Notes under the pieces: generated by a model
Databases searched by the model: none
Told to the model about the DNA's origin: nothing
What the model saw: only the letters and a program-made list of their open reading frames with translations
Part shown: positions 1 through 64,000 of the stretch, one piece after another
Layout: each line of letters starts with the position of its first letter
Position numbering within the stretch: position 1 is the stretch's first letter
NCBI RefSeq assembly: GCF_030407495.1
Contig: NZ_JASDDG010000027.1
Span: 1 to 64,000, forward strand
Length of the DNA stretch: 64,000 nucleotides
Direction: 5' to 3'
Source of the DNA: Arthrobacter sp. APC 3897
GTDB lineage: Bacteria > Actinomycetota > Actinomycetes > Actinomycetales > Micrococcaceae
Program-made: the position numbers and the translations under genes

Positions 1-1168
1 GCACGTCGGCAATGGCGGCGTTGATCCCGTTGTAGGCCGCATTGGACTTGGGTGCGGTGGCAATGTGCACCACGGCTTCAGCCAGGATGATCCGGCCTTC
101 CGGCATGCCGATCATCTGCACTGCCTGGGCAGCGGCAACGGCGGTCTGCAGCGCGGTGGGATCCGCCATGCCCACGTCTTCGGCCGCGGAAATCATCAGC
201 CGGCGCGAAATGAAGCGCGGGTCCTCCCCCGCTTCCAGCATCTTGGCCAGGTAGTGCAGGGCGGCGTCCACGTCGGAGCCGCGCAGGGACTTGATGAAGG
301 CGCTGGTGACGTCATAGTGCTGGTCCCCGGCACGGTCATAGCGCAGCGCCGCCACGTCCAGTGCCTTTTCGGCGTCGCTCAGGGTGACCTCGGGGATGTC
401 CCCGCCTCCGGTGCGTTCGGAATAGGCGACGCCGGCGGCGGCTTCCAGCGCGGTCAGGCCGCGCCGGGCGTCCCCGGCGGCCAGCCGCACCAGGTGCTCC
501 AGGGCTTCGTCGCTGAGCCGGACCCGGCCGGCCAGACCCCGCTCATCCGTTACGGCACGCTGCAGCAGCGCGGCAATATCCTCTTCGGTGAGCGGCTTCA
601 GGGTAAGGAGCAGGGACCGGGACAGCAGCGGCGAGACGACGGAAAACGACGGATTTTCGGTAGTGGCCGCCACGAGGACCACCCACCGGTTTTCCACCCC
701 GGGCAGCAGCGCGTCCTGCTGGGCCTTGTTGAAGCGGTGGATCTCATCCAGGAACAGGACGGTGGTGATGCGGTGCAAATCACGGTTGGTGAGGGCCTCT
801 TCCATGACGCGCCGGACGTCCTTCACACCGGCGGTGATGGCGGAGAGCTCAACGAACTTTCGGCCCGAGCCGCGCGCCACCACATGCGCCAGGGTGGTTT
901 TTCCGGTGCCCGGAGGTCCCCACAGCATGACCGAAGACGGCCCGGCCGGACCACGGTCATCAGCCGATTCAGCCAGGGTGCGCAGCGGAGATCCCGGCCC
1001 GAGCAGATGCTGCTGGCCCACTACTTCGTCAAGGGTGCGCGGCCGCATCCGCACGGCCAGCGGGCTGCGCGGGCGCTTGGGGGCGCCGTCGTCCGCGGCG
1101 GCGCCGAATTCCGTGCCGTCGTCGTCCATGCCGGAGGTCTCGCTGTCGCTGCTGAACAAATCACTCAC
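1..1168 (-). CDS. rarA: Replication-associated recombination protein A (RarA/MgsA), 3' end outside the window
   Basis: AAA+ ATPase of the RarA/MgsA/WRNIP1 family, which acts at stalled replication forks. Reading the complementary strand from a GTG at 1168 gives a protein starting [10 protein letters not shown]. It then shows the family opening [18 protein letters not shown], the Walker A motif GPPGTGKTT, the Walker B stretch [13 protein letters not shown], the sensor 1 stretch TTENPSF, and the C-terminal [17 protein letters not shown] region. About 389 residues are visible; the family is usually 430-480 long, so only the extreme C-terminus is missing at the left edge. It is transcribed away from the VLRF1 gene. 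A second RarA starts at 63579. Family assignment is firm; the exact start is the best of a few nearby choices. Confidence 0.93.
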
Positions 1169-1260
1169 CACCCAAGGCTACTCGTGCCGTAGCGTGGGGT
1201 TGGCCCGGCGGACGCCGGGCGCTGTTCACCTCGGGTGGGCAGCCTCACCAGGAGAATCAA

Positions 1261-1895
1261 TGCCCGCCACACGCACCACCTATGTTTCAGCGCAGCGGCT
1301 GCCGGGCTGGCTGGACCGCCTGGCCGCCGGAGCCGGACCGCTGGACATCGCCCCCGAACACGGCGGACTTCGGGTGTCCGCGGCAAACGGGACCGAGGCT
1401 GAACTGTTTGCTCCATGGCCCGACGACGGGCGTCCGGGACGGGGCGCCAACGACGTCGAGCGTCTGATTTCGCTGGCCGGCCAGTCCAGGACGCTCGGGA
1501 TTGTACTGCTGCGCCGCGGCGGCTACGCGGCGGGCGTTGCCCGGGAGGGGCAACTGCTGGGGTCCAAAGCCGGCAACCGCTACGTGCAGTCCCGCACTGC
1601 TGCCGGCGGCGGGTCGCAGCAGCGTTTCGCCCGGCGGCGGGCCAACCAGGCTGACGCACTGGTGGAGACCGCCGCCGAACAGGCCGCCCGCATTTTCGCC
1701 GGTCATCCCCCGGAGTATCTGGTGTTCGGCGGTGACCGGGCCCTGATCGAGGTGCTGGCGAGGGAGAAGGTCTTTGCTCCGTGGAGCGGGCTGACCCGGC
1801 TGCGTCCGCTCGAGATTCAGGACCCCAAACTGGCGGTCCTGGCCCGCGCGGCGAAGGACGCGTGCTCCGTTTTCATCCGTATCACCGTGCCCTAG
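1261..1895 (+). CDS. Actinobacterial VLRF1-type release factor / peptidyl-tRNA hydrolase
   Basis: Predicted ribosome-rescue protein of the acVLRF1 family (eRF1-like domain related to Vms1/ANKZF1), expected to cleave peptidyl-tRNA on stalled large subunits. The 211-residue protein has the family core around residues 100-140: GNRYVQSRTAAGG followed by GSQQRFARRRANQ, the equivalent of the eRF1 GGQ loop with its glutamine kept. The ATG at 1261 is preceded by AGGAG at a good distance. The gene is divergent from rarA with 92 bp between the starts, so the two may share a promoter region. Function is inferred from the family; the protein has no other recognisable domain. Confidence 0.85.
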
Positions 1896-1956
1896 TACTT
1901 TTCCGGGACAGTGCTTTCCCGGGACGGGACCCTGCCGTGGCGCAACCGCACGAAAC

Positions 1957-3057
1957 TCAGCCGGCCGGCCCGAACAGGCGGCGGAGAATCACCGCTGCCG
2001 GCTCTTGCGCAGCATGCCGGAACCCTGTGCCGGCCCACAGGCTAACGGCTTCCTGGTTGCCCGCCGCTGCGGCGGCGGCCCGCAGCGGACCGGTGATGTG
2101 GTTGACGTACGGGTAGGCGTCCGGGGCATCCGGATAAGCTCGCATGAAGTCATTGGTCAGTCCCCTGGCCGGGCGGCCGGAGAAGGCCCGGGTCAGCGAT
2201 GTGACAGGATCCCTGCGGCCCTGCGCGGCATCCGTCAACGCGGAGCGGTGCACCCTGCTGGTCCCGGCTTCGTTGCTGAGCAGGAGCAGGGTTCCCACTT
2301 GGACGGCATCTGCTCCGGCTGCCCGGGCGGCAGAAGCGTCCTCCGGCGTGGAAATCCCTCCTGCGGCAACCAGCGGGAGCGGGCAGGCCTGCCGAACCTG
2401 AACCAACAGATCAGCCAGCGGGGCCTCCCCCGGCGGTTTTCCGCTGTCGAGGGTTCCCCGGTGTCCGCCCGCCTCAGGCCCCTGTACACACAGAATGTCC
2501 GCTCCGGCCTCGGCCGCCGCGCGGGCCTCCCCGGCATCGGTGACCGTCACCACGCTGCAGATTCCCTGTGCGGCGAGCTCCGCAAAGATCGCCGGTTCCG
2601 GCAGACCAAAGGTGAAAGACACTACCGGGACCCGCTCCCGAAGGATCAGTGCCAGCTTGGCCTGCCAGCCGTCGTCGTCGTTTGGATCCGGTATACCGGG
2701 TTCGGTAATCGTGGCTCCGTCAGGAGCCGGCCCTTCCGCTGCAGTCAGGCGGTCACGGAAAGTCCGGGCCGCTTCGATTCTTCGGGCCCGGGCTGCGGCC
2801 TTCCCCGCCTGATTCTGCTCGGCCGCCGGGTAGGTGCCGGCAGCATCCGGAACGAAGAGATTCACGCCGAAGGGCCCCGCGCTGAGCCTGCGCAGCCGGG
2901 TGATCTGGTCCGCCACGGCTGAGGCATCCTTGTAGCCGGCGGCCAGGAAGCCGAGCCCGCCGGCCTCCCCTGCTGCGGCAGCCAGCTCCGGGGTGGAAGG
3001 CCCTCCGGCCATGGGGGCGCCAATGACCGGAAGGGCGAGGGAGTCCAGGGTGAACAC
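1957..3057 (-). CDS. Nitronate monooxygenase (2-nitropropane dioxygenase family)
   Basis: FMN-dependent TIM-barrel enzyme that oxidises alkyl nitronates such as propionate 3-nitronate. The N-terminus LALPVIGAPMAGG is the classic start of the barrel, EAGGHRG carries the likely catalytic histidine, and AAGGISTPEDA followed by GADAVQVGT forms the FMN phosphate site. From a GTG at 3057 the length is 366 residues, normal for the family. Longer starts (up to 3144) would run back into the phzF-like gene and add non-homologous sequence, so the GTG is preferred. It lies 10 bp after the stop of the phzF-like gene on the same strand, so the two are almost certainly co-transcribed. The physiological substrate is not evident. 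Confidence 0.88.
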   Translation of the reverse strand: MFTLDSLALPVIGAPMAGGPSTPELAAAAGEAGGLGFLAAGYKDASAVADQITRLRRLSAGPFGVNLFVPDAAGTYPAAEQNQAGKAAARARRIEAARTFRDRLTAAEGPAPDGATITEPGIPDPNDDDGWQAKLALILRERVPVVSFTFGLPEPAIFAELAAQGICSVVTVTDAGEARAAAEAGADILCVQGPEAGGHRGTLDSGKPPGEAPLADLLVQVRQACPLPLVAAGGISTPEDASAARAAGADAVQVGTLLLLSNEAGTSRVHRSALTDAAQGRRDPVTSLTRAFSGRPARGLTNDFMRAYPDAPDAYPYVNHITGPLRAAAAAAGNQEAVSLWAGTGFRHAAQEPAAVILRRLFGPAG

Positions 3058-3067
3058 AGTGCCCGCT

Positions 3068-3904
3068 TTACAGTGTGACGGTGCCGTCAATGCAGGTGAC
3101 GGTGGAACCGCCCACCCAGATCTTGCCGTCCCGGGTGAAAACACGGACCCGCCCGGAACGCTGGACGGCAGTGCCCTGGGTAACCACGTACCGCTCCGGC
3201 GCCAGTGAGGCGCCGATCAGCCACTGGGCCAGACCGGCATTGAGGCTGCCGGTGACCGGATCCTCCCGGACCCCGAGGTCCGGCACAAAGGCCCGCACCT
3301 CAAAGTCCGTTTCCGCGTCCGCGGGCTGCGCACCAATAACCCCGACCCGCAGCTTGCCCATGACCGCGGGGTCCGGGTTAAGCCCCAGAACGGTTGCGGC
3401 GTCGGGCAGCAGCAGCCCCAGCCAGCCCGGTCCGTTGTCGATCCAGTTGGAGGCAAGGACCTCCCCCGGCTCCAGGCCCAGCGCCCGCGTAGCCTGGTCC
3501 AGGACGTCGTCCTCCAGCTCACCGGAGCGCAGCAGGGGCGGTGCGGCAAACGCGGCAATGCCGGCATTGGCGTGCAGCGTCACCAATCCGATCCCGCATT
3601 CCTGGACAACCACGTCGGGGTACCGGCGCTTGGCCCCGGACTCCAGCCAGGCGTGGCACGTTCCCAGCGTGGGGTGTCCCGCAAACGGAATCTCGCCGCC
3701 GGGAGTGAAGATCCGGACCCGGTAGTCGGCTCCGTCCACGGTGGGCGGCAGGACGAAGGTCGTCTCGGAAAGATTGGTCCACCGCGCATACGACGCCATC
3801 TCGGCGTCCGTCATCCCTTCCGCTTCGAGCACCACTGCCAGTGGGTTGCCCAAATAGGGCTCACTGCCGAATACGTCTACCTGCTTAAACCAGCGCTGTT
3901 TCAT
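3068..3904 (-). CDS. PhzF family isomerase/epimerase-like protein
   Basis: 278-residue protein of the PhzF/diaminopimelate-epimerase-like fold. The N-terminus KQVDVFGSEPYLGNPLAVV is the family signature, and LSETTFVLPP places the catalytic glutamate at residue 47. FTPGGEIPFAGHPTLG and the C-terminal DLGVREDPVTGSLNAGLAQW are the other conserved blocks. No phenazine genes are nearby, so this is a stand-alone PhzF-like protein whose substrate cannot be read from sequence. It is the first gene of a two-gene unit with the nitronate monooxygenase. The riboswitch-controlled flavin reductase lies upstream on the opposite strand. Confidence 0.9.
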   Translation of the reverse strand: MKQRWFKQVDVFGSEPYLGNPLAVVLEAEGMTDAEMASYARWTNLSETTFVLPPTVDGADYRVRIFTPGGEIPFAGHPTLGTCHAWLESGAKRRYPDVVVQECGIGLVTLHANAGIAAFAAPPLLRSGELEDDVLDQATRALGLEPGEVLASNWIDNGPGWLGLLLPDAATVLGLNPDPAVMGKLRVGVIGAQPADAETDFEVRAFVPDLGVREDPVTGSLNAGLAQWLIGASLAPERYVVTQGTAVQRSGRVRVFTRDGKIWVGGSTVTCIDGTVTL

Positions 3905-4007
3905 TCTGGAAACTGTATCGCGTCAAACGCGCGGGTTTTATGAAGCGGAGTTTACGAACTGTGGCAGGGGTTTGTATCCCGATGCCTCCCCGCCTAGGTT
4001 GGAGCAA

Positions 4008-4088
4008 GAATCAAGAGTTCCAGCCACGGGCCCTGGCCGGCTGGACGGCAACCCTCTCGCCGTAGCGGGGTGCTCCAGGTGACGATTC
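4008..4088 (+). ncRNA. SAM riboswitch, SAM-IV / SAM-I-IV variant type
   Basis: The leader of the flavin reductase gene carries the core of an S-adenosylmethionine aptamer. P1 pairs GAATC (4008-4012) with GATTC (4084-4088). P2 pairs CCAGCC (4020-4025) with GGCTGG (4039-4044). This is followed by the conserved joining segment CGGCAACCCTC, a P3 hairpin closed by CCC/GGG with GCGGGGTGC on its 3' side, and the closing CAGGTGA before P1. This order and these conserved bases match the SAM-IV family known in Actinomycetales. The aptamer ends 92 nt before the coding sequence. No T-tract terminator is seen in between, so control is more likely translational. Motif recognition is by eye, not by covariance model. 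Confidence 0.85.
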
Positions 4089-4180
4089 GGCCGTCCGTAT
4101 TCCACCCGGTCCGGCAAGTACCGCGCTTCGCTTCCGCACTTTTGGGTTGCGGGCGCTTGAGGCAGAGGATCTATTTGAGC

Positions 4181-4687
4181 ATGGCACTTTTGACCGACCT
4201 TCAGCCCGCTGCACTGCGGCAGGCCTTCTCCCGCTTTCCGTCCGGCGTAGCCGCCCTGTGCGCGGTCATTGACGGGCAGCCGCAGGGTCTCGTGGCTTCG
4301 TCTTTCACCGTGGGCGTCTCCATGGATCCGCCGCTGGTGATGTTTGCCGTGCAGAACACGTCCCGCACCTGGCCGGTACTGCGGAGCGCAGCCCGGATTG
4401 GCGTGTCGGTGCTGGGCTCCGGTCATGAGGGCGTCTGCAGGCAGATTGCGTCCAAGGACGGGGACCGCTTTACCGGCCTGGAGCTGCACACCGACGAGTC
4501 CGGATCACTGTTCCTGGACCGGGCCGCCCTCTGGCTTGAATGCTCAGTGGAGAATGAGGTGCCCGCGGGCGACCACTGCGTGGTGCTGCTCCGCGTTCAC
4601 GGGCACGCTTCGCATGACGACGCGCATGAACCGCTGGTCTTCCACGGCTCGGCTTTCCGGCACCTGAGCGTCCCCGAGTTCGCCTGA
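4181..4687 (+). CDS. Flavin reductase family protein (FMN-binding split barrel)
   Basis: 168-residue NAD(P)H:flavin oxidoreductase-like protein. LRQAFSRFPSGVAALCAV followed by GLVASSFTVGVSMDPPLVMFAV is the canonical flavin reductase N-terminal half, and a terminal HLSVPEF is typical. Such proteins usually supply reduced FMN/FAD to a two-component monooxygenase. A TTG at 4175 is an alternative start and lies closer to the GAGGA ribosome site at 4165-4169; the ATG at 4181 is used here. The gene stands alone behind a SAM-type riboswitch, which suggests a role in methionine or organosulfur metabolism. No partner monooxygenase lies next to it. Confidence 0.87.
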   Translation: MALLTDLQPAALRQAFSRFPSGVAALCAVIDGQPQGLVASSFTVGVSMDPPLVMFAVQNTSRTWPVLRSAARIGVSVLGSGHEGVCRQIASKDGDRFTGLELHTDESGSLFLDRAALWLECSVENEVPAGDHCVVLLRVHGHASHDDAHEPLVFHGSAFRHLSVPEFA

Positions 4688-4826
4688 CCCGCGGGCCCGG
4701 CCCAGCCCGGGTTCCTCCCCCGCCGGTTCCCTCCGCTTTGGGAAATCCCTGCCGTGGCGAACCGGTCTTTTTCCCACAACGGAGCGAACCGGACAATCGG
4801 GGACAAAACGGAAGATATGAACCGGG

Positions 4827-4859
4827 GAAGCCCGGCCGTCACTATGGCGGCCGGGCTTC
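4827..4859. terminator. Bidirectional intrinsic terminator between flavin reductase and aspS
   Basis: Perfect 12-bp inverted repeat GAAGCCCGGCCG / CGGCCGGGCTTC with a 9-nt loop, placed between the convergent flavin reductase and aspS genes. No long T-tract follows on either strand, as is common in high-GC actinobacteria. Confidence 0.75.
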
Positions 4860-4967
4860 GTGCTGTCCGGGTTTACCTCCGGTGTTTCCCGTCCCGTTTC
4901 CTCCGTTTCCGGTGGTGCCGGTGAACCTGTGTCAGGGACCCGCCGGGCTGTGTGCCCGCCGGGACGC

Positions 4968-6752
4968 TTAGCTTTCCTGCGGCTTGTCCTGCTTCTTCTC
5001 CGGCTTGAAGTCAACGCCGGCTTCCTTGCGCTGCTGGGCCGTGATCGGAGCCGGTGCGGCGGTCAGCGGGTCGTAGCCGCCGCCGGACTTCGGGAAGGCA
5101 ATGACGTCGCGGATGGAATCGCTGCCGGCGAGCAGTGCCACCACGCGGTCCCAGCCAAAGGCGATGCCGCCGTGGGGCGGTGCGCCGTACTTGAATCCTT
5201 CAAGCAGGAAGCCGAACTTCTCCTGTGCGTCTTCCTGTGAAAGGCCCATCACCTTGAAGACGCGTTCCTGCACATCGCGCTGGTGGATACGGATGGAGCC
5301 GCCGCCGATTTCGTTGCCGTTGCAGACAATGTCGTACGCGTAGGCCAGGGCCGATGCGGGATCCGTGTCGAAGGTGTCCATGAACTCGGGCTTCGGCGAG
5401 GTGAAGGCGTGGTGAACCGCGGTCCAGGCACCGCCGCCCACAGCTACGTCGCCCGCGGCAACAGCTGCGGAAGCCGGCTCGAACATGGGGGCGTCAACAA
5501 CCCAGACAAACGCCCAGTCGTTCGGATCGATCAGGCCCGTGCGGTGGCCGATCTCCACGCGGGCTGCGCCGAGAAGTGCGCGTGCCTCGGTCTTTTCGCC
5601 TGCACCGAAGAAGATGCAGTCGCCGGGGTTGGCGCCTACCTTGTCAGCAAGGTTTTCGCGCTCGAAGTCGGTGAGGTTCTTGGCAACGGGACCGGTCAGG
5701 GTGCCGTCTTCCTGCACCAGCACGTAGGCCAGGCCCTTGGCACCGCGCTGCTTGGCCCATTCCTGCCAGGCATCGAGGGTGCGGCGCGCCTGCGAGGCAC
5801 CACCGGGCATGACGACGGCGCCCACGTAGGGTGCCTGGAACACGCGGAAGGTGGTGTCCTTGAAGAACTCGGTGAGTTCGGTCAGTTCCAGGCCGAAACG
5901 CAGATCCGGCTTGTCTGAGCCGTAGCGGGCCATGGCATCCGCGTAGGTCATGCGCGGGATCGGCGTGGTGATGTCGACGTCGATCAGTTTCCACAGCGCC
6001 TTCACCACGGCCTCGCCGAGCGCGATGATGTCATCTTCCTCGACGAAGCTGGCTTCGATGTCCAGCTGGGTGAACTCCGGCTGGCGGTCCGCGCGGAAGT
6101 CTTCGTCGCGGTAGCAGCGGGCAATCTGGTAGTACTTTTCGAATCCGCCCACCTGCAGCAGCTGCTTGAACAGCTGGGGTGACTGCGGCAGGGCGTACCA
6201 GGAGCCCGGAGCCAGACGCGCGGGAACCACGAAGTCGCGGGCGCCCTCGGGGGTGGAACGCGTCAGCGTGGGCGTCTCAATTTCCACGTAGCCTTCGTCG
6301 TGCAGCAGGTTGCGGGCCACGCGGTTGGCTTCGGAGCGCAGGCGCATGTTCCGTGCGGGTGCAGGACGGCGCAGGTCCAGGTAGCGGTGCTTCAGGCGGG
6401 CTTCTTCGCCAACCTCCACGTGCTCGTCAATCTGGAACGGCAGCGGGTCGGAGGTGTTCAGGACCACCACGTCGTCAGCGATGATTTCCACTTCACCGGT
6501 GGCCAGTGAAGGGTTTTCATTGCCTTCCGGACGCTTCTGCACGGTGCCGGTGATCTGGAGAACGTATTCGTTGCGCAGTCCGTGGAAGACGTCCTCTTCG
6601 CGAACCACCACCTGGGCCACTCCGGAGGCATCCCGGAGGTCAAGGAAGGCCACGCCGCCGTGGTCCCGGCGTCGGGCCACCCAGCCAGCGAGGGTGACGG
6701 TCTGTCCAATATGCTCGGCCCTCAGGGAACCAAGGGCATGAGTGCGCAGCAC
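4968..6752 (-). CDS. aspS: Aspartyl-tRNA synthetase
   Basis: Class IIb aminoacyl-tRNA synthetase charging tRNA-Asp in the cytoplasm. The 594-residue protein has the bacterial layout: N-terminal OB anticodon-binding domain (about residues 1-110, with the typical opening LRTHALGSL), class II motif 2 [20 protein letters not shown], the bacterial GAD insertion domain in the middle, and motif 3 [13 protein letters not shown] near the C-terminus. Its length is normal. Bacteria lacking asparaginyl-tRNA synthetase usually have a non-discriminating form that feeds GatCAB; that question cannot be settled from this window. It is monocistronic and divergent from the APC permease. Confidence 0.97.
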
Positions 6753-6918
6753 AGCAGTCCTTTCAAGATTGCTTGCGGAAACCGCTGTTCCCGCTCATTG
6801 TGAATACAAGTTCTCTTCATGAGTTTACCGGTGTTCACATCCTTTCCCCGCCAAGGGCACCGCTGCGCAGCCCGGTGCGGGCGCGGCACCGCCCGGGCCC
6901 GACTGAATGGAGGGGCAC

Positions 6919-8223
6919 GTGTCCGGAAGCTCCGCAGCGAAACTCCCGCTGGGCGGTTTCGACGCCACCACCGCGGGCATCGGCTGCATGGTGGGCGGCG
7001 GGATCTTTGTGGTCCTGCCTCCGGTCGCGAACGCTGCCGGTTTCTCCCTTGCAGCTTCTCTGGCCCTCGCCGCCCTCGTGGCCTACTGCACCGCAGCATC
7101 AACCTTCCTGCTCAGTGCCGGACTGCGCATCAGCGGCCACCGCAACGCCGGCGGAACTGCTCGTTCTGCGGCGAGGGTCCTGATGGGGCCGTCTATGGGA
7201 TTCTTCACCGGTTGGACCATGGTGTGCGCGCTGGTGACTTCCGCGGCGGTGCTTGCACTGGCCTTCGGCTTGTATGTCCTTCCGGACCAGGCCCGGCCCG
7301 CAGCCGCAGGAGCAGCCCTGGCTGCGACCGCCCTGAACCTGTTCGGCCTCCGGCGCAGCACCTGGGTCATCCGTTTTGTGCTGGCTTTCGTCATCGGCGT
7401 GCTGGGTTTCGGGATTGTGGTCGCCTTCAATGAGGCCGGCGGACCGCCGCCGCAGCCGGGAGTGCTGGAGGAGGCGCAGTCGACCGCCGGGTTGCTTCAG
7501 GGTGCGGCCTTCGCCTTTTTTGCCTTTGCCGGATACGCCCGCCTTGCGGCCGGCGGCTTTCGGGTCCGCGCACCGGAGCGCAACCTCCCCCGGGTCATTC
7601 CGGCGTCCATCCTCGCGGCCCTTGTCCTGTACCTGCTGGTTGCCCTGTCACTGGTGACATGGTTTCAGGGTCCGGCCGGTTTGGCGGCGTCGGTAACCCC
7701 GCTTCGGGACCCGGTGGCTGCCGTGGGGCTGGGCATCGGCACCGGCGCCGTGGCGATTGCCGCCGGCGCCGCAAGTCTGTGCGGGGTCTGGGTCCTGGTG
7801 GAGGGAAGCGCCCGCACCGCTGCCGCGATGGCCGGCGACGGCGACCTTCCCCGGGTCTTTGCACCTGCCGGCCGGAAAGGCCCCGTGCCGTGGCCGGCGG
7901 TGGCCGCGGCAGGTGCCGCCGTCGTCATCCTGGTACTGACGGTGAGTCTGGGCACCCTGCTGGGCCTGGCCTGCTTTGCCCTGCTGCTGCACGCCGCCAT
8001 CACCAATCTGTGCGGCTATTCGCTGGAACACCGGCGCTGGTACACGCCCCGGGCCGTGAATTTGGCGGGATTGGCCGGAGCACTGATCACCGCGCTGAGC
8101 CTGCCGCCGCTGCCGATTGTGCTGATGCTGCTCGTGCTGGTGTTCGGGCTGGTGGTGCGGCTGACCTTCCGCCGGCCCGGGGCAGCTCCCCCGGCGGGCG
8201 GGGCATCACAGCCTCCGCCCTGA
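6919..8223 (+). CDS. APC-superfamily amino acid permease
   Basis: Integral membrane transporter of about 434 residues with roughly 12 hydrophobic segments. The first helix carries the APC signature LGGFDATTAGIGCMVGGGIFV, where the glycine-rich break contributes to substrate binding in LeuT-fold carriers. FAFFAFAGYARLAAGGFRVRAPERNLPR is the typical helix 6/loop region. The GTG at 6919 is chosen because GGAGGGG sits just before it; an in-frame ATG at 6907 overlaps that site. It is a single gene, divergent from aspS and convergent with the deaminase gene (6-bp gap). The substrate is unknown. Confidence 0.85.
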   Translation: MSGSSAAKLPLGGFDATTAGIGCMVGGGIFVVLPPVANAAGFSLAASLALAALVAYCTAASTFLLSAGLRISGHRNAGGTARSAARVLMGPSMGFFTGWTMVCALVTSAAVLALAFGLYVLPDQARPAAAGAALAATALNLFGLRRSTWVIRFVLAFVIGVLGFGIVVAFNEAGGPPPQPGVLEEAQSTAGLLQGAAFAFFAFAGYARLAAGGFRVRAPERNLPRVIPASILAALVLYLLVALSLVTWFQGPAGLAASVTPLRDPVAAVGLGIGTGAVAIAAGAASLCGVWVLVEGSARTAAAMAGDGDLPRVFAPAGRKGPVPWPAVAAAGAAVVILVLTVSLGTLLGLACFALLLHAAITNLCGYSLEHRRWYTPRAVNLAGLAGALITALSLPPLPIVLMLLVLVFGLVVRLTFRRPGAAPPAGGASQPPP

Positions 8224-8229
8224 CCCGCA

Positions 8230-9243
8230 CTAGTCCTGCGCCGCCCGCCAGGAGCTGATCATTTCCAGCAGCTCGGCACGACGGGACGGCTGCGCAAAGG
8301 AAGCCTCCACGGAGTTGACCGCAAGCTCAGCCAGCTGATCAGCACTCAGGTCGAAGGTGTCCCGCAGCAGCGCAAAGTTGTCATCCACGTAACCGCCAAA
8401 GTAGGCCGGGTCATCGGAGTTCACCGATACGTTCAGCCCGCGGGCCAGCATCTGCGGCAGCGGATGATCGGCCAGGGTCTCCACCGAACGGAGCCGGACA
8501 TTGGACAGCGGGCAGATGGTGAGGGGAACCCTCTCCCGCACCAGGCGGTCCACCAACCCGGTGTCATCCAGGCAGCGGACGCCGTGGTCGATCCGGTCCA
8601 CCAGCAGCAGGTCCAGCGCCTGCTCAATGTAGTGGGAGGGGCCTTCTTCTCCGGCGTGGGCAACGCATTTCAGGCCGGCGCCGCGGGCCATCCGGTACAG
8701 GTCCACGAAGCCTTCGGGCGGGTTCCCCGTCTCAGCGGAGTCCAGGCCAATCCCCACGATGGGCGCCTTGGAGGCAATCAGCTGTGCCAGGACGTCTTCG
8801 GCTTCGGCCGCAGGGCGGTCCCGGAGGAACGCCGCGATCAATTCTGTGGAGATGCCGAACTCTTCCAGGCTGGTGGCCAGGACTGAGGAAACCCCGTTGA
8901 TGCATGCCTCCAGCGGCACTCCGCGGAGCAGGTGGGCCTGCGGGTCAACCATCATTTCGACGTGCCGCACCCCTGCGGCGGCGGCCCGCTGCAGGTATGC
9001 GCGGGTCATGTCGGCGAAGTCCGCTTCGGTCCGCAGCACTTCCATGTTGGCGTAGTAAAGGTCCAGGAAGGACTGCAGATCGGTGAATTCGTACCGGCTG
9101 CGCAACTCCTCGATGTTGGCGTAGGGAAGTGTGATTCCGTTCCGTGCCGCAAGTTTGAAGATCAGCTCGGGTTCGAGGGTGCCTTCGATGTGCAGGTGCA
9201 GTTCGGCGCAGGGAAGCTGGAGTTCATTTGGTGCAGTGGACAT
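8230..9243 (-). CDS. add: Adenosine/adenine deaminase family protein
   Basis: Zinc amidohydrolase that deaminates adenosine or adenine in purine salvage. The metal and catalytic motifs are all present in 337 residues: ELHLHIEGTLEPEL, AHAGEEGPSHYI, DRIDHGVRC and VNSDDPAYFGGYV. The form HAGEEGP is more typical of the adenine deaminase (type 2) branch than of true adenosine deaminase, so the substrate may be adenine or an N6-modified adenine; that is an inference. It follows the small membrane protein gene on the same strand with a 47-bp gap and may be co-transcribed with it. Confidence 0.9.
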   Translation of the reverse strand: MSTAPNELQLPCAELHLHIEGTLEPELIFKLAARNGITLPYANIEELRSRYEFTDLQSFLDLYYANMEVLRTEADFADMTRAYLQRAAAAGVRHVEMMVDPQAHLLRGVPLEACINGVSSVLATSLEEFGISTELIAAFLRDRPAAEAEDVLAQLIASKAPIVGIGLDSAETGNPPEGFVDLYRMARGAGLKCVAHAGEEGPSHYIEQALDLLLVDRIDHGVRCLDDTGLVDRLVRERVPLTICPLSNVRLRSVETLADHPLPQMLARGLNVSVNSDDPAYFGGYVDDNFALLRDTFDLSADQLAELAVNSVEASFAQPSRRAELLEMISSWRAAQD

Positions 9244-9290
9244 GATTTAAGCCTAGGCGATATCCGGGGTGTCCCGGCGCCGGAGCTGCT

Positions 9291-9869
9291 TCACCTCCGG
9301 GTTGGCTCAGGGGTGTTCCCCGCTGGCCGTTCCGGTGCCGGTTGTTCGAACATCCCGTAGACCGGACCCGCAACCAGCCAGATTCCGGCCACCAGGCCGG
9401 CCCGCTTTACCCAGGCCCAGAGTTCGTCCGTTTCGCCCGGAGCTGCCAGGAACACGATCATTGCCAGCAGCACGGAAACCGCAATGCCCATGGCAATCAG
9501 GACCCGGCCGTATTCGATCCAGAGGCCGCGGCGGTAAGGTGGCGTGCCTTTGACGGCTTTGACCGGAGCCGGTCCGCCCGCGAAACGGTGGGCAAACCGG
9601 ACATCGGCCCAGCGGATCAGGGTATGGCCAAAGGCCACGCTGAAGCCCAGGTAGAACGCCGCCAGTCCGTGGACGCTCCCGGCGCTGCCGCCCCGCGCCA
9701 GATCAGCGCCCGCCGCGGCCAGAAGCACCGCGTCCAGAAGCGGAACACCCGCCAGCAGCGCCAGCCCCAGCCGCTTCCGGTGCAGCAGGTAACGGGTGCA
9801 CAGTCCTGCCGCGAGAAGAACCCAGAACCCAATTTCGCAGCCAATGATGAGATATACCAAGAAGTCCAT
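9291..9869 (-). CDS. Five-helix membrane protein of unknown function
   Basis: About 192 residues from the ATG at 9869 (MDFLVYLIIGCEIGFW). Five hydrophobic stretches can be read: near residues 2-25, 30-55, 70-90, 125-150 and 155-180. The central segment FYLGFSVAFGHTLIRWADVRFAHRF is the most family-like part and contains polar and aromatic residues inside the membrane region. The C-terminus is proline-rich. Longer in-frame starts at 9920 and 10013 exist but lack a good ribosome site and crowd the divergent histidine kinase gene. It lies directly upstream of the deaminase gene. I do not recognise a named function. Confidence 0.7.
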   Translation of the reverse strand: MDFLVYLIIGCEIGFWVLLAAGLCTRYLLHRKRLGLALLAGVPLLDAVLLAAAGADLARGGSAGSVHGLAAFYLGFSVAFGHTLIRWADVRFAHRFAGGPAPVKAVKGTPPYRRGLWIEYGRVLIAMGIAVSVLLAMIVFLAAPGETDELWAWVKRAGLVAGIWLVAGPVYGMFEQPAPERPAGNTPEPTRR

Positions 9870-10003
9870 GGCTCCAGCTAAGCGGGGGCTGCCCGCCGCG
9901 TCGTCGGCTTTTGGTGCCATTGGGGGTCCGGTCCCGTCATCCCTTCGGAGGACAGTCAGTACCGGGGAGGCCTTTCGTCCATCCCGGTGGCTACTCTGGA
10001 GGC

Positions 10004-11323
10004 ATGTCCGCACCCAACAGCCGCAATTCCCCGGACGGAATCTGGGGCTCAGGTGCAGCCTCCGCGCTGGGATACCTGCTGGTCGGCTCCGTCCTCATGC
10101 TGCTTGGCGTGAACGGGGCGAATCTGGTTCCGCCGCTGCCCGTCGCTCCGGACTGGGCCTGGGTCCCTGTCCTGCTGCTCGGTTGCCTGGGCCTGGTGTT
10201 CCGGCGCCGAAGTGTTCCGGCAATGCTGGCGGTAACCGGCACCGCCGTTGTGGCCGGCCTGCCGCTGGGCGGCGGCATCATCACCTACCTGCTCTTGTTT
10301 GAACTCTTCTACGCCGGAATCCTCTACGGCTCACCGCGGGTAAGCCGTGCCGTGCAAACGGCGGCAGTTGCCGGCGTCGTGATCCTGCCCGTGGTGGTGG
10401 GATTGAGCTACGGAGGCTGGGAGGCCACAGTATTCGGGCTGTTTCAGGCCTTCCTCATCTGCCTGATTCCGCTCTGGTGGGCCGGTTCCGTGCGGCAGCA
10501 AAGCGACCGCGCGGAACAAGAACGGCAGCGGGCGGAGACGGAGCGTCTGCGCGCCGAGCGCACCGAAGAACTGGCAGCACTGAACCTTCGGATGGCCGTC
10601 ACCGCCGAGCGCAGCGCCATGGCCAGGGAGCTTCACGATGCCATTGCCGGACATCTTTCCGCTGTTGCGCTGCAATCCGCGGCGGCCCTGGCAGCGGGCA
10701 GTCCCGATTTGGACCGCAGGGTGCTGGCGCAGGTGCGGACAGAGAGCGTGCAGGCGCTGCAGGAGATGCGTTCGCTGATTGACCTGCTCGAGGCCGACGG
10801 CGGACCGGAAACCGCGCAGGCGGACACCGCTGCGGGCGGTTTGGACCAGTTGGCGGCGTTGGCCGGTTCAGCCCGGCTAGCCGGCAATCCCGTGGATCTG
10901 GACATTCAGCCCGGCCTGGAGGTTCCGGTGCTCGTGGGCAGCACCAGCTACCGGATTGTCCAGGAGGCCCTCTCCAATGCCGTCCGGCACGCGCCCGGTT
11001 GCCCCGTCGCCGTCCGGGTGCGGGAGACAGACGGATTCCTGGACATCAGGATCCGCAATGCCCTCAACCGGGCGGATGAATCCCGGAAAGATTCGCCCTC
11101 CGAAGACGCGCCCGGTGCAGGGACCGACCCCTGCCGCAGCGGAAACGGCTCCGGCCTGCGGAACATGTCCCTGCGTGCCGGGCAGCTGGAGGGCACGTTC
11201 AGCGCAGGAATCACCGACACGGACAACGGTGCCGAATGGCTGGTCCATGCCCAGCTGCCGGTCAGCCGTCCCGCCGGCCAGCCTCCGGTTCAGGCCACGT
11301 CGAGAATTCAGGAGATCCATTGA
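10004..11323 (+). CDS. NarL-family sensor histidine kinase
   Basis: Membrane sensor kinase of about 439 residues. The first 155 residues form about six transmembrane segments, followed by a charged coiled-coil linker (RQQSDRAEQERQRAETERLR). The HisKA_3 dimerisation/phosphoacceptor box AMARELHDAIAGHLSAVALQ has its histidine at residue 211. The C-terminal HATPase domain contains YRIVQEALSNAVRHAP (N-box) and NGSGLRNMSLRAGQLEG (G-box). The ligand is not evident from the membrane sensor. The start ATG has GGAGG only one base upstream, so initiation may be partly leaderless. The gene overlaps the response regulator by 4 nt, showing translational coupling. Confidence 0.92.
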   Translation: MSAPNSRNSPDGIWGSGAASALGYLLVGSVLMLLGVNGANLVPPLPVAPDWAWVPVLLLGCLGLVFRRRSVPAMLAVTGTAVVAGLPLGGGIITYLLLFELFYAGILYGSPRVSRAVQTAAVAGVVILPVVVGLSYGGWEATVFGLFQAFLICLIPLWWAGSVRQQSDRAEQERQRAETERLRAERTEELAALNLRMAVTAERSAMARELHDAIAGHLSAVALQSAAALAAGSPDLDRRVLAQVRTESVQALQEMRSLIDLLEADGGPETAQADTAAGGLDQLAALAGSARLAGNPVDLDIQPGLEVPVLVGSTSYRIVQEALSNAVRHAPGCPVAVRVRETDGFLDIRIRNALNRADESRKDSPSEDAPGAGTDPCRSGNGSGLRNMSLRAGQLEGTFSAGITDTDNGAEWLVHAQLPVSRPAGQPPVQATSRIQEIH

Positions 11324-12051
11324 GCGCCAATAAGCCGGTCACCGTTCTGCTGGCGGATGACCACGCTGCCATCCGCGCCGGCCTGCGGATGATCCTGGAA
11401 TCACTCGGCGGCTTTACGGTGGTGGGCGAGGCGGCCGACGGCGCTGCGGCGGTGCGGATGGCGCGGGCATTGCGTCCCGACGTCGTCCTCATGGACCTGC
11501 GAATGCCCGGGATGGACGGCATTGCAGCCACGGCTGAGATCACAGGCCAGGGGCTCTCCGCGGTGCTGGTGCTGACCACCTTTGACATTGACGACTATGT
11601 GCACGCCGCCCTGCGGGCCGGAGCAGCCGGGTTCCTGCTGAAGTCGGTGGAACCGGCCGAACTGGTCCGTGCGGTCTCCAGCGTGGCCGACGGCGACAGC
11701 GTCCTCTCGCCCGCCGTTACCCGAACGGTGATTGCGGCATTTGTGCAGGCACAGCAGCCCGCCGCCGGCCCCCGGTTGCCGGCACCGGGCTCCGGCCGGC
11801 CGGCCGAGCCGCTGACCGCACGCGAGGAAATGGTCCTGGCCTGCCTGGGCGAGGGGCTGTCCAACCAGCAGATCACCCGGCGGCTGGGCATCGCTGAAAC
11901 CACCGTGAAGACCCATGTCTCCCGGGTGCTGGCCAAGCTCGGGGTCACCTCACGGGTGCAGGCCGCCATCGCCTGCCGGGAGCGGGCTTCATACCGCGGA
12001 ACGGCCGCCGGCCTGGAGAGCGCCGGCGGCCGCAGTCAGCCCGAAACCTAG
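11320..12051 (+). CDS. NarL/FixJ-family response regulator
   Basis: 243-residue DNA-binding response regulator, partner of the preceding kinase. The receiver domain starts VTVLLADDHAAIRAGLR, has its phosphoacceptor aspartate at residue 59 (VVLMDLRMPGMDG), and contains the TTFDIDDYVHAALRAGAAGF switch region. A LuxR-type helix-turn-helix follows at the C-terminus: PLTAREEMVLACLGEGLSNQ and ETTVKTHVSRVLAKLG. The start is a TTG at 11320, inside the kinase stop (TTGA overlap), with AGGAG six bases upstream. The 3' end overlaps the hisS stop by 4 nt in a convergent arrangement, with no room for a terminator between them. Confidence 0.94.
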   Translation: MSANKPVTVLLADDHAAIRAGLRMILESLGGFTVVGEAADGAAAVRMARALRPDVVLMDLRMPGMDGIAATAEITGQGLSAVLVLTTFDIDDYVHAALRAGAAGFLLKSVEPAELVRAVSSVADGDSVLSPAVTRTVIAAFVQAQQPAAGPRLPAPGSGRPAEPLTAREEMVLACLGEGLSNQQITRRLGIAETTVKTHVSRVLAKLGVTSRVQAAIACRERASYRGTAAGLESAGGRSQPET

Positions 12052-13388
12052 GCGGGGTTCACCTGGACAAACAGGTCCTCGGCCGGCGGAGTCCAGGTCT
12101 GCGGATCAGCAGGCACCTGTTCGCCGGAGCGGATGTCCTTGACCTCATGGCTGCCGTCCTCGGACGTGAACCAGACAAACGGAATGCCGCGGCGGTCCGC
12201 ATACTTGATCTGCTTGCCGAACTTCTCCGCCTTGGCTGCCACTTCCACCGGGATGCCGCGGGCCCGCAGGTTGCCGGCAATGTCCTGCGCGGCGGACCAG
12301 GACCCGTCATTGGTCAGCGCCACCAGGACGGCGGTGGGGACGCTGCGGTTCGCTGCAGCAAACTCCTGGCTCAGAATGCGCATCACCAGGCGGGTCACCC
12401 CGATGGACAGACCAACGCCGGGGAACTTCCGGTTGCCCTTGGCGGCCAGGGAATCGTAGCGGCCGCCGGAGCAGATGGAGCCCAGGGACTCGTGCCCCAC
12501 CAGGACGGTTTCGTAGACGGTGCCCGTGTAATAGTCCAGGCCCCGGGCAATGCTCAGGTCCGCAACCACCCGTCCGGGAGCTCGCCGAACGGCTTCGGCA
12601 ATGACCTGGGACAGTTCATCCAGGCCTTCTTCAAGCAGCTCGTTGGTCACGCCGAGGGCCCGGACCTGCTCCACGAAGGACATGTCCCCGGTGCGGATGG
12701 ACGCCAGCTTCAGGGCAGCGTCTGCCTGCTCGGCGGTGGCGCCTAGTTCTTCCTGCAGCAGCTCAGCCACCCGTGCGGCACCGATCTTTTCCAGCTTGTC
12801 GATGCTGCGCAGCACACCGGCGGTGTCCTCCAGCCCGATGCCGCGGTAAAAGCCCTCAGCCAGCTTGCGGTTGTTCACCCGGATCAGGAAGTCCGGGATG
12901 GGCAGCGCGCCCAGCGCCTCGGCGATGACCAGCGCCAGCTCGACGTCGTACCGGAAGGGCAAATCGCCGTCGCCCACCACGTCAATGTCCGCCTGCGTGA
13001 ATTCGCGGGCGCGGCCCTCCTGCGGGCGTTCTCCGCGCCACACCTTCTGAATCTGGTAGCGGCGGAACGGGAACGCCAGGTGTCCGGCGTTTTCCACCAC
13101 GTAGCGGGCAAAGGGGACGGTCAGGTCAAAGTGGAGCGCCAGCTGGTTGGGGTCCTCCTTGCCGGAGGATTCACCCTCCTCGGCCTGCAGCCGGCTCAGG
13201 GCGTAAACTTCCTTGTCGATTTCACCCTTGCGCAGCAGCTGTCCCACGGTTTCCACTGCGCGCGTCTCGATGTTGGTGAAACCGTGCAGTTCAAAAGTGC
13301 GCCGCAGGACGTCCAGCACATGGAGTTCAACCAGACGCTCCTGCGGCAGCCATTCGGGGAAACCTGACAGTGAGGCCTTGCGTGCCAT
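12048..13388 (-). CDS. hisS: Histidyl-tRNA synthetase
   Basis: Class IIa synthetase charging tRNA-His. The 446-residue protein contains the motif 2 region YQIQKVWRGERPQEGRAREFTQADIDVVG, the histidine A loop IARGLDYYTGTVYE, and motif 3 GGRYDSL followed by GVGLSIGVTRL. A C-terminal anticodon-binding domain follows. The start MARKASLSGFPEWLP is as expected for actinobacterial HisS. It is a single gene, convergent with the two-component system and divergent from the cyclophilin gene. Confidence 0.97.
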   Translation of the reverse strand: MARKASLSGFPEWLPQERLVELHVLDVLRRTFELHGFTNIETRAVETVGQLLRKGEIDKEVYALSRLQAEEGESSGKEDPNQLALHFDLTVPFARYVVENAGHLAFPFRRYQIQKVWRGERPQEGRAREFTQADIDVVGDGDLPFRYDVELALVIAEALGALPIPDFLIRVNNRKLAEGFYRGIGLEDTAGVLRSIDKLEKIGAARVAELLQEELGATAEQADAALKLASIRTGDMSFVEQVRALGVTNELLEEGLDELSQVIAEAVRRAPGRVVADLSIARGLDYYTGTVYETVLVGHESLGSICSGGRYDSLAAKGNRKFPGVGLSIGVTRLVMRILSQEFAAANRSVPTAVLVALTNDGSWSAAQDIAGNLRARGIPVEVAAKAEKFGKQIKYADRRGIPFVWFTSEDGSHEVKDIRSGEQVPADPQTWTPPAEDLFVQVNPA

Positions 13389-13577
13389 GCGGGGCGAGCT
13401 CCTTCTGGGGATATGGGCAGTCTGCTGCAGGGAAATCGCCTGACGGCATGCCTAAACTATGTGCGGCACTCATTTTAGGTTGTCCGCGCGCGCCAAGGCG
13501 AACCGGAGGGACCTGCACCGCCCCGGAAGGACGCCGTTGTCCTGCCGCCCATGCCAGTTCAAGACCCAGGAGACACC

Positions 13578-14360
13578 GTGGCCGCTCCCCGCCAGGACCG
13601 TGAAACCCGCCGGCGCATTGCCCGGATGCAGGCCAAGCGGGATCTGCGGCAGAGCCAGGCCAAACGCCGGAAGCGGGACAATCTTTTTGCCGGCACGGCG
13701 GGTGCCCTGGCGCTGGCTCTGGCGCTGGCCCTGCAGGTGGCCTGGTTTTCCTCGAATCCGACACCGGAGGAGACCCGGCTCATTGAGGAGCAGGCTGCCG
13801 CCGGCGAAACAAACGGTGCCGCGGCCGGGACGGTTCCGGACAAATCCGCTGCGGAGGGAAAAGTGTTCTCCGGGACGCTTTCCACCAGCGCCGGGGACCT
13901 GGGCGTGGAGCTGGACGGAAATGTTGCACCGCAGGCCGCCGCAGTGTTTTCTTCCCTGGCGGAGTCCGGTTTCTTTGCCGGCAAAACGTGCCACCGCCTC
14001 ACCACGGGCGAGACCATGGGCGTGCTGCAGTGCGGTTCCCTGAACGGAGACGGGGCCGGAGATCCGGCCTATCAGTGGGGTCCGGTGGAGAACACGCCCG
14101 CGGACGGAGTGTATCCGGCGGGTTCCATTGCGGTGGCCCGCGGTGCCTCCACGGACAGCAACGGCACGCAGTTCTTCATCGTTTACAAAGACTCACTTAT
14201 CCCGCAGGATACGGGCGGTTACACGATCATGGGTAAGCTAACCTCAGGCCTGGATGTTTTGGAAGCAGTTGCCGCGCAGGGAGCTGTGAAGGACGGCGCT
14301 GAAGTCCAGGACGGAACGCCGAAAACCCCGGTGACGATAGACTCGTTTACCCTGAAGTAA
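13578..14360 (+). CDS. Membrane-anchored cyclophilin-type peptidyl-prolyl isomerase
   Basis: Peptidyl-prolyl cis-trans isomerase expected to act outside the membrane. From the GTG at 13578 (AGGAG five bases upstream) the protein has 260 residues. It has a basic cytoplasmic stretch rich in Arg/Lys/Gln, one transmembrane anchor (LFAGTAGALALALALALQVAWF, about residues 37-58), a linker rich in Ala/Glu/Thr, and a cyclophilin domain. The domain is shown by CHRLTTGE and the signature ARGASTDSNGTQFFIVY, followed by GYTIMGKLTSGLDVLE. It precedes the DUF349 gene by about 50 bp, the usual neighbour in Micrococcaceae. Confidence 0.92.
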   Translation: MAAPRQDRETRRRIARMQAKRDLRQSQAKRRKRDNLFAGTAGALALALALALQVAWFSSNPTPEETRLIEEQAAAGETNGAAAGTVPDKSAAEGKVFSGTLSTSAGDLGVELDGNVAPQAAAVFSSLAESGFFAGKTCHRLTTGETMGVLQCGSLNGDGAGDPAYQWGPVENTPADGVYPAGSIAVARGASTDSNGTQFFIVYKDSLIPQDTGGYTIMGKLTSGLDVLEAVAAQGAVKDGAEVQDGTPKTPVTIDSFTLK

Positions 14361-14411
14361 ATGGCAGCGCGGGCTCCGTACTGCCAAACCTCGAGTGAAA
14401 GACTTTTAGCG

Positions 14412-15842
14412 GTGACAGACAGTCAGAAATCCGACGAAACAGTTTCCGGGACTACTCCGGAGGCGCCCGAAACCCCGCGGCCCGCAACGCCCAGCCCGGC
14501 AGCTTTCGCAGCCCGGCACCCGGCGCCTGCAGCTGGCCCCTCGGTAACCCCCAAGCCGGTCATCGCCGCACCTCCGGTTCACTCCACGTCATTGGAGGAA
14601 GCCGCCCGCTTCGCCCGCGTCGAGGAGGACGGCCACGTCTTCCTGATTGTTGACGGGGAAGAATTCCCGGTGGGCCAGTATCCGGACGCCAGCCGCGATG
14701 AAGCGCTGGCCTACTTCGTGCGCAAGTACGACGACGTCGCCAGCCAGCTTGCGCTGCTGGAGGCTCGGCTGCAGGCCAAGGCTCCCGCCGCGGACATGCT
14801 GAAGACCCTGAAGCACCTTGGCGAGCAGGTCGCTGAGCGCAAGATGGTGGGTGATGTCCTGGCCCTCGACGCCCGGATCGAATCCCTGCGCAGCAGCATC
14901 AAGGAAGCCGAAGCCGCTGAACGTGCCGAAGCCGAAGCCGTTAGGGCCCGCGAGCTTGCCGCCCGCGAAGCCATTGTGGCCGAGGCCGAGGAGATTGCCG
15001 CCAAGGATCCGGCCACCATCCAGTGGAAGACCAGCAGCAACCGGATGAACGAGCTCTTCGAAGCCTGGAAGACGGCCCAGAAGAACGGTCCCCGGCTTGG
15101 CCGCAGCAACGAGGACAGCCTGTGGAAGCGTTTCCGTTCCGCCCGCACCGTCTTTGACCGTCACCGCCGTGCCTACTTCTCGCAGCTGGACAGTGAGAAC
15201 ACTGCGGCAAAGCGCGCCAAGGAAGCCCTGATTGCCCGTGCCGAGGAGCTTGCAACCTCCACTGACTGGGGCAACACGGCCGCTGAGTACCGGCAGCTGA
15301 TGGACGAGTGGAAGGCTTCCAAGCGTGCCAGCCGGAAGGACGACGATGCCCTGTGGGCCCGTTTCCGCGCTGCTCAGGACACCTTCTTTGCCGCCCGCCA
15401 GGCTGCCAACGAGGTCATCGACGAAGAGTTTGCCGCCAACCTCATGGTCAAGGAGGAACTGCTCAAGGAAGCCCAGGGCATCCTCCCCGTCAGGGACCTG
15501 ACGGCAGCCCGCAAGGCGCTGAACTCCATCCGAGACCGGTGGGAAGAAGCCGGAAAGGTTCCCCGTGCCGATATGGGCCGGATGGAAGCCGGCATCCGCC
15601 GCATCGAGGAAGCCGTCAAGGCTGCCGAGGACGAGCACTGGCAGAAGAGCAATCCGGAAACCAAGGCACGCACCAACAGTGCCCTGAGCCAGCTCGAAGC
15701 CACCATCGCCTCACTCGAGGAAGAACTGGCAGCAGCTGAGAAGAACGGCAACGCGAAGAAGATCGCCGATGCCCGCGAAGCCCTGGAAGCCCGCCAGCAG
15801 TGGCTGGCCATGCTGCAGAAGTCGGCACAGGACTTCTCCTAG
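14412..15842 (+). CDS. DUF349 domain-containing protein
   Basis: 476-residue soluble protein made of repeated helical DUF349 units; its function is not established. After a Pro/Ala/Thr-rich N-terminus (first 60 residues) there is a short beta domain (DGHVFLIVDGEEFPVGQYPD) and then long Glu/Lys/Ala-rich helices. These contain repeats of the type W...N.LFEAWK / LWKRFRSARTVFDRHRRAYFSQLD and ..LMDEWKASKRASRKDDDALWARFRAAQDTFFAARQ. The GTG at 14412 gives the usual start VTDSQKSDE; an ATG at 14361 directly after the previous stop is less likely. A very strong terminator follows within 10 bp, so cyclophilin-DUF349 form a transcription unit. Confidence 0.88.
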   Translation: MTDSQKSDETVSGTTPEAPETPRPATPSPAAFAARHPAPAAGPSVTPKPVIAAPPVHSTSLEEAARFARVEEDGHVFLIVDGEEFPVGQYPDASRDEALAYFVRKYDDVASQLALLEARLQAKAPAADMLKTLKHLGEQVAERKMVGDVLALDARIESLRSSIKEAEAAERAEAEAVRARELAAREAIVAEAEEIAAKDPATIQWKTSSNRMNELFEAWKTAQKNGPRLGRSNEDSLWKRFRSARTVFDRHRRAYFSQLDSENTAAKRAKEALIARAEELATSTDWGNTAAEYRQLMDEWKASKRASRKDDDALWARFRAAQDTFFAARQAANEVIDEEFAANLMVKEELLKEAQGILPVRDLTAARKALNSIRDRWEEAGKVPRADMGRMEAGIRRIEEAVKAAEDEHWQKSNPETKARTNSALSQLEATIASLEEELAAAEKNGNAKKIADAREALEARQQWLAMLQKSAQDFS

Positions 15843-15851
15843 CGGTTCCTG

Positions 15852-15897
15852 AAAGGCCCGGCTCCTGCGTTGTCCACAACGCAGGAGCCGGGCCTTT
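15852..15897 (+). terminator. Strong intrinsic terminator after the DUF349 gene
   Basis: Perfect 22-bp inverted repeat, arms 15852-15873 and 15876-15897, beginning AAAGGCCCGGCTCC and ending in its complement, followed by TTTCTGTTTT. The arms almost touch, so the real loop is a few bases inside them. It starts 9 bp after the DUF349 stop. Confidence 0.92.
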
Positions 15898-15929
15898 CTG
15901 TTTTGGCCGCAGTCCGCAAAGGTTGGGCC

Positions 15930-16610
15930 ATGCCCGCCACACTGTTTCCCTACCCCGGTGTGCTGCCGGCCTTCACTTCCACGGGCGGTGCCCTCTTCTT
16001 CGCGGACGGTCACTTTTCCAGTGTCGAACTGCAGGCCATGGAGCGGGACGGACTGGTGCGCTGGCTCTATACGGACAGCTACGTTCGCTGGGACATTGAG
16101 CCGGACCCGGTGTGCCGGGCGCTGGCGGCCGCCCATGCGCTGCCCGCACGGCTCCGCGGGAAAATCATGCTGGGACGGTTCACGGCGGCCTGGATTTACG
16201 GCTGCGCCCCGGCCCCGAGGAAGCTGCAGCTGCTGGTGGACCACCGCAGCCGCACCACGGCCCTGCCGCCGTTCAGCGCCGCCGTTCTGCACGAGGTGCA
16301 GCTGGGCAGCGAAGACGGCATGGACATTGCCGGCATTGCCGTCACCACTCCCCTGCGCACCGCCGCGGACCTGGCCAGGCACGGCCCGGAGGAGGAGGCA
16401 GTTCAGGCACTGCTGGCAATCTCCGCGAATCCGGTGCTCCGCTGTCCCCTGGCTGAGATCCGCTGCGCGGTGGAAGACGGACCCCGGCAGCCGGGGAAAT
16501 CAGCTGCCCTGCGCCGCGTGGACCTCGCGATCGAGCAGGCGCGGCGGGACCACGTGGCCGCGGCGGAACCGCCTGATCAGACGCGCCGCCGGGAACCCGT
16601 AGTGCGGTAG
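15930..16610 (+). CDS. AbiEi-antitoxin-like / winged-helix protein, no toxin partner
   Basis: 226-residue protein from the ATG at 15930. The N-terminal half alternates hydrophobic and aromatic stretches ([15 protein letters not shown]), the middle reads [20 protein letters not shown], and the segment [18 protein letters not shown] matches the block found in actinobacterial AbiEi-type (type IV antitoxin-like) proteins. No AbiEii nucleotidyltransferase toxin is beside it. Its 3' end overlaps the convergent rel gene by 34 nt. An in-frame ATG at 15870 lies inside the terminator hairpin and is rejected. The family call is tentative; antitoxin function is not supported by context. Confidence 0.55.
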
Positions 16611-19063
16611 ACATCGAACACGCCGTCGATTCTCCGGACCGCGCTCAGGATGTGGTCAAGGTACTTCGGATCGCCCATTTCGAAAACAAACTTGGACATC
16701 GCCACGCGGTCACTGGAGGTGTTCACGCTGGCCGAGAGGATGTTCACGTGGTTTTCCGACAGCACCCGGGTGACGTCGGACAGCAGGCTCTTGCGGTCCA
16801 GCGCCTCCACCTGGATCTCCACCAGGAAGACCGAAGACTGGGTGGGTGCCCACTCCACCGGCACAATGCGGTCCGGCTGGTCCCGGAGTTCGGACACGTT
16901 GCGGCAGTCGCTGCGGTGCACTGAAACACCCGACCCCCGGGTGACAAAACCGATGATGGGATCCGGAGGGACCGGGGTACAGCAGCGGGCCAGCTTGACC
17001 CAGACGTCGCCGACTCCGCGGACGGTCACGCCCGAATCAGTAAATTTGGGCCGGCGGGCCGCGGTGGAAGCCGGTGTTTCCGCCAGGTCCTCCTCCGCAC
17101 CCTGATGACCGCCCATCAGGGCAACCAGGTGCTCGATGACGTTCTGCGCGGAGGTGTGCCCGTCCCCGACGGCGGCGTACAGTGCCGAGATGTCCTGGTG
17201 GTGCAGTTCCTGCGCCACCGTCACCAGCGCGTCGTGGGTCATGAGGCGCTGCAGCGGGAGATTCTGCTTGCGCATCCCCCGCGTCAGCAGATCCTTGCCC
17301 TTGTCGATCGCCTCTTCCCGGCGTTCCTTGGTGAACCACTGCCGGATCTTGTTGCGGGCACGGGGGCTTTTGACGAAGCCCTGCCAGTCCTGGCTGGGAC
17401 CGGCGCCTTCGGCTTTGGAGGTGAAGATCTCCACCCAGTCGCCGTGTTCAAGCTCGCTGTTCAGCGGCACCAGCTTGCCGTTGACACGGGCGCCGATGGT
17501 CCGGTGGCCCACTTCGGTGTGCACGGCGTAGGCAAAGTCCACCGGGGTGGAACCGGCCGGCAGGGCCATGACCTCACCCTTGGGGGTGAAGACGAACACC
17601 TCACGGGCGTTGATTTCGAAGCGCAGCGAATCCAGGAACTCATCCGGATCAGAGGTTTCCTGCTGCCAGTCGACCAGGGAACGCAGCCAGCCCATGTCAT
17701 TGTTGTCGGCGACGGGTGTCTTGGAGCCGTCCTTGTACTTCCAGTGCGCGGCCACGCCGTACTCGGCGCGCCGGTGCATGTCATGGGTCCGGATCTGGAT
17801 TTCCACGGGCTTGCCGCCGGGACCGATCACCGTGGTGTGCAGTGACTGGTACATGTTGAATTTTGGCATGGCGATGTAATCCTTGAACCGCCCGGGCAGC
17901 GGATTCCAGCGCGCATGCAGAGCTCCAAGGGTGGCATAACAGTCCCGCACGGAGTCCACGAGAACGCGCACGCCCATCAGGTCATGGATGTCGTCGAAGT
18001 CTTTGCCGCGAACGATCATCTTCTGGTAGATCGAGTAATAGTGCTTGGGCCGCCCGGTGATGGTGGCCTTGATCTTCACCGCGTGCAGGTCATCGGCGAT
18101 CTGCGTCCGCACGGTGGACAGGTACTTTTCCCGCTCGGGAGTGCGGTCACCGACCATACGCACAATTTCGTCGTACACCTTCGGATGCAGGGCCGCGAAG
18201 GACAGGTCTTCCAGCTCCCACTTGATGGTGTTCATACCCAGACGGTGGGCCAGCGGAGCAAAAATCTCCAGAGTTTCGCGGGCCTTCCGGGCGGAAGACT
18301 CCTGCGACACGAACCGCCAGGTGCGGGCGTTATGCAGCCGGTCGGCAAGCTTGATGACCAGGACGCGGATGTCCTTGGCCATGGCCACCACCATTTTGCG
18401 CACCGTTTCGGACTGCGCGGCATCACCAAAGGTGACCTTGTCCAGCTTCGTGACGCCGTCCACCAGCATGGCCACTTCAGGGCCGAACTCGCGGCGCAGC
18501 TCATCGAGGGTGTAGCTGGTGTCTTCAACGGTGTCATGCAGCAGGGCCGCCGCCAGCGTGGTGCCGGTCATGCCCAGCTCCGCGAGGATGGTAGCCACCG
18601 CCACCGGATGCGTGATGTACGGATCGCCGCTCTTGCGCTTCTGTCCCTCATGGCTGCGCTCAGCAACCACATAGGCCCGCTGGATCAGGTCCAGGTCCTC
18701 TTTGGGATTGTTAACGCGAACAGTGCGGAGCAGCGGTTCCAGCATGGGTGAGTAGCCGGAACTGCCACGCCCTGCCAGCCGGGCCAGCCGGGCCCGGGTG
18801 GATGCCCTGCGGCCGGGCGCAGGACGTGCGGGTACGGGCTTGGGAGCCGCTGCCCCGGCTCCGGGTGGCAGTGCCTCCGCTGCCTGTCCGTCTGCGCGGG
18901 CGGCCGATGCGGACGCCGGGGCGGGCGCGCCCGCCTGGGCAGGGCGCGGTGCCTGGGCCAGCTGCGGCGCAGCAGGAACCGGGGCAGCGGGATTCGCCTT
19001 TACAGGTGTACCCGCGGCCCTGTTTGCACCCGCCTTGTCGGCCGGTTTCTCGCTCTCGCCCAC
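16577..19063 (-). CDS. rel: Bifunctional (p)ppGpp synthetase/hydrolase (RelA/SpoT, Rsh)
   Basis: Controls the stringent response by making and degrading (p)ppGpp. Domains in order are: a low-complexity Ala/Pro-rich N-terminus (about 100 residues), an HD hydrolase domain ([30 protein letters not shown]), a synthetase domain ([44 protein letters not shown]), TGS ([29 protein letters not shown]), a zinc-finger/CC region ([21 protein letters not shown]) and a C-terminal ACT domain. Both active sites look intact. The GTG at 19063 (AGAGAGG upstream) is preferred to a GTG at 19099 that has no ribosome site. It is the last gene of the sec-ruv strand block but is separated from secF by a terminator. 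Confidence 0.95.
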
Positions 19064-19227
19064 TGGTGCCCTCTCTGCGACGGTTATGACCTTTTCCACC
19101 TTATGCGGTGCCGTTCCCCCACGTCACGGCGCCGCCGAAGCGAAGGAGTCTTCGGATCAAGTCTATGCCCGTGCATACAGACGGCTGAACCACCGGCAGA
19201 TACCCCTCTGCGCCCCCGTATACAGAA

Positions 19228-19275
19228 GACCTCCGGGGCGGTGCATCACGCAAGAGATGCACCGCCCCGGAGGTC
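19228..19275 (-). terminator. Terminator after secF
   Basis: Perfect 20-bp inverted repeat, arms 19228-19247 and 19256-19275, with an 8-nt loop. It lies 41 bp after the secF stop and is followed on the minus strand by TTCTGTATAC. It separates the yajC-secDF unit from rel. Confidence 0.9.
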
Positions 19276-19315
19276 CTGTACCGGTTGCGGTACGTCCCCG
19301 CAGCGCCCGGCGGCC

Positions 19316-20359
19316 TTAGCGCCCGGTGGAGACTTCCGCGGCGGCGGCCGGAGCTGCTGCCGCGGCGGCTTCCTTGGCTTCCTGCGCGCGGCGTTCCTTG
19401 ACCCGCTTGGCCTGCCGGACGATCTCCGGCTCGTTGCGGCGCAGCCAGGCGTACATCGGGGCCGCAACGAACACCGTGGCCACGGTGCCCAGGATGATTC
19501 CGATGAACAGTGCCAGCGACAGGTCCTTCAGCGTTCCGGCTCCGAGCAGGAAGGCGCCGATGAACAGCACGGACGCCACCGGAAGCACTGCCACCACGGA
19601 GGTGTTGATGGACCGGACCAGGGTTTGGTTCACGGCCAGGTTCACCTGCTCCATGAAGGTGCGCTTGGTGCTCTTGTCCAGGTTCTTGGTGTTCTCCCGG
19701 ACTTTATCGAAGACCACCACCGTGTCATAGAGCGAGTAGCTAAGCACCGTCAGGAACCCGATGATGGCCGACGGCGTCACTTCGAAACCGCTGAGCGAGT
19801 AAAGGCCGGCAGTGGTCACCATGACCACCAGCAGCGCGGTAATGGCAGCCAGCGACATCTTCCAGGTGCGGAAATACAGGGCCATCAGCACCGCAGCCAG
19901 GGCCACGAAGACGATAAGGCCGATCAGTGCCTGCCGGCTCACATCCTGGCCCCAGGTGGGGCCGATGAACGTTGACGTCACCTGGTCTTCTTCGACGTCA
20001 TAGGCCTGCGCAAGATTGTCCTTGATTTCAAGGGTCTGGTCATCGCTGAGCTGCTCGGTCTGCACCCGCACGGTACCGGGGGCGATGTTGGTGATGCGCG
20101 CCTCGCTGGCCACGTCGCCAACGGCTTCTTCACCGGCGGAGATGTCGGTGTTGGCTGCGCCGGACACGGTGAACTCGGAACCGCCGCGGAAATCGATGCC
20201 CAGGTTGAATCCGCCCTTGGCAACCGGGATGAGGATGGAGACGATGACTGCCACTGCCGCAATCAGGAACCAGAGCTTGGCCTTGGGCACAAACGGGTAG
20301 GAGCGCTTGCCGGTGTAAAGCTCGTTGCCGAAAGTGGCAAAGCGAGGGAGCTTGCTCAT
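19316..20359 (-). CDS. secF: Protein translocase subunit SecF
   Basis: Membrane subunit of the SecDF complex, which uses the proton gradient to pull secreted proteins out of the SecYEG channel. The 347-residue protein has an N-terminal helix (LWFLIAAVAVIVSILIP), the signature NLGIDFRGGSEFTV, a periplasmic-type domain, and five further helices including SAIIGFLTVLSYSLYDTVVVFDKVRENT. SINTSVVAVLPVASVLFIGAF is the conserved RND helix. An Ala-rich tail ends the protein. It lies 2 bp after secD, in one operon with secD and probably yajC. Confidence 0.96.
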   Translation of the reverse strand: MSKLPRFATFGNELYTGKRSYPFVPKAKLWFLIAAVAVIVSILIPVAKGGFNLGIDFRGGSEFTVSGAANTDISAGEEAVGDVASEARITNIAPGTVRVQTEQLSDDQTLEIKDNLAQAYDVEEDQVTSTFIGPTWGQDVSRQALIGLIVFVALAAVLMALYFRTWKMSLAAITALLVVMVTTAGLYSLSGFEVTPSAIIGFLTVLSYSLYDTVVVFDKVRENTKNLDKSTKRTFMEQVNLAVNQTLVRSINTSVVAVLPVASVLFIGAFLLGAGTLKDLSLALFIGIILGTVATVFVAAPMYAWLRRNEPEIVRQAKRVKERRAQEAKEAAAAAAPAAAAEVSTGR

Positions 20360-20361
20360 TC

Positions 20362-22077
20362 CTAGCCCTCCTTCTCTGTGCTGGGGCCGGTTCCGGCCAT
20401 TGATTCCTGTTTTTCGGCTGCCCGGCGCTCGGCAATGGTCATCCGGCGCTCAGCTTCCTTGGAAGCGGCCTTGTTCTTGGTGCGCACCGGTGCTGTGCCG
20501 GGTTCACGGATACGGCCCGCTCCGCGGTACAGCGGAACGGCACCCAGGCGGGTGGTGTCCAGGCCGGACCACTTGTGGCCTTCGCCGAAGAACTTGGTGC
20601 GGGCCAGCAGCACCATAGTGGGATGCGTGAACAGGAACACCACAATGAGGTCGGCAATAGCGGTCAGGCCCAGGGTGAAGGCGAATCCGCGGACGTTGCC
20701 CACGGCTACGAAATACAGCACGACGGCGGCAAGCACGTTCACTGCCTTGGACGCCAGCACGGTGCGCTTGGCCCGCTTCCAGCCGTTGTCGACAGCGGAG
20801 ACCAGCCCGCGCCCGTCGCGCAGTTCATCACGTATTCGTTCGAAGTAGACAATGAAGGAGTCTGCCGTCTGGCCGATGGCCACGATCAGACCCGCCACGC
20901 CGGCCAGGGACAGGCGGTAGTTCTGCGACCAGCCCAGCAGGCAGATGGCGAGGTAGGTCAGGAGGCCGGCAACCACCAGGGAGATGATGGTGACGAAGCC
21001 CAGGGCGCGGTACTGGAAGAGCGAGTACACCGCCACAAGGACCAGGCCGATGACGCCCGCAATGAGACCCATCTTGAGCTGATCGGCGCCGAGGGTGGCG
21101 GAGACCTGCTGTTCGCTCTGGATGTCGAAGCTGATCGGCAGCGCACCGTACTTCAGCTGCTCGGACAGCGCCTGTGCTGACTCCTGCGTGAAGTTGCCGG
21201 TGATGCGGGGCTTTCCGTCGGTAATGACGCCCTGCACCGTGGGAGCGGAGATGACCTGCCCGTCCAGCACGATGGCGAACTGATTGTGGGGGTCACCCTG
21301 CTGGAAGGCAAAGAGGCGCTCGGTCACGCTCTTGAAGACTTCGGTACCTTCACCGTTGAACTCAATGTTCACGCCCCACTCGTTGATCGAGGCACCCTGG
21401 CTGCTGGTGGAGAGGCCGAAGGTGGCATCGGCAATGTTGGAGCCCGGAACTTCCACCGGGCCGAGGATGTACTTGGCTCCGGTGCCCGGCTCACAGGTGA
21501 TCAGCGGCTGGTCGGCCGGGGCCGCTTCCGTGGAGGCTTCAAGCGTTGCCGGATCCGTGCAGTCCGTGCTCTCGAATTCCCGGTAGAGCTCGGGGGTGAT
21601 CCAGTTGTCATCCGAGGCATTGGCCGGCTCGCCGGCAGGCTTGGGCAGCTGCTCTTCCGGAAGCGGTGTTTCAACGGGGGTACCGGCGGCAATGGCCAGC
21701 ACCGGGCGGAATTCCATCTGCGCGGAGGCCTGGATCAGCTGGCGGGTCTCAGCCGAGGGGACGCCGGGCAGGGAGACCACAACGTTGCGGCCGGACTGCG
21801 TGGTGATTTCGGCTTCGGACACGCCGCTGCCGTCCACGCGCTGCCGGATGATTTCCACTGCCTGGTCCAGCTGTTCCTGCGTGATTTCAGAACCGCCCTG
21901 CACCTTGGGCGCAAGGATCATTTCGGTTCCGCCCTCTAGGTCGAGGGCGAGTTTGGGGGTCCAACTGGCGTTGCTCCACATGGAACCACCGCCAAGCAAA
22001 AGGGCCAGAGCAGCAAAAATGACGCCCAACCAGAGGAGCGTCTTTTTGGCGGCCGAGCCGGGGCCGGTACGAGGCAT
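20362..22077 (-). CDS. secD: Protein translocase subunit SecD
   Basis: Large SecDF subunit, 571 residues from the ATG at 22077 (AAGGA nine bases upstream; an upstream in-frame GTG at 22104 has no ribosome site). It shows the N-terminal helix TLLWLGVIFAALALLLGGG, the signature PKLALDLEGGTEM, the P1 head domain (IIRQRVDGSGVSEAEITTQSGRNVVVSLPG), and a C-terminal membrane domain of five helices with VGLIVAIGQTADSFIVYFERIRDELRDG. A loop with two cysteines (STDCTDPATLEA...ITCEPGTG) sits in the extracytoplasmic domain and may form a disulfide. It lies 92 bp downstream of yajC. Confidence 0.96.
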   Translation of the reverse strand: MPRTGPGSAAKKTLLWLGVIFAALALLLGGGSMWSNASWTPKLALDLEGGTEMILAPKVQGGSEITQEQLDQAVEIIRQRVDGSGVSEAEITTQSGRNVVVSLPGVPSAETRQLIQASAQMEFRPVLAIAAGTPVETPLPEEQLPKPAGEPANASDDNWITPELYREFESTDCTDPATLEASTEAAPADQPLITCEPGTGAKYILGPVEVPGSNIADATFGLSTSSQGASINEWGVNIEFNGEGTEVFKSVTERLFAFQQGDPHNQFAIVLDGQVISAPTVQGVITDGKPRITGNFTQESAQALSEQLKYGALPISFDIQSEQQVSATLGADQLKMGLIAGVIGLVLVAVYSLFQYRALGFVTIISLVVAGLLTYLAICLLGWSQNYRLSLAGVAGLIVAIGQTADSFIVYFERIRDELRDGRGLVSAVDNGWKRAKRTVLASKAVNVLAAVVLYFVAVGNVRGFAFTLGLTAIADLIVVFLFTHPTMVLLARTKFFGEGHKWSGLDTTRLGAVPLYRGAGRIREPGTAPVRTKNKAASKEAERRMTIAERRAAEKQESMAGTGPSTEKEG

Positions 22078-22169
22078 AGAGGATAGTCCTTTAGGGTGAG
22101 ACACACCGGAGGCACGGTTGACTCCGGATGGGCCCGCGGAGAGTCTTCACCCGCAGGCCCGTGGTGAGT

Positions 22170-22652
22170 CTAGTTCTCTTTTTTGTTTTCGCGGTTGAGG
22201 CGTTCGATCGTTTCCTCGGGAGTCTCATCCGGATGCGCAGCCGAGTCGTCGCGGCGGGCCGGCTCTGCGGTGCGGCCGGCGGCGTCGGTCTGGTCCGCAG
22301 CCGTGAGCGAGGACGCGTCATCGGGGACTACGGGAGCTTCTTCCTCAACGGCGGGCTCCTGGGTGACAACCTTGGTCAGCGCCTGCAGGTGAACGGTGGC
22401 GGTGTTGCCGGGCGAAAGCTCCAGGACCGCTTTGTTCTCTTCGTTGTTGATCGACAGGATGGTCCCGAACAGACCGAACTGGGTCATTACTTCGGTTCCG
22501 GGAACCATCTGGGTCCGCTGCTGCTGAACCGTCTGCTGCGTCTTCTTCTGCTTGCGGAACATCATGAAGATGAACAGTGCCAGCAGGATGGGCAGCAGCA
22601 GGCTGCCGAAGCTGAAGCCGCCGGTGGTCTGCTCGGCGGTGTTTTGGGCCAT
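22170..22652 (-). CDS. yajC: Preprotein translocase subunit YajC
   Basis: Single-helix accessory subunit of SecDF. From the ATG at 22652 the protein has 160 residues: a short N-terminus, one transmembrane helix (SLLLPILLALFIFMMF, about residues 18-33), the conserved RKQKKTQQT...MVPGTEVMTQFGLFGTI domain, and a long acidic tail rich in Glu, Asp and Ala (about residues 95-160) that is not part of the core family. The first gene of the yajC-secD-secF unit. About 210 bp separate it from ruvB upstream; I see no gene in that gap. Confidence 0.93.
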   Translation of the reverse strand: MAQNTAEQTTGGFSFGSLLLPILLALFIFMMFRKQKKTQQTVQQQRTQMVPGTEVMTQFGLFGTILSINNEENKAVLELSPGNTATVHLQALTKVVTQEPAVEEEAPVVPDDASSLTAADQTDAAGRTAEPARRDDSAAHPDETPEETIERLNRENKKEN

Positions 22653-22862
22653 GACGTTTAAGAACACAGAGTGGTTACCGTTTCTGTTGTGGAGATGGTG
22701 TGCAGGTATTTGCGGGGCAAGCGGCCCCGGTCAACGAATGACCAGTCTAGAGGTAAAACGTCCGCGGCGGCGGAAAAGTTTCTTCCTCTACTGCATTTTC
22801 CCTCCCCCGGCCGGTATCCTCAACCGGTCTGCGCAGAGTGCGCATCCGCTGCGGCCTGCACG

Positions 22863-23954
22863 CTAGGACTCTTCAGTCCCCGCTTCCCCGGACGTATTGG
22901 TCCCGGGTCCGGAGAACATGTTCTCCGGCAGGCCGGCGGCAACATTTTCGGGCATCTCCAGCCCAAGGTGGTCCCAGGCTGCACGGGTGGCAACACGTCC
23001 GCGCGGTGTCCGCCCCAGAAGGCCTTCACGCACCAGATAGGGTTCAGCGACGGTTTCCACCGTTTCCGGTTCTTCGCCGACGGCGATGGCCAGGGTAGAC
23101 AGGCCCACCGGACCGCCGTTGAATTTGGTCACCAGCGCGCGCAGCACCGAGCGGTCCAGCCGGTCCAGGCCGCGGGCATCCACCTCATACATGTCCAGGG
23201 CTGCTCCGGCGGTCCGCGCGTCGATCTGGTCCACTCCGTGCACCAGCGCCCAGTCACGCACCCGCCGCAGCAGCCGGTTGGCGATGCGGGGGGTGCCGCG
23301 GGAACGCCCGGCTACTTCGGCGAAGCCGGCGGAGTTGACCTTCATGTCCATCAGCATGGCGGAGCGGCGCAGCACCAGTTCCAGTTCGTCGGTCGAATAG
23401 AACTCCAGATGGCCGGTGAAACCGAAGCGGTCCCGCAGCGGACCGGGCAGCAGTCCGGCGCGCGTGGTGGCGCCCACGAGGGTGAAGGGCGGCAGGTCCA
23501 GCGGGATGGCGGTGGCTCCGGCGCCTTTGCCCACGATGATGTCCACGCGGAAATCCTCCATGGCCATGTAGAGCATCTCTTCGGCGGGCCGGGACATACG
23601 GTGGATCTCGTCCAGGAACAGCACCTCTCCCTCGGTGAGGGAGGACAGGATGGCAGCCAGGTCCCCGGCGTGCTGGATGGCCGGACCGGAGGAAATGCGC
23701 AGCGGTGCGTTCATTTCCGCCGCAATAATCATGGACAGGGTGGTCTTGCCGAGCCCGGGCGGGCCGGACAGCAGTACATGGTCGGCGCTGCGCCCGCGCA
23801 GCCGGGAGGCCTCCAGCACCAGGGAGAGCTGTTCACGCACCCGCTTCTGGCCCACGAAATCGTCCAGGTTCTTGGGCCGGAGGGCTGCCTCTATTGCCTT
23901 GTCGTCCGGGTCTCCGGTGGGAGCAACCAGTCCGTCTCCGGGCAGGATGGACAT
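22863..23954 (-). CDS. ruvB: Holliday junction branch migration helicase RuvB
   Basis: AAA+ hexameric motor for branch migration of Holliday junctions. The 363-residue protein starts [27 protein letters not shown] and carries Walker [12 protein letters not shown], Walker [10 protein letters not shown], sensor 1 [19 protein letters not shown], the arginine finger stretch [17 protein letters not shown], and a winged-helix C-terminus ([17 protein letters not shown]). It starts 1 bp after the ruvA stop. Near the C-terminus the codons for PENMFSG contain a perfect 20-bp palindrome (22909-22928). Confidence 0.97.
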
Positions 23955-23955
23955 G

Positions 23956-24585
23956 TCAGCCCACCTGCTGACGGGGAGCGCGTGCCCGGGCGCCGTCGGT
24001 GCCCAGCCGGCGGAGCGTCAGTTTCAGGATCTCCCCCACGTTGCCGCCGGCGGCAATCTCCGGTGCCTCAGCCACGGCGGCGTCGATCGCCGCATTGGCA
24101 TCCTTCTCGGACCAGCCCAGGCCGGTCATCGCAGCCAGGACCTGATCCTGCCAGCGCGCCGCCGCCGGACTGTCAGCCGTTCCCAGCGGCACGAGCTTGT
24201 CCGCCAGCTCCAGCACAATCCGGCGGGCGCCCTTGGGTCCGATGCCGGAGACCTTACTGAAGGCCTTGTCATCGCCGGTCGAGGCGGCCACCCGGATGGC
24301 TTCGGGAGTGTGGACCGCCAGAACCGCGAGGGCGATGCGCGGGCCGACACCGCTGACGCCCAGCAGCGTTTCGAAGACTTCGCGCTGGTCCGCGTCGGTG
24401 AAACCGTAAAGGGTCATGGAGTCCTCGCGGACAATCATGGCTGTCTGGATCGTTGCTTCGCGTCCCGCGTGCAGGGAGCTCAGTGTTTGCGGCGTGGCCT
24501 GGACCAGCATGCCCATGCCGTTGACGTCGATCACCGCCGAATGCAGGCCGACGTGCGTTACTGTTCCGCGCAGGGATGCAATCAT
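23956..24585 (-). CDS. ruvA: Holliday junction branch migration protein RuvA
   Basis: Tetrameric Holliday junction-binding protein, 209 residues. Domain I starts [13 protein letters not shown]; the helix-hairpin-helix motifs are [16 protein letters not shown] and [16 protein letters not shown]; the C-terminal UBA-like domain III reads [16 protein letters not shown]. It is coupled to ruvB. The 84-bp gap to ruvC contains a degenerate SOS-box-like site. Confidence 0.96.
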
Positions 24586-24606
24586 GACAAAACTCCAGGG
24601 GCTGTG

Positions 24607-24622
24607 TAGAACATATCTACGA
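24607..24622. promoter_or_regulatory. Degenerate SOS (LexA) box upstream of ruvA
   Basis: TAGAACATATCTACGA keeps the GAACATAT half-site of the actinobacterial SOS box and the outer CGA of the other half. It differs at two positions from the clear box in front of the DUF6504-dnaE2 genes (read on the opposite strand). It sits 22 bp before the ruvA start, in the only sizeable gap of ruvCAB. Binding is an inference. Confidence 0.5.
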
Positions 24623-24669
24623 ATAGCCTACTGTGTGCCGGCGTTGATCCCGGTTCCGGCGCGCTGCGC

Positions 24670-25275
24670 TCAGCGCCGGGCACGGGCCTCCGCCTCGGCC
24701 CAGAGCCGCTGGGCCGGTGTCAGTCCCTGAGTCGGCGGCTTCGCAGCGGCCCGCGCCCCGGAGGCCGACCCCGCCGTCGTTTGTCCCGGGCCGGCCACCG
24801 AGCGCCGCCAGGCGTGGGTGATGGCCAGCGCCAGGGCGTCGGCGGCGTCGGCGGGCCTGGGCGGGGCATCCAGCCGCAGGATTTTGGTGACCATCCTGCC
24901 CACCGCATCCTTATTGGCCGAGCCGGAACCCGTGACCGCCGCCTTGACCTCGGTGGGCGTGTGCAGGGCAACGGGGATTCCGCGCCGCGCCGCCGCTGCA
25001 ATAACGACGCCGGAGGCCTGCGCAGTGCCCATGACGGTGCTGACGTTGAGCTGACTGAAGACGCGCTCCACGGCCAGGACATCCGGCGTGTGGGTGTCCA
25101 GCCACAGCTCGATGGCGTTGGAAATCACCAGCAGCCGCGCGTCCAGGGCCGTTCCGGCTTCAGTTCCCACCACACCCACCGCCACCAGGGTGGCGCGGCG
25201 GTTGCGCTCAACTTCAACAACTCCCAGCCCGCAGCGGGTCAGGCCCGGGTCAACACCCAGGACGCGCAGGCTCAC
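24670..25275 (-). CDS. ruvC: Holliday junction resolvase RuvC
   Basis: RNase H-fold endonuclease that cuts Holliday junctions, 201 residues from a GTG at 25275. The first catalytic aspartate is in [17 protein letters not shown], the glutamate in [17 protein letters not shown], and the C-terminal acidic pair in [16 protein letters not shown]. The C-terminal tail of about 40 residues is Ala/Arg-rich and longer than in E. coli. It starts 7 bp after the yebC stop. Confidence 0.96.
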
Positions 25276-25282
25276 CTACTGC

Positions 25283-26038
25283 TCAGTCGTCTTCGAGCTG
25301 GGCAAAGACCTCGGCGGGGATGTCCGCGTTGGAGTACACGTTCTGCACGTCGTCCAGGTCCTCCACGGCGTCAACGAGCTTGAGGAACTTCCGTGCATTG
25401 TCGGCGTCCAGCTCCACGTGCATGGAGGGCAGGAACTCCGCCTCGTCCGTGTCGTACTCAATGCCGGCTTCCTCCAGGGCAGCCACCACTGCACGCAGGT
25501 CCGCAGCTTCGGAGATGATCTCGAAGTTGTCGCCGGATTCCTTGACCTCATCGGCGCCGGCGTCCAGCACGGCCATCAGCAGGTCATCTTCGGTGAGATC
25601 CTTCTTCGGCAGCGTGACAACGCCCTTGCGGGTGAACATGTAGGCCACCGACCCGGGATCGCCCATGTTGCCGCCGTTTCGGGTGACGGCCAGGCGCACC
25701 TCAGAGGCTGCACGGTTCTTGTTGTCCGTCAGGCACTCAATCAGCAGGGCGGTGCCCTGGGGGCCGTAACCCTCGTACATGATGGTCTGGTAATCGACGG
25801 CGTCACCGAGCAGGCCGGCACCGCGCTTGACGGCGCGGTTGATGTTGTCGATGGGCACAGAGGTCTTCTTGGCCTTGGAGACCGCGAGTTCCAGGCCGGG
25901 GTTTCCGGCCATATCGGCGCCGCCCGCACGGGCAGCAACTTCGATGTTCTTGATCAGCTTGGCAAACGACTTTGCACGCTTGGCGTCAATGACGGCCTTC
26001 TTGTGCTTGGTGGTTGCCCATTTAGAGTGGCCCGACAT
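25283..26038 (-). CDS. yebC: YebC/PmpR-family protein
   Basis: 251-residue TACO1/YebC-family protein; members were first called transcriptional regulators and more recently linked to translation through difficult sequence stretches. The N-terminus [23 protein letters not shown] is the family signature. [41 protein letters not shown] and [10 protein letters not shown] are further conserved blocks. Its ATG directly abuts the pdxT stop, so the two are translationally linked. The neighbouring ruvC is the usual downstream gene in many bacteria. Confidence 0.95.
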
Positions 26039-26722
26039 CTACGCTTCTCCTCTGATGATCTGGATAAAAAGTTCATGGATCCGGCTCTCCCCCGTTACCT
26101 CCGGATGGAACGAGGTGGCCAGCAGGTTTCCAGAACGCACTGCCACAATTCTAGCGACGAATTCCTCAGCAGACGCATGACCGTGGCCCTGCGGGGGAAC
26201 CCGGGCCAGGACATCAACGGAATTGCCGGTCTTTTCCACCCAGGGTGCACGAATGAAAACAGCGTGCACCGGAGGTACGGAAAGGCCCGTATTTGCGGAC
26301 GGCAGCTTTTCCAAACCCTTGACATCGAGCAGTGTCTCGAAAGACTCGCGTTGGCGGCCAAACGCATTACGGCGCACATCCATGTCCAGCCCGCCCAGGG
26401 TTTGCTGCGGTTCGCCCGTTCCGCTGCGTGCCGGATCCGAAATACGGTCTGCGAGCAGGATCATTCCGGCGCAGGAGCCGTAGACCGGAAACCCGTTGCG
26501 GATCCGTTCCTGCAGCGGTTCATAAACGCCGAAGGTCCGCATCAGTTTGTCGATGGTGGTGGACTCGCCGCCCGGCAGCACCAGCCCGTGGAGTCCGTCC
26601 AGTTCCGCAGGGCGCCGGACGGGAACGGCAGCTGCCCCGGCTGCCTCCAGTGCGGCCACATGTTCGCGGACACCACCCTGCAGCGCCAGCACACCCACCC
26701 TCAGGGAACCCTTATTTGTCAT
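26039..26722 (-). CDS. pdxT: Pyridoxal 5'-phosphate synthase glutaminase subunit PdxT
   Basis: Class I glutamine amidotransferase that supplies ammonia to PdxS for de novo PLP synthesis. In 227 residues it shows [38 protein letters not shown], the nucleophile loop [12 protein letters not shown], and the catalytic His/Glu pair in TSFHPEVTG. It is the first gene of the pdxT-yebC-ruvCAB stretch. Its partner pdxS, normally directly upstream, is 7.4 kb away (34167-35108). Confidence 0.96.
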
Positions 26723-26791
26723 CGGGCCAGTCTACGGTTCAAAATCCCCGGCGCAGGGCATCCGGAAGAAGGCCGGGGGTACTCCTTGCGA

Positions 26792-26797
26792 TATATT
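26792..26797 (+). promoter_or_regulatory. Possible -10 element giving a leaderless murT transcript
   Basis: TATATT lies 8 bases before the murT ATG, and no purine-rich ribosome site is present between them. Together this suggests a start of transcription at or next to the ATG, as is frequent in actinobacteria. No convincing -35 hexamer is visible. Confidence 0.35.
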
Positions 26798-26805
26798 CAT
26801 AAACC

Positions 26806-28077
26806 ATGAGTTCTTTCTCCGTCCTGACAGGCAAGCTGGTCCGCAGTGCCTCCAAACTGCGCGGCGGCGGCTCCGCACTGCCCGGCCTGGTGGTGGAGAA
26901 AATCGATCCTGATTTCATCCGCCGCACGCTCGCTGACCTTCCCCTCGGCGTTGCCGTGGTTTCCGGCACCAACGGCAAAACCACCACCACCAAAATGGTG
27001 GTTGAGCTGCTCGAAAGCCAGGGCCTAAAGGTCTTCACCAACCGCACGGGCAGCAACTTCACCCGCGGTGTTGCCGCAGCCCTGCTCGGCGAGGTGGACT
27101 GGCGCGGGCGCCTGGATGCCGACGTCGCCGTCCTGGAACTGGATGAAGCCCATGCCGTGCACTTCGTGAAATTGATCCAGCCGCGTTATTCACTGCTGCT
27201 GAACGTCCTCCGGGACCAGCTGGACCGCTTCGGGGAAATCGACAAGACCACCCGCCTGCTGGAGTCCATTGCCCTGGCCACCACCGGCACCGTGGTACTG
27301 AACCGCGAAGATCCCCGCGTGGCCGGCATTGCCGCCTCCCTGGACAAGCAGGAGGTCCGTTACTTCGGCCTCCACGAGTCCCTGCGCAGCACTTTCCCGA
27401 ACGACGACGAGATGCGCGGCTCCTCGGCCGAAGCCGCCGCCGCCGTGCTGCCCGCCGACGTCGTGCTGGAACGCGTTGCCGAAACCGACGCGGACTTCCG
27501 CGTGGATGACACCGTGGTGACCACCGGGCTGAAGCTGCGCGGGGTCTACAACATCTTCAACGCCGCCGCTGCGCTGACGCTGGCCCGCGTGATCGCCGGC
27601 CCGCAGGCCGATTCGGAGGCGCTGTTCACCGCCCTGTCCAACGTGGAACCTGCGTTTGGCCGCGGCGAGTCGCTGGTGGTCAACGGCCAGCCGCTGGAAC
27701 TGGTGCTGGTAAAGAACCCCAGCGGTTTCCGGCTGGGCCTGAAGTCCTTCGCCGCCCACGGCTACTCGACCATGATCGCGATCAATGACAACTACGCCGA
27801 CGGCCGGGACATGTCGTGGCTGTGGGACGTGGATTTCGAGACCCTGGCCGAAAACGGTGTGGACATGGTTACCGGCGTGCGTGCCTATGACATGGCGCTG
27901 CGGCTGAAGTACGACGACGTGCCGGTGGCCGCCATTGATCCGGACATTACCGATGCCCTGAAGAAGTTCATCGCGTCCTCCGGGTCCTCCCCCAAGCGCA
28001 TTTTCTGCACGTACACGGCCATGCTGGCCGTCCGGCGCGAACTTTCCAAGATCACGACAGTAGAGGTGGTCTCATGA
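26806..28077 (+). CDS. murT: Lipid II isoglutaminyl synthase, MurT subunit
   Basis: Mur-ligase-like subunit that activates the D-Glu of lipid II for amidation with ammonia from GatD. The 423-residue protein has the P-loop VVSGTNGKTTTTKMVVELL, the ATP-site segment DVAVLELDEAHAV, LRDQLDRFGEID, LKLRGVYNIFNAAAALTLARV, and a C-terminal MurT domain (NDNYADGRDMSWLWDVDFE). The Cys4 zinc-ribbon insertion of the S. aureus enzyme is not present: the middle domain has no cysteine and the stretch between YFGLHESL and LKLRGVYN is Ala/Asp-rich instead. It overlaps gatD by 4 nt (ATGA). Confidence 0.93.
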   Translation: MSSFSVLTGKLVRSASKLRGGGSALPGLVVEKIDPDFIRRTLADLPLGVAVVSGTNGKTTTTKMVVELLESQGLKVFTNRTGSNFTRGVAAALLGEVDWRGRLDADVAVLELDEAHAVHFVKLIQPRYSLLLNVLRDQLDRFGEIDKTTRLLESIALATTGTVVLNREDPRVAGIAASLDKQEVRYFGLHESLRSTFPNDDEMRGSSAEAAAAVLPADVVLERVAETDADFRVDDTVVTTGLKLRGVYNIFNAAAALTLARVIAGPQADSEALFTALSNVEPAFGRGESLVVNGQPLELVLVKNPSGFRLGLKSFAAHGYSTMIAINDNYADGRDMSWLWDVDFETLAENGVDMVTGVRAYDMALRLKYDDVPVAAIDPDITDALKKFIASSGSSPKRIFCTYTAMLAVRRELSKITTVEVVS

Positions 28078-28844
28078 GCGAGGCGCTGAATCCCGTGGCC
28101 GGCGAAGACCGGACCATCAACATCCTGCAGCTGTACCCGCGGGAAATGAACATCTACGGTGACTGGGGCAACGTCCTGGTCCTGAAGCAGCGCCTGAAGT
28201 GGCACGGCTACACCGCCAACGTCCTGGAATACAACGTGGGCGACGAGTTCCCGGCGGATGTTGACCTGCTGGTGGGCGGCGGCGGACAGGACAGCGGGCA
28301 GGTGGTCATTCAGGATGACCTGCAGTCGATTGCTCCCACCCTGCGCGCCATGGCCGAAGACGACCTGCCGATGCTGGCCATCTGCGGGCTGTACCAGCTG
28401 TTCGGCAACTTCTTCAAGACGCACACCGGGACGGTGATTCCCGGCATCGGGCTGCTGGACCTGGAAACCCACGGCGGCACCGAACGGCTGATCGGCAACG
28501 TGCTTTCCGTCAGCGAGGAATTCGGCGAAATCCACGGCTACGAGAACCACTCCGGCCAGACGTTCCTGGGCTCGGGCGTGCGTCCGCTGGCCGAGGTCCG
28601 CAAGGGCGAGGGCAACAACTCCAAGGACAACTGGGAGGGTGCCCGCTACCGCAATGTGGTGGCCAGCTACCTGCACGGCTCCCTGCTGCCGAAGAACCCT
28701 GCCATTGCCGATTTCCTGCTCGAGCAGGCGGTGATCCGCAAGTTCGGTTCCTTTGAGCCGCGTCCGTCGTCAGCCAAGGATCTGCAGGAGCTGGCGAAGC
28801 TCTCGGAGCTGGCCCGGCAGCACGCCTCGCAGCGCCCCCGGTAG
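28074..28844 (+). CDS. gatD: Lipid II isoglutaminyl synthase, glutaminase subunit GatD
   Basis: Class I (cobyric acid synthase-like) glutamine amidotransferase partner of MurT, 256 residues. INILQLYPREMNIYGDWGN is the family start, LLVGGGGQDSGQ binds substrate, the nucleophilic cysteine is in LAICGLYQLFGNFF, and the catalytic histidine in VVASYLHGSLLPKNP. The 4-nt overlap with murT indicates one operon. Amidated lipid II is needed for normal peptidoglycan cross-linking in actinobacteria and staphylococci. Confidence 0.95.
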   Translation: MSEALNPVAGEDRTINILQLYPREMNIYGDWGNVLVLKQRLKWHGYTANVLEYNVGDEFPADVDLLVGGGGQDSGQVVIQDDLQSIAPTLRAMAEDDLPMLAICGLYQLFGNFFKTHTGTVIPGIGLLDLETHGGTERLIGNVLSVSEEFGEIHGYENHSGQTFLGSGVRPLAEVRKGEGNNSKDNWEGARYRNVVASYLHGSLLPKNPAIADFLLEQAVIRKFGSFEPRPSSAKDLQELAKLSELARQHASQRPR

Positions 28845-28873
28845 ATCGGCATCCGGAAGCGGCTCCTGACTTT

Positions 28874-29071
28874 CTACTCTGTTCCTGCGCGCCGGACCCG
28901 CCCCGCTGCAACGGCACAACACACTGCACCTGCCGTCAGCGCCAGGACGGCTGCGAGCCGGGCGGTCCCGAACTCATCGAACAGTCCCGGCGTCAGGATG
29001 ACGGCCAGCGCTCCGAGCAGCGCTGCACCAATAATGAAGAACGCCGGGCGGTACTCACGGTTTATGTTCAT
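28874..29071 (-). CDS. Small two-helix membrane protein
   Basis: 65 residues from the ATG at 29071: a short NREYRP N-terminus, a helix AFFIIGAALLGALAVILTP, a GLFDEFG loop, a second helix LAAVLALTAGAVCCAVAAG, and a basic tail GRVRRAGTE. An upstream AGGG is about ten bases from the start. A longer frame-open reading to 29719 has no protein-like character. No function is recognised. It converges with gatD. Confidence 0.55.
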   Translation of the reverse strand: MNINREYRPAFFIIGAALLGALAVILTPGLFDEFGTARLAAVLALTAGAVCCAVAAGRVRRAGTE

Positions 29072-29163
29072 GCCACGGACCCTACCCGCCGTCGGAGCAC
29101 CCGGCGAATCTGCCTTCGCCGGGGCGTGCCTTCTGCTGCCGGTACCCGGGCGCAGCTGCCGTT

Positions 29164-29643
29164 TCAGTATCCGGCGGCAGACCTGCGTTCCAGGTGTCTC
29201 CTGACATAACCGGCCAGGAGCGCCGCCAGGGTGCCGCTCAGCAGGACAAGGCCGAGACCGCTGAAGAGGAGCGCGATATCCGCTCCTTGGCCCGAAAGCA
29301 GCAGGGCGGCTGCAGCGGCAGTGAAGATACCTGCACCCGTCCCGGCCGCCGCGGCGGACCGGCGCGACTGTCCCGGTTGTGCCCTTTCCTGCACCAGCAG
29401 CCCGGCGGCTGCGCCGAGAAAGCTGACCAGACCGGCACCGGCACCCACGAGGGCGCCCGCTACGGTGTAGACCACCGTCACTCCCGGCCACGAGGTCCCC
29501 GAACTCCAGCCCGCGAAGTCCGGATCCGAACGTGCCTGGATTTCCGAGGCGATGCTCGCTGCTGCTCCCGCCAGCCCGCCGCATCCGGCGCCGAGCAACA
29601 GCAGAAGGAGACAGAGCAGACCCAACAGCTTTCCCACCCTCAT
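29164..29643 (-). CDS. Putative membrane protein with lipoprotein-like N-terminus
   Basis: 159 residues. The N-terminus MRVGKLLGLLCLLLLLLGAGCGG looks like a signal with a lipobox (LGAGC). After a short polar stretch (EIQARSDPDFAGWSSGTSW) come about four hydrophobic Ala/Gly/Leu-rich segments, ending with a basic GYVRRHLERRSAAGY tail. Composition is consistent with a real integral membrane protein. No family is recognised. It shares strand with the 65-residue membrane protein just downstream. Confidence 0.55.
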   Translation of the reverse strand: MRVGKLLGLLCLLLLLLGAGCGGLAGAAASIASEIQARSDPDFAGWSSGTSWPGVTVVYTVAGALVGAGAGLVSFLGAAAGLLVQERAQPGQSRRSAAAAGTGAGIFTAAAAALLLSGQGADIALLFSGLGLVLLSGTLAALLAGYVRRHLERRSAAGY

Positions 29644-29690
29644 GTCTCCGCCTTCCCCATGCGGCCACCATAACCCGATCGGCTGCCCGG

Positions 29691-29793
29691 ATCCTTCGTG
29701 CAGATAACGGGGCCCGCATTAATCCTTCGTGCAGATCAAGGGCTCAAAACAGCGGATTCCGCCCCTTTGGGCCCGTCAGCTGCACGAAGGAAT
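29691..29793. repeat. Palindromic intergenic element, copy 1 (compound)
   Basis: Two direct copies of ATCCTTCGTGCAGAT start at 29691 and 29722. The second forms an inverted repeat with CTGCACGAAGGAAT (29780-29793), enclosing an inner palindrome GCGGATTCCGC at 29752-29762. The segment lies between two gene blocks and is non-coding. The core GTGCAGATAACGG also occurs in the element at 51885, so the two belong to one repeat family. Confidence 0.7.
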
Positions 29794-29868
29794 CCTGAGA
29801 TGAGGTTTTGGACCGGGGCCTGCACGTAGGATCCCACAGCGGATCACCGGAGTGCCCGGTCGAAGGAG

Positions 29869-31194
29869 TCAGCGCACCGGATCCGCGGAGACCAGCCATT
29901 CATGGGCTCCTGCGTCGGCAGCGCCCATGGACTCGACCACGGGAATGGTCCGTGCCCGCACCGCAGCCTGGTGTTCGGGCGTTGCACAGGCGCCCTGGGG
30001 CAGGTCCGCGGCGACGGAGCACCAGCGGTACGGATCCCGGACAATCACCGACGGAGCCCACGCCAGGTCCGTGACGGACCAGGCGCCGCCGCTGTCCTGG
30101 CCGAACTGGGCGCGCAGGATCAGGCCCTCATTGTTGACGTCGTACCAGGGTGACAGCTCGGTGACGGAGTTACCCAGGCCGTAGGCAATCCAGGTTCCGT
30201 TGTAGTTTTCGATGGGCAGTACGGAGTGGCTGTGATGGCCGTAAAGGAAATCGAACTCGCCGCTGTCGGCCAGGGCGTGTGCCACTTCGATCTGCTGCGC
30301 ATTGGGAACGGAAGCGTATTCGTCACCGGCGTGGATGGCTCCCACCACGACGTCGGCACCGGCAGCGCGGGCAGCCCTGGCTTTGGCGATCATCACCTCA
30401 GGATCCAGCAGGTCCACCTGCCAGTCGAAGTCCGCGGTCATGCCGTTCAATCCATAGGTGGCCTCCACTACCGAAACCCCGGCGGCGGGAGTCTGCAGGA
30501 TGAAGGGTTTCGCGGCGTCCGCCTCCGCGGCATAGGATCCGGTGTGCGGCAGGCCCAGAGCATCGAGGACCCCGAGCGTGCGGTTGAGTCCGGCGGTTCC
30601 CGCGTCCACGGTGTGGTTGCTGGCGGTGGTGCAGGCGTCGTAGCCCACCGCCTTGGCCGCGGTCAGGATCTGCGGCGGAACGTTGAACAGCGGATAGCCG
30701 GTGTAGGGGCCGTCCGCCTCCGCAACCGGTGTTTCCATGTGGCAGATGCCCAGATCAGCGGAATCCAGGTAAGCCCGTTTCCCCTCGAGCAACGGTGTGA
30801 AGTCCAACGGCAGCTTCCCGGAGGCTGCGGCGTCGTCACCGGCCTGCGTCCAGAGCTGCGGGTGCACCAGCAAATCACCGGCCACCATCATCGAAAAGCA
30901 CCGCACCGCCGCACACTCCGCGCCCAGTCCGGGAGTGGGAGTTGGAACGGCGGCAGCAGCTGTCCCGGATGACCCCGGCGCAGGTGCCGTGGCCGGGCCG
31001 GAAGGCGAGGCCGGCGCGGAACTCGACGCCGGCGCGGAACTCGACGCCGGCGCCTCAGCCTCCGGAGACGGTGCCACCGGCGCACAGCCGGCAGCTGCCG
31101 CAGCCAGGAGCAGCACCGCAGCGGCCCTGCCCCGGGCAGCCATCCGGCCCTTCGCCCCGGCCACCACCCCAAATCCGAAGCTGCGCGTACCCAT
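29869..31194 (-). CDS. CapA-family lipoprotein (poly-gamma-glutamate capsule-type metallophosphatase fold)
   Basis: 441-residue secreted lipoprotein. The signal peptide runs through VLLLAAAAAGC with the lipobox cysteine near residue 37. A low-complexity linker of Ala/Ser/Pro repeats follows (about residues 38-75). The CapA/PgsA domain shows MMVAGDLLVHPQLW, NHTVDAGTAGLNRTLGVLDALGL, DVVVGAIHAGDEY and LYGHHSHSVLPIENYNGTWIAYGLGN. Start ATG 31194 has GGGGGAG at good spacing. CapA-like proteins are often orphan in actinobacteria, and no capsule genes are nearby, so the substrate is unknown. Confidence 0.9.
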   Translation of the reverse strand: MGTRSFGFGVVAGAKGRMAARGRAAAVLLLAAAAAGCAPVAPSPEAEAPASSSAPASSSAPASPSGPATAPAPGSSGTAAAAVPTPTPGLGAECAAVRCFSMMVAGDLLVHPQLWTQAGDDAAASGKLPLDFTPLLEGKRAYLDSADLGICHMETPVAEADGPYTGYPLFNVPPQILTAAKAVGYDACTTASNHTVDAGTAGLNRTLGVLDALGLPHTGSYAAEADAAKPFILQTPAAGVSVVEATYGLNGMTADFDWQVDLLDPEVMIAKARAARAAGADVVVGAIHAGDEYASVPNAQQIEVAHALADSGEFDFLYGHHSHSVLPIENYNGTWIAYGLGNSVTELSPWYDVNNEGLILRAQFGQDSGGAWSVTDLAWAPSVIVRDPYRWCSVAADLPQGACATPEHQAAVRARTIPVVESMGAADAGAHEWLVSADPVR

Positions 31195-31309
31195 AAAGTG
31201 CTCCCCCGTGTGACATATTCAGCCCAAAGACCGCCCCGCGCAGTCCCGCCAAGCGTACGACGGCGTTTCAGCTGTTCGCGTTACTGAGCGTGTGCGAGTC
31301 TTAACCCTT

Positions 31310-33328
31310 ATGAGTAACCCTTTCCTGCACACCAGCGCCCTGCCCTATCAGCTCCCGCCGTTTGAACAGATCACCCCTGAGGATTTCCTTCCGGCTTTCA
31401 AGTCCGGCTTCGAGGAACACCTCATGGAAATCGACGCCATCACCGCAAACAGCGATGCGCCGGATTTTGAGAACACCATTGCAGCCATGGAGCGTGCCGG
31501 CCAGACTCTGGCCCGCACGGCAAATGTCTTCTTCACGTTCACGGCAGCGGATGCGACCGAGCAGATCCAGGCGATCCAGCAGGAGGCAGGACCGCAGCTG
31601 GCTGAGCACGAGGACAGCATCTATCTCAACAAGGCCCTCTTCCAGCGGGTCAGCGGCGTCTCCACCGACGGATTGGATGCGGAATCGGCCCGCCTGGTGT
31701 CCGAGTACCGCCGCAGCTTCATCCGTGCCGGAGCCCGGCTTGACGACGAAGGCCAGGCGAAGATGCGGAAGCTGAATGCCCGCCTGTCCGTCCTGGGCAC
31801 CGAATACGCGCAGAAGCTGCTGAAGGACACCAATGAGTCGGCGCTGCTGGTGACCGATGCTGCGGATCTGGACGGCCTGTCCGACGACGACGTCGCCGCG
31901 GCGGCAGCGGCAGCCGCAGAGGCGGGTCAGGAGGGTTACCTGCTCTCCCTGGTTCTGCCCACCTCGCAGCCGGCGCTGGCCTCGCTCACCAACCGCGAAA
32001 CCCGCCGGCGGCTCCTTGAGGCTTCCCTGAACCGGGGTTTCCGGAACAACGGCGAGAACACGCTCGGCCTTGCCGCCGAAATGGCGGCCCTGCGTGCCGA
32101 ACGGGCCGAACTGCTCGGATTCGCCAACCACGCGGAGTTCGCCACCGACAACCAGACGGCTCCGTCCCTGGAAGCCATCCACGCGATGCTCGGGAAGCTG
32201 GCCGCGCCCGCGGTCCGCAACGCACAGGCCGAGGCGGAACTGCTGCGCGAGGCAGCGGCCAGGGACGGCGTCGAGGACCTGCAGGCCTGGGACTGGTCCT
32301 ACTACTCCGAGCAGGTGCGGCGTGAAAAGTTCAGTGTGGACCGTGCGGCGCTGCGGCCCTACTTCGAGCTGGAGCGGGTCCTGAAGGACGGCATTTTCTA
32401 CGCTGCCAACCGTTTGTACGGCGTGACGTTCACCGAACGCACGGACTTGGCGGGATACCACCCGGACGTCCGCGTCTGGGAAGTAACAAACGAGGACGGT
32501 TCGGGACTGGGACTGTTCCTGGGTGACTATTACACCCGGGACACCAAGGCCGGCGGTGCGTGGATGAACTCGCTCGTGCACCAGTCTTCGCTGCTGGGCA
32601 CCGCCTCGGTGGTCATCAACAACCTCAACATCGCCAAGCCGGCCGCCGGAGAGCCCACTCTGCTGTCCTTCGACGAAGTGGTAACGGCTTTCCACGAATT
32701 CGGGCATGCCCTGCACGGCCTGTTCTCGGATGTCACCTATCCGCAGTTCTCCGGCACCGCCGTTCCCCGTGACTTCGTGGAGTATCCCTCCCAGGTCAAC
32801 GAGATGTGGATGCTGTGGCCCGAGGTGGTGGCGAACTTCGCGAAGCATTACGCCACCGGCGAGCCTCTCCCCCAGGACGCCGTCGACCGGATCGAGGCAG
32901 CATCCACCTGGGGTGAAGGCTTCGGCACGACGGAGTACCTGGGTGCCACGCTCCTTGACCTTGCCTGGCACGAGCTGGCGACGGGCGAAACAGTGCAGGA
33001 CCCCGAAGCGTTCGAGGCCGAGGCTTTGGAACGTGCCGGCGTTGCCCTGGCCCTGGTGCCCCCGCGGTACCGCTCCGGCTATTTCAAACACATTTTTGCC
33101 GGCGGTTACGCCGCTGCTTACTACGCCTACATTTGGAGTGAAGTCTTGGACGCGGACACGGTGGAATGGTTCCGGGAAAACGGTGGACTGACCCGGGAGA
33201 ACGGAGACCGTTTCCGCCGCGAGCTCCTCTCCAGGGGCAACAGCATCGATCCGCTGCAGGCGTTCCGGAACTTCAGGGGCCGTGACGCAGCCATTGAGCC
33301 GCTGCTGCACCGCCGCGGACTGGCCTGA
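31310..33328 (+). CDS. M3-family zinc metallopeptidase (peptidyl-dipeptidase Dcp / oligopeptidase A type)
   Basis: Cytoplasmic thimet-type oligopeptidase of about 672 residues. The zinc site is VTAFHEFGHALHGLF with the third ligand in the downstream FVEYPSQVNEMW segment. FLGDYYTRDTKAGGAWMNS and RYRSGYFKHIFAGGYAAAYYAYIWSE are further M3 signatures. The ATG at 31310 is chosen although no good ribosome site precedes it; an in-frame GTG at 31292 is the alternative. It is followed 6 bp later by the GNAT gene, so they probably form one transcript. Likely role: degradation of short peptides. Confidence 0.94.
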   Translation: MSNPFLHTSALPYQLPPFEQITPEDFLPAFKSGFEEHLMEIDAITANSDAPDFENTIAAMERAGQTLARTANVFFTFTAADATEQIQAIQQEAGPQLAEHEDSIYLNKALFQRVSGVSTDGLDAESARLVSEYRRSFIRAGARLDDEGQAKMRKLNARLSVLGTEYAQKLLKDTNESALLVTDAADLDGLSDDDVAAAAAAAAEAGQEGYLLSLVLPTSQPALASLTNRETRRRLLEASLNRGFRNNGENTLGLAAEMAALRAERAELLGFANHAEFATDNQTAPSLEAIHAMLGKLAAPAVRNAQAEAELLREAAARDGVEDLQAWDWSYYSEQVRREKFSVDRAALRPYFELERVLKDGIFYAANRLYGVTFTERTDLAGYHPDVRVWEVTNEDGSGLGLFLGDYYTRDTKAGGAWMNSLVHQSSLLGTASVVINNLNIAKPAAGEPTLLSFDEVVTAFHEFGHALHGLFSDVTYPQFSGTAVPRDFVEYPSQVNEMWMLWPEVVANFAKHYATGEPLPQDAVDRIEAASTWGEGFGTTEYLGATLLDLAWHELATGETVQDPEAFEAEALERAGVALALVPPRYRSGYFKHIFAGGYAAAYYAYIWSEVLDADTVEWFRENGGLTRENGDRFRRELLSRGNSIDPLQAFRNFRGRDAAIEPLLHRRGLA

Positions 33329-33334
33329 TCCGCC

Positions 33335-34117
33335 ATGGTAACCATTGCTGCCTGCCAGGAACTGCATGAGGACTGGCTGAGGAATCTGGCCGGTGTTACC
33401 CGCGGCCGCACGTTCGCCACCGATGAGTCGGAGTGGGCGTGGCTGCCGGCCAGACGGCAGCTTGTGCTGCTGTACCCGCAGCGTATTTCGCCCGCCGGTA
33501 TCCGTCCCGGCCTGTCCGAAGGCATACGGCTCGGGGCCCAAAGTGTTTCCGTATGGATGAACAACGCGGTCAACTATGCGCCCTTGGAGGCGTTCGGGTT
33601 CCGCAGGGGGCCCCAGCCGATATGGATGAGTGCCCCCGTGACGGCTCCGCAGCAGTACAGTGCGGACGCGGCGTCGATCGACCAGGATCCTCCTGAGGTC
33701 ACCGGGCCCGACGCCGTCGAGCTCGCCGCCGGCCGGAGCCATCCGCGCACTGCCTGGCACCTGACCACACGCGGGGACGGGAAGCTGACGGGCCGTGCCT
33801 GGGTGTATGATCCCTCCGCCGCCGACCAGCAGTCCAACCCACCGGATCCGATTACGGGCAGGCCAACCATTCCTGCGGCTCCGGCCCGGAAACCCGGAAA
33901 AGGATCCCTGGCCGGAATTTTCGGTTTGACTGTGGGACCGTCCAGCCGGCGCAACGGCTACGGCACGGCTCTGCTGAGCCGCGCTGCATCAGTGGCAGCA
34001 GCCGCCGGCGCCGACCGGCTGGCCATCAATGCTGCGCCGGGCGGCTACGAGCTGTGCTCGGCCCGGGGATTCGACCTGATTGGCCGCGGACAGTACCTGT
34101 TCCTCGATATGCGCTAG
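33335..34117 (+). CDS. GNAT-family N-acetyltransferase
   Basis: 260-residue protein. The N-terminal half (WAWLPARRQLVLLYPQR, EAFGFRRGPQPIWM) resembles a degenerate GNAT lobe. The C-terminal half has a good acetyl-CoA site, FGLTVGPSSRRNGYGTALLSRA, followed by LAINAAPGGYELCSARGFDLIGRG. A tandem GNAT with an inactive N-terminal copy is likely. The substrate is unknown. It lies 6 bp behind the M3 peptidase and ends at a bidirectional terminator. Confidence 0.82.
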   Translation: MVTIAACQELHEDWLRNLAGVTRGRTFATDESEWAWLPARRQLVLLYPQRISPAGIRPGLSEGIRLGAQSVSVWMNNAVNYAPLEAFGFRRGPQPIWMSAPVTAPQQYSADAASIDQDPPEVTGPDAVELAAGRSHPRTAWHLTTRGDGKLTGRAWVYDPSAADQQSNPPDPITGRPTIPAAPARKPGKGSLAGIFGLTVGPSSRRNGYGTALLSRAASVAAAAGADRLAINAAPGGYELCSARGFDLIGRGQYLFLDMR

Positions 34118-34121
34118 ACGA

Positions 34122-34152
34122 ACTCCCGGCCGGGCAGCACCCGGCCGGGAGT
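34122..34152. terminator. Bidirectional terminator between GNAT and pdxS
   Basis: Perfect 13-bp inverted repeat ACTCCCGGCCGGG / CCCGGCCGGGAGT with a 5-nt loop (CAGCA), between two convergent genes. Confidence 0.88.
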
Positions 34153-34166
34153 CCGCCCGGCAGCCG

Positions 34167-35108
34167 TTACCAGCCGCGTTCTGCCAGACGGTGGGGCTGC
34201 GCAATCTCGTCCACGTTGATGCCCACCATGGCCTCGCCGAGGCCGCGCGAGGCCTTGGCAACCTCATCGGCGTCGTCGAAGAAGGTGGTGGCCTTGACGA
34301 TGGCTGCCGCACGCTGCGCCGGGTTGCCGGACTTGAAGATGCCTGAGCCCACAAACACGCCGTCTGCGCCCAGCTGCATCATCATGGCCGCGTCAGCGGG
34401 AGTAGCTATGCCGCCGGCGGTAAACAGCACCACCGGAAGCTTGCCGGCCGCAGCCACCTCCTTGACGAGCTCATAAGGGGCCTGCAGTTCCTTGGCGGCT
34501 ACGTACAGTTCGTCCTCGGGCAGCGAGGACAGCCGGGCAATCTCGGAACGGATGGTGCGCATGTGCATGGTGGCGTTGGAAACGTCTCCCGTGCCGGCCT
34601 CGCCCTTGGACCGGATCATGGCCGCGCCCTCGTTGATGCGCCGCAGAGCTTCGCCGAGGTTCGTGGCGCCGCAGACAAAGGGAACCGTGAACTTCCACTT
34701 GTCGATGTGGTTGGCATAGTCGGCCGGGGTCAGGACCTCTGATTCGTCAATGTAGTCGACGCCGAGGGACTGCAGCACCTGGGCTTCCACAAAGTGCCCG
34801 ATGCGCGCTTTGGCCATGACCGGGATGGAAACGGAATCAATGATGCTGTCGATCATGTCCGGATCACTCATCCGGGAGACACCGCCCTGCGCGCGAATAT
34901 CAGCAGGCACCCGCTCCAGCGCCATGACGGCCACGGCGCCTGCATCCTCGGCAATTCGTGCCTGCTCGGCGGTGACCACGTCCATGATCACACCGCCCTT
35001 CAGCATCTCGGCGATGCCGCGCTTAACCCGGCTGCTGCCGGTAACCGGAGACGGGGAACCGGACGTGGAAACAGGCACGGGCGTGCCCTGGGGATCTGAA
35101 ATGCTCAT
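34167..35108 (-). CDS. pdxS: Pyridoxal 5'-phosphate synthase lyase subunit PdxS
   Basis: TIM-barrel subunit that builds PLP from ribose 5-phosphate, glyceraldehyde 3-phosphate and ammonia. The protein (313 residues from ATG 35108) shows [67 protein letters not shown] and [36 protein letters not shown] ribosome site precedes this start. It would normally be followed by pdxT; here a terminator and a 7.4-kb segment of other genes lie between the two. Confidence 0.97.
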
Positions 35109-35191
35109 GAAACTTCTCACCTTCGCGAAAAACCGGTGCAGCGATCACTGCTGCTCCCAAGCCTAGCGGTCAGCCTGCTGATAAACAGACA

Positions 35192-35222
35192 GCCCGCCGC
35201 CGGATTGCCTCCGGTGACGGGC
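35192..35222 (-). terminator. Imperfect terminator hairpin after pgsA
   Basis: Outer stem GCCCG/CGGGC and inner stem CCGGA/TCCGG with a small internal mismatch, followed on the minus strand by TGTCTGTTT. It lies in the 163-bp gap between pgsA and pdxS and suggests that pdxS has its own promoter. Confidence 0.6.
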
Positions 35223-35271
35223 CACTGGGAATTGACTGTATGGCTGAAGAGGATGCCGGGGCTAACCCGGC

Positions 35272-35877
35272 CTAGGCGGTTGCCTGCCGCCGGACCGTGA
35301 GCATCCGCTGCACGATCGTGACGCAGCTGGCTGCACACAGCAGCACCAGGACCACCAGGAGCAGGATTTCGGGAACCCCCAGACCCACCAGGCCGGTGGC
35401 CACCAGCAGGGAAACCAGGCGTTCGGCACGCTCGGCAATACCCACGTTGGCGTTGAACCCCAGCGACTCCGCTTTGGCCCGGATGTAGGACACCAGCATG
35501 CCCAGCACCAGGGCAATAATGGCGGCGGTGCCAATCGCATCGTTGCCGCCTCCGGTGAAGAACCAGATGCTCACACCGGCGAAGAGTGCTCCGTCGGCGA
35601 AGCGGTCCAGGGTTGAGTCCAGGAAGCCGCCCCATTTTCCGGTCCGGGCCTGCTGGCGGGCCATGATGCCGTCAATGACGTCGGAAAAGATGAACGCCGT
35701 GATGAACAGGGTTCCCCAGAACAGCTGTCCGAGCGGATAGAACACCAGCCCGCCGATCATCACGCCCAGGGTTCCGGCAATGGTGACCATGTCCGGTGTG
35801 ATCCCCCGGCGCAGCAGCCAGCCGGCCAGCGGGGTGAAAACGGCAGTAAAGAATCCCCGCGCGTATTTATTGAGCAC
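35272..35877 (-). CDS. pgsA: CDP-alcohol phosphatidyltransferase, probable phosphatidylinositol phosphate synthase
   Basis: Integral membrane enzyme of 201 residues with about six helices. The CDP-alcohol phosphatidyltransferase motif DG..AR.......G...D...D is complete in DVIDGIMARQQARTGKWGGFLDSTLDRFAD (two Asp pairs for the metals). Its position directly behind thrS and the HIT gene is that of the mycobacterial phosphatidylinositol(-phosphate) synthase, which makes that the best substrate guess. The next genes expected there, a PIM acyltransferase and pimA, are not present. It starts 3 bp after the HIT stop. Confidence 0.9.
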   Translation of the reverse strand: MLNKYARGFFTAVFTPLAGWLLRRGITPDMVTIAGTLGVMIGGLVFYPLGQLFWGTLFITAFIFSDVIDGIMARQQARTGKWGGFLDSTLDRFADGALFAGVSIWFFTGGGNDAIGTAAIIALVLGMLVSYIRAKAESLGFNANVGIAERAERLVSLLVATGLVGLGVPEILLLVVLVLLCAASCVTIVQRMLTVRRQATA

Positions 35878-35880
35878 GGA

Positions 35881-36492
35881 TCAGTCCTCGCTGTCCCGGC
35901 CGGAGCCGCTGGCCGGCCAGGCGTCGGCCACCTGCTGACGGACATCGCCCAGCGTCTGGGTAATGGCCTTCGTCTGCGCGATGATCGGCAGGAAGTTCCC
36001 GTCCCCGCCCCAGCGCGGAACAATGTGCTGGTGCAGGTGGGCGGCAATCCCCGCACCCCCGGTTACGCCCTGGTTCATCCCCAGGTTGAAGCCGCTGGGA
36101 TTGGAGACTTTCCGCAGCACGCGCATGGCGGTCTGGGTCAGCGCCGCAATTTCGGCCGTTTCCTGCTCATCAATGTCCGTGTAGTCCGGCACATGCCGGT
36201 ACGGGCAGACGAGCAGGTGTCCGGCGTTGTACGGAAACAGGTTCAGGATCACGAAGGCGTAGCTGCCGCGGTGGACAATCAGTGATTCTTCGTCGGAGCG
36301 GCCCGGCGCGGCACAGAACGGGCAGTTGTGCTCCGAGGAGACCTGTTCCTGCCCGCCCTTGATATACGCCAGGCGGTGCGGCGTCCACAGGCGTGCAAAT
36401 GAATCCGGCACGCCTGCAAGCTCGAATGAGTCGGTGACCGCGGCATCCCCGGGGTAGGGACTGCCGCCGTCGTCCTGGCTGCTGTTTTCCAT
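35881..36492 (-). CDS. HIT-domain protein (Ap4A phosphorylase-like)
   Basis: 203-residue nucleotide hydrolase/transferase of the histidine triad superfamily. CPFCAAPG and an upstream histidine give a likely zinc site. VILNLFPYNAGHLLVCPYRHV is the HIT core, and the triad is HLHQHIVPRW. Mycobacterial homologues at this locus are Ap4A phosphorylases. ATG 36492 has AGGAG five bases upstream; a longer frame to 36546 overlaps thrS and is less likely. It lies 22 bp after the thrS stop, in one operon with thrS and pgsA. Confidence 0.92.
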   Translation of the reverse strand: MENSSQDDGGSPYPGDAAVTDSFELAGVPDSFARLWTPHRLAYIKGGQEQVSSEHNCPFCAAPGRSDEESLIVHRGSYAFVILNLFPYNAGHLLVCPYRHVPDYTDIDEQETAEIAALTQTAMRVLRKVSNPSGFNLGMNQGVTGGAGIAAHLHQHIVPRWGGDGNFLPIIAQTKAITQTLGDVRQQVADAWPASGSGRDSED

Positions 36493-36514
36493 CTGCACTC
36501 CTGCCGCCGCCGTC

Positions 36515-38527
36515 CTATTTGTCCCGGTTCCGGACGGCTTCGACAATCCGCTTCACTGCCTCTTCCACGGGCACGCCGTTGTCCTGGCTGCCGTCCCGGA
36601 AGCGGAAGGACACCGCTCCGGCCTCGGCGTCGTCACCGCCGGCGATCAGGACAAACGGGATCTTGTCCTTGGAGGCGGTGCGGATCTTCTTCGGGAAACG
36701 GTCGGTGCCGGTGTCCACCTGGGCGCGGATGCCGTGCGCCTTGAGCTTATCGACGACGTCGAACATGTAGTCGTTGAACGCCTCGGCCACGGGGATGCCG
36801 ACTACCTGGACCGGTGCCAGCCAGGCCGGGAACGCACCGGCGTAGTGCTCGGTGAGCACGGCCATGAAGCGTTCCACTGAGCCGAACAGGGCACGGTGGA
36901 TCATGACCGGGCGCTGGCGGGTGCCGTCGGCAGCCTGGTATTCAAGTTCAAAGCGCTCGGGCAGGTTGAAGTCCAGCTGGATGGTGGACATCTGCCAGGT
37001 GCGGCCGATGGCGTCGCGGGCCTGGACGGAGATCTTGGGGCCGTAGAACGCGGCCCCGCCGGGATCCGGAACCAGGTCCAGTCCGGACTCTTCGGCCACC
37101 TCGGCCAGGGTGCGGGTGGCTTCCTCCCACACGTCGTCGGAGCCGACGTACTTCTCCGGGTCCTTGGTGGACAGTTCCAGGTAGAAGTCATCCAGGCCGT
37201 AGTCCTTGAGCAGGTCCAGGACGAAATTCAGCGTGGTGGTCAGCTCGTCCTTCATCTGCTCGCGGGTGCAGTAGATGTGGGCGTCATCCTGGGTCATGCC
37301 CCGCACGCGCGTCAGGCCGTGGATCACGCCGGACTTCTCGTAGCGGTAGACCGAGCCGAATTCGAACAGGCGCAGCGGCAGTTCACGGTAGGACCGTCCG
37401 CGGGAGCGGAAGATCAGATTGTGCATGGGGCAGTTCATCGGCTTCAGGTAGTAGTCCTGGCCGGGCTTGGTGACCTCGCCGGTCTCCGGGTCGGTCACCT
37501 CATCCACATGCATGGGAGGGAACATGCCGTCGCGGTACCAGTCCAGGTGGCCGGAGACCTCGTATAGGTGGCCCTTGGTGATGTGCGGGGTGTAGACAAA
37601 CTCGTAGCCGGCCTCGGTGTGGCGCTGGCGGGAGTAGTCCTCCATGGCCTTGCGGATAATGCCGCCCTTGGGGTGGAACACCGGCAGGCCCGAGCCCAGC
37701 TCATCCGGGAAGGAGAACAGGTCCAGCTCGGTGCCCAGCTTGCGGTGGTCGCGGCGCTCGGCTTCGGCCAGACGTTCCTGGTACGCCTTCAGGGCGTCCT
37801 TGGTGGGCCAGGCGGTGCCGTAGATGCGCTGCAGCTGCTGGTTCTTCTGGTCGCCGAGCCAGTAGGCGGCGGAGGAACGCGTCAGCGCAAAGGCGTTGGA
37901 GATCAGCTTGGTGTTCGGCAGGTGCGGGCCGCGGCACAGGTCGCACCACACAACGTCGCCGGACTTGCGGTCCACGTTGTCGTAGATGGTGATTTCGCCG
38001 GCGCCAACCTCGATGTTCGCGCCCTCGCCGGCTTCATCAGCGCCGTCCTTCTTGCCGAGCAGTTCCAGCTTGTAGGGCTCGTTGGCCATGGCCTCGCGGG
38101 CTTCTTCTTCAGTGACCACGCGGCGGGCAAACTTCTGGTTCGAGTTGACGATCTTCTGCATCATCTTCTCGAGGGTCTTCAGGTCCTCGGGGGTGAACGG
38201 CTCGGCAACATCGAAGTCGAAGTAGAAGCCGTCCTTGATGTACGGGCCAATGCCCAGCTTGGCGTCCGGGCGCAGCTGCTGCACAGCCTGGGCCATGACA
38301 TGGGCCGTGGAGTGGCGCAGCACGTTCAGGCCGTCTTCGGAATCGATGGTCACGGCTTCAACGGCCTGGCCCGGGGCAAGCTCGGTATCCAGGTCCTTCA
38401 GGACACCGTCCACGCGCATCACGACGACGTCGCGGCGGTCGAAGAACAGCTGCGCACCTGTGGTGCCAGTATCCACCGTGGTCTCCTCGTCGTTGACGAT
38501 GAGGGTGAACTTCTCTGGCACTGACAC
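36515..38527 (-). CDS. thrS: Threonyl-tRNA synthetase
   Basis: Class II synthetase of 670 residues. Layout: TGS domain (about 1-65), editing domain with [14 protein letters not shown] (metal histidines) and CRGPHLPNT, a catalytic core with the zinc cysteine in [13 protein letters not shown] and motif 2 [14 protein letters not shown], and an anticodon-binding domain at the C-terminus. It is the first gene of thrS-HIT-pgsA. The 78-bp gap upstream to dnaE2 holds no recognisable T-box leader. Confidence 0.97.
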
Positions 38528-38605
38528 GGTTGTCTCCTAGATTTCGTTGTTTGGCGTCTGCGGCACGGCCAGGATACGGCCGGCTCCTTCTGCGCCTCTT
38601 TGATG

Positions 38606-41600
38606 TTATCCGCTGGAGTTGGGCCCCACCAACCTGCCGCGCTGGGGACGGGGCAGCGGAAGCGATGCAGTGTCCGCCAGGTTCCACGCTTCAAGGGCCT
38701 GCAGGCTCATGCCGCGCTCCCCTGTGCGGCGGGTCAGCCCCCGGATCAGCATCAGCTCGGTGCCGAAAAGCAGCGGCCCGGTTTTCTCCTGCGCCTCGGT
38801 GAAGAACGTGCAGTCCACGCACCCGGTGCCGTCGTCGAGGCTGATGAACACCACCCGGCGGCCGCCGCGCATGGGCGGCGTCTGGGTGGCCACCCGGATC
38901 CCGGCCACGAGCACCTCGGAGCCGTTGCGCAGCCCGATCAGGTCGCGGGCTTTGGTGACTCCCAGCTCGGCCAGCAGCGGGCCGTAGCTGTCGATCAGGT
39001 GGGCGCTGACGTCCACGGACAATAGGTCCAGTTCAGTGCGCACCTTCTCGCGCAGCGTTGGTTCGGGCAGCTCCGGCCGCAGGTTCTCCAGTTCGGTGTC
39101 CCCCAGCGGCAGCGCCAGCTGCCCGGGAATCGGATCGTATTTCCGCGGGGCCGGGCGCGGCGGCGCAGTGTCCAGATGGTGCAGCAGATCGGCGCGGGAG
39201 GCGCCGGTTCCGGTGTCGCGGGCCAGCGAATCGAATGCTCCCAGGGAGGCCAGCCGCATCAGCGTGCCCCGTCCCACCCGGGCGCGGGCCCGCAGATCGG
39301 CCAGGGAGTCATAGGGCTGGCCGGCGGTGATGCGCCGCAGCTCGGCCGCCGACAGTCCGTAGATCCCGGCCAGGCTCAGCCTGATGCCCAGCTTCTCCGG
39401 CCGGGCCGGATGCCCGGGTGTTGCCGGAACCGCCGGCACGCGCTCCACCCGGTACTGCGCACCGCTGCGGTTAATATCCAGCGGCAGAATGGGGATCCCC
39501 ATCCGCCGTGCCTCCGCCACCAGGAGACGCCGCGGATACATGCCCGGATCGTGCTCAAAGATCCCCGCCAGGAAGGCTTCGGGATGGTGGGTCTTCAGCC
39601 AGGCGGACTGGTAGGTGGGCACCGCGAAGGCTGCTCCGTGCGCCTTGCAGAAGCCGAAGCTGCCGAAGGCCTTCAGCGTGCCCCAGACTTTGTCGATGAC
39701 ACCGGCGCCGTATCCGCGCTTGGCAGCTTCGGTGCGGAAGAAGTCCTCCACTGACGGTTCGGCGTCCTCGTTGCCCAGCAGCCGGCGCAGCTCATCGGCC
39801 TTGGCCAGTCCGCAGCCGGTGAACACGTCAAAGGTGCGCAGCACCTGTTCATGGAACACCGTCACCCCGTGCGTTTCCGCGAGGACCGGCCGCAGGGCCT
39901 CGTGCGGATACACCTCCGGGGCCCAGCCGTGCCGGTGCTCCAGGAAGGGACGCACCATGTCGGATTTCATGGGCCCGGGCCGGAACAGCGAAATGTCGAT
40001 GATCAGATCATTGAACTCCCGCGGAGCCATCTTGCCGATCAGTTCCCGCTGGCCAGGGGACTCAATCTGGAAGCACCCGAGCGTGTAGGTACTGCAGATC
40101 AGGTCATACGTGGCCGGGTCATCCAGGGGCACGGCGTCAAGGTCAATGGAACCGTCAGCCAGGACATAGTCCGGCCCCTGCCCCGCGGGTCCGGCGGGAT
40201 GTGCTCCGGCGCGGACGGTGTCCTCCTTGGTGGGATGCAGCCGGCGCACTTCCTGCAGCGCATAGGCCATGGCGCTTTGCATCCGCACGCCCAGGACGTC
40301 GAGTTTGAGCATGCCCATGGGGTCCATGTCATGTTTGTCGAACTGGGACATGGGCAGGCCCAGGCCGGAGGGCTGCACCGGGGTGCGGTCCAGCAGCGAG
40401 GTGTCCCCCAGGATCACGCCGCACGGATGCATGGAAATGTGCCGCGGCAGCCGGTCCAGGCGTTCGGTCAGGTCCACCAGCAAATCCAGCTGCCGGTTGC
40501 CCTGGACCCGTTCAGCGATGTCCCGCAGCTCCGGCTTTTCCGCGAGCGCTTCCCGGAACTTTCGTGCGGAGAAGCGCCACAGCTGTTTGGCCACTGCCCC
40601 GATGTCCTCGTCGGCCAGACCGAGGGCCATGCCGGCGTCGCGCACCGCCCCGCGTGCCCGGTAACCGTTCTGCATGCTCATCAGGGTGACCCGTTCAGCG
40701 CCGAAGCGTTCGAAGATGCGGTGATAGACGTTGTGCCGCTGGGCGCTTTCAACGTCTATGTCGATGTCCGGAAGCGTGGAACGGTCACGGGAGAGGAACC
40801 GTTCAAAAATCAGGTCATGGGCCAGCGGGTTCACGTGGCTGATGCCGAGCAGATAGTTCACCAGCGAAGAGGCTCCCGATCCCCGGGCGGCGGCACGTAC
40901 GCCCATGCCGGTGATCATGGCGGAAACTTCGGCGACCGTCAGGAAGTAGGAGGCGAACCCAAGCCGTTCAATGATGCCCAGTTCATGGGTCAGCCGGTTG
41001 CGCAGCCGGGCTTCTGCGGCCGGATCCTGTGCGGGGAACCGGCGGCCGATGCCTGCTTCGCAGCGGGCCACCAGCTCTGTCATGGGTTCGGTGTTGATGC
41101 CGATCACCGAGGCCTCCGGAACCACCGGCTGCTTGAACCCCATGTCCTGCACCGGATCCATCCGGCAGGCATCGGCGAGCGCTTCGGTGTCGCGGAGCAT
41201 CCGGGACGCTCCGGCGGTTCCGTAACCGGCTTCACGGCTGATCTCACGGGCCAGGGACGTCATCTGCGCGGCGCTCTTCAGCCAGCCCTGCCCGTTGGGC
41301 TGCAGATCAGGAAGCCGTCCCATGGAGGTCAGCGCCCGGGCTGCGTCCAGGACGTCGGCGGTGGCGGCGCCGTCGGCGTCCACGTAGCGCACAGCGTTGG
41401 TGAGGATGGCAGGCAGCTGCATTTCATCGGCCAGCCGGAGCATGCGCACGGCGTGCGCCAGGCTGAGATTGGATCCCGGGGCGCTGAGGTGGGCCACCAC
41501 TTCCACGGCAAGCGCTGCGCGCGGCATGCTCTCCTGCCAGCGGCGAAAGAGCGTACGGGCGACGGCGTAGCTGCGGCTGCGCATGGCGGCGCCGACGTCG

Positions 41601-42064
41601 GAATGCGGCCCCACCAGGACGGTCAGGAGCGGCTCGGCGTCCCCGCCGCCGTCGTCCGCCGCCCGTGAGGCCAGCTGCGCCATGGTTACCCCCACCGGCT
41701 TGCTGTCTTTGCGTGCCGCGGACGGTGAGGTTCCGGCATGGGCGTCGGAAATCAGCCGGCACAGCGCGCGGTAGCCGGCCCCCCGGCGACGGCCGCGGGC
41801 CAGGACCACTACCCTTCCGGTGACCGGCCGGACGCCGGCGTCATCCGGTTCCCCCAGTACCGCCAAATCCACCCCGACGATCGGATCAATGCCGGCGTCC
41901 ATGCAGGCGCGCAGGTGTTTGACCGTGCCGTACAGTCCGTCGCGGTCGGTGCAGGCGAGCGCGTCTGCACCGTCAGCCGCAGCGGCCTGCGCCATTTCCT
42001 CCGGCCAGGACACTCCGTAGTGTGCGCTGAAGGCGGTGGCGGCATGCAGATGGGTGAAGCTCAT
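38606..42064 (-). CDS. dnaE2: Error-prone DNA polymerase III alpha subunit DnaE2
   Basis: C-family polymerase of 1152 residues involved in damage-induced mutagenesis. The N-terminal PHP domain starts FTHLHAATAFSAHYGVSWPEE. The palm carries the metal aspartates in STLPDIDIDVES. FGFCKAHGAAFAVPTYQSAWLK and DLIIDISLFRPGPMKSDMV are the DnaE signatures, followed by a helix-hairpin-helix and an OB domain. It is somewhat longer than many DnaE2 proteins but looks intact. It lies 12 bp after the DUF6504 gene, downstream of an SOS box. No ImuA or ImuB gene is adjacent. Confidence 0.95.
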   Translation of the reverse strand: MSFTHLHAATAFSAHYGVSWPEEMAQAAAADGADALACTDRDGLYGTVKHLRACMDAGIDPIVGVDLAVLGEPDDAGVRPVTGRVVVLARGRRRGAGYRALCRLISDAHAGTSPSAARKDSKPVGVTMAQLASRAADDGGGDAEPLLTVLVGPHSDVGAAMRSRSYAVARTLFRRWQESMPRAALAVEVVAHLSAPGSNLSLAHAVRMLRLADEMQLPAILTNAVRYVDADGAATADVLDAARALTSMGRLPDLQPNGQGWLKSAAQMTSLAREISREAGYGTAGASRMLRDTEALADACRMDPVQDMGFKQPVVPEASVIGINTEPMTELVARCEAGIGRRFPAQDPAAEARLRNRLTHELGIIERLGFASYFLTVAEVSAMITGMGVRAAARGSGASSLVNYLLGISHVNPLAHDLIFERFLSRDRSTLPDIDIDVESAQRHNVYHRIFERFGAERVTLMSMQNGYRARGAVRDAGMALGLADEDIGAVAKQLWRFSARKFREALAEKPELRDIAERVQGNRQLDLLVDLTERLDRLPRHISMHPCGVILGDTSLLDRTPVQPSGLGLPMSQFDKHDMDPMGMLKLDVLGVRMQSAMAYALQEVRRLHPTKEDTVRAGAHPAGPAGQGPDYVLADGSIDLDAVPLDDPATYDLICSTYTLGCFQIESPGQRELIGKMAPREFNDLIIDISLFRPGPMKSDMVRPFLEHRHGWAPEVYPHEALRPVLAETHGVTVFHEQVLRTFDVFTGCGLAKADELRRLLGNEDAEPSVEDFFRTEAAKRGYGAGVIDKVWGTLKAFGSFGFCKAHGAAFAVPTYQSAWLKTHHPEAFLAGIFEHDPGMYPRRLLVAEARRMGIPILPLDINRSGAQYRVERVPAVPATPGHPARPEKLGIRLSLAGIYGLSAAELRRITAGQPYDSLADLRARARVGRGTLMRLASLGAFDSLARDTGTGASRADLLHHLDTAPPRPAPRKYDPIPGQLALPLGDTELENLRPELPEPTLREKVRTELDLLSVDVSAHLIDSYGPLLAELGVTKARDLIGLRNGSEVLVAGIRVATQTPPMRGGRRVVFISLDDGTGCVDCTFFTEAQEKTGPLLFGTELMLIRGLTRRTGERGMSLQALEAWNLADTASLPLPRPQRGRLVGPNSSG

Positions 42065-42076
42065 AACCGGCGGTTC

Positions 42077-42388
42077 CTAGGCACTTTCCCGCAGGGCGTC
42101 ATGGATACGGACGACACGCCAGCGGCCGGAGCGGATGTCATGCGAGAGATCCAAAGTGCGCAGCGGCGACCGCGGGGTCAGCCGGGCCTGCACCCGCCAG
42201 ATCTCCGAATCCACCAGCCCCGGGCCGCGCCCGCGTTCCGCCCGGGCTTCCTCGTCCCACCAGTTCCGGCGTTCATACCAGCGCACGGGATCCGCTGCCA
42301 CCTTGTAGGTACGGCCGCTCCAGATGAGCCGAAGCGGCTGGCCGGCGGGTGAGCACACCACCTCTACCGCTTCACTGAAGACACCCAT
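42077..42388 (-). CDS. DUF6504 family protein, dnaE2-associated
   Basis: 103 residues from ATG 42388 (GGAGG eight bases upstream). Key blocks are GQPLRLIWSGRTYKV, PVRWYERRNWWDEE and SEIWRVQARLTPRS. Members of this small family are commonly found next to ImuB-like polymerases or DnaE2 in actinobacteria, and their role is unknown. It is the first gene after the SOS box and is followed by dnaE2 at 12 bp, so the two form a damage-inducible operon. Confidence 0.8.
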   Translation of the reverse strand: MGVFSEAVEVVCSPAGQPLRLIWSGRTYKVAADPVRWYERRNWWDEEARAERGRGPGLVDSEIWRVQARLTPRSPLRTLDLSHDIRSGRWRVVRIHDALRESA

Positions 42389-42472
42389 TCCAGCTTCCTC
42401 CCAGCCGCAGGCGTGCCCGCACCCAAGCCGGCACACGCAGCGGCCAAAATTGGTTTGTGGACATCAACTAAT

Positions 42473-42488
42473 TCGAACATATGTTCTA
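42473..42488. promoter_or_regulatory. SOS box (LexA operator) for DUF6504-dnaE2
   Basis: TCGAACATATGTTCTA matches the actinobacterial/Gram-positive SOS box (GAAC-N4-GTTC) with only one outer base off the full palindrome. It lies 85 bp upstream of the DUF6504 start in a 170-bp non-coding gap. Confidence 0.9.
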
Positions 42489-42558
42489 ACAACATCCAGT
42501 GTACGGCCAGCATCCGACAAAAGGCACTCCCGCTCCCGGATTGTCTGCCCTGGACTGC

Positions 42559-44127
42559 TCACACTTCTTCTCCGGCTTCCGTCCGCACCGCGGTGGACAG
42601 CGGCGTTTCCCTGATGAACAGGCACAGCACCAGCGCTGCCGCCACCACAGGCACGCTCAGCAGGAAGATCGGCGGCAGGGCATGGCCGAACGCCGCGGCT
42701 ACGAAATCCTGCACCGGCGCGGGCAGTCCGCGCAGCATCGCGGGGCTCAGCGAATTGATGTCGCCCCCGAGGGCTTCTCCCGCCCCTCCCGAACCTGCCG
42801 GCGCCGCGGCGATCTCGCTGCCCAGCCGATGAATGAAAATCGATCCGAACAGCGCAATGCCAAAAGATGCCCCGATCTGGCGGAAATAGTTCGCCGCCGA
42901 AATTGCCGCCCCCATGTCCCGGACCGGCACGCTGTTCTGCACAATCAGCACCAGGTTCTGCATCAGCATGCCGATTCCCAGCCCCATCACCAGCATCCCG
43001 AGCGCCGTAAAGCTGTAGGGGGTGGTGTCGGAGATCCGGGACAGCAGCACCAGCCCGGCAATGATCACCGCGCAGCCCAGCACGGGGTAGATCTTGTACT
43101 TTCCCGTACGGGAAATCAGCTGTCCGGTGCCGATGGACGTCAGCAGCAGCCCGCCCATCATCGGCAGCATCATCAGTCCGGATTCGGTGGCGGTGGCCCG
43201 GTTGACCATCTGCAGGAACGTGGGCAGGTAGGAGATGGTAGAGAACATGGCGATGCCCACGGAGATGCCCACCAGCACGGGCAGCAGGAAATTCCGGTTG
43301 CGGAACAGCCCCAGCGGCATAATCGGCTCGGCAGCCTTCAGCTCCACCCGGACAAAGGCCGTGCCCGCAGCCAGGGTTAGTGCCGCAAGAGCCAGAATCT
43401 GCGGACTTGACCAGGCGTACGTGGTGCCCGCCCACGTGGTCAGCATGATCAGCGCGGCGCTCGTGACGGCCAGCAGCGCGGCACCGGCGTAGTCAAGCCT
43501 GGGGCGGAGCCCCTGCGGCTTGGGCAGGTGAAGGGAGGTAACGACGACGGCGAGCGCCACCGCGCCGATGGGCAGGTTGATGTAGAACACCCAGCGCCAG
43601 GACCAGGCATCGGTGATCCAGCCGCCCAGCAGCGGACCGCACACGGAGGCCAGTCCAAAGGCTGCGCCGATCAGTCCCATGTACTTGCCGCGTTCACGCG
43701 GAGAGACGAGGTCTCCCAGAATGGCCTGGGCGCCGATCATCAGTCCGCCGCCGCCCAGGCCCTGCAGTGCACGGAAGCCAATCAGCTGGCCCATGTTCTG
43801 CGCGAGTCCGGACAGGACGGAGCCGATCAGGAACACCACGATCGCAAAGATGAAGATGCTTTTGCGGCCAAACAGGTCACCGAGCTTTCCGTAGATCGGC
43901 AGGCCGATGGTTGCGGCCAGGATGTAGGCGGTGACCACCCAGGACAGATGCTCCAGCCCGTTGAGGTCTCCCACAATGGTGGGCAGCGCGGTGGCAACAA
44001 TGGTCTGGTCAAGTGCTGCCAGCAGAACGGACAGCACCAGTCCGGTGAATACCAGGGGAAGGTTGCGTTGTTGCGGAGCTGCCGCCGTGCCTGCAGTAGT
44101 ACGCGGTGAAAGTGCTTTGCGGGACAT
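42559..44127 (-). CDS. DHA2-family (EmrB/QacA) drug exporter, copy A
   Basis: Major facilitator with 14 predicted helices, 522 residues. The family signature is in helix 1 (LAALDQTIVATALPTIVGDL), motif A in GKLGDLFGRKSIF, motif C-like GAAFGLASVCGPLLGG, and a typical central block WSWRWVFYINLPIGAVAL. It is about two-thirds identical by eye to the next gene (44173-45870), sharing long stretches such as ISRTGKYKIYPVLG and MQNLVLIVQNSVP. They are tandem paralogues 45 bp apart. Exported substrates are unknown. No TetR or MarR regulator is adjacent. Confidence 0.92.
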   Translation of the reverse strand: MSRKALSPRTTAGTAAAPQQRNLPLVFTGLVLSVLLAALDQTIVATALPTIVGDLNGLEHLSWVVTAYILAATIGLPIYGKLGDLFGRKSIFIFAIVVFLIGSVLSGLAQNMGQLIGFRALQGLGGGGLMIGAQAILGDLVSPRERGKYMGLIGAAFGLASVCGPLLGGWITDAWSWRWVFYINLPIGAVALAVVVTSLHLPKPQGLRPRLDYAGAALLAVTSAALIMLTTWAGTTYAWSSPQILALAALTLAAGTAFVRVELKAAEPIMPLGLFRNRNFLLPVLVGISVGIAMFSTISYLPTFLQMVNRATATESGLMMLPMMGGLLLTSIGTGQLISRTGKYKIYPVLGCAVIIAGLVLLSRISDTTPYSFTALGMLVMGLGIGMLMQNLVLIVQNSVPVRDMGAAISAANYFRQIGASFGIALFGSIFIHRLGSEIAAAPAGSGGAGEALGGDINSLSPAMLRGLPAPVQDFVAAAFGHALPPIFLLSVPVVAAALVLCLFIRETPLSTAVRTEAGEEV

Positions 44128-44172
44128 GTGGAGCGGCCTCCTGGCCGGTGGTGCCGGGTTATTGGTTGATAC

Positions 44173-45870
44173 CTAGGCGGCGGGAGTTTCCTGTTCCTCG
44201 TTGCCGAGGCGCACCCGGGCGGTCTCGGACAGCGGAGTCTGCTTGATGAACAGGGTCAGGATCAGGCCAGCGCCCAGCGCCGGGATACCGAGCAGGAAGA
44301 TTGGCGGCAGGGCATCTCCGAAGGCCTGGGCAATGAACTCCCGCACCGGCTCAGGCAGCACCTTCAGTTCGGACGGACTGATCGAGTTCACTCCGTTGCG
44401 GAGCACGCCGGAGGCCTCCGGCGGGGCGTCGGCCACCTGGTCGTTCAGCCGTTTGATAAAGAAGGAACCATAGACTGCAATTCCCAGTGAACCGCCCATC
44501 TGCCGGAAGTAATTGGCGGAGGAGACGCCGGTGCCCATGTCCTTGGCGGGAACACTGTTCTGCACAATCAGCACCAGGTTCTGCATCAGCGCTCCGATGC
44601 CCAGGCCCAGCACAAACATACCCACGGCCGTGAACCAGTACGGCGTGGTGTTGGAGATCCGGGAAAGCAGCAGCAGCCCCGCAATCATCACTGCCGCCCC
44701 CAGGACGGGATAGATCTTGTACTTGCCGGTGCGGGAAATCAGCTGTCCGGTGCCGATCGAGGTGATCAGCAGGCCGGCCGTCATCGGCAGCATCATCAGC
44801 CCGGACATGGTGGCCGAGGCGTCATTGACCATCTGCAGGAAGGTGGGCAGGTAGGAGATGCTGCCGAACATCGCCAGTCCCACGGACAGGCCCACCAAGG
44901 TGCAGACCAGGAAATTGCGGTTGCGGAACAATCGCAGCGGCAGCATCGGTTCAGCCGCGCGCAGCTCCACCGGAATGAAAACGGCAATGCCGACGGCGGC
45001 GGCGGCACCCAGCCCCAGGATGGTTGGGGACGTCCAGGCATAGGTGGTTCCGCCCCAGCTCGTGAGCATCACCAGCGCGGCGCTGACCAGTGCCAGCAAA
45101 GCCGCCCCTGCGTAGTCCAGCGGAGGCCGCGGTCCGGAGCGTACAGGAAGATGCAGTGACGTGATGATGACGGCCAGGGCCAGAACGCCCAGCGGAAGGT
45201 TGATGTAAAACACCCACCGCCAGGACCAGTATTCGGTCAAATAGCCGCCCAGCAGCGGTCCGCTCACCGATGCCAGTCCGAAAGCCGCGCCGATCAGCCC
45301 CATGTACCGGCCGCGCTCGCGGGCGGAGACAATGTCTCCGATAATGGCCTGCGCGCCGATGATCAGCCCGCCGCCGCCCACGCCCTGGATCGCACGGTAG
45401 GCGATCAGCTCAGCCATGCTGTGCGCCTGTCCGGACAAGGCGGAGCCGAGCAGGAAAACGGCAATGGCGAACACAAATATGTTCTTTCGCCCCAGCAGGT
45501 CACCGAGCTTGCCGTAGATCGGCAGTCCGATCGTGGAGGTCAGCAGGTAAGCGGTAATTACCCAGGACAGATGGTCCAGGCCCTGGAGGTCTCCCACGAT
45601 GGTGGGAAGCGCGGTGGACACAATGGTCTGGTCCAATGCGGAAATCAGCACCGCCAGGATCAATCCGGCAAACACCAGCGCAATTTGCCGCCGCGAGTGC
45701 GGCGCCGGAGCGCCGCCGCTGTGCCGGGAGGGTGGCTCGCTGCCTCCTTGGAGAGCTGACTTTGCGGGGGACGCCAGCAGATGGGACGCGGCCGGTGAAC
45801 CGAGGTCTGTTGCGGCGCGTGCTCCCGGGTGGGTGGCTTCTGCGCCGTGGGCGGTGAACTTTGCGGCCAT
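44173..45870 (-). CDS. DHA2-family (EmrB/QacA) drug exporter, copy B
   Basis: 565 residues from ATG 45870 (AAGGAG five bases upstream). A long hydrophilic Ala/Ser/His-rich N-terminus of about 65 residues precedes the first helix, where LISALDQTIVSTALPTIVGD gives the family signature. Motif A is GKLGDLLGRKNIF and motif C is GAAFGLASVSGPLLGG. It is the upstream gene of the tandem pair and probably drives copy A. The DUF2087 gene lies 136 bp upstream on the same strand. Confidence 0.92.
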   Translation of the reverse strand: MAAKFTAHGAEATHPGARAATDLGSPAASHLLASPAKSALQGGSEPPSRHSGGAPAPHSRRQIALVFAGLILAVLISALDQTIVSTALPTIVGDLQGLDHLSWVITAYLLTSTIGLPIYGKLGDLLGRKNIFVFAIAVFLLGSALSGQAHSMAELIAYRAIQGVGGGGLIIGAQAIIGDIVSARERGRYMGLIGAAFGLASVSGPLLGGYLTEYWSWRWVFYINLPLGVLALAVIITSLHLPVRSGPRPPLDYAGAALLALVSAALVMLTSWGGTTYAWTSPTILGLGAAAAVGIAVFIPVELRAAEPMLPLRLFRNRNFLVCTLVGLSVGLAMFGSISYLPTFLQMVNDASATMSGLMMLPMTAGLLITSIGTGQLISRTGKYKIYPVLGAAVMIAGLLLLSRISNTTPYWFTAVGMFVLGLGIGALMQNLVLIVQNSVPAKDMGTGVSSANYFRQMGGSLGIAVYGSFFIKRLNDQVADAPPEASGVLRNGVNSISPSELKVLPEPVREFIAQAFGDALPPIFLLGIPALGAGLILTLFIKQTPLSETARVRLGNEEQETPAA

Positions 45871-46006
45871 TGACGCTCCTTGGAGGGGTCGTCCCTGAAA
45901 TGGTGCCGGACCAGACAGCACTTTCCATTCGACGCCCGAGGGCCTGCCAAGTCAACGCTTCGTGCAGAGGGGCGCCGCGCGGCCGGGACCTAACCGGCAT
46001 CAAACG

Positions 46007-46570
46007 CTAGGCAAATTCCATGCCGTCCGCCGGGCGCGGAGCCGTGAGCCAGTACCGGGATCCATCCGTACTGCGGGCCACGATTCCCTCATCCACCAAA
46101 TAACGGCGGACGGCCGCGGGGTCAGTGGAATAGCTGTCCAAGCGGCCGGTAATCTCGCGTTCGGTCAGGGTTGGAACTTCTCCCGGAGCCGCCGGGGCAG
46201 ATTCGAAGACGTGCCCGGCAACGTAGTGGAGCAATTCCAGCCGGTCGGCCTGCTTACGGGGATAGGAGGAGATTTTGCCGTTCACGAGGAACCTGCGCAC
46301 CGAGGTGTCCGGCGCTCCCCTGCCGCTGGCCAGGAGCCGGGCAAACACCCCGCCCGCAGGCTGGACATCACAGGCACCCGAGGTGACCAGGCCGGCCTTC
46401 TGCAGTGCGGCCAGTGATTTGCGTTCCCTGGAGTCCATGGCCTGGCCGTCCAGCGGCGTCCCCCGCTCCGCAGCTGTAATGATCCGTGCATACAGCCTCA
46501 GCCTGCGCTCATCGGCGAGCGCAGCCGCGACGGCCCTCCACTGCTCGGGCGCGCCCTCTTCCTGATCCAT
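46007..46570 (-). CDS. DUF2087 domain protein, possible transcriptional regulator
   Basis: 187 residues from ATG 46570. The first 80 residues look like a winged-helix unit (WRAVAAALADERRLRLYARI, LAALQKAGLV). The C-terminal part is DUF2087: FLVNGKISSYPRKQADRLELLHYVAGHVF, LTEREITGRLDSYSTDPAAVRRYLVDEGIVARS. Such proteins are often annotated as ArsR-like regulators. Its position upstream of the two exporters makes regulation of them possible but unproven. Confidence 0.8.
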   Translation of the reverse strand: MDQEEGAPEQWRAVAAALADERRLRLYARIITAAERGTPLDGQAMDSRERKSLAALQKAGLVTSGACDVQPAGGVFARLLASGRGAPDTSVRRFLVNGKISSYPRKQADRLELLHYVAGHVFESAPAAPGEVPTLTEREITGRLDSYSTDPAAVRRYLVDEGIVARSTDGSRYWLTAPRPADGMEFA

Positions 46571-46694
46571 ACCTGTCCCCCTGGCTGCTGTCCCGGTACA
46601 CAGCATCTATGACGTGTGAGTACCGTACCCCACACCGTCAGACACGTCCGGTCCACCGCTCCAGCGGCGGACCGGACGCCGGCCGCTGCGCCGG

Positions 46695-47210
46695 TCAGGA
46701 CCCGACGGCCTCGATGATCTTCTCGTCGCCTTCGTTGACAGCCTTTACCACGGCGTCGTAATCACCCTTGTCGACAGCCTTGCTGATCTTCTTGGTGGCC
46801 TTGCCGACGGCCTTGTCGATGCGGTCCAAATAATGGTCCTCCACAACGGCCACGAGCGCCGAGGAGCCCGGCGGCAGCCATTCGTCCGCTTCGACGCCAA
46901 TCTTCTTCTCCTCGTGCCGCTTTGCAATGGCACCCGCTCCGGCGCCGATCGCAGCGCCGATCACTCCGGACAGCAGCAGCGGCGGAGCGAACAATCCGAC
47001 CACGAGTCCGGCAACGGCACCGGCGGCTGTACCGCCGCCAATCAGCCGGCCACCGTGCTCTTTCACCTCGATGCGGCCGGAATCATCGCGTGACAGGACA
47101 ACCGCAGCCACCACGCCTTCGTCCATGCCTTTGATCGTCTTGAAGTCGTCCGCGGCCAACCCTGCGTCGGAGTATGAGGACACGAACAAGGTGTAATTGT
47201 GTTCTGACAT
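46695..47210 (-). CDS. DUF1269 family membrane-associated protein
   Basis: 171 residues from ATG 47210 (MSEHNYTLFVSSYSD; GAAGG seven bases upstream). A ferredoxin-like beta region with VVAAVVLSRDDSGRIEVKEHG is followed by a glycine-rich hairpin of two hydrophobic segments (GTAAGAVAGLVVGLF and GVIGAAIGAGAGAIA), then ALVAVVEDHYLDRIDKAVGKA and a charged C-terminus. This family is common in actinobacteria and thought to be stress-related; no specific function is known. Confidence 0.82.
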   Translation of the reverse strand: MSEHNYTLFVSSYSDAGLAADDFKTIKGMDEGVVAAVVLSRDDSGRIEVKEHGGRLIGGGTAAGAVAGLVVGLFAPPLLLSGVIGAAIGAGAGAIAKRHEEKKIGVEADEWLPPGSSALVAVVEDHYLDRIDKAVGKATKKISKAVDKGDYDAVVKAVNEGDEKIIEAVGS

Positions 47211-47391
47211 GTTGAACCTTCCCGTTGGTTGCGGCCTGCGCTGGCGGCCGCCTGTCGCGGGGCACAGCCATCGCCCCACGGGATGAACCTATTCCTGTCC
47301 CGTGCGTACCGGCAGGCTCAACAGCTGCTTGCAGGGGAAGATTGTCCGGCAGGAGGACGGGGGGCTAAGCGTCCGGTATCCTGCCCGTTAG

Positions 47392-47733
47392 CTAGCTGCG
47401 CGAGAACGCGTCCAGTTTGGCCTGGGCTTCAGCCTCATGCCGCACTTTCAGCTCATAATCCATGAACGCGTCAATCATGGCCCGGTACGTGGCCTCCACC
47501 ACTGTGGGGTCACCGTCCTGCGCTTCGGCGGTTGCCCGTACGTGTTCGAGGACTTCCTCGACGCGCCCGGGAGCTTTGACTTCGGCGTCGTTGTCCTTCA
47601 GGGGACCTGCCAGTCGCACGAGCCGCTCCCGGCGCCAAATGAGCGCCACAATTTCTTCATCGATTTCGTCGATGGCGGTTCGGATATCGTCCAGCTGGGA
47701 GGTCATGGATCGTTGAGGATCGGAGCTTTCCAT
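47392..47733 (-). CDS. Chorismate mutase (AroQ type)
   Basis: 113-residue all-helical protein. The AroQ pattern reads LDDIRTAIDEIDEEIVALIWRRERLVRLAGPLK, with the conserved first-helix arginine and the lysine of helix 2, followed by RVEEVLEHVRATAE and YRAMIDAFMDYEL. It converts chorismate to prephenate in phenylalanine/tyrosine synthesis. It begins 4 bp after the MMPL transporter stop on the same strand, which may only reflect compactness. Confidence 0.88.
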   Translation of the reverse strand: MESSDPQRSMTSQLDDIRTAIDEIDEEIVALIWRRERLVRLAGPLKDNDAEVKAPGRVEEVLEHVRATAEAQDGDPTVVEATYRAMIDAFMDYELKVRHEAEAQAKLDAFSRS

Positions 47734-47737
47734 GACT

Positions 47738-50041
47738 TCAGACTAGCGGGCCGCTGCCCCGGCGTCTGAAGGAGCCCAGAGGTCCGGGCCCCGCATGCCC
47801 GGGAAATCCTTCCCGGTGCTGTCCGGCAGCCTGGCGCGAGAGTTTGGAAGGCCACCAGATCCTGCGCCCCAGATCATAGGACAGGGCCGGCACCAGAAGC
47901 GAGCGCACCACCAGCGTGTCGAGCAGGACCCCAAAGGCCACAATGAAGGCCAGCTGCGCCAGGAACAAAACGGGAATCACGCCCAGCGCCGCGAAGGTGG
48001 CTGCCAGGACAATGCCCGCACTGGTAATGACACTGCCGGTGATCATCAGCCCGCGGACCACTCCCTCCCGGGTGCCGTGCAGCAGACTCTCCTCGCGGAC
48101 GCGGGTCATCAGGAAAATGTTGTAGTCAACACCCAGTGCCACCAGGAAGATGAACCCGAACAGCGGGACGGCCGGATCGGCTCCGGGGAAACGGAAGACA
48201 TGGTTGAACATCAGCGCCGAGACACCCATGGTCGCTCCGAAAGACAGCAGCACGGTCAGGATCAGCAGGAACGGGGCCAGCAGCGACCGCAGCAGCAGCA
48301 TCAGCAGGAACAGGATGACCACCAGCACCACCGGAATGATCAGGTTCCGGTCATGGGCCGCCGCCGCGTTGGTGTCGATGGTGGTGGCTGTGACTCCGCC
48401 GATCAGGACATCCCCGATCCCGGATACTTTCTCCCTCATGGCAGTTACTGCCTGTTCGGCGGCGTCGGACTCCGCAGCATCCTTCAGTGTGGCCTCCAGC
48501 AGGACTTTGCCGTCCACAACCCGCGGCGCACCCGAGGTTCCCGGCACCGGAGAGGCCTGCACGCCGTCGGCCGTCACCGGCAGCGTGCCGGCAGGTGTTC
48601 CGGTGGCATTCACGGCCAGGGCATCCACCTCCGGAACAGAGAGCACCTCCCGGGCAACGGCATTCAGTTCCCCGTCAGGGGCCACAATCAGCACCGGGCT
48701 GCCCGAGCCGGAGGGAAAGTGCTCACCCAGGATCTGCTGCCCTTCTTTGGTTGCTGTCTGCCCCAGCACAAAATCACTCTGCGGTACCCCGGAGGCCCGC
48801 AGCTGCAGCAGCCCTGCCGCCGCAATCAGGAGCACCAGGGAGGGAATCACCCAGGTACGGCGCGGATGGCTCTTGACGGTCCGGGCCACGCGCGGCCAGA
48901 ACCCTTTGGGAGAGTTCCCGTCCCGGTCCGGATGCTCAGAACCAAACTTTGGCCGGCGCGGCCAAAAGGCCGCCCTGCCGGTCAGCATCAGCAGTGCCGG
49001 CAGCAGTGTCATGGCTGCCAGGAACGCAAAGCCAATACCGATGGCCGCCACCGGGCCCAGGGCCTTATTGGAGTTCAGGTCGCTGAGCAGCAGGCAGAGC
49101 AGTCCGGCCGTCACCGTAGCAGCTGACGCCAGCACAGGCTCGAAGGTTCCCTTCAGTGCCGCCTTCGTGGCCTCCCACCGCCCCTCATAATCGCGAAGGG
49201 ATTCCCGGTACCGGGAGACATAGAGCAGGGAATAATCCGTTGCCGCCCCGATGCCCAGGATAAAGAGGATTCCCTGCACCTGGCCGTTCAGCGTCAGCGT
49301 TCCTGCTTTGGCGAGATAGAACACCACGAGGATGGCTGCCGACAGGGCAAAGATGGAGGTGAGCAGGACCAGGAACGGCAGCAGCGGTGAACGGTACACC
49401 ACTACCAGGATGACCAGCACCGCCAGCGCCGCCACCAGCAGCAGCGAGGTGTCAATGCCGCCGAAGGCTTCGGTGATGTCCGCCAGTTGTCCGGCGGGTC
49501 CGGTGACATAGCCGTTCAGGCCCGGCGGAATGCCCTCCCGCACCGCGCTGCCGAGGTCCTCGACGGTCGCCGACGCGCTGTCATTGTCCTGCACCGGAAC
49601 AAAGATTTCCGCGGCCTTGCCGTCAGTGGAGAACTGCGGCGGGGACACCCCGCCGGCCACGCCCCCAACCTTCGCAAGCTCGGACGCCCGGGCGGTGACA
49701 AAGGTCCGGTCCGCTTCCGTCAGGCCGCCGTCGTTCACGTAGACGACGACGGCGGGGATCGCGTCGCTGTCCTTGAACTTCTGCTGCAGCTCAGCCACCC
49801 GGGTGGACGCCGAACTGGCCGGCAGATACGAGGTTTGGTTGTTGTCGGCCACTTCGCCGATCTTGCCGAAGTACGGGCCGCCAACGCCTCCCACACCGAA
49901 CCAGACCGCGATCAGAATGACCGGAATGAGGAAGCGGACCCATCCGGTGCGCTGCCGGGTCCGGTTCGCGGAGTCCGGATCACCGTCCGCGTCCGCTGCG
50001 TGGCTGCCGGCCGGGCTGTGTGGTGGAGAATTCCGTCCCAT
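47738..50041 (-). CDS. MMPL/RND-family transporter
   Basis: Large membrane exporter of 767 residues. Two repeats each have a helix, a soluble domain of about 150-200 residues and five helices. The first membrane block contains LFILGIGAATDYSLLYVSRYRESL and the second GFIFLVALGVDYNIFLMTRVREES, both with the conserved Asp-Tyr. The soluble N-terminal domain has SSASTRVAELQQKFKDSDAIPAVVVYVND, typical of MMPL proteins. The start is uncertain: ATG 50041 leaves a normal divergent gap, while ATG 50140 has an AGGGGA ribosome site but leaves only 29 bp to the VOC gene. Substrate unknown (lipid or drug). Confidence 0.92.
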   Translation of the reverse strand: MGRNSPPHSPAGSHAADADGDPDSANRTRQRTGWVRFLIPVILIAVWFGVGGVGGPYFGKIGEVADNNQTSYLPASSASTRVAELQQKFKDSDAIPAVVVYVNDGGLTEADRTFVTARASELAKVGGVAGGVSPPQFSTDGKAAEIFVPVQDNDSASATVEDLGSAVREGIPPGLNGYVTGPAGQLADITEAFGGIDTSLLLVAALAVLVILVVVYRSPLLPFLVLLTSIFALSAAILVVFYLAKAGTLTLNGQVQGILFILGIGAATDYSLLYVSRYRESLRDYEGRWEATKAALKGTFEPVLASAATVTAGLLCLLLSDLNSNKALGPVAAIGIGFAFLAAMTLLPALLMLTGRAAFWPRRPKFGSEHPDRDGNSPKGFWPRVARTVKSHPRRTWVIPSLVLLIAAAGLLQLRASGVPQSDFVLGQTATKEGQQILGEHFPSGSGSPVLIVAPDGELNAVAREVLSVPEVDALAVNATGTPAGTLPVTADGVQASPVPGTSGAPRVVDGKVLLEATLKDAAESDAAEQAVTAMREKVSGIGDVLIGGVTATTIDTNAAAAHDRNLIIPVVLVVILFLLMLLLRSLLAPFLLILTVLLSFGATMGVSALMFNHVFRFPGADPAVPLFGFIFLVALGVDYNIFLMTRVREESLLHGTREGVVRGLMITGSVITSAGIVLAATFAALGVIPVLFLAQLAFIVAFGVLLDTLVVRSLLVPALSYDLGRRIWWPSKLSRQAAGQHREGFPGHAGPGPLGSFRRRGSGPLV

Positions 50042-50169
50042 AACCCCATGACAGCCCCGCACCTCGGCAGCGTCAACGCCTCCGGGGAGCCTGAGCTCTT
50101 CCGCCCGCCGGATCACCGGAAAATACCGGGCGTAAGACATCAACTTTTTTCCCCTGCAGTGGCAAGATC

Positions 50170-50658
50170 ATGAGGGTGAAGCCTTCTTTGTCCGTGATCA
50201 CCGCAGGCGTGCGGGATCTCGAGGTAACCTACGCGTTCTATACGTCCCGGCTTGGCTGGGAGGCTGTCCAGCATGTCCCCGAGGAAGTCATCTTCTACCA
50301 GGTGGGGCCGGGGCTGCTGCTGGCGTTCTTCCGGCGGGACCATCTGGCGGCCGAAGCCGGCCCCATGGGGGACGCAGCCTCCGCTCCGGTCACCCTGGGC
50401 CACAACGTGGGTTCAGCGGCCGAAGTTGACGCCGTCCTTTCCGACGCCGCTGCGGCCGGCGGGCTGATCACCGCTCCGGGAACCCAGATGAGCTGGGGCG
50501 GCTACTCCGGTTACTTCACCGACCCCGACGGCTACCGCTGGGAAGTGTGCCATAACCCGGGCCTGAGCGTCGACGCGGACGGCAAGGTAACCCTCAAGGT
50601 CATCGAGTCCAATGACACCGGCCAGGGGCAGGCTGCCCTCTCCGGTCTGACCGGCTAG
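50170..50658 (+). CDS. VOC (glyoxalase/bleomycin-resistance fold) protein
   Basis: 162-residue protein with two beta-alpha-beta-beta-beta units: LSVITAGVRDLEVTYAFYTSRLGWEA at the start and GYSGYFTDPDGYRWEVCHNPG near the end, the usual VOC closing motif with its metal-binding glutamate. The substrate is unknown. Its stop overlaps that of the convergent SRAP gene by 3-4 nt, leaving no room for a terminator. Confidence 0.88.
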   Translation: MRVKPSLSVITAGVRDLEVTYAFYTSRLGWEAVQHVPEEVIFYQVGPGLLLAFFRRDHLAAEAGPMGDAASAPVTLGHNVGSAAEVDAVLSDAAAAGGLITAPGTQMSWGGYSGYFTDPDGYRWEVCHNPGLSVDADGKVTLKVIESNDTGQGQAALSGLTG

Positions 50659-51452
50659 AACAGGGCCGGCTCCGCCGCTCCGGGAGCGGGGGCAGCCAGC
50701 AGCTCCGGCCCGTCGTTGCGCACGCTTCCCACCGCCGGTCCCACTTCCCGCAGTGTCCAGCGTGCAGCTTCGCCGTGCGCCTCCGCGACGACCCGTTGAA
50801 CCAGTGCCCCCGCATCCCGGGCAGCCGGATCCAGCCACGCGGCCATGGACTGCCGGGACAGCGGAACCGGAATACGGTCGTGCAGCTCCCCCAGCGCTGC
50901 GAGAAAATCGGGTTGCCCGCCGCTGCGGACTTCCGCCGGATCCGGAGCTGCGGCAGTGAGAATGGACGTCGAAAGCAGCCAGCTGCCCGGCTCCCCGGGC
51001 GCTTTCGCCGGATCGCGCCACCATTCGTAGAGACCGGCAAAAAAGGTCAGCGCCCCGTCCGCACGCTGCACATAGTGGGGGCGCTTGGCCTTCCCGGGCC
51101 CGGCTTTCCACTCGTAATAGCCCTGCACCGGCACCGCGCAGCGGCGCGAGAGCACGGCATCTCGGAAGGTCGGCTTCTCCAGCACCGTTTCGCTCCGCGC
51201 ATTGAAGGCACGGGCACCTGCCGAAACATCCTTCGCCCAGCCCGGCACCAGTCCCCACCTCGCCACGTGCACCTGGCGCACCAGGCGGCGTTCCTGCTGC
51301 GGCCCGCCAACATACCGTTCCAGCACCACCGGCACGTCCGACGTCGGCGCCACGTTCCAGGACGAGCGCAGCTCCAGGTACGCATCGGCCTCCGCCTCAG
51401 CCTCCGCGACCAGGTCCGCCGTCGTCTTCGCCATTACGTAACGTCCGCACAT
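50655..51452 (-). CDS. SRAP-domain protein (YedK/HMCES family)
   Basis: 265-residue protein that forms a covalent crosslink with abasic sites in single-stranded DNA at replication forks. The start MCGRYVM is decisive: Cys2 becomes the catalytic N-terminal residue after methionine removal. SSWNVAPTSDVPVV, RWGLVPGWAKD, FNARSETV and RRCAVPVQGYYEWK (catalytic glutamate) complete the family pattern. An ATG at 51602 upstream in frame would bury Cys2 and is rejected. An 8-bp tandem repeat lies 20-56 bp upstream of the start. Confidence 0.93.
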   Translation of the reverse strand: MCGRYVMAKTTADLVAEAEAEADAYLELRSSWNVAPTSDVPVVLERYVGGPQQERRLVRQVHVARWGLVPGWAKDVSAGARAFNARSETVLEKPTFRDAVLSRRCAVPVQGYYEWKAGPGKAKRPHYVQRADGALTFFAGLYEWWRDPAKAPGEPGSWLLSTSILTAAAPDPAEVRSGGQPDFLAALGELHDRIPVPLSRQSMAAWLDPAARDAGALVQRVVAEAHGEAARWTLREVGPAVGSVRNDGPELLAAPAPGAAEPALF

Positions 51453-51471
51453 GCCTCCAGTCTGCCAGTCC

Positions 51472-51508
51472 GCCCGGCTGCCCGGCTGCCCGGCTGCCCG
51501 GCTGCCCG
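51472..51508. repeat. 8-bp tandem repeat upstream of the SRAP gene
   Basis: GCCCGGCT is repeated four times in perfect head-to-tail order (51472-51503), followed by a partial fifth unit. It lies in the 128-bp gap between the divergent SRAP and mycoredoxin genes, in the probable SRAP promoter or leader. Confidence 0.85.
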
Positions 51509-51580
51509 CGGGAATTGAACCGGTGTCCCCGAGGTTGTACGGTGCAGTCCCCCTGTTCCCGTGCATAGAAGGAGCCTTCC

Positions 51581-51853
51581 ATGGCCGCCACAGCAGAAGC
51601 ATTCACCCCCGACGCCGGTTCCATCACCATGTTCTCCACCTCCTGGTGCGGTTACTGCCGCCGGCTGAAGTCCCAGCTGGACGCAGCGGGCATCGGCTAC
51701 AACGAAGTGAACATCGAGAACGTGGACGGCACCGCCGAACTCGTGGCCGAAATCAACGGCGGCAACCAGACCGTGCCCACCGTGATCTTCCCGGACGGCT
51801 CCTCGGCCACCAACCCCTCCGCAGCAGAGGTCAAGGCCCGCCTGGGCCTCTAA
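51581..51853 (+). CDS. mrx1: Mycoredoxin (glutaredoxin-like)
   Basis: 90-residue thioredoxin-fold reductase that removes mycothiol from proteins. The redox motif CGYC is at residues 23-26 (MFSTSWCGYCRRLK), with the cis-proline in TVPTVIFPDG and a C-terminal NPSAAEV. AGAAGGAG precedes the ATG at good spacing. It lies 258 bp upstream of the mycothiol-dependent formaldehyde dehydrogenase; the gap carries a palindromic repeat. Confidence 0.9.
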   Translation: MAATAEAFTPDAGSITMFSTSWCGYCRRLKSQLDAAGIGYNEVNIENVDGTAELVAEINGGNQTVPTVIFPDGSSATNPSAAEVKARLGL

Positions 51854-51884
51854 CCCGGCACTGCCGCCCGCCCCTTTCCCTCGG

Positions 51885-51935
51885 TTGTGCAGATAACGGC
51901 CCCAAAAGCAGCTCTTAGGCCCGTTATCTGTACAA
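51885..51935. repeat. Palindromic intergenic element, copy 2
   Basis: TTGTGCAGATAACGG (51885-51899) pairs with CCGTTATCTGTACAA (51921-51935) with one mismatch across a 21-nt spacer. The core GTGCAGATAACGG is also found in the element at 29691. It lies between mycoredoxin and the mycothiol dehydrogenase and could also act as a terminator for mrx1. Confidence 0.75.
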
Positions 51936-52111
51936 CGGAAGCGGTAACCCCGTGAACCACCTGTCGGCGTCCCTCCTTCCGCATGCCGGTTCTTCTTCAC
52001 TGATTCATTCACTTACGTCAACTTCGCGCACATCCGTCCCGCTTCATAGGATGGAAGGCGGAGCGCCGGACATCGGCGTCCGCCCGGACACCCCCGAGAG
52101 GCAGCACACTC

Positions 52112-53197
52112 ATGGTTCATAAGGTTCAGGCCGTAGTCGTCAAGGAAAAGAACGCCCCCGTTTCGCTGGAGACCATACTGGTTCCGGATCCCGGCCCCGG
52201 AGAAGCCCTGGTGGACATCCTTACCTGCGGCGTCTGCCATACCGACCTGCACTACAAGCAGGGCGCCATCAATGACGATTACCCGTTCCTGCTCGGGCAC
52301 GAGGCCACCGGCGTGGTTTCCGCCGTCGGCCCCGATGTCACCGAGGTTGCCCCCGGTGACCGCGTAGTCCTGAACTGGCGTGCCGTCTGCGGTGAATGCC
52401 GGGCGTGCCGCAAGGGCGAGCCGCAGTACTGCTTCAACACGCACAACGCCACCCAGAAGATGACTCTGGAGGACGGCACGGAGCTGACCGCGGCCCTGGG
52501 CATCGGCGCCTTCGCGGAGAAGACCCTCGTGGCCGCCGGACAGTGCACCAAGGTGGACGACGACGTCGACGCCGCCGCGGTGGGCCTGCTCGGCTGCGGC
52601 GTCATGGCCGGCATCGGTGCCGCCATCAACACCGGCGAGGTCCGGCGCGGCGAGTCCGTAGCCGTGATCGGCTGCGGCGGCGTGGGCATTGCCGCTGTTG
52701 CCGGAGCGCAGCTGGCCGGAGCCACCACCATCATTGCCGTGGACATCGATGCCAAGAAGCTGGAACTGGCGAAGGCCCAGGGCGCAACCCACGTCATCAA
52801 TTCCAAGGAAGAAGACCCGGTCGAGGCCATCCGCGCCCTCACCGAAGGCAACGGCGCAGACGTGGTGATTGACGCCGTCGGCCGCCCTGAAACCTACAAG
52901 CAGGCCTTCTACGCACGTGACCTTGCCGGCCGCGTGGTCCTGGTTGGTGTGCCCAACCCGGAGATGAAGATCGAGCTGCCCCTGGCCGATGTCTTTGGCC
53001 GCGGCGGATCGCTGAAGTCCTCCTGGTACGGAGACTGCCTGCCGTCGCGCGATTTCCCGATGCTGGTGGAGCAGTACAAGCTTGGCCGCCTGGACCTGGA
53101 CGCTTTTGTGTCCGAGCGCATCGGCCTGAACGACATCGAGGAAGCCTTCACCAAGATGCATGACGGCAAGGTCCTGCGTTCGGTGGTGGTCCTCTAG
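52112..53197 (+). CDS. S-(hydroxymethyl)mycothiol dehydrogenase
   Basis: Zinc- and NAD-dependent medium-chain dehydrogenase, 361 residues, oxidising the formaldehyde-mycothiol adduct. Catalytic zinc ligands lie in [30 protein letters not shown], the structural zinc in [15 protein letters not shown], and the NAD-binding glycines in [17 protein letters not shown] followed by the acidic VDID. Length and motifs match the actinobacterial mycothiol class. The MBL-fold gene starts one base after its stop, so the pair is an operon. Confidence 0.93.
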
Positions 53198-53845
53198 ATG
53201 GGCGCGAACATCGACAAGGTCGTCACCTCCGGCACATTTTCGCTGGACGGCGGCACCTGGGACGTGGATAACAACGTGTGGATCGTCGGTGACGACGCGC
53301 AGGTGATCATCATCGACCCCGCGCACGACGTCGACGCCGTGGCTGCCGCTGTCGGCGACCGTGAGGTCCAGGGGATCCTGCTCACACACGGACACGATGA
53401 CCACATCCGCGCCGTGGGCGAGGCCCGGGACCGCTTCAGCGCCCCTGTGTTCATGCACCCCGCGGACCGGATGCTCTGGGACGCGGTGTTCCCTGACGAG
53501 GGACCCGACGACGACATCGAGGACGGCGACATCTTCGAGGTGGCCGGCATTACCCTGCAGGCCCTGCACACTCCGGGGCACTCCCCCGGTTCCGTGTGCT
53601 TCCTGCTGGCAGCCGACGCACCCGGCGACGGCTCACCTGTGGTGTTCAGCGGTGACACGCTGTTCAGCGGCGGACCCGGCGCCACGGGACGCTCATACAG
53701 CGATTTCCCCACCATCATCAAGTCCATCCGTGAGCAGCTCCTGACCCTGCCGTCGGAGACCCGGGTGCTGACCGGGCACGGTGATTCCACCACGATCGGT
53801 GCCGAGGCGCCGCATCTGGAGGAATGGATCGCCCGCGGCCATTAA
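53198..53845 (+). CDS. MBL-fold metallohydrolase, partner of the mycothiol dehydrogenase
   Basis: 215-residue hydrolase with the metal motif THGHDDH (ligands at residues 64, 66, 68 and 69), HTPGHSPGSVCF, FSGDTLF and the late histidine in LTGHGDSTT. Its strict coupling with the dehydrogenase (no spacer) is the arrangement seen for the mycothiol formaldehyde pathway. Hydrolysis of S-formylmycothiol to formate and mycothiol is therefore the likely role, by inference. A hairpin with GGGGGCTG/CAGCCCCC arms follows at about 53855-53896. Confidence 0.88.
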   Translation: MGANIDKVVTSGTFSLDGGTWDVDNNVWIVGDDAQVIIIDPAHDVDAVAAAVGDREVQGILLTHGHDDHIRAVGEARDRFSAPVFMHPADRMLWDAVFPDEGPDDDIEDGDIFEVAGITLQALHTPGHSPGSVCFLLAADAPGDGSPVVFSGDTLFSGGPGATGRSYSDFPTIIKSIREQLLTLPSETRVLTGHGDSTTIGAEAPHLEEWIARGH

Positions 53846-54522
53846 TCCGCTGCCCCGGGGGCTGGTGTTATCCTTCCGAGGAGCATCAGCCCCCGAATTC
53901 CGTCCCGGCCCGGGCGCTGCCGGCGTTTCATGGGGCCGCTCTTAGGAGTCGAGCCGTTATCGAACAGCAAATAAAAACCCCCAGCGGCCGGTTGATCCTG
54001 CGTCGGCCTGTTCCCGGCGACCTGGATGGGTTGTTCCGAATGTATTCGGATCCCCGCCTCATTGAATGCGACCCAACACTCGCCCACAGCTCCATTGCCC
54101 ATACCCAAGCGGTCCTTGAACGCAGGATTTCGGAGTGGCAGCAGCACGGGCACGGACTCTGGGTGCTGGAGAGCTCCGAATGCGGTTCCGCCGGCGAGCT
54201 GGTGGGAATCGGAGGATGCCGGCTTCTGGCAGACACCGCGTGGAATCTGTCCTTTAGCCTGCGCCCCCGGAGCTGGGGGTGCGGCTACGCCAGGGAAGTT
54301 GCGGCGGCAGGTATCGAATATGCCGGGGCGTCCCGCCCCGGGTTGCCCGTCACCGCCGTCGTCGCGAAGCACAACACCCGTTCCCGGCGCGCCGTCGAAA
54401 GAGCGGGGCTTCGGAAAGAGTGGGAGGGACCGGATAACCATGACCCTGATCCCGCTTCGGTGATGTTGCTCTACGCCGACCGGACGTTGTCCGATGCTCA
54501 GGTTTTGGCGCTGACCCGCTGA
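53824..54522 (+). CDS. GNAT-family acetyltransferase with unclear start
   Basis: The acetyltransferase part begins about position 53956 (IEQQIKTPSGRLILRRPV) and contains FSLRPRSWGCGYAREVAAAGIEYA, the acetyl-CoA site region, and VVAKHNTRSRRAVERAGLRKEWEG, typical of RimJ/RimL-like GNAT proteins. The only standard in-frame start is ATG 53824, inside the MBL gene, which would add 44 unrelated residues. A good ribosome site AGGAG (53944-53948) lies seven bases before a GTT codon at 53956, where a GTG would be expected. The gene may have lost its start codon or use a non-standard one. Confidence 0.65.
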   Translation: MDRPRPLIRCPGGWCYPSEEHQPPNSVPARALPAFHGAALRSRAVIEQQIKTPSGRLILRRPVPGDLDGLFRMYSDPRLIECDPTLAHSSIAHTQAVLERRISEWQQHGHGLWVLESSECGSAGELVGIGGCRLLADTAWNLSFSLRPRSWGCGYAREVAAAGIEYAGASRPGLPVTAVVAKHNTRSRRAVERAGLRKEWEGPDNHDPDPASVMLLYADRTLSDAQVLALTR

Positions 54523-54736
54523 CCGCCCCGGTTGTGGGCAGCCGGGGGCGTTGAACAGCTCGGCAATTATGTAACCGCCTGCCTAAAGCGCAGCGAAGCG
54601 GAGCGGCTGATTTCTCCCACAATTTCCGTCCGGCGGACTCTGTGGATGGTATTCCTCTGCCAACCTCGACGATTTTGGTACCCGAATTCCACTCCAAGTA
54701 GTTGTGCTGGGACAGCAAAGGGACTCAAATAGTGCC

Positions 54737-56077
54737 GTGACCAACGAACCCGGCACCACCGCATCGAAAACACCCACCGGATTGAAGCGTGCAATCGGTG
54801 CGCCGCTGTTGTTCGCGTTCATCGTGGGCGACACCCTCGGCGCCGGCATCTATACCCTGGTCGGTACCATGGCCGCTGATGTTGGCGGCGCGATCTGGAT
54901 ACCCCTGCTGATTGCGCTTGTCGTCGCCTTGCTCACTGCCGCGACGTACGCGGAGCTGATCACCAAATATCCCCACGCCGGCGGTGCCGCGCGTTACGCC
55001 GACCGTGCTTTCGGCATCCCTTATGTGTCATTCCTCGTCGGCTTCCTGATGATGGCCTCGGGCATCACCACAGCCGCTGCCCTCGCGAACGCTTTCGCAG
55101 GCGATTATCTGACGGCGATCATCGATGTTCCGGCCGCCCCCGCAGCAATCGTGTTCATCATTCTGCTGACACTGATCAACCTTCGCGGCGTGCGTGAGTC
55201 CCTTGGGGCGAACCTCGTCGCCTCCATTATCGAGGTAACCGGTCTCGTCATCGTCATCGTCGTCGCGGCCATCGTCTTTACCTCCGGCAACGGGGAGCCG
55301 TCCCGCCTGCTTGAGTTTGCACCGGATGTGCCGCCCCTCCAGGGTGCCTTCGCCGCATCGATCGTGGCTTTCTTCTCATTCCTCGGCTTCGAGGCCGCAG
55401 CCAACATGGCCGAAGAAGTACGCAACCCGTCCAAGGCCTACCCCCGCGCTTTGTTCGGCGCCATCAGCACCGCGGGCGTCGTCTATCTCCTCATCGCCAT
55501 CGGGGCGGTGATCGTCCTGCCGCCGGCTGACCTCGCCGAATCCACCGGTCCTCTGCTCGATGTTGTCGCCGCCAGCGGTGTCGGAATCCCGCCGGGAGTC
55601 TTCAGCATCATCGCCCTGATCGCCATCTCCAACGGAGCTCTGCTGTTTATGGTCATGGCCAGCCGTGTCGGCTACGGACTGGCAGAAGCAGAGCTGCTCC
55701 CCCGGGCCTTCAGCCGTGTGCTGCCGGGCCGCCAAACGCCATGGGTCTCCATCGTTGTCATTGCCGGATTGACGATAATCCTGACCCTTACCGGAAATCT
55801 CGCCACGCTGGCAGAAACCACGGTGCTGCTCCTGCTCCTGGTGTTCCTCTCTGCCAACATCAGCGTTCTCGTCCTCAAGAAGGACAAAGTCGAGCACAGC
55901 CACTTCGCAGCCCCGCGGGCCCTGCCGGTCCTGGCCATCATTGCGAGCGTCGCACTTCTCACCCAGCAATCCGCAACCATCTGGCTCAGTGCGGCCGTGT
56001 ATGTAGTGATCGGATCCCTGCTGTTCCTCGCGGCCCGGGCCGGGCGCAAGCACCAGGAGCGGGTGGACGCCCGCTGA
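54737..56077 (+). CDS. APC-family amino acid permease
   Basis: Membrane transporter of about 446 residues with about 12 helices. Helix 1 reads FAFIVGDTLGAGIYTLVG (APC glycine-rich break). LINLRGVRESLGANLVASIIEVTGL and SIVAFFSFLGFEAAANMAEEVRNPSKAYPRA are the strongest family blocks. GTG 54737 is chosen over a GTG at 54704. The 213-bp gap upstream shows no gene. It ends at a bidirectional terminator facing the MHS transporter. The substrate is unknown, and it is not closely similar to the permease at 6919. Confidence 0.88.
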   Translation: MTNEPGTTASKTPTGLKRAIGAPLLFAFIVGDTLGAGIYTLVGTMAADVGGAIWIPLLIALVVALLTAATYAELITKYPHAGGAARYADRAFGIPYVSFLVGFLMMASGITTAAALANAFAGDYLTAIIDVPAAPAAIVFIILLTLINLRGVRESLGANLVASIIEVTGLVIVIVVAAIVFTSGNGEPSRLLEFAPDVPPLQGAFAASIVAFFSFLGFEAAANMAEEVRNPSKAYPRALFGAISTAGVVYLLIAIGAVIVLPPADLAESTGPLLDVVAASGVGIPPGVFSIIALIAISNGALLFMVMASRVGYGLAEAELLPRAFSRVLPGRQTPWVSIVVIAGLTIILTLTGNLATLAETTVLLLLLVFLSANISVLVLKKDKVEHSHFAAPRALPVLAIIASVALLTQQSATIWLSAAVYVVIGSLLFLAARAGRKHQERVDAR

Positions 56078-56116
56078 GCCGGGCGTCATTGCCGTGTACC
56101 CCGAGCCGACTACGGC

Positions 56117-56160
56117 AAAGGCCCCGTTTCCCTGCTCCTGGGCAGACAAACGGGGCCTTT
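56117..56160. terminator. Bidirectional terminator between APC and MHS transporters
   Basis: 13-bp perfect inverted repeat AAAGGCCCCGTTT / AAACGGGGCCTTT with an 18-nt loop that can form its own short stem. The A/T ends make it usable from both sides. It lies between two convergent genes. Confidence 0.88.
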
Positions 56161-56188
56161 CGGGGATTGGCGAACCATCCCCCGACGC

Positions 56189-57463
56189 TTAGTGCCGGAT
56201 GTAACGTGTTCGCACGAAGTACAGGCCAACAAGCGAAATGACGGCGATGGCCATGTAGTACAATCCCGGTGCGCTCAAGGACCCGGTGGCACTCAGCAGC
56301 CAGGTCAGCACCAGCGGTGCAATGCCCCCCAGCAGTGTGACGCCGACGTTATAGGTGACTGCCAGCCCGGTTCCCCGAACCGCTGCCGGAAACATTGAGG
56401 AGAGCAGGGCGGGAAGCGGTCCGAAGTAGAACGCCATGATCACACCGAGTATGCCGATGACCATGACAAGTGTCGGCACCGTTGGATTGGTGACCAGGAG
56501 CTGGAACAGCGGCCACGCCAGGAGCAGCGCACCGACTGCCGCATAGGTCATCACCTTTGCGGGTCCCACCCGGTCCGCCAGATGGCCAACAAACGGCACG
56601 CCCACGAGGGTAACCACACCGGCAACCACGCCGCCGAGGTACGCCGCAGTTGCGGGGATTTCCAGGTTTGTCACGGCAAACGTGGGCATGTAGAGAATCA
56701 TGTAAACGGAGATTGTCGCCACACCAATGACGGCCGAACCGGCAAGCAGGCGCCCGTAATGGTTCACGATCAAAGTCTTGACCGGAGAGGATTCCTTTTC
56801 ACTGTGGATGAATGCGTCGGTCTCCGAGAGCCTGGCGCGGATGTAGAGTCCCACCGGACCGATGAGCAGGCCGACGAAAAACGGCACGCGCCAGCCCCAG
56901 CTGTTCAGCGCCTCTTCGGAGAGTCCTTCGGTCAGCGCGAAGCCGAAAGCTGAGGCCAGCAGCATTGAGGCACCCTGGCTTGCCACCTGCCAGGACGAAT
57001 AAAACGCTTTCTTGTGCGGTGCCGTCTCGATCAGGAATGCAGTAGCAGTGCCGAATTCGCCGCCTGCGGAGAAGCCCTGGATGAGGCGTGAGAGCAGGAT
57101 AATGATCCCGGCCCACATGCCAACCTGGGCGTAGGTGGGTGCCAGTGCCATGATCAGCGTGCCGACCATCATCAGCAGCAGGGTCAGTGAGAGTGCACTC
57201 TTGCGTCCCTTGCGGTCCGCGTAGCTACCGAGCACCAGGCCGCCCAGCGGGCGGATGAGGTAGGAAATCGCAAAAGTGGCAAACGTGAGAATCAGCGCAA
57301 AGACCGGGTCTGAATCCGGGTAGAAGTTCCTGGCAATGACGGTTGCGAAGGTTGCGTAGACGATGATGTCGAACCATTCAAGGGCGGCACCAATCGAGCT
57401 GCTGATCACCGCCTTCCTGGCATCTTTGAATTGCTTCGGAGTAATCGTTGTTGCTTCGCTCAT
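56189..57463 (-). CDS. MHS-family MFS transporter (proline/betaine/shikimate type)
   Basis: Metabolite:H+ symporter, 424 residues from ATG 57463, with 12 helices. Signatures are SSIGAALEWFDIIVYATFATVIARNFYP (helix 1), GSYADRKGRKSALSLTLLLM (motif A), LSRLIQGFSAGGEFGTATAFLIETAP and the central loop RARLSETDAF. It follows the deacetylase gene after 38 bp on the same strand, so the two form an uptake-and-hydrolysis pair. The substrate may be an N-acylated amino acid, by inference from context. Confidence 0.9.
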   Translation of the reverse strand: MSEATTITPKQFKDARKAVISSSIGAALEWFDIIVYATFATVIARNFYPDSDPVFALILTFATFAISYLIRPLGGLVLGSYADRKGRKSALSLTLLLMMVGTLIMALAPTYAQVGMWAGIIILLSRLIQGFSAGGEFGTATAFLIETAPHKKAFYSSWQVASQGASMLLASAFGFALTEGLSEEALNSWGWRVPFFVGLLIGPVGLYIRARLSETDAFIHSEKESSPVKTLIVNHYGRLLAGSAVIGVATISVYMILYMPTFAVTNLEIPATAAYLGGVVAGVVTLVGVPFVGHLADRVGPAKVMTYAAVGALLLAWPLFQLLVTNPTVPTLVMVIGILGVIMAFYFGPLPALLSSMFPAAVRGTGLAVTYNVGVTLLGGIAPLVLTWLLSATGSLSAPGLYYMAIAVISLVGLYFVRTRYIRH

Positions 57464-57501
57464 AAGAGGCTCCAAGCGGGCGTGGGCTGAGGGTTGGCAG
57501 A

Positions 57502-58674
57502 CTAGGCGGTGAGTGATTCCACAAGATTGTCGATGAATGCTTCGCACGCGGCAATCTGCTCCAAGGCAATGAATTCGTCAGGTGCATGCGCCTGGGCAAT
57601 GTCGCCGGGACCGCAAACCACCGTGGGAATGCCCGCATTGGAGAACAGTCCGGCCTCGGTGCCGTAGGTCACCTTATCCGGACTTGGCGTTCCGCCCAGT
57701 TCGGCAGCCAGGGAGACTATTGGGTCCTCGGCGGAAGTATCGAGTCCCGGCGTCTGGGCCAGCACCGTAAAGTCGACGCGGGCCTTCGGGTTCCGCTCCT
57801 TCATGAACGCCTCAATGCGCAGCGCTTCGGCCCGGAATTCTTCAATAAGTTCCACGGGGTCATCATCTGCAATGGAACGGAATTCAAAGTGAAGCGTGCA
57901 TGCTGCCGGTATGGTATTTACCGCGATGCCGCCCTGAATTTGGTTCACCGTGGCAGTGGTGTAGGGGACAATGAATGCTTCATCAGACGCACCGGCACCG
58001 GCGAACTTCTCAGCCTTGGCATCAACATACGCCGCAAATTCGGCGGCGGCAGCAATCGCGTTGACTCCCTGCGTGGTCAGTGAAGAATGGGCTGCAATAC
58101 CGTGAAAATCCACCTTGATGACATTGACCGATTTGTGCCCCCGCACCACGCGCATCGAGGTTGGCTCCCCCACGATGGCACCGCGCGGCTTCAGGCCCTC
58201 GGCCGTGATGGCCTCTACCAGCCCAACCGCACCGATGCAGCCAACTTCCTCGTCGTAGGAGAAGGCCAAATGGATGGGTTCGCTGAGTTCGGCAGCGACG
58301 ATGGAGTCGAGTTTGGCCATCACCACGCCAACAAAGGATTTCATGTCACAGGCGCCGCGGGCATAAAGTCTGCCGTCACGTATCTCAGGGGTGAAAGGTT
58401 CAGAGCTCCAGTCCTGTCCGTCGACGGGCACAACATCGGTGTGTCCGGAAAGCACAATGCCGCCGGTCCGTGTGCCGTCACCCGCAGGAATGGTGGCGAG
58501 CAAATTTGCCTTCTGACCGGTTGCATCGTGAATCAGTTTGGATTCGATGCCCAGGGCTTTGAGCCGCTCACCCACATACTCGATCAGCGGCAGGTTGCTG
58601 TCCCGGCTGACTGTCTCAAAATTGATCAGTCTGGTGATTTCCTCAAGCGTTGCATCGCTCGGTGTTGGTGACAT
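57502..58674 (-). CDS. Acetylornithine deacetylase (ArgE/DapE-family M20 peptidase)
   Basis: 390-residue di-zinc amidohydrolase. Metal ligands are in LSGHTDVVPVDGQDW, ARGACDMKSFVGVVMAKL and SYDEEVGCIGAVGL (catalytic Glu-Glu). VVRGHKSVNVIKVDFHGIAAHSS starts the dimerisation domain, and VVCGPGDIAQAHAPDEFI closes the protein. The sequence is closest to the ArgE branch. Since the gene is paired with an MHS transporter rather than arginine biosynthesis genes, a catabolic role is likely. Confidence 0.9.
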   Translation of the reverse strand: MSPTPSDATLEEITRLINFETVSRDSNLPLIEYVGERLKALGIESKLIHDATGQKANLLATIPAGDGTRTGGIVLSGHTDVVPVDGQDWSSEPFTPEIRDGRLYARGACDMKSFVGVVMAKLDSIVAAELSEPIHLAFSYDEEVGCIGAVGLVEAITAEGLKPRGAIVGEPTSMRVVRGHKSVNVIKVDFHGIAAHSSLTTQGVNAIAAAAEFAAYVDAKAEKFAGAGASDEAFIVPYTTATVNQIQGGIAVNTIPAACTLHFEFRSIADDDPVELIEEFRAEALRIEAFMKERNPKARVDFTVLAQTPGLDTSAEDPIVSLAAELGGTPSPDKVTYGTEAGLFSNAGIPTVVCGPGDIAQAHAPDEFIALEQIAACEAFIDNLVESLTA

Positions 58675-58909
58675 TTTTACTCCTGGTATTCATCGGGACA
58701 ACTGCTGAGGTCCCGCATTATCAGCGGACTGACAGTCGAGAGTCTGTCACTGCGGCCCGTCCTTGTCACACTAATCCGGCCCCGGCCGTCATATTCCCCT
58801 TGCACGGTGCCCGCGAATCAGCTGGCACGCGCAGCAATCCTCGTCCTGGGAATTGCCCATTTGTCGTTACGATTGGCAGGTTCGCTCCCAAGTACCCCGG
58901 ATTGAGTCA

Positions 58910-61453
58910 ATGAGCCGCAAAAGCAAACAGCTGGTCCGACCCCGTAACAGGCCGGACTTCGGCTTGCCCTGGATTCCCATTTTTCTCGGGATTAGTTCCT
59001 TGCTTATTGGAATTACCGGGCTCGTGGTGACCACGGCGCAACCGGGGTCCGAGGTCCGGATCGTTGTTGAAGGCCGGCAACCGTGGAATATCTCCCAGGG
59101 AACGGTCGAGGCCTCACTTGATGAACCGGTTGCTTCCTGGCAGCCGCTTACCCTCGTGGTCACCGACCGGACCTTGAGTCTTGAGGAACAGCAGGGAAAC
59201 CTTGCTCCGGGCACCGACATCCTGCTGAGCACCCGGCTCCCGGAACCCAGCAGGGAACGTGCCCCCTATGACACGGTCAGGCAGATACAGGCCGTCGGCA
59301 AAGTGGGAATCCGTCCGGTCTTCGATGATCCGGACCGGAACCTTGTCGCAGGCCAGGACATCCACGATGCCTACCAGACCAACGTCGGGCTGGGCCACGG
59401 GCCGCTGGCCGTGGTGGCCGCGGCGCAGGAAGCCTCCCTGCAACTCTCCGACCGGTCTGACCAATCATTCTGGCCATGGCTTCTGGGTACCGTTCTGGGT
59501 CTGCTGCTGACGGCGTTCGCGATGTCAAAGGCCCTGAAGCGCCGCTCCCTGTGGGAAGCCCGCTTCCGTCGGCTTACCGCCGCTCAACGCCGTCTGGCCG
59601 GAGTGGTCCTGGATCTTGAAGCCCTGGAAGCCACCTACCGCACCGTCGATCCGGAACAACGCCCGCCGGGGTTCACCGAAGCGTGGACCAAGGTCCGCGA
59701 TGCGTCTTTGGAGTTGGCCCGCACCGAGAAAGAAGTTGCTGCGGCAGTGCGCGGGCGCAGCAGCGGCATGACAGCGCGGACCGCCCAAAAGGTGGAAAAG
59801 TTCGAAACCGGGGTCTCGGACTTGGTGGCAGCAGCTGATGCAGTGATGGGGGCGGGCGCCGTCATTGGAGGTTTCGGCAGTGGTGAAACTACTTTCCAGC
59901 GGCTGGGCGCACCGCTGGCATTCGCCGCCAGGGAACTGTTGACGCGCCTGCGCGCCGCCCCTGCCGGCGCCGTCGAGCCCCAAATGATCACCAGCCTCGA
60001 ATCTGCGCTGGACTCGCTGCTTGAGGCCGGCGCCGGCACGGCGGGCGGTCCCGGGCCGGCTGTGCATACCTGGGAACGGGCGGAGCGCGGACTCAAACGC
60101 CAGGCGCAGACCCTCTCCCGAAAGCTGCGCCATATGCTGCCCCGGCGCAGGCTGCGCCGCATGCCGGCGCAGCCTGTCGTGGCCCCGCGGCCCGCCGAAG
60201 ACCTGAGCGTGCTGCGCACGAGCCTCGGCCTGGCCCCCCAGGGGTCCCGCCGTTCCCTGGACGCGCTTGATGCGGCCAACGCCATGGCCCGCGAAGTTTT
60301 CGGCAGGCTCCCGGAATTCGATGATGCTCAGGACGAGGCACGGGGCAAGGCCCCGGTGAATCCGAAACTTCGCAAACGCATCGGCCTGGGCGCCAAGGTG
60401 CTGGCCGGATTCGCGGCCGCATTCATTGCGCTCCTCCTGAGCCTGACGGCCATGTTCGCTATCGATGATGCTTCCGGAACCTTGCCGACCGGGAACCGGC
60501 CCCTGGAGGCGCTGCGCTTCGAGCCGGACGGCAGCAAGTTCGATCTGGAAGAGATCCGCCGCAACGTAGGAGACACTTTCATGGAAGACCTGGCAGTGAC
60601 GGTGGTCGCGGGACGCGCGGAGGATGACCTGCTGATCAGCATGGATTATGAGGTGAACGCCCGAAAGTATGACCCGCAGGATCCCATGGCGAGCTCGCGC
60701 GTCGACGCTAACCTGCTCCTGGAAACCATGTGGAAGCTCAAGGCCCAATACCCCCATTTGGTTGACGAGAGCACCGGGGAACTGCTCCCCGGACACGCGC
60801 TGGTGCCGGTGTATTTCTTCGATAACGGCTACACGACGGTGCCTGCGTGGATGACTTCGGAGGTCTACTACGCAGATGCCCGCCGGATGGGCCGCTTCAA
60901 CTGGGATACCAGCGAATTCTTCATTAGTAAGCCCGAGGAAGCCGTGTCCGAATCTCTGGAGCAAATGGCCAAAGCCCAGCAGTGGAACGGCTACACGTGG
61001 CAGATCCGTGACTCGGACCCCCTGCTGCTGCTCCTGTTCCCGATCATGGGGATTGTCCTGTTCATCGGTTACCAGGTGCTGCGCTACGGCGGCAGCATGT
61101 CCATGCGCCTTGGCCGTTTCGGCAGGGACGCTGCCAGACTGCGCACCGTCCGCAGGGACCTGGAGACACTGACGATGGGGCTGGATGATTCGCGGCTCAA
61201 CGCGGTGTTCATGGCCGATCAGGGTTCAGCACCGCTGGCGGCCGACGGCGATCAGCGGCTTTTCGAAAGTGCGTTGGCTGTGGCCTGGCGGATGGCCGAG
61301 GAGCTTGCGTCCCGCCCGTTGGCCCAGCGTCTGGGCCCGGACTACAGGGATCAGATCCGCAGGCTCGAATACCTGGTCTCGGTGCTGTCGGTGCGCGACA
61401 TGGATGTGGCAGGGCGGGCACAAGCACTGCTCGACGCGGACCGCGGGGCGTAG
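58910..61453 (+). CDS. Large multi-domain membrane protein of unknown function
   Basis: 847 residues from ATG 58910. Four transmembrane segments are visible: about residues 20-42 (IFLGISSLLIGITGLVV), 185-205 (WPWLLGTVLGLLLTAFAM), 500-525 (VLAGFAAAFIALLLSLTAMF) and 705-725 (LLLLLFPIMGIVLFIGYQVL). Between helices 1 and 2 lies an extracytoplasmic domain with a TPM-like look (ERAPYDTVRQIQAVGKVGIRP). Between 2 and 3 is a long helical cytoplasmic region rich in Arg/Ala/Glu, and between 3 and 4 a second outside domain (YEVNARKYDPQDPMASSRVD). It may belong to the DUF5129-like group; that is a guess. It is divergent from the deacetylase gene. Confidence 0.75.
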   Translation: MSRKSKQLVRPRNRPDFGLPWIPIFLGISSLLIGITGLVVTTAQPGSEVRIVVEGRQPWNISQGTVEASLDEPVASWQPLTLVVTDRTLSLEEQQGNLAPGTDILLSTRLPEPSRERAPYDTVRQIQAVGKVGIRPVFDDPDRNLVAGQDIHDAYQTNVGLGHGPLAVVAAAQEASLQLSDRSDQSFWPWLLGTVLGLLLTAFAMSKALKRRSLWEARFRRLTAAQRRLAGVVLDLEALEATYRTVDPEQRPPGFTEAWTKVRDASLELARTEKEVAAAVRGRSSGMTARTAQKVEKFETGVSDLVAAADAVMGAGAVIGGFGSGETTFQRLGAPLAFAARELLTRLRAAPAGAVEPQMITSLESALDSLLEAGAGTAGGPGPAVHTWERAERGLKRQAQTLSRKLRHMLPRRRLRRMPAQPVVAPRPAEDLSVLRTSLGLAPQGSRRSLDALDAANAMAREVFGRLPEFDDAQDEARGKAPVNPKLRKRIGLGAKVLAGFAAAFIALLLSLTAMFAIDDASGTLPTGNRPLEALRFEPDGSKFDLEEIRRNVGDTFMEDLAVTVVAGRAEDDLLISMDYEVNARKYDPQDPMASSRVDANLLLETMWKLKAQYPHLVDESTGELLPGHALVPVYFFDNGYTTVPAWMTSEVYYADARRMGRFNWDTSEFFISKPEEAVSESLEQMAKAQQWNGYTWQIRDSDPLLLLLFPIMGIVLFIGYQVLRYGGSMSMRLGRFGRDAARLRTVRRDLETLTMGLDDSRLNAVFMADQGSAPLAADGDQRLFESALAVAWRMAEELASRPLAQRLGPDYRDQIRRLEYLVSVLSVRDMDVAGRAQALLDADRGA

Positions 61454-61469
61454 AGCGGATCTACGCCCC
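61445..61469. terminator. Convergent terminator overlapping both stop codons
   Basis: GGGGCGTAGA / TCTACGCCCC, 10-bp perfect stem with a 5-nt loop (GCGGA). The TAG of the plus-strand gene lies in the left arm and the stop of the minus-strand gene in the right arm. Confidence 0.7.
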
Positions 61470-61973
61470 TGGTGATTCCCCGGAATCCTTCGACTCCGTC
61501 ACTTGGTCCAGGATCAGGGAGCCCGCGGCCGTAGCGGCCGCCATCACCAGGCGCGGCCGGGTGGCCCCGCGCCGGACCAACCACGTTTCGATCCGCTCAT
61601 CCAGCACCAGGCTCAGTGCCAGGAACCCGCTCACGGTGACCCCCACCGCCGCCGCCAGTGAGGTCAAGGCCAATACCGGAACCTGCGCCGGGTCCGCATC
61701 TGCCCGCACATAGGAAGGCACGGGTGCAGAGCCGTCGGCGCCGTCGTTGGAGCCGGCATTGGCCGGGGTGACGAGATCCACCCTCCCGGCGGCAGCGAGC
61801 TTCCGCCCTTTCCGCACGCCGCTGCGCAGAGCAGCAGCCGCGATGATGCCAGTGGCGGCACCGGGAGCAACAACGTAGGCGCGGCGCATCCCCGGGGAGA
61901 AGTCAGCGGGGCTTTTCAGGGTGAGGGCACCGGATAACGCGGCAAGCGCGAGCGACAGCGGAAGATTCTTCAT
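61461..61973 (-). CDS. Hypothetical membrane protein
   Basis: 170 residues. An N-terminal hydrophobic segment (LPLSLALAALSGALTL), a second (YVVAPGAATGIIAAAAL), a polar loop with Asn/Asp/Ser and PVPSYVRADAD, then helices VPVLALTSLAAAVGVTVSGFLALSLVLDERIETW and LVMAAATAAGSLILDQV. Four helices overall. No family is recognised. It converges on the large membrane protein gene with shared terminator. Confidence 0.6.
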   Translation of the reverse strand: MKNLPLSLALAALSGALTLKSPADFSPGMRRAYVVAPGAATGIIAAAALRSGVRKGRKLAAAGRVDLVTPANAGSNDGADGSAPVPSYVRADADPAQVPVLALTSLAAAVGVTVSGFLALSLVLDERIETWLVRRGATRPRLVMAAATAAGSLILDQVTESKDSGESPGA

Positions 61974-62133
61974 GGCCTACACGCTACCTGCCGCCGGCAG
62001 ACCAAGGTGCGCGGCACGGGATGAGGCGTCACGGGCCGAAACCTGCGGCTGCGCCGGTCTTCACCTTCAAGGCGCTACCGTTTGACCATGATGGCCGAAC
62101 TTACACCCAGGGGAATACCCGCAGGAGGCACCG

Positions 62134-62898
62134 GTGCGCGGGGCAGATGAGGCTGACATGGACTTTCTCGATATCGACGGAGCCAAAATAGCATTCAGGG
62201 TGACCGGCTCCGGTCCTGCGCTGCTCGCACCGGAGTGCAATTACTCATGGTTTCCCGAGCTCGTGCAGCTGATGGCGCGTCGATTCACCGTCATCATTGC
62301 CTCGCCGCGTGACTTCGGAGCCAGCACACGGACCCGCGGACCCTATACAGCTGATTGTTGGGCCGATGACATGCGCCGTGTGGCGATGACCCTGGGTTTT
62401 CCCCGGTTCCTGTTTTTCGGTTACTCGTTTACCGGTGCATTCGGCCCCTGGCTGGCGCAGCAGTTGGCCGAACACGGGTCCGTTGCCGCCGCCGTCGCCG
62501 GCGGTTTTCCTCTGCTGGGAGACTATGGGGTCACCTCCCGTGACGTGGATGCCCAGATGGCGGAAATGGAACGGGACAAAACGCTCTGGACGCGGATTGA
62601 TCAAAGGTTCGATCCCGTGGCCGGTGCCGTTTTCTATCGTGAGCTCGCGAAGCTTCCCCCCAATTCCCTGGTTGAAGGTGCCCCTTGTCCGCTCTACTGC
62701 TTCTGGGGCGACCGGGATCAAGATGCCGTGGGGATGGTCCTGCCTCCGGAGGAGCTGGCCGAGGGGTTGAGCCGGCGGGGAGTGCCGTGGCAGCAGTATC
62801 AGGGGTATGACCATGAGGGCCTCAACAACGATTTGCAGGTTGCATGGCCGGATGCCGAGAGGTGGCTGCTGGAACAGGCCCGTGTGCAAGGCCTTTGA
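62134..62898 (+). CDS. Alpha/beta hydrolase
   Basis: 254-residue serine hydrolase-fold protein. The N-terminus reads DFLDIDGAKIAFRVTGSGPALLAPE, then FTVIIASPRDFGASTRTRGPYTADCWADDMRRV, and the nucleophile elbow FFGYSFTGAFG, where the usual final glycine of GxSxG is replaced by threonine. The acid and histidine fit WGDRDQDA and YDHEGLN. GTG 62134 is preceded by AGGAGG at five bases. No partner genes are evident. Confidence 0.82.
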   Translation: MRGADEADMDFLDIDGAKIAFRVTGSGPALLAPECNYSWFPELVQLMARRFTVIIASPRDFGASTRTRGPYTADCWADDMRRVAMTLGFPRFLFFGYSFTGAFGPWLAQQLAEHGSVAAAVAGGFPLLGDYGVTSRDVDAQMAEMERDKTLWTRIDQRFDPVAGAVFYRELAKLPPNSLVEGAPCPLYCFWGDRDQDAVGMVLPPEELAEGLSRRGVPWQQYQGYDHEGLNNDLQVAWPDAERWLLEQARVQGL

Positions 62899-63391
62899 AA
62901 CGGCGGGTGCTGTTACGCTCCTGACATGACTGCATGGAGCCGCTACCGCACTTCCCCCAGTCTGAGCGGCTGTGTCGCTTTGCTGCCGGGCATTGGCTTT
63001 TGTGAGAAGCGACCTGGGGACGAGTTTTGGCAGGACCATCACAGTAGTGCCGTTGAGGAGCTGCAGCACAGCGTCGCCAGAACGAGGCCCCGTCCCAAGT
63101 CGCCGGTGATAGAGATGGGCTGGGCGGCTGCAGCCGAGGGAGCGGCGCAGGCAGGCGTTTACGGCGGCGGCCTTCTGAGTCGATTCAAGGGAAGCATAGG
63201 CCAGGCAGGCGGGCATCGGGCACATCTATCCCCCTGTCAAAGAGTGCGTACACTCGTTGTCTATCAGGTTCAATCCGTCTCCGGACCGGGTACCAGAGCG
63301 TGATCGGAGCTGCAGCAGAACGCCCGGGCACGAGTCGCAGAGCTTTCATATGCCAGCCTGGAGCAGCCGTTCAACACTAGGAGGTCTTCAC
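62899..63391. other. Gap without a confident gene
   Basis: About 490 bp between the hydrolase and the YjbR fragment. An open frame at 62926-63303 on the plus strand (125 residues, starting MTAWSRYRTSPSLSGC) and overlapping frames on the other strand show no recognisable family, and the plus-strand frame lacks a clear ribosome site. It may be a decayed gene or a regulatory region for the downstream cassette. I see no repeats or terminator-like hairpins in it. Confidence 0.5.
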
Positions 63392-63405
63392 GTGCGGGGT
63401 AAGGA

Positions 63406-63582
63406 ATGACACTCTCCGGGGCGCGGCTGCAGCAGATTGCCCGCGAAACAGCGGCATCGCCTGACCATGCGAGCCACGGGCGTCCGTTCGCCCCGCACCT
63501 GGACGTGTGGAAAGTGCGCAGCAAAGTGTTCCTGATCGTCACCGGCGACCTCGCAGGCGGCCTGAAACCGGAGAAGCCGTGA
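63406..63582 (+). CDS. Truncated MmcQ/YjbR-like protein coupled to rarA2
   Basis: 58-residue reading frame MTLSGARLQQIARETAAS... The segment GRPFAPHLDVWKVRSKVFLIVT is the conserved N-terminal half of MmcQ/YjbR DNA-binding-like proteins (usually 110-130 residues); the C-terminal half is missing and the frame ends in GGLKPEKP and a TGA. The stop overlaps the rarA2 GTG by 4 nt (GTGA). A strong AGGAGG (63379-63384) is placed not for this ATG but for a five-codon frame at 63392-63409 whose stop overlaps the ATG. Whether this is a functional short protein or a remnant is open. Confidence 0.6.
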   Translation: MTLSGARLQQIARETAASPDHASHGRPFAPHLDVWKVRSKVFLIVTGDLAGGLKPEKP

Positions 63583-64000
63583 ACGGGACCCCGTCTCTGT
63601 TCGAGGCCGACGACGCCGCGCGGCCCCTGGCTGACCGGCTCCGGCCCCGCACCCTGCCCGACGTCGTCGGGCAGGAACATCTGCTCGCAGCGGATGCGCC
63701 GATCGGCCGGATGGTGGAGGCGCACCGGTTGTCGTCCATGGTGTTGTGGGGTCCGCCGGGGTGCGGGAAGACCACGATCGCCCGGCTCCTCGCCGAGCAG
63801 ACCGACCTGGCGTTCGAACCGCTTTCCGCCACTTTTTCCGGCGTCGCTGACCTCCGTAAGGTCTTCTCCGCGGCGCAGCGACGGCGCGAGATCGGTCAGG
63901 GCACAATGCTGTTCGTCGATGAGATCCACCGGTTCAACCGTGCTCAGCAGGACTCGTTCCTGCCTTACGTTGAGGACGGCACCGTCGTCCTGGTCGGCGC
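63579..64000 (+). CDS. Second RarA-family AAA+ ATPase, 5' part only
   Basis: 140 residues are visible before the right edge. [21 protein letters not shown], Walker A [34 protein letters not shown] and Walker B [30 protein letters not shown] show a RarA/MgsA protein. It differs clearly from the RarA at the left edge (for example VLWGPPGCG against [10 protein letters not shown], no N-terminal acidic extension), so it is a paralogue. It starts with a GTG inside the stop of the YjbR-like fragment, which implies translational coupling. Confidence 0.9.
   Translation, partial: [140 protein letters not shown]

Follow-up and report, generated by a model that had tools for sequence, protein, structure and literature searches.

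In the window (the whole 64-kb stretch of Arthrobacter sp. APC 3897 DNA that was analysed), a SAM-IV riboswitch aptamer lies upstream of a flavin reductase gene on the same strand, with a spacing of 54 nt between the end of the aptamer and the start of the gene. The aptamer was the sole gathering-level Rfam match when the whole window was searched with cmscan, and the same segment also scored 88.0 bits with R2, a model built from 22 other SAM-IV leaders (the genes downstream of 20 of these 22 are unchecked). The features of the locus are as follows.

4009-4126, plus strand: SAM-IV riboswitch aptamer (RF00634; 83.0 bits, cut-off 38, E 2.6e-13, full model 1-116)
4009-4012, plus strand: 5' strand of P1, AAUC, with its partner GAUU at 4084-4087; identical in 56 of 56 aligned reductase leaders
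4047-4056, plus strand: conserved core GGCAACCCTC, by direct reading, in agreement with the model consensus
4059-4064, plus strand: pseudoknot strand in the P3 loop, GCCGUA, with its partner UACCGC at 4119-4124; five of six pairs, one C-C mismatch
4076-4082, plus strand: conserved CAGGTGA segment, by direct reading
4164-4169, plus strand: likely ribosome-binding site AGAGGA, by direct reading
4181-4687, plus strand: flavin reductase (PF01613), DszD-like, 168 aa, ATG start; PF01613 108.3 bits over residues 16-162
1957-3144, minus strand: nitronate monooxygenase-like gene (PF03060), two genes away from the reductase

The SAM-IV class is an OFF switch at high SAM, and the loop-tail pseudoknot is its defining feature. 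The window leader resembles the class in score, in helices P1-P3 and the 3' hairpin, in the core sequences, in the loop-tail pseudoknot and in its position within a 5' leader, while its target gene, a flavin reductase, sets it apart. An earlier note on this DNA had proposed a SAM-IV-type riboswitch with the P1, P2 and P3 pairings and the two conserved segments listed above; all of these strands and segments are present in the 4009-4126 leader, and the RF00634 score, more than twice its threshold, bears the proposal out. A chance match was ruled out because score, conservation and covariation are too strong. Judged from its sequence, the window RNA is a further member of this known riboswitch class.

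Free-energy folding of the leader neither recovered the aptamer nor gave a clear expression platform (z -0.30 and 0.19), and a simple scan found no terminator between the aptamer and the start codon, the three sites in 3850-5000 all lying elsewhere. The lack of a terminator in this interval makes control at translation initiation or through Rho more likely. For a SAM-IV leader of Streptomyces clavuligerus, a premature transcript is reported in the accessible part of PMC8269248.

The reductase gene has an alternative in-frame start, TTG at 4175, and the nearest solved chain to its product by sequence is 3pft, DszD of Mycobacterium goodii (165.5 bits). Its AlphaFold model has a mean pLDDT of 84.1, and Foldseek ranked DszD of M. 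goodii first (48-49% identity), followed by an NADH-FMN oxidoreductase of M. avium, both within 48-51%; most of the nearest structures are reductases that serve two-component monooxygenases. No NCBIfam equivalog cut-off was reached among the seven families listed (HsaB, HpaC, FerA, StyB and RutF among them), the best score being 106.7 bits against the HsaB cut-off of 230. The 4181-4687 protein is best described as a putative NAD(P)H:FMN reductase, predicted to reduce the flavin and to transfer it to a monooxygenase. The neighbouring genes (a PhzF-like gene, the nitronate monooxygenase-like gene and aspartate--tRNA ligase) all lie on the minus strand, and none of them was recognised as a two-component oxygenase. 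To our knowledge, members of the nitronate monooxygenase family (PF03060) need no separate flavin reductase, and for this reason the gene at 1957-3144 was not taken as the partner. The word 'lone' used for the reductase in the earlier note therefore fits the locus, where no oxygenase partner adjoins, but not the genome, which has six PF01613 domains in all.

Conservation and covariation of the reductase leaders

A close orthologue of the reductase (E below 1e-70) was present in 17 of 29 Arthrobacter genomes, counting the source genome, and in all 17 a SAM-IV leader lies on the same strand 48-82 nt upstream; the other 12 genomes hold distant reductase homologues only. Across the family, a reductase match at E<=1e-30 was found in 69 of 120 genomes and 21 of 32 genera. 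Model R2 detected the aptamer in front of 68 of 81 family reductase loci (the 17 of the genus plus 64 of the 71 other matches at E<=1e-30, seven lower-scoring ones being left out). These leaders are spread over 16 of the 21 genera, which rules out a leader peculiar to one genome. The Rfam model placed SAM-IV no more than 400 bp from the reductase in 29 of 30 family genomes, all chosen among the reductase-positive ones. A scan of named genomes gave SAM-IV in front of 26 of the best 80 of 440 reductase-homologue loci, these 26 belonging to Arthrobacter in the broad sense, Glutamicibacter, Citricoccus, Micrococcus terreus, Pseudoglutamicibacter, Auritidibacter and Yaniella. Among the same best 80 of 440, SAM-IV was not seen before the homologues of Rhodococcus, Mycobacterium, Kineococcus, Curtobacterium, Microbacterium and Amycolatopsis, the upstream sequence of one Rhodococcus locus (L278) being covered for only 133 nt. 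On a quick tree of 142 reductases, in which 59 of 139 inner branches are open, aptamer presence takes three changes. The chromosome of Glutamicibacter creatinolyticus carries two reductase copies (L231 and L235), each with its own SAM-IV leader.

Covariation was examined in 56 of the 68 leaders. In this alignment, which was fitted to the model and favours structure, 95.6% of 1669 cells were paired. Double changes occurred in 17 of 30 pairs, and doubly changed cells numbered 218 against 65.6 in shuffles; the covariation score was 0.375 against 0.145 shuffled, with 0 of 500 shuffles as good. Sliding the partners by 1-3 columns lowered the paired cells to 27-50%. Because P1 is invariant in the 56-leader set, it falls outside the covariation test. 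Five or six of the six pseudoknot pairs were formed in 48 of the 56 leaders, and 25 distinct pseudoknot combinations gave 117 of 150 pairs against 105.2 shuffled (3 of 5000 shuffles as good). Conservation of the paired bases in orthologous leaders, which the earlier note had named as a check, was thus found together with covariation.

The sequence of P1 differs between sets of leaders. Whereas the reductase leaders carry AAUC/GAUU without exception, 21 of the 22 leaders from which R2 was built (the same set with 20 downstream genes unchecked) carry GGUC/GACC. Among 25 leaders with inspected downstream genes, minus two weak variants, the sole metY leader starts with GGUC; the other 22 (one reductase, three metQ-like genes and 18 monooxygenase operons) start with AAUC or GAUC, apart from one UGUC.

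SAM-IV leaders of the source genome and a DmoA-like monooxygenase

Five SAM-IV matches were found in the source genome. Besides the reductase leader, they are the following.

Before metY-metX: SAM-IV leader, 124.7 bits
Contig C58, before an NtaA/DmoA-family monooxygenase gene: SAM-IV leader, 96.3 bits
Contig C23 (L067:9293-9416), minus strand: weak SAM-IV variant before a small ORF of no family
Contig C5 (L068:7865-8003), minus strand: weak SAM-IV variant before a small ORF of no family

The two weak variants score 68.2 and 44.8 bits. Weak matches of this kind (39-69 bits) occur twice in 27 of the 29 genus genomes and once in the other two. A P1 strand CUUC and a core GTTCGGATGA were seen in 16 of 17 weak variants fetched from relatives (L305-L321). 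The genes behind them include PIN-like small ORFs (by reading, with no family match), unknown ORFs and an oligopeptide/nickel-type binding protein; in G009 and G016 a gene lies 19 nt behind the weak variant, and that of G009 is a weak match to methionine synthase. By these sequence features the weak variants resemble a separate subgroup, possibly a distinct SAM-riboswitch subclass. In Arthrobacter sp. H41 (L227:2545-2940), two SAM-IV-type leaders occupy opposite strands back to back. One belongs to the reductase; the other is a CUUC variant (2545-2675, minus strand) before an ABC substrate-binding protein.

The protein encoded behind the C58 leader scored 567.5 bits with TIGR03860 (NtaA/DmoA family) against a cut-off of 279.7. 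Its nearest solved relative is dimethyl-sulfide monooxygenase (DmoA, 6ak1; 582 bits, aligned over 452 residues), followed by the alkane monooxygenase 3b9n (494 bits). The organosulfur partner suggested in the earlier note agrees with this relationship, while the substrates it gave as examples, sulfonate and dimethylsulfone, are not the best match. The accessible part of PMC9259527 cites Hammers 2020 for a DmoB of Arthrobacter globiformis. No PF01613 match was found on contig C58; with a lone reductase in the window, the two lone halves could therefore complement each other. About 1.2 kb beyond the SAM-IV leader of the DmoA-like gene and divergent from it, with one unknown ORF between, an ABC ATPase is encoded (L065:10842-11735, plus strand), for which the best model is an aliphatic-sulfonate one, below its cut-off.

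Orthologues of the C58 protein (at least 82% identity) are confined to the 17 of 29 genus genomes that have the reductase, and each of the 17 holds one. SAM-IV precedes the match by 31-101 nt in 16 of the 17, the exception being G014. SfnB/DszC-type genes (TIGR04022, E<=1e-50) were present in all 17 reductase-positive genus genomes and in one of the 12 others. We rejected counting the split of 17/17 against 0/12 as many independent cases, because the absence of the reductase in the genus amounts to one change on a tree of the metY region. The shared distribution of the reductase and the DmoA-like gene within the genus is thus weak evidence of partnership; the single gain or loss event involves loci that are far apart. 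In one congener (G023, C1:1714810-1715312), the reductase match is split into two overlapping parts, residues 1-130 and residues 128-168, and the match of the DmoA-like gene covers residues 12-359 only, as broken genes or sequencing errors would give.

Monooxygenase genes and SAM-IV leaders across the family

Among the 120 family genomes, 54 carry the reductase together with a DmoA-like gene scoring 700 bits or more, 15 have just the reductase, seven just the monooxygenase and 44 neither, which corresponds to an odds ratio of 22.6 without correction for phylogeny. Counted by genus (32 in all), both genes occur in 17, the reductase only in four, the monooxygenase only in one and neither in 10; in two of the 17 (g10 and g32) the two genes sit in different genomes. 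Three of the seven genomes with the monooxygenase only (G059, G130 and G140) have SAM-IV before it and no reductase match at E<=1e-30. Outside the genus, SAM-IV was present in the examined stretch at only four of 40 DmoA-like loci, within about 200 nt at three and about 4.5 kb upstream at one; at one further DmoA-like locus (G088) it lies 4.3 kb upstream, beyond the examined stretch.

The 30 chosen family genomes hold 124 SAM-IV matches, 29 of them before the reductase and 95 elsewhere. An NtaA/DmoA-type gene (TIGR03860, E<=1e-90) or SfnB/DszC-type gene (TIGR04022, E<=1e-50) follows 18 of the 95 (14 genomes) on the same strand within 6 kb, where uniform placement in 3.6 Mb would give about 0.5; the remaining 77 have no such monooxygenase within 6 kb. 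Leader-monooxygenase pairs with the gene downstream on the same strand numbered 28 (20 SfnB/DszC and eight NtaA/DmoA), against one in any other arrangement. Ten proteins of the acyl-CoA-dehydrogenase fold from six genomes (two of them congeners) were classified; nine of them are encoded behind a leader and the tenth (L294) immediately before one. The best NCBIfam family was SfnB (TIGR04022) or DszC (NF043015) for all ten, at scores below the equivalog cut-offs (226-295 bits against 431, and 85-273 against 850, respectively), which indicates kin rather than proven members. For one of these proteins the nearest solved chains are methanesulfinate monooxygenase and DszC.

Single loci in relatives bring the same elements together. 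In G032 (L293), one strand carries SAM-IV, an MFS-type transporter, an NtaA/DmoA monooxygenase, SAM-IV and the reductase, in this order. At L295, L297 and L298, SAM-IV is followed by monooxygenases of both folds, and in two congeners (L299 and L300) by three genes with MetQ, MetN and MetI as best families, below cut-offs. An SfnB/DszC-type gene lies 294 nt behind the reductase in G062. Adjacency is also seen at loci without a leader. Among the 13 leaderless family loci, the reductase immediately follows an NtaA/DmoA-type gene at L116, L117 and L118, but not at L119, a locus from the same genus. A tblastn search with two queries found an NtaA/DmoA-type gene at eight of the best 80 of 440 named loci, all eight of them leaderless (out of 54 such loci), while the 26 loci with a leader gave none; at three of the eight (L223, L224 and L226) the reductase was checked as lying directly behind this gene. 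For the leaderless lineage on the reductase tree, six of seven examined loci have the reductase directly behind a monooxygenase gene.

One reductase and its candidate partners

We consider it probable, from comparison of sequences, that the window encodes a SAM-repressed stand-alone FMN reductase shared by unlinked organosulfur-scavenging monooxygenases, in the manner of DszD or MsuE. With SAM plentiful, the aptamer would bind it and close, and expression of the reductase would fall, as expected from the behavior of the class. With SAM in short supply, and hence methionine and sulfur, the reductase would be made and would provide FMNH2 to several unlinked FMNH2-dependent monooxygenases, which may free sulfite or thiols from organic sulfur for conversion to methionine via metX/metY. 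The C58 DmoA-like monooxygenase with its own SAM-IV leader is the clearest partner candidate in the source genome, and in relatives the DszC/SfnB-like and other NtaA/DmoA-family genes behind further SAM-IV leaders may play this part. SAM-IV would bring these dispersed genes under common control with the synthesis and uptake of methionine, as a single regulon, presumably by acting on translation initiation or through Rho. The earlier note had already placed the enzyme in methionine or organosulfur metabolism and had it feed reduced FMN to a distant monooxygenase. The comparison supports this placement through an unlinked, SAM-IV-led DmoA-like gene of the same distribution and, in relatives, through DszC/SfnB- and NtaA/DmoA-like genes behind SAM-IV and the adjacency of reductase and monooxygenase in some of them.

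Several observations nevertheless weigh against a shared reductase. The reductase occurs without a DmoA-like gene (700 bits or more) in 15 of the 120 family genomes and the DmoA-like gene without the reductase in seven, among them G059, G130 and G140 with their SAM-IV-led monooxygenases. Within the examined stretch, SAM-IV is found at only 4/40 DmoA-like loci outside the genus, and 77/95 other leaders have no such monooxygenase within 6 kb. The five other PF01613 domains of the genome could do the job, the window pseudoknot contains a mismatch, no NCBIfam equivalog cut-off was passed, and the distribution shared at genus level comes down to one tree change.

The reductase could instead be the DmoB of a split dimethyl-sulfide (DMS) monooxygenase with the DmoA-like enzyme as its single dedicated partner, all other links being incidental. 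Such a pair would fit the identical distribution in the 29 genus genomes with SAM-IV on both genes in 16 of 17, as well as the excess of family genomes with both genes or neither (54 and 44 of 120; odds ratio not corrected for phylogeny) and the corresponding 17 and 10 of 32 genera, g10 and g32 included although their two genes are in different genomes. For Hyphomicrobium, source of the best-studied DMS monooxygenase, the DmoB gene was moreover described as uncharacterised in 2022 (accessible part of PMC9259527). However, four genera (g12, g20, g21 and g27) have the reductase without a DmoA-like gene at 700 bits or more, and the leader is kept in g12 and g21, although g12 has relatives at 580-592 bits. 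Furthermore, SAM-IV is followed by SfnB/DszC-type genes no less often than by NtaA/DmoA-type genes (20 and eight downstream pairs within 6 kb, respectively), and it is an SfnB/DszC-type gene that follows the reductase in G062. On balance, we regard a single dedicated partner as unlikely.

Somewhat less probable still is that the co-occurrence reflects dispensable scavenging genes gained or lost together, with the reductase serving a different oxygenase. One event is enough for the genus pattern, and six PF01613 domains are present in the genome, but loss alone would not be expected to produce a shared riboswitch class, the G032 arrangement in which both halves are adjacent and each has its own SAM-IV leader, or reductase genes directly behind monooxygenase genes. 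Least probable is that the reductase acts directly in making methionine, for instance by activating the cobalamin of methionine synthase through reduction, and not in sulfur scavenging. The riboswitch class is indeed common to metY-metX and, in two congeners, a metQNI-like transporter. Yet the 12 of 29 congeners without the reductase retain the top-scoring leader with its downstream gene unchanged, most of the nearest structures are two-component monooxygenase reductases, and some relatives have monooxygenases as adjacent genes.

The shared reductase that we favor has two known counterparts. DszD of M. goodii (3pft), from dibenzothiophene desulfurisation, is the nearest solved structure and likewise consists of one PF01613-type domain; it feeds reduced flavin to DszC, according to the accessible part of PMC13352529. 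The window reductase differs in that the Rhodococcus, Mycobacterium and other-family homologues among the best 80 of 440 loci are without SAM-IV, and in that its partner candidates are DmoA-like and SfnB/DszC-like, with no dsz operon. MsuE of Acinetobacter baylyi is alike by role, since one reductase powers the monooxygenases of DMS assimilation and many organosulfur monooxygenases (accessible part of PMC13352529). That article includes a section on regulation by sulfur availability, and the difference from the window system is that the word 'riboswitch' is absent from its main text. The aptamer class is already known, whereas the literature open to searching, which excludes the founding SAM-IV paper and Hammers 2020, yielded no report that ties SAM-IV to a shared reductase and to organosulfur monooxygenases.

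A broader reading, possible in our view but well short of probable, is a two-tier SAM-controlled sulfur economy, so far in Micrococcaceae only. One riboswitch on a common reductase would gate dispersed sulfur-releasing monooxygenases, including those without a riboswitch of their own, and the SAM-IV copies would be graded through P1, with GGUC/GACC for methionine biosynthesis and AAUC/GAUU or GAUC/GAUC, which have fewer G-C pairs, for the reductase, methionine-uptake and scavenging operons. Through this grading, scavenging and synthesis might respond at different SAM levels. The leader would have been gained about once on the reductase tree (three changes in all) and lost in the lineage that has the reductase behind a monooxygenase gene.

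Flavin reductases are often encoded apart from the monooxygenases that they serve, as here. When unlinked genes share one riboswitch class, a likely reductase and its likely partners can be picked out together, and both become open to experiment. Organosulfur scavenging also joins the processes that seem to be under SAM riboswitch control in soil actinobacteria.
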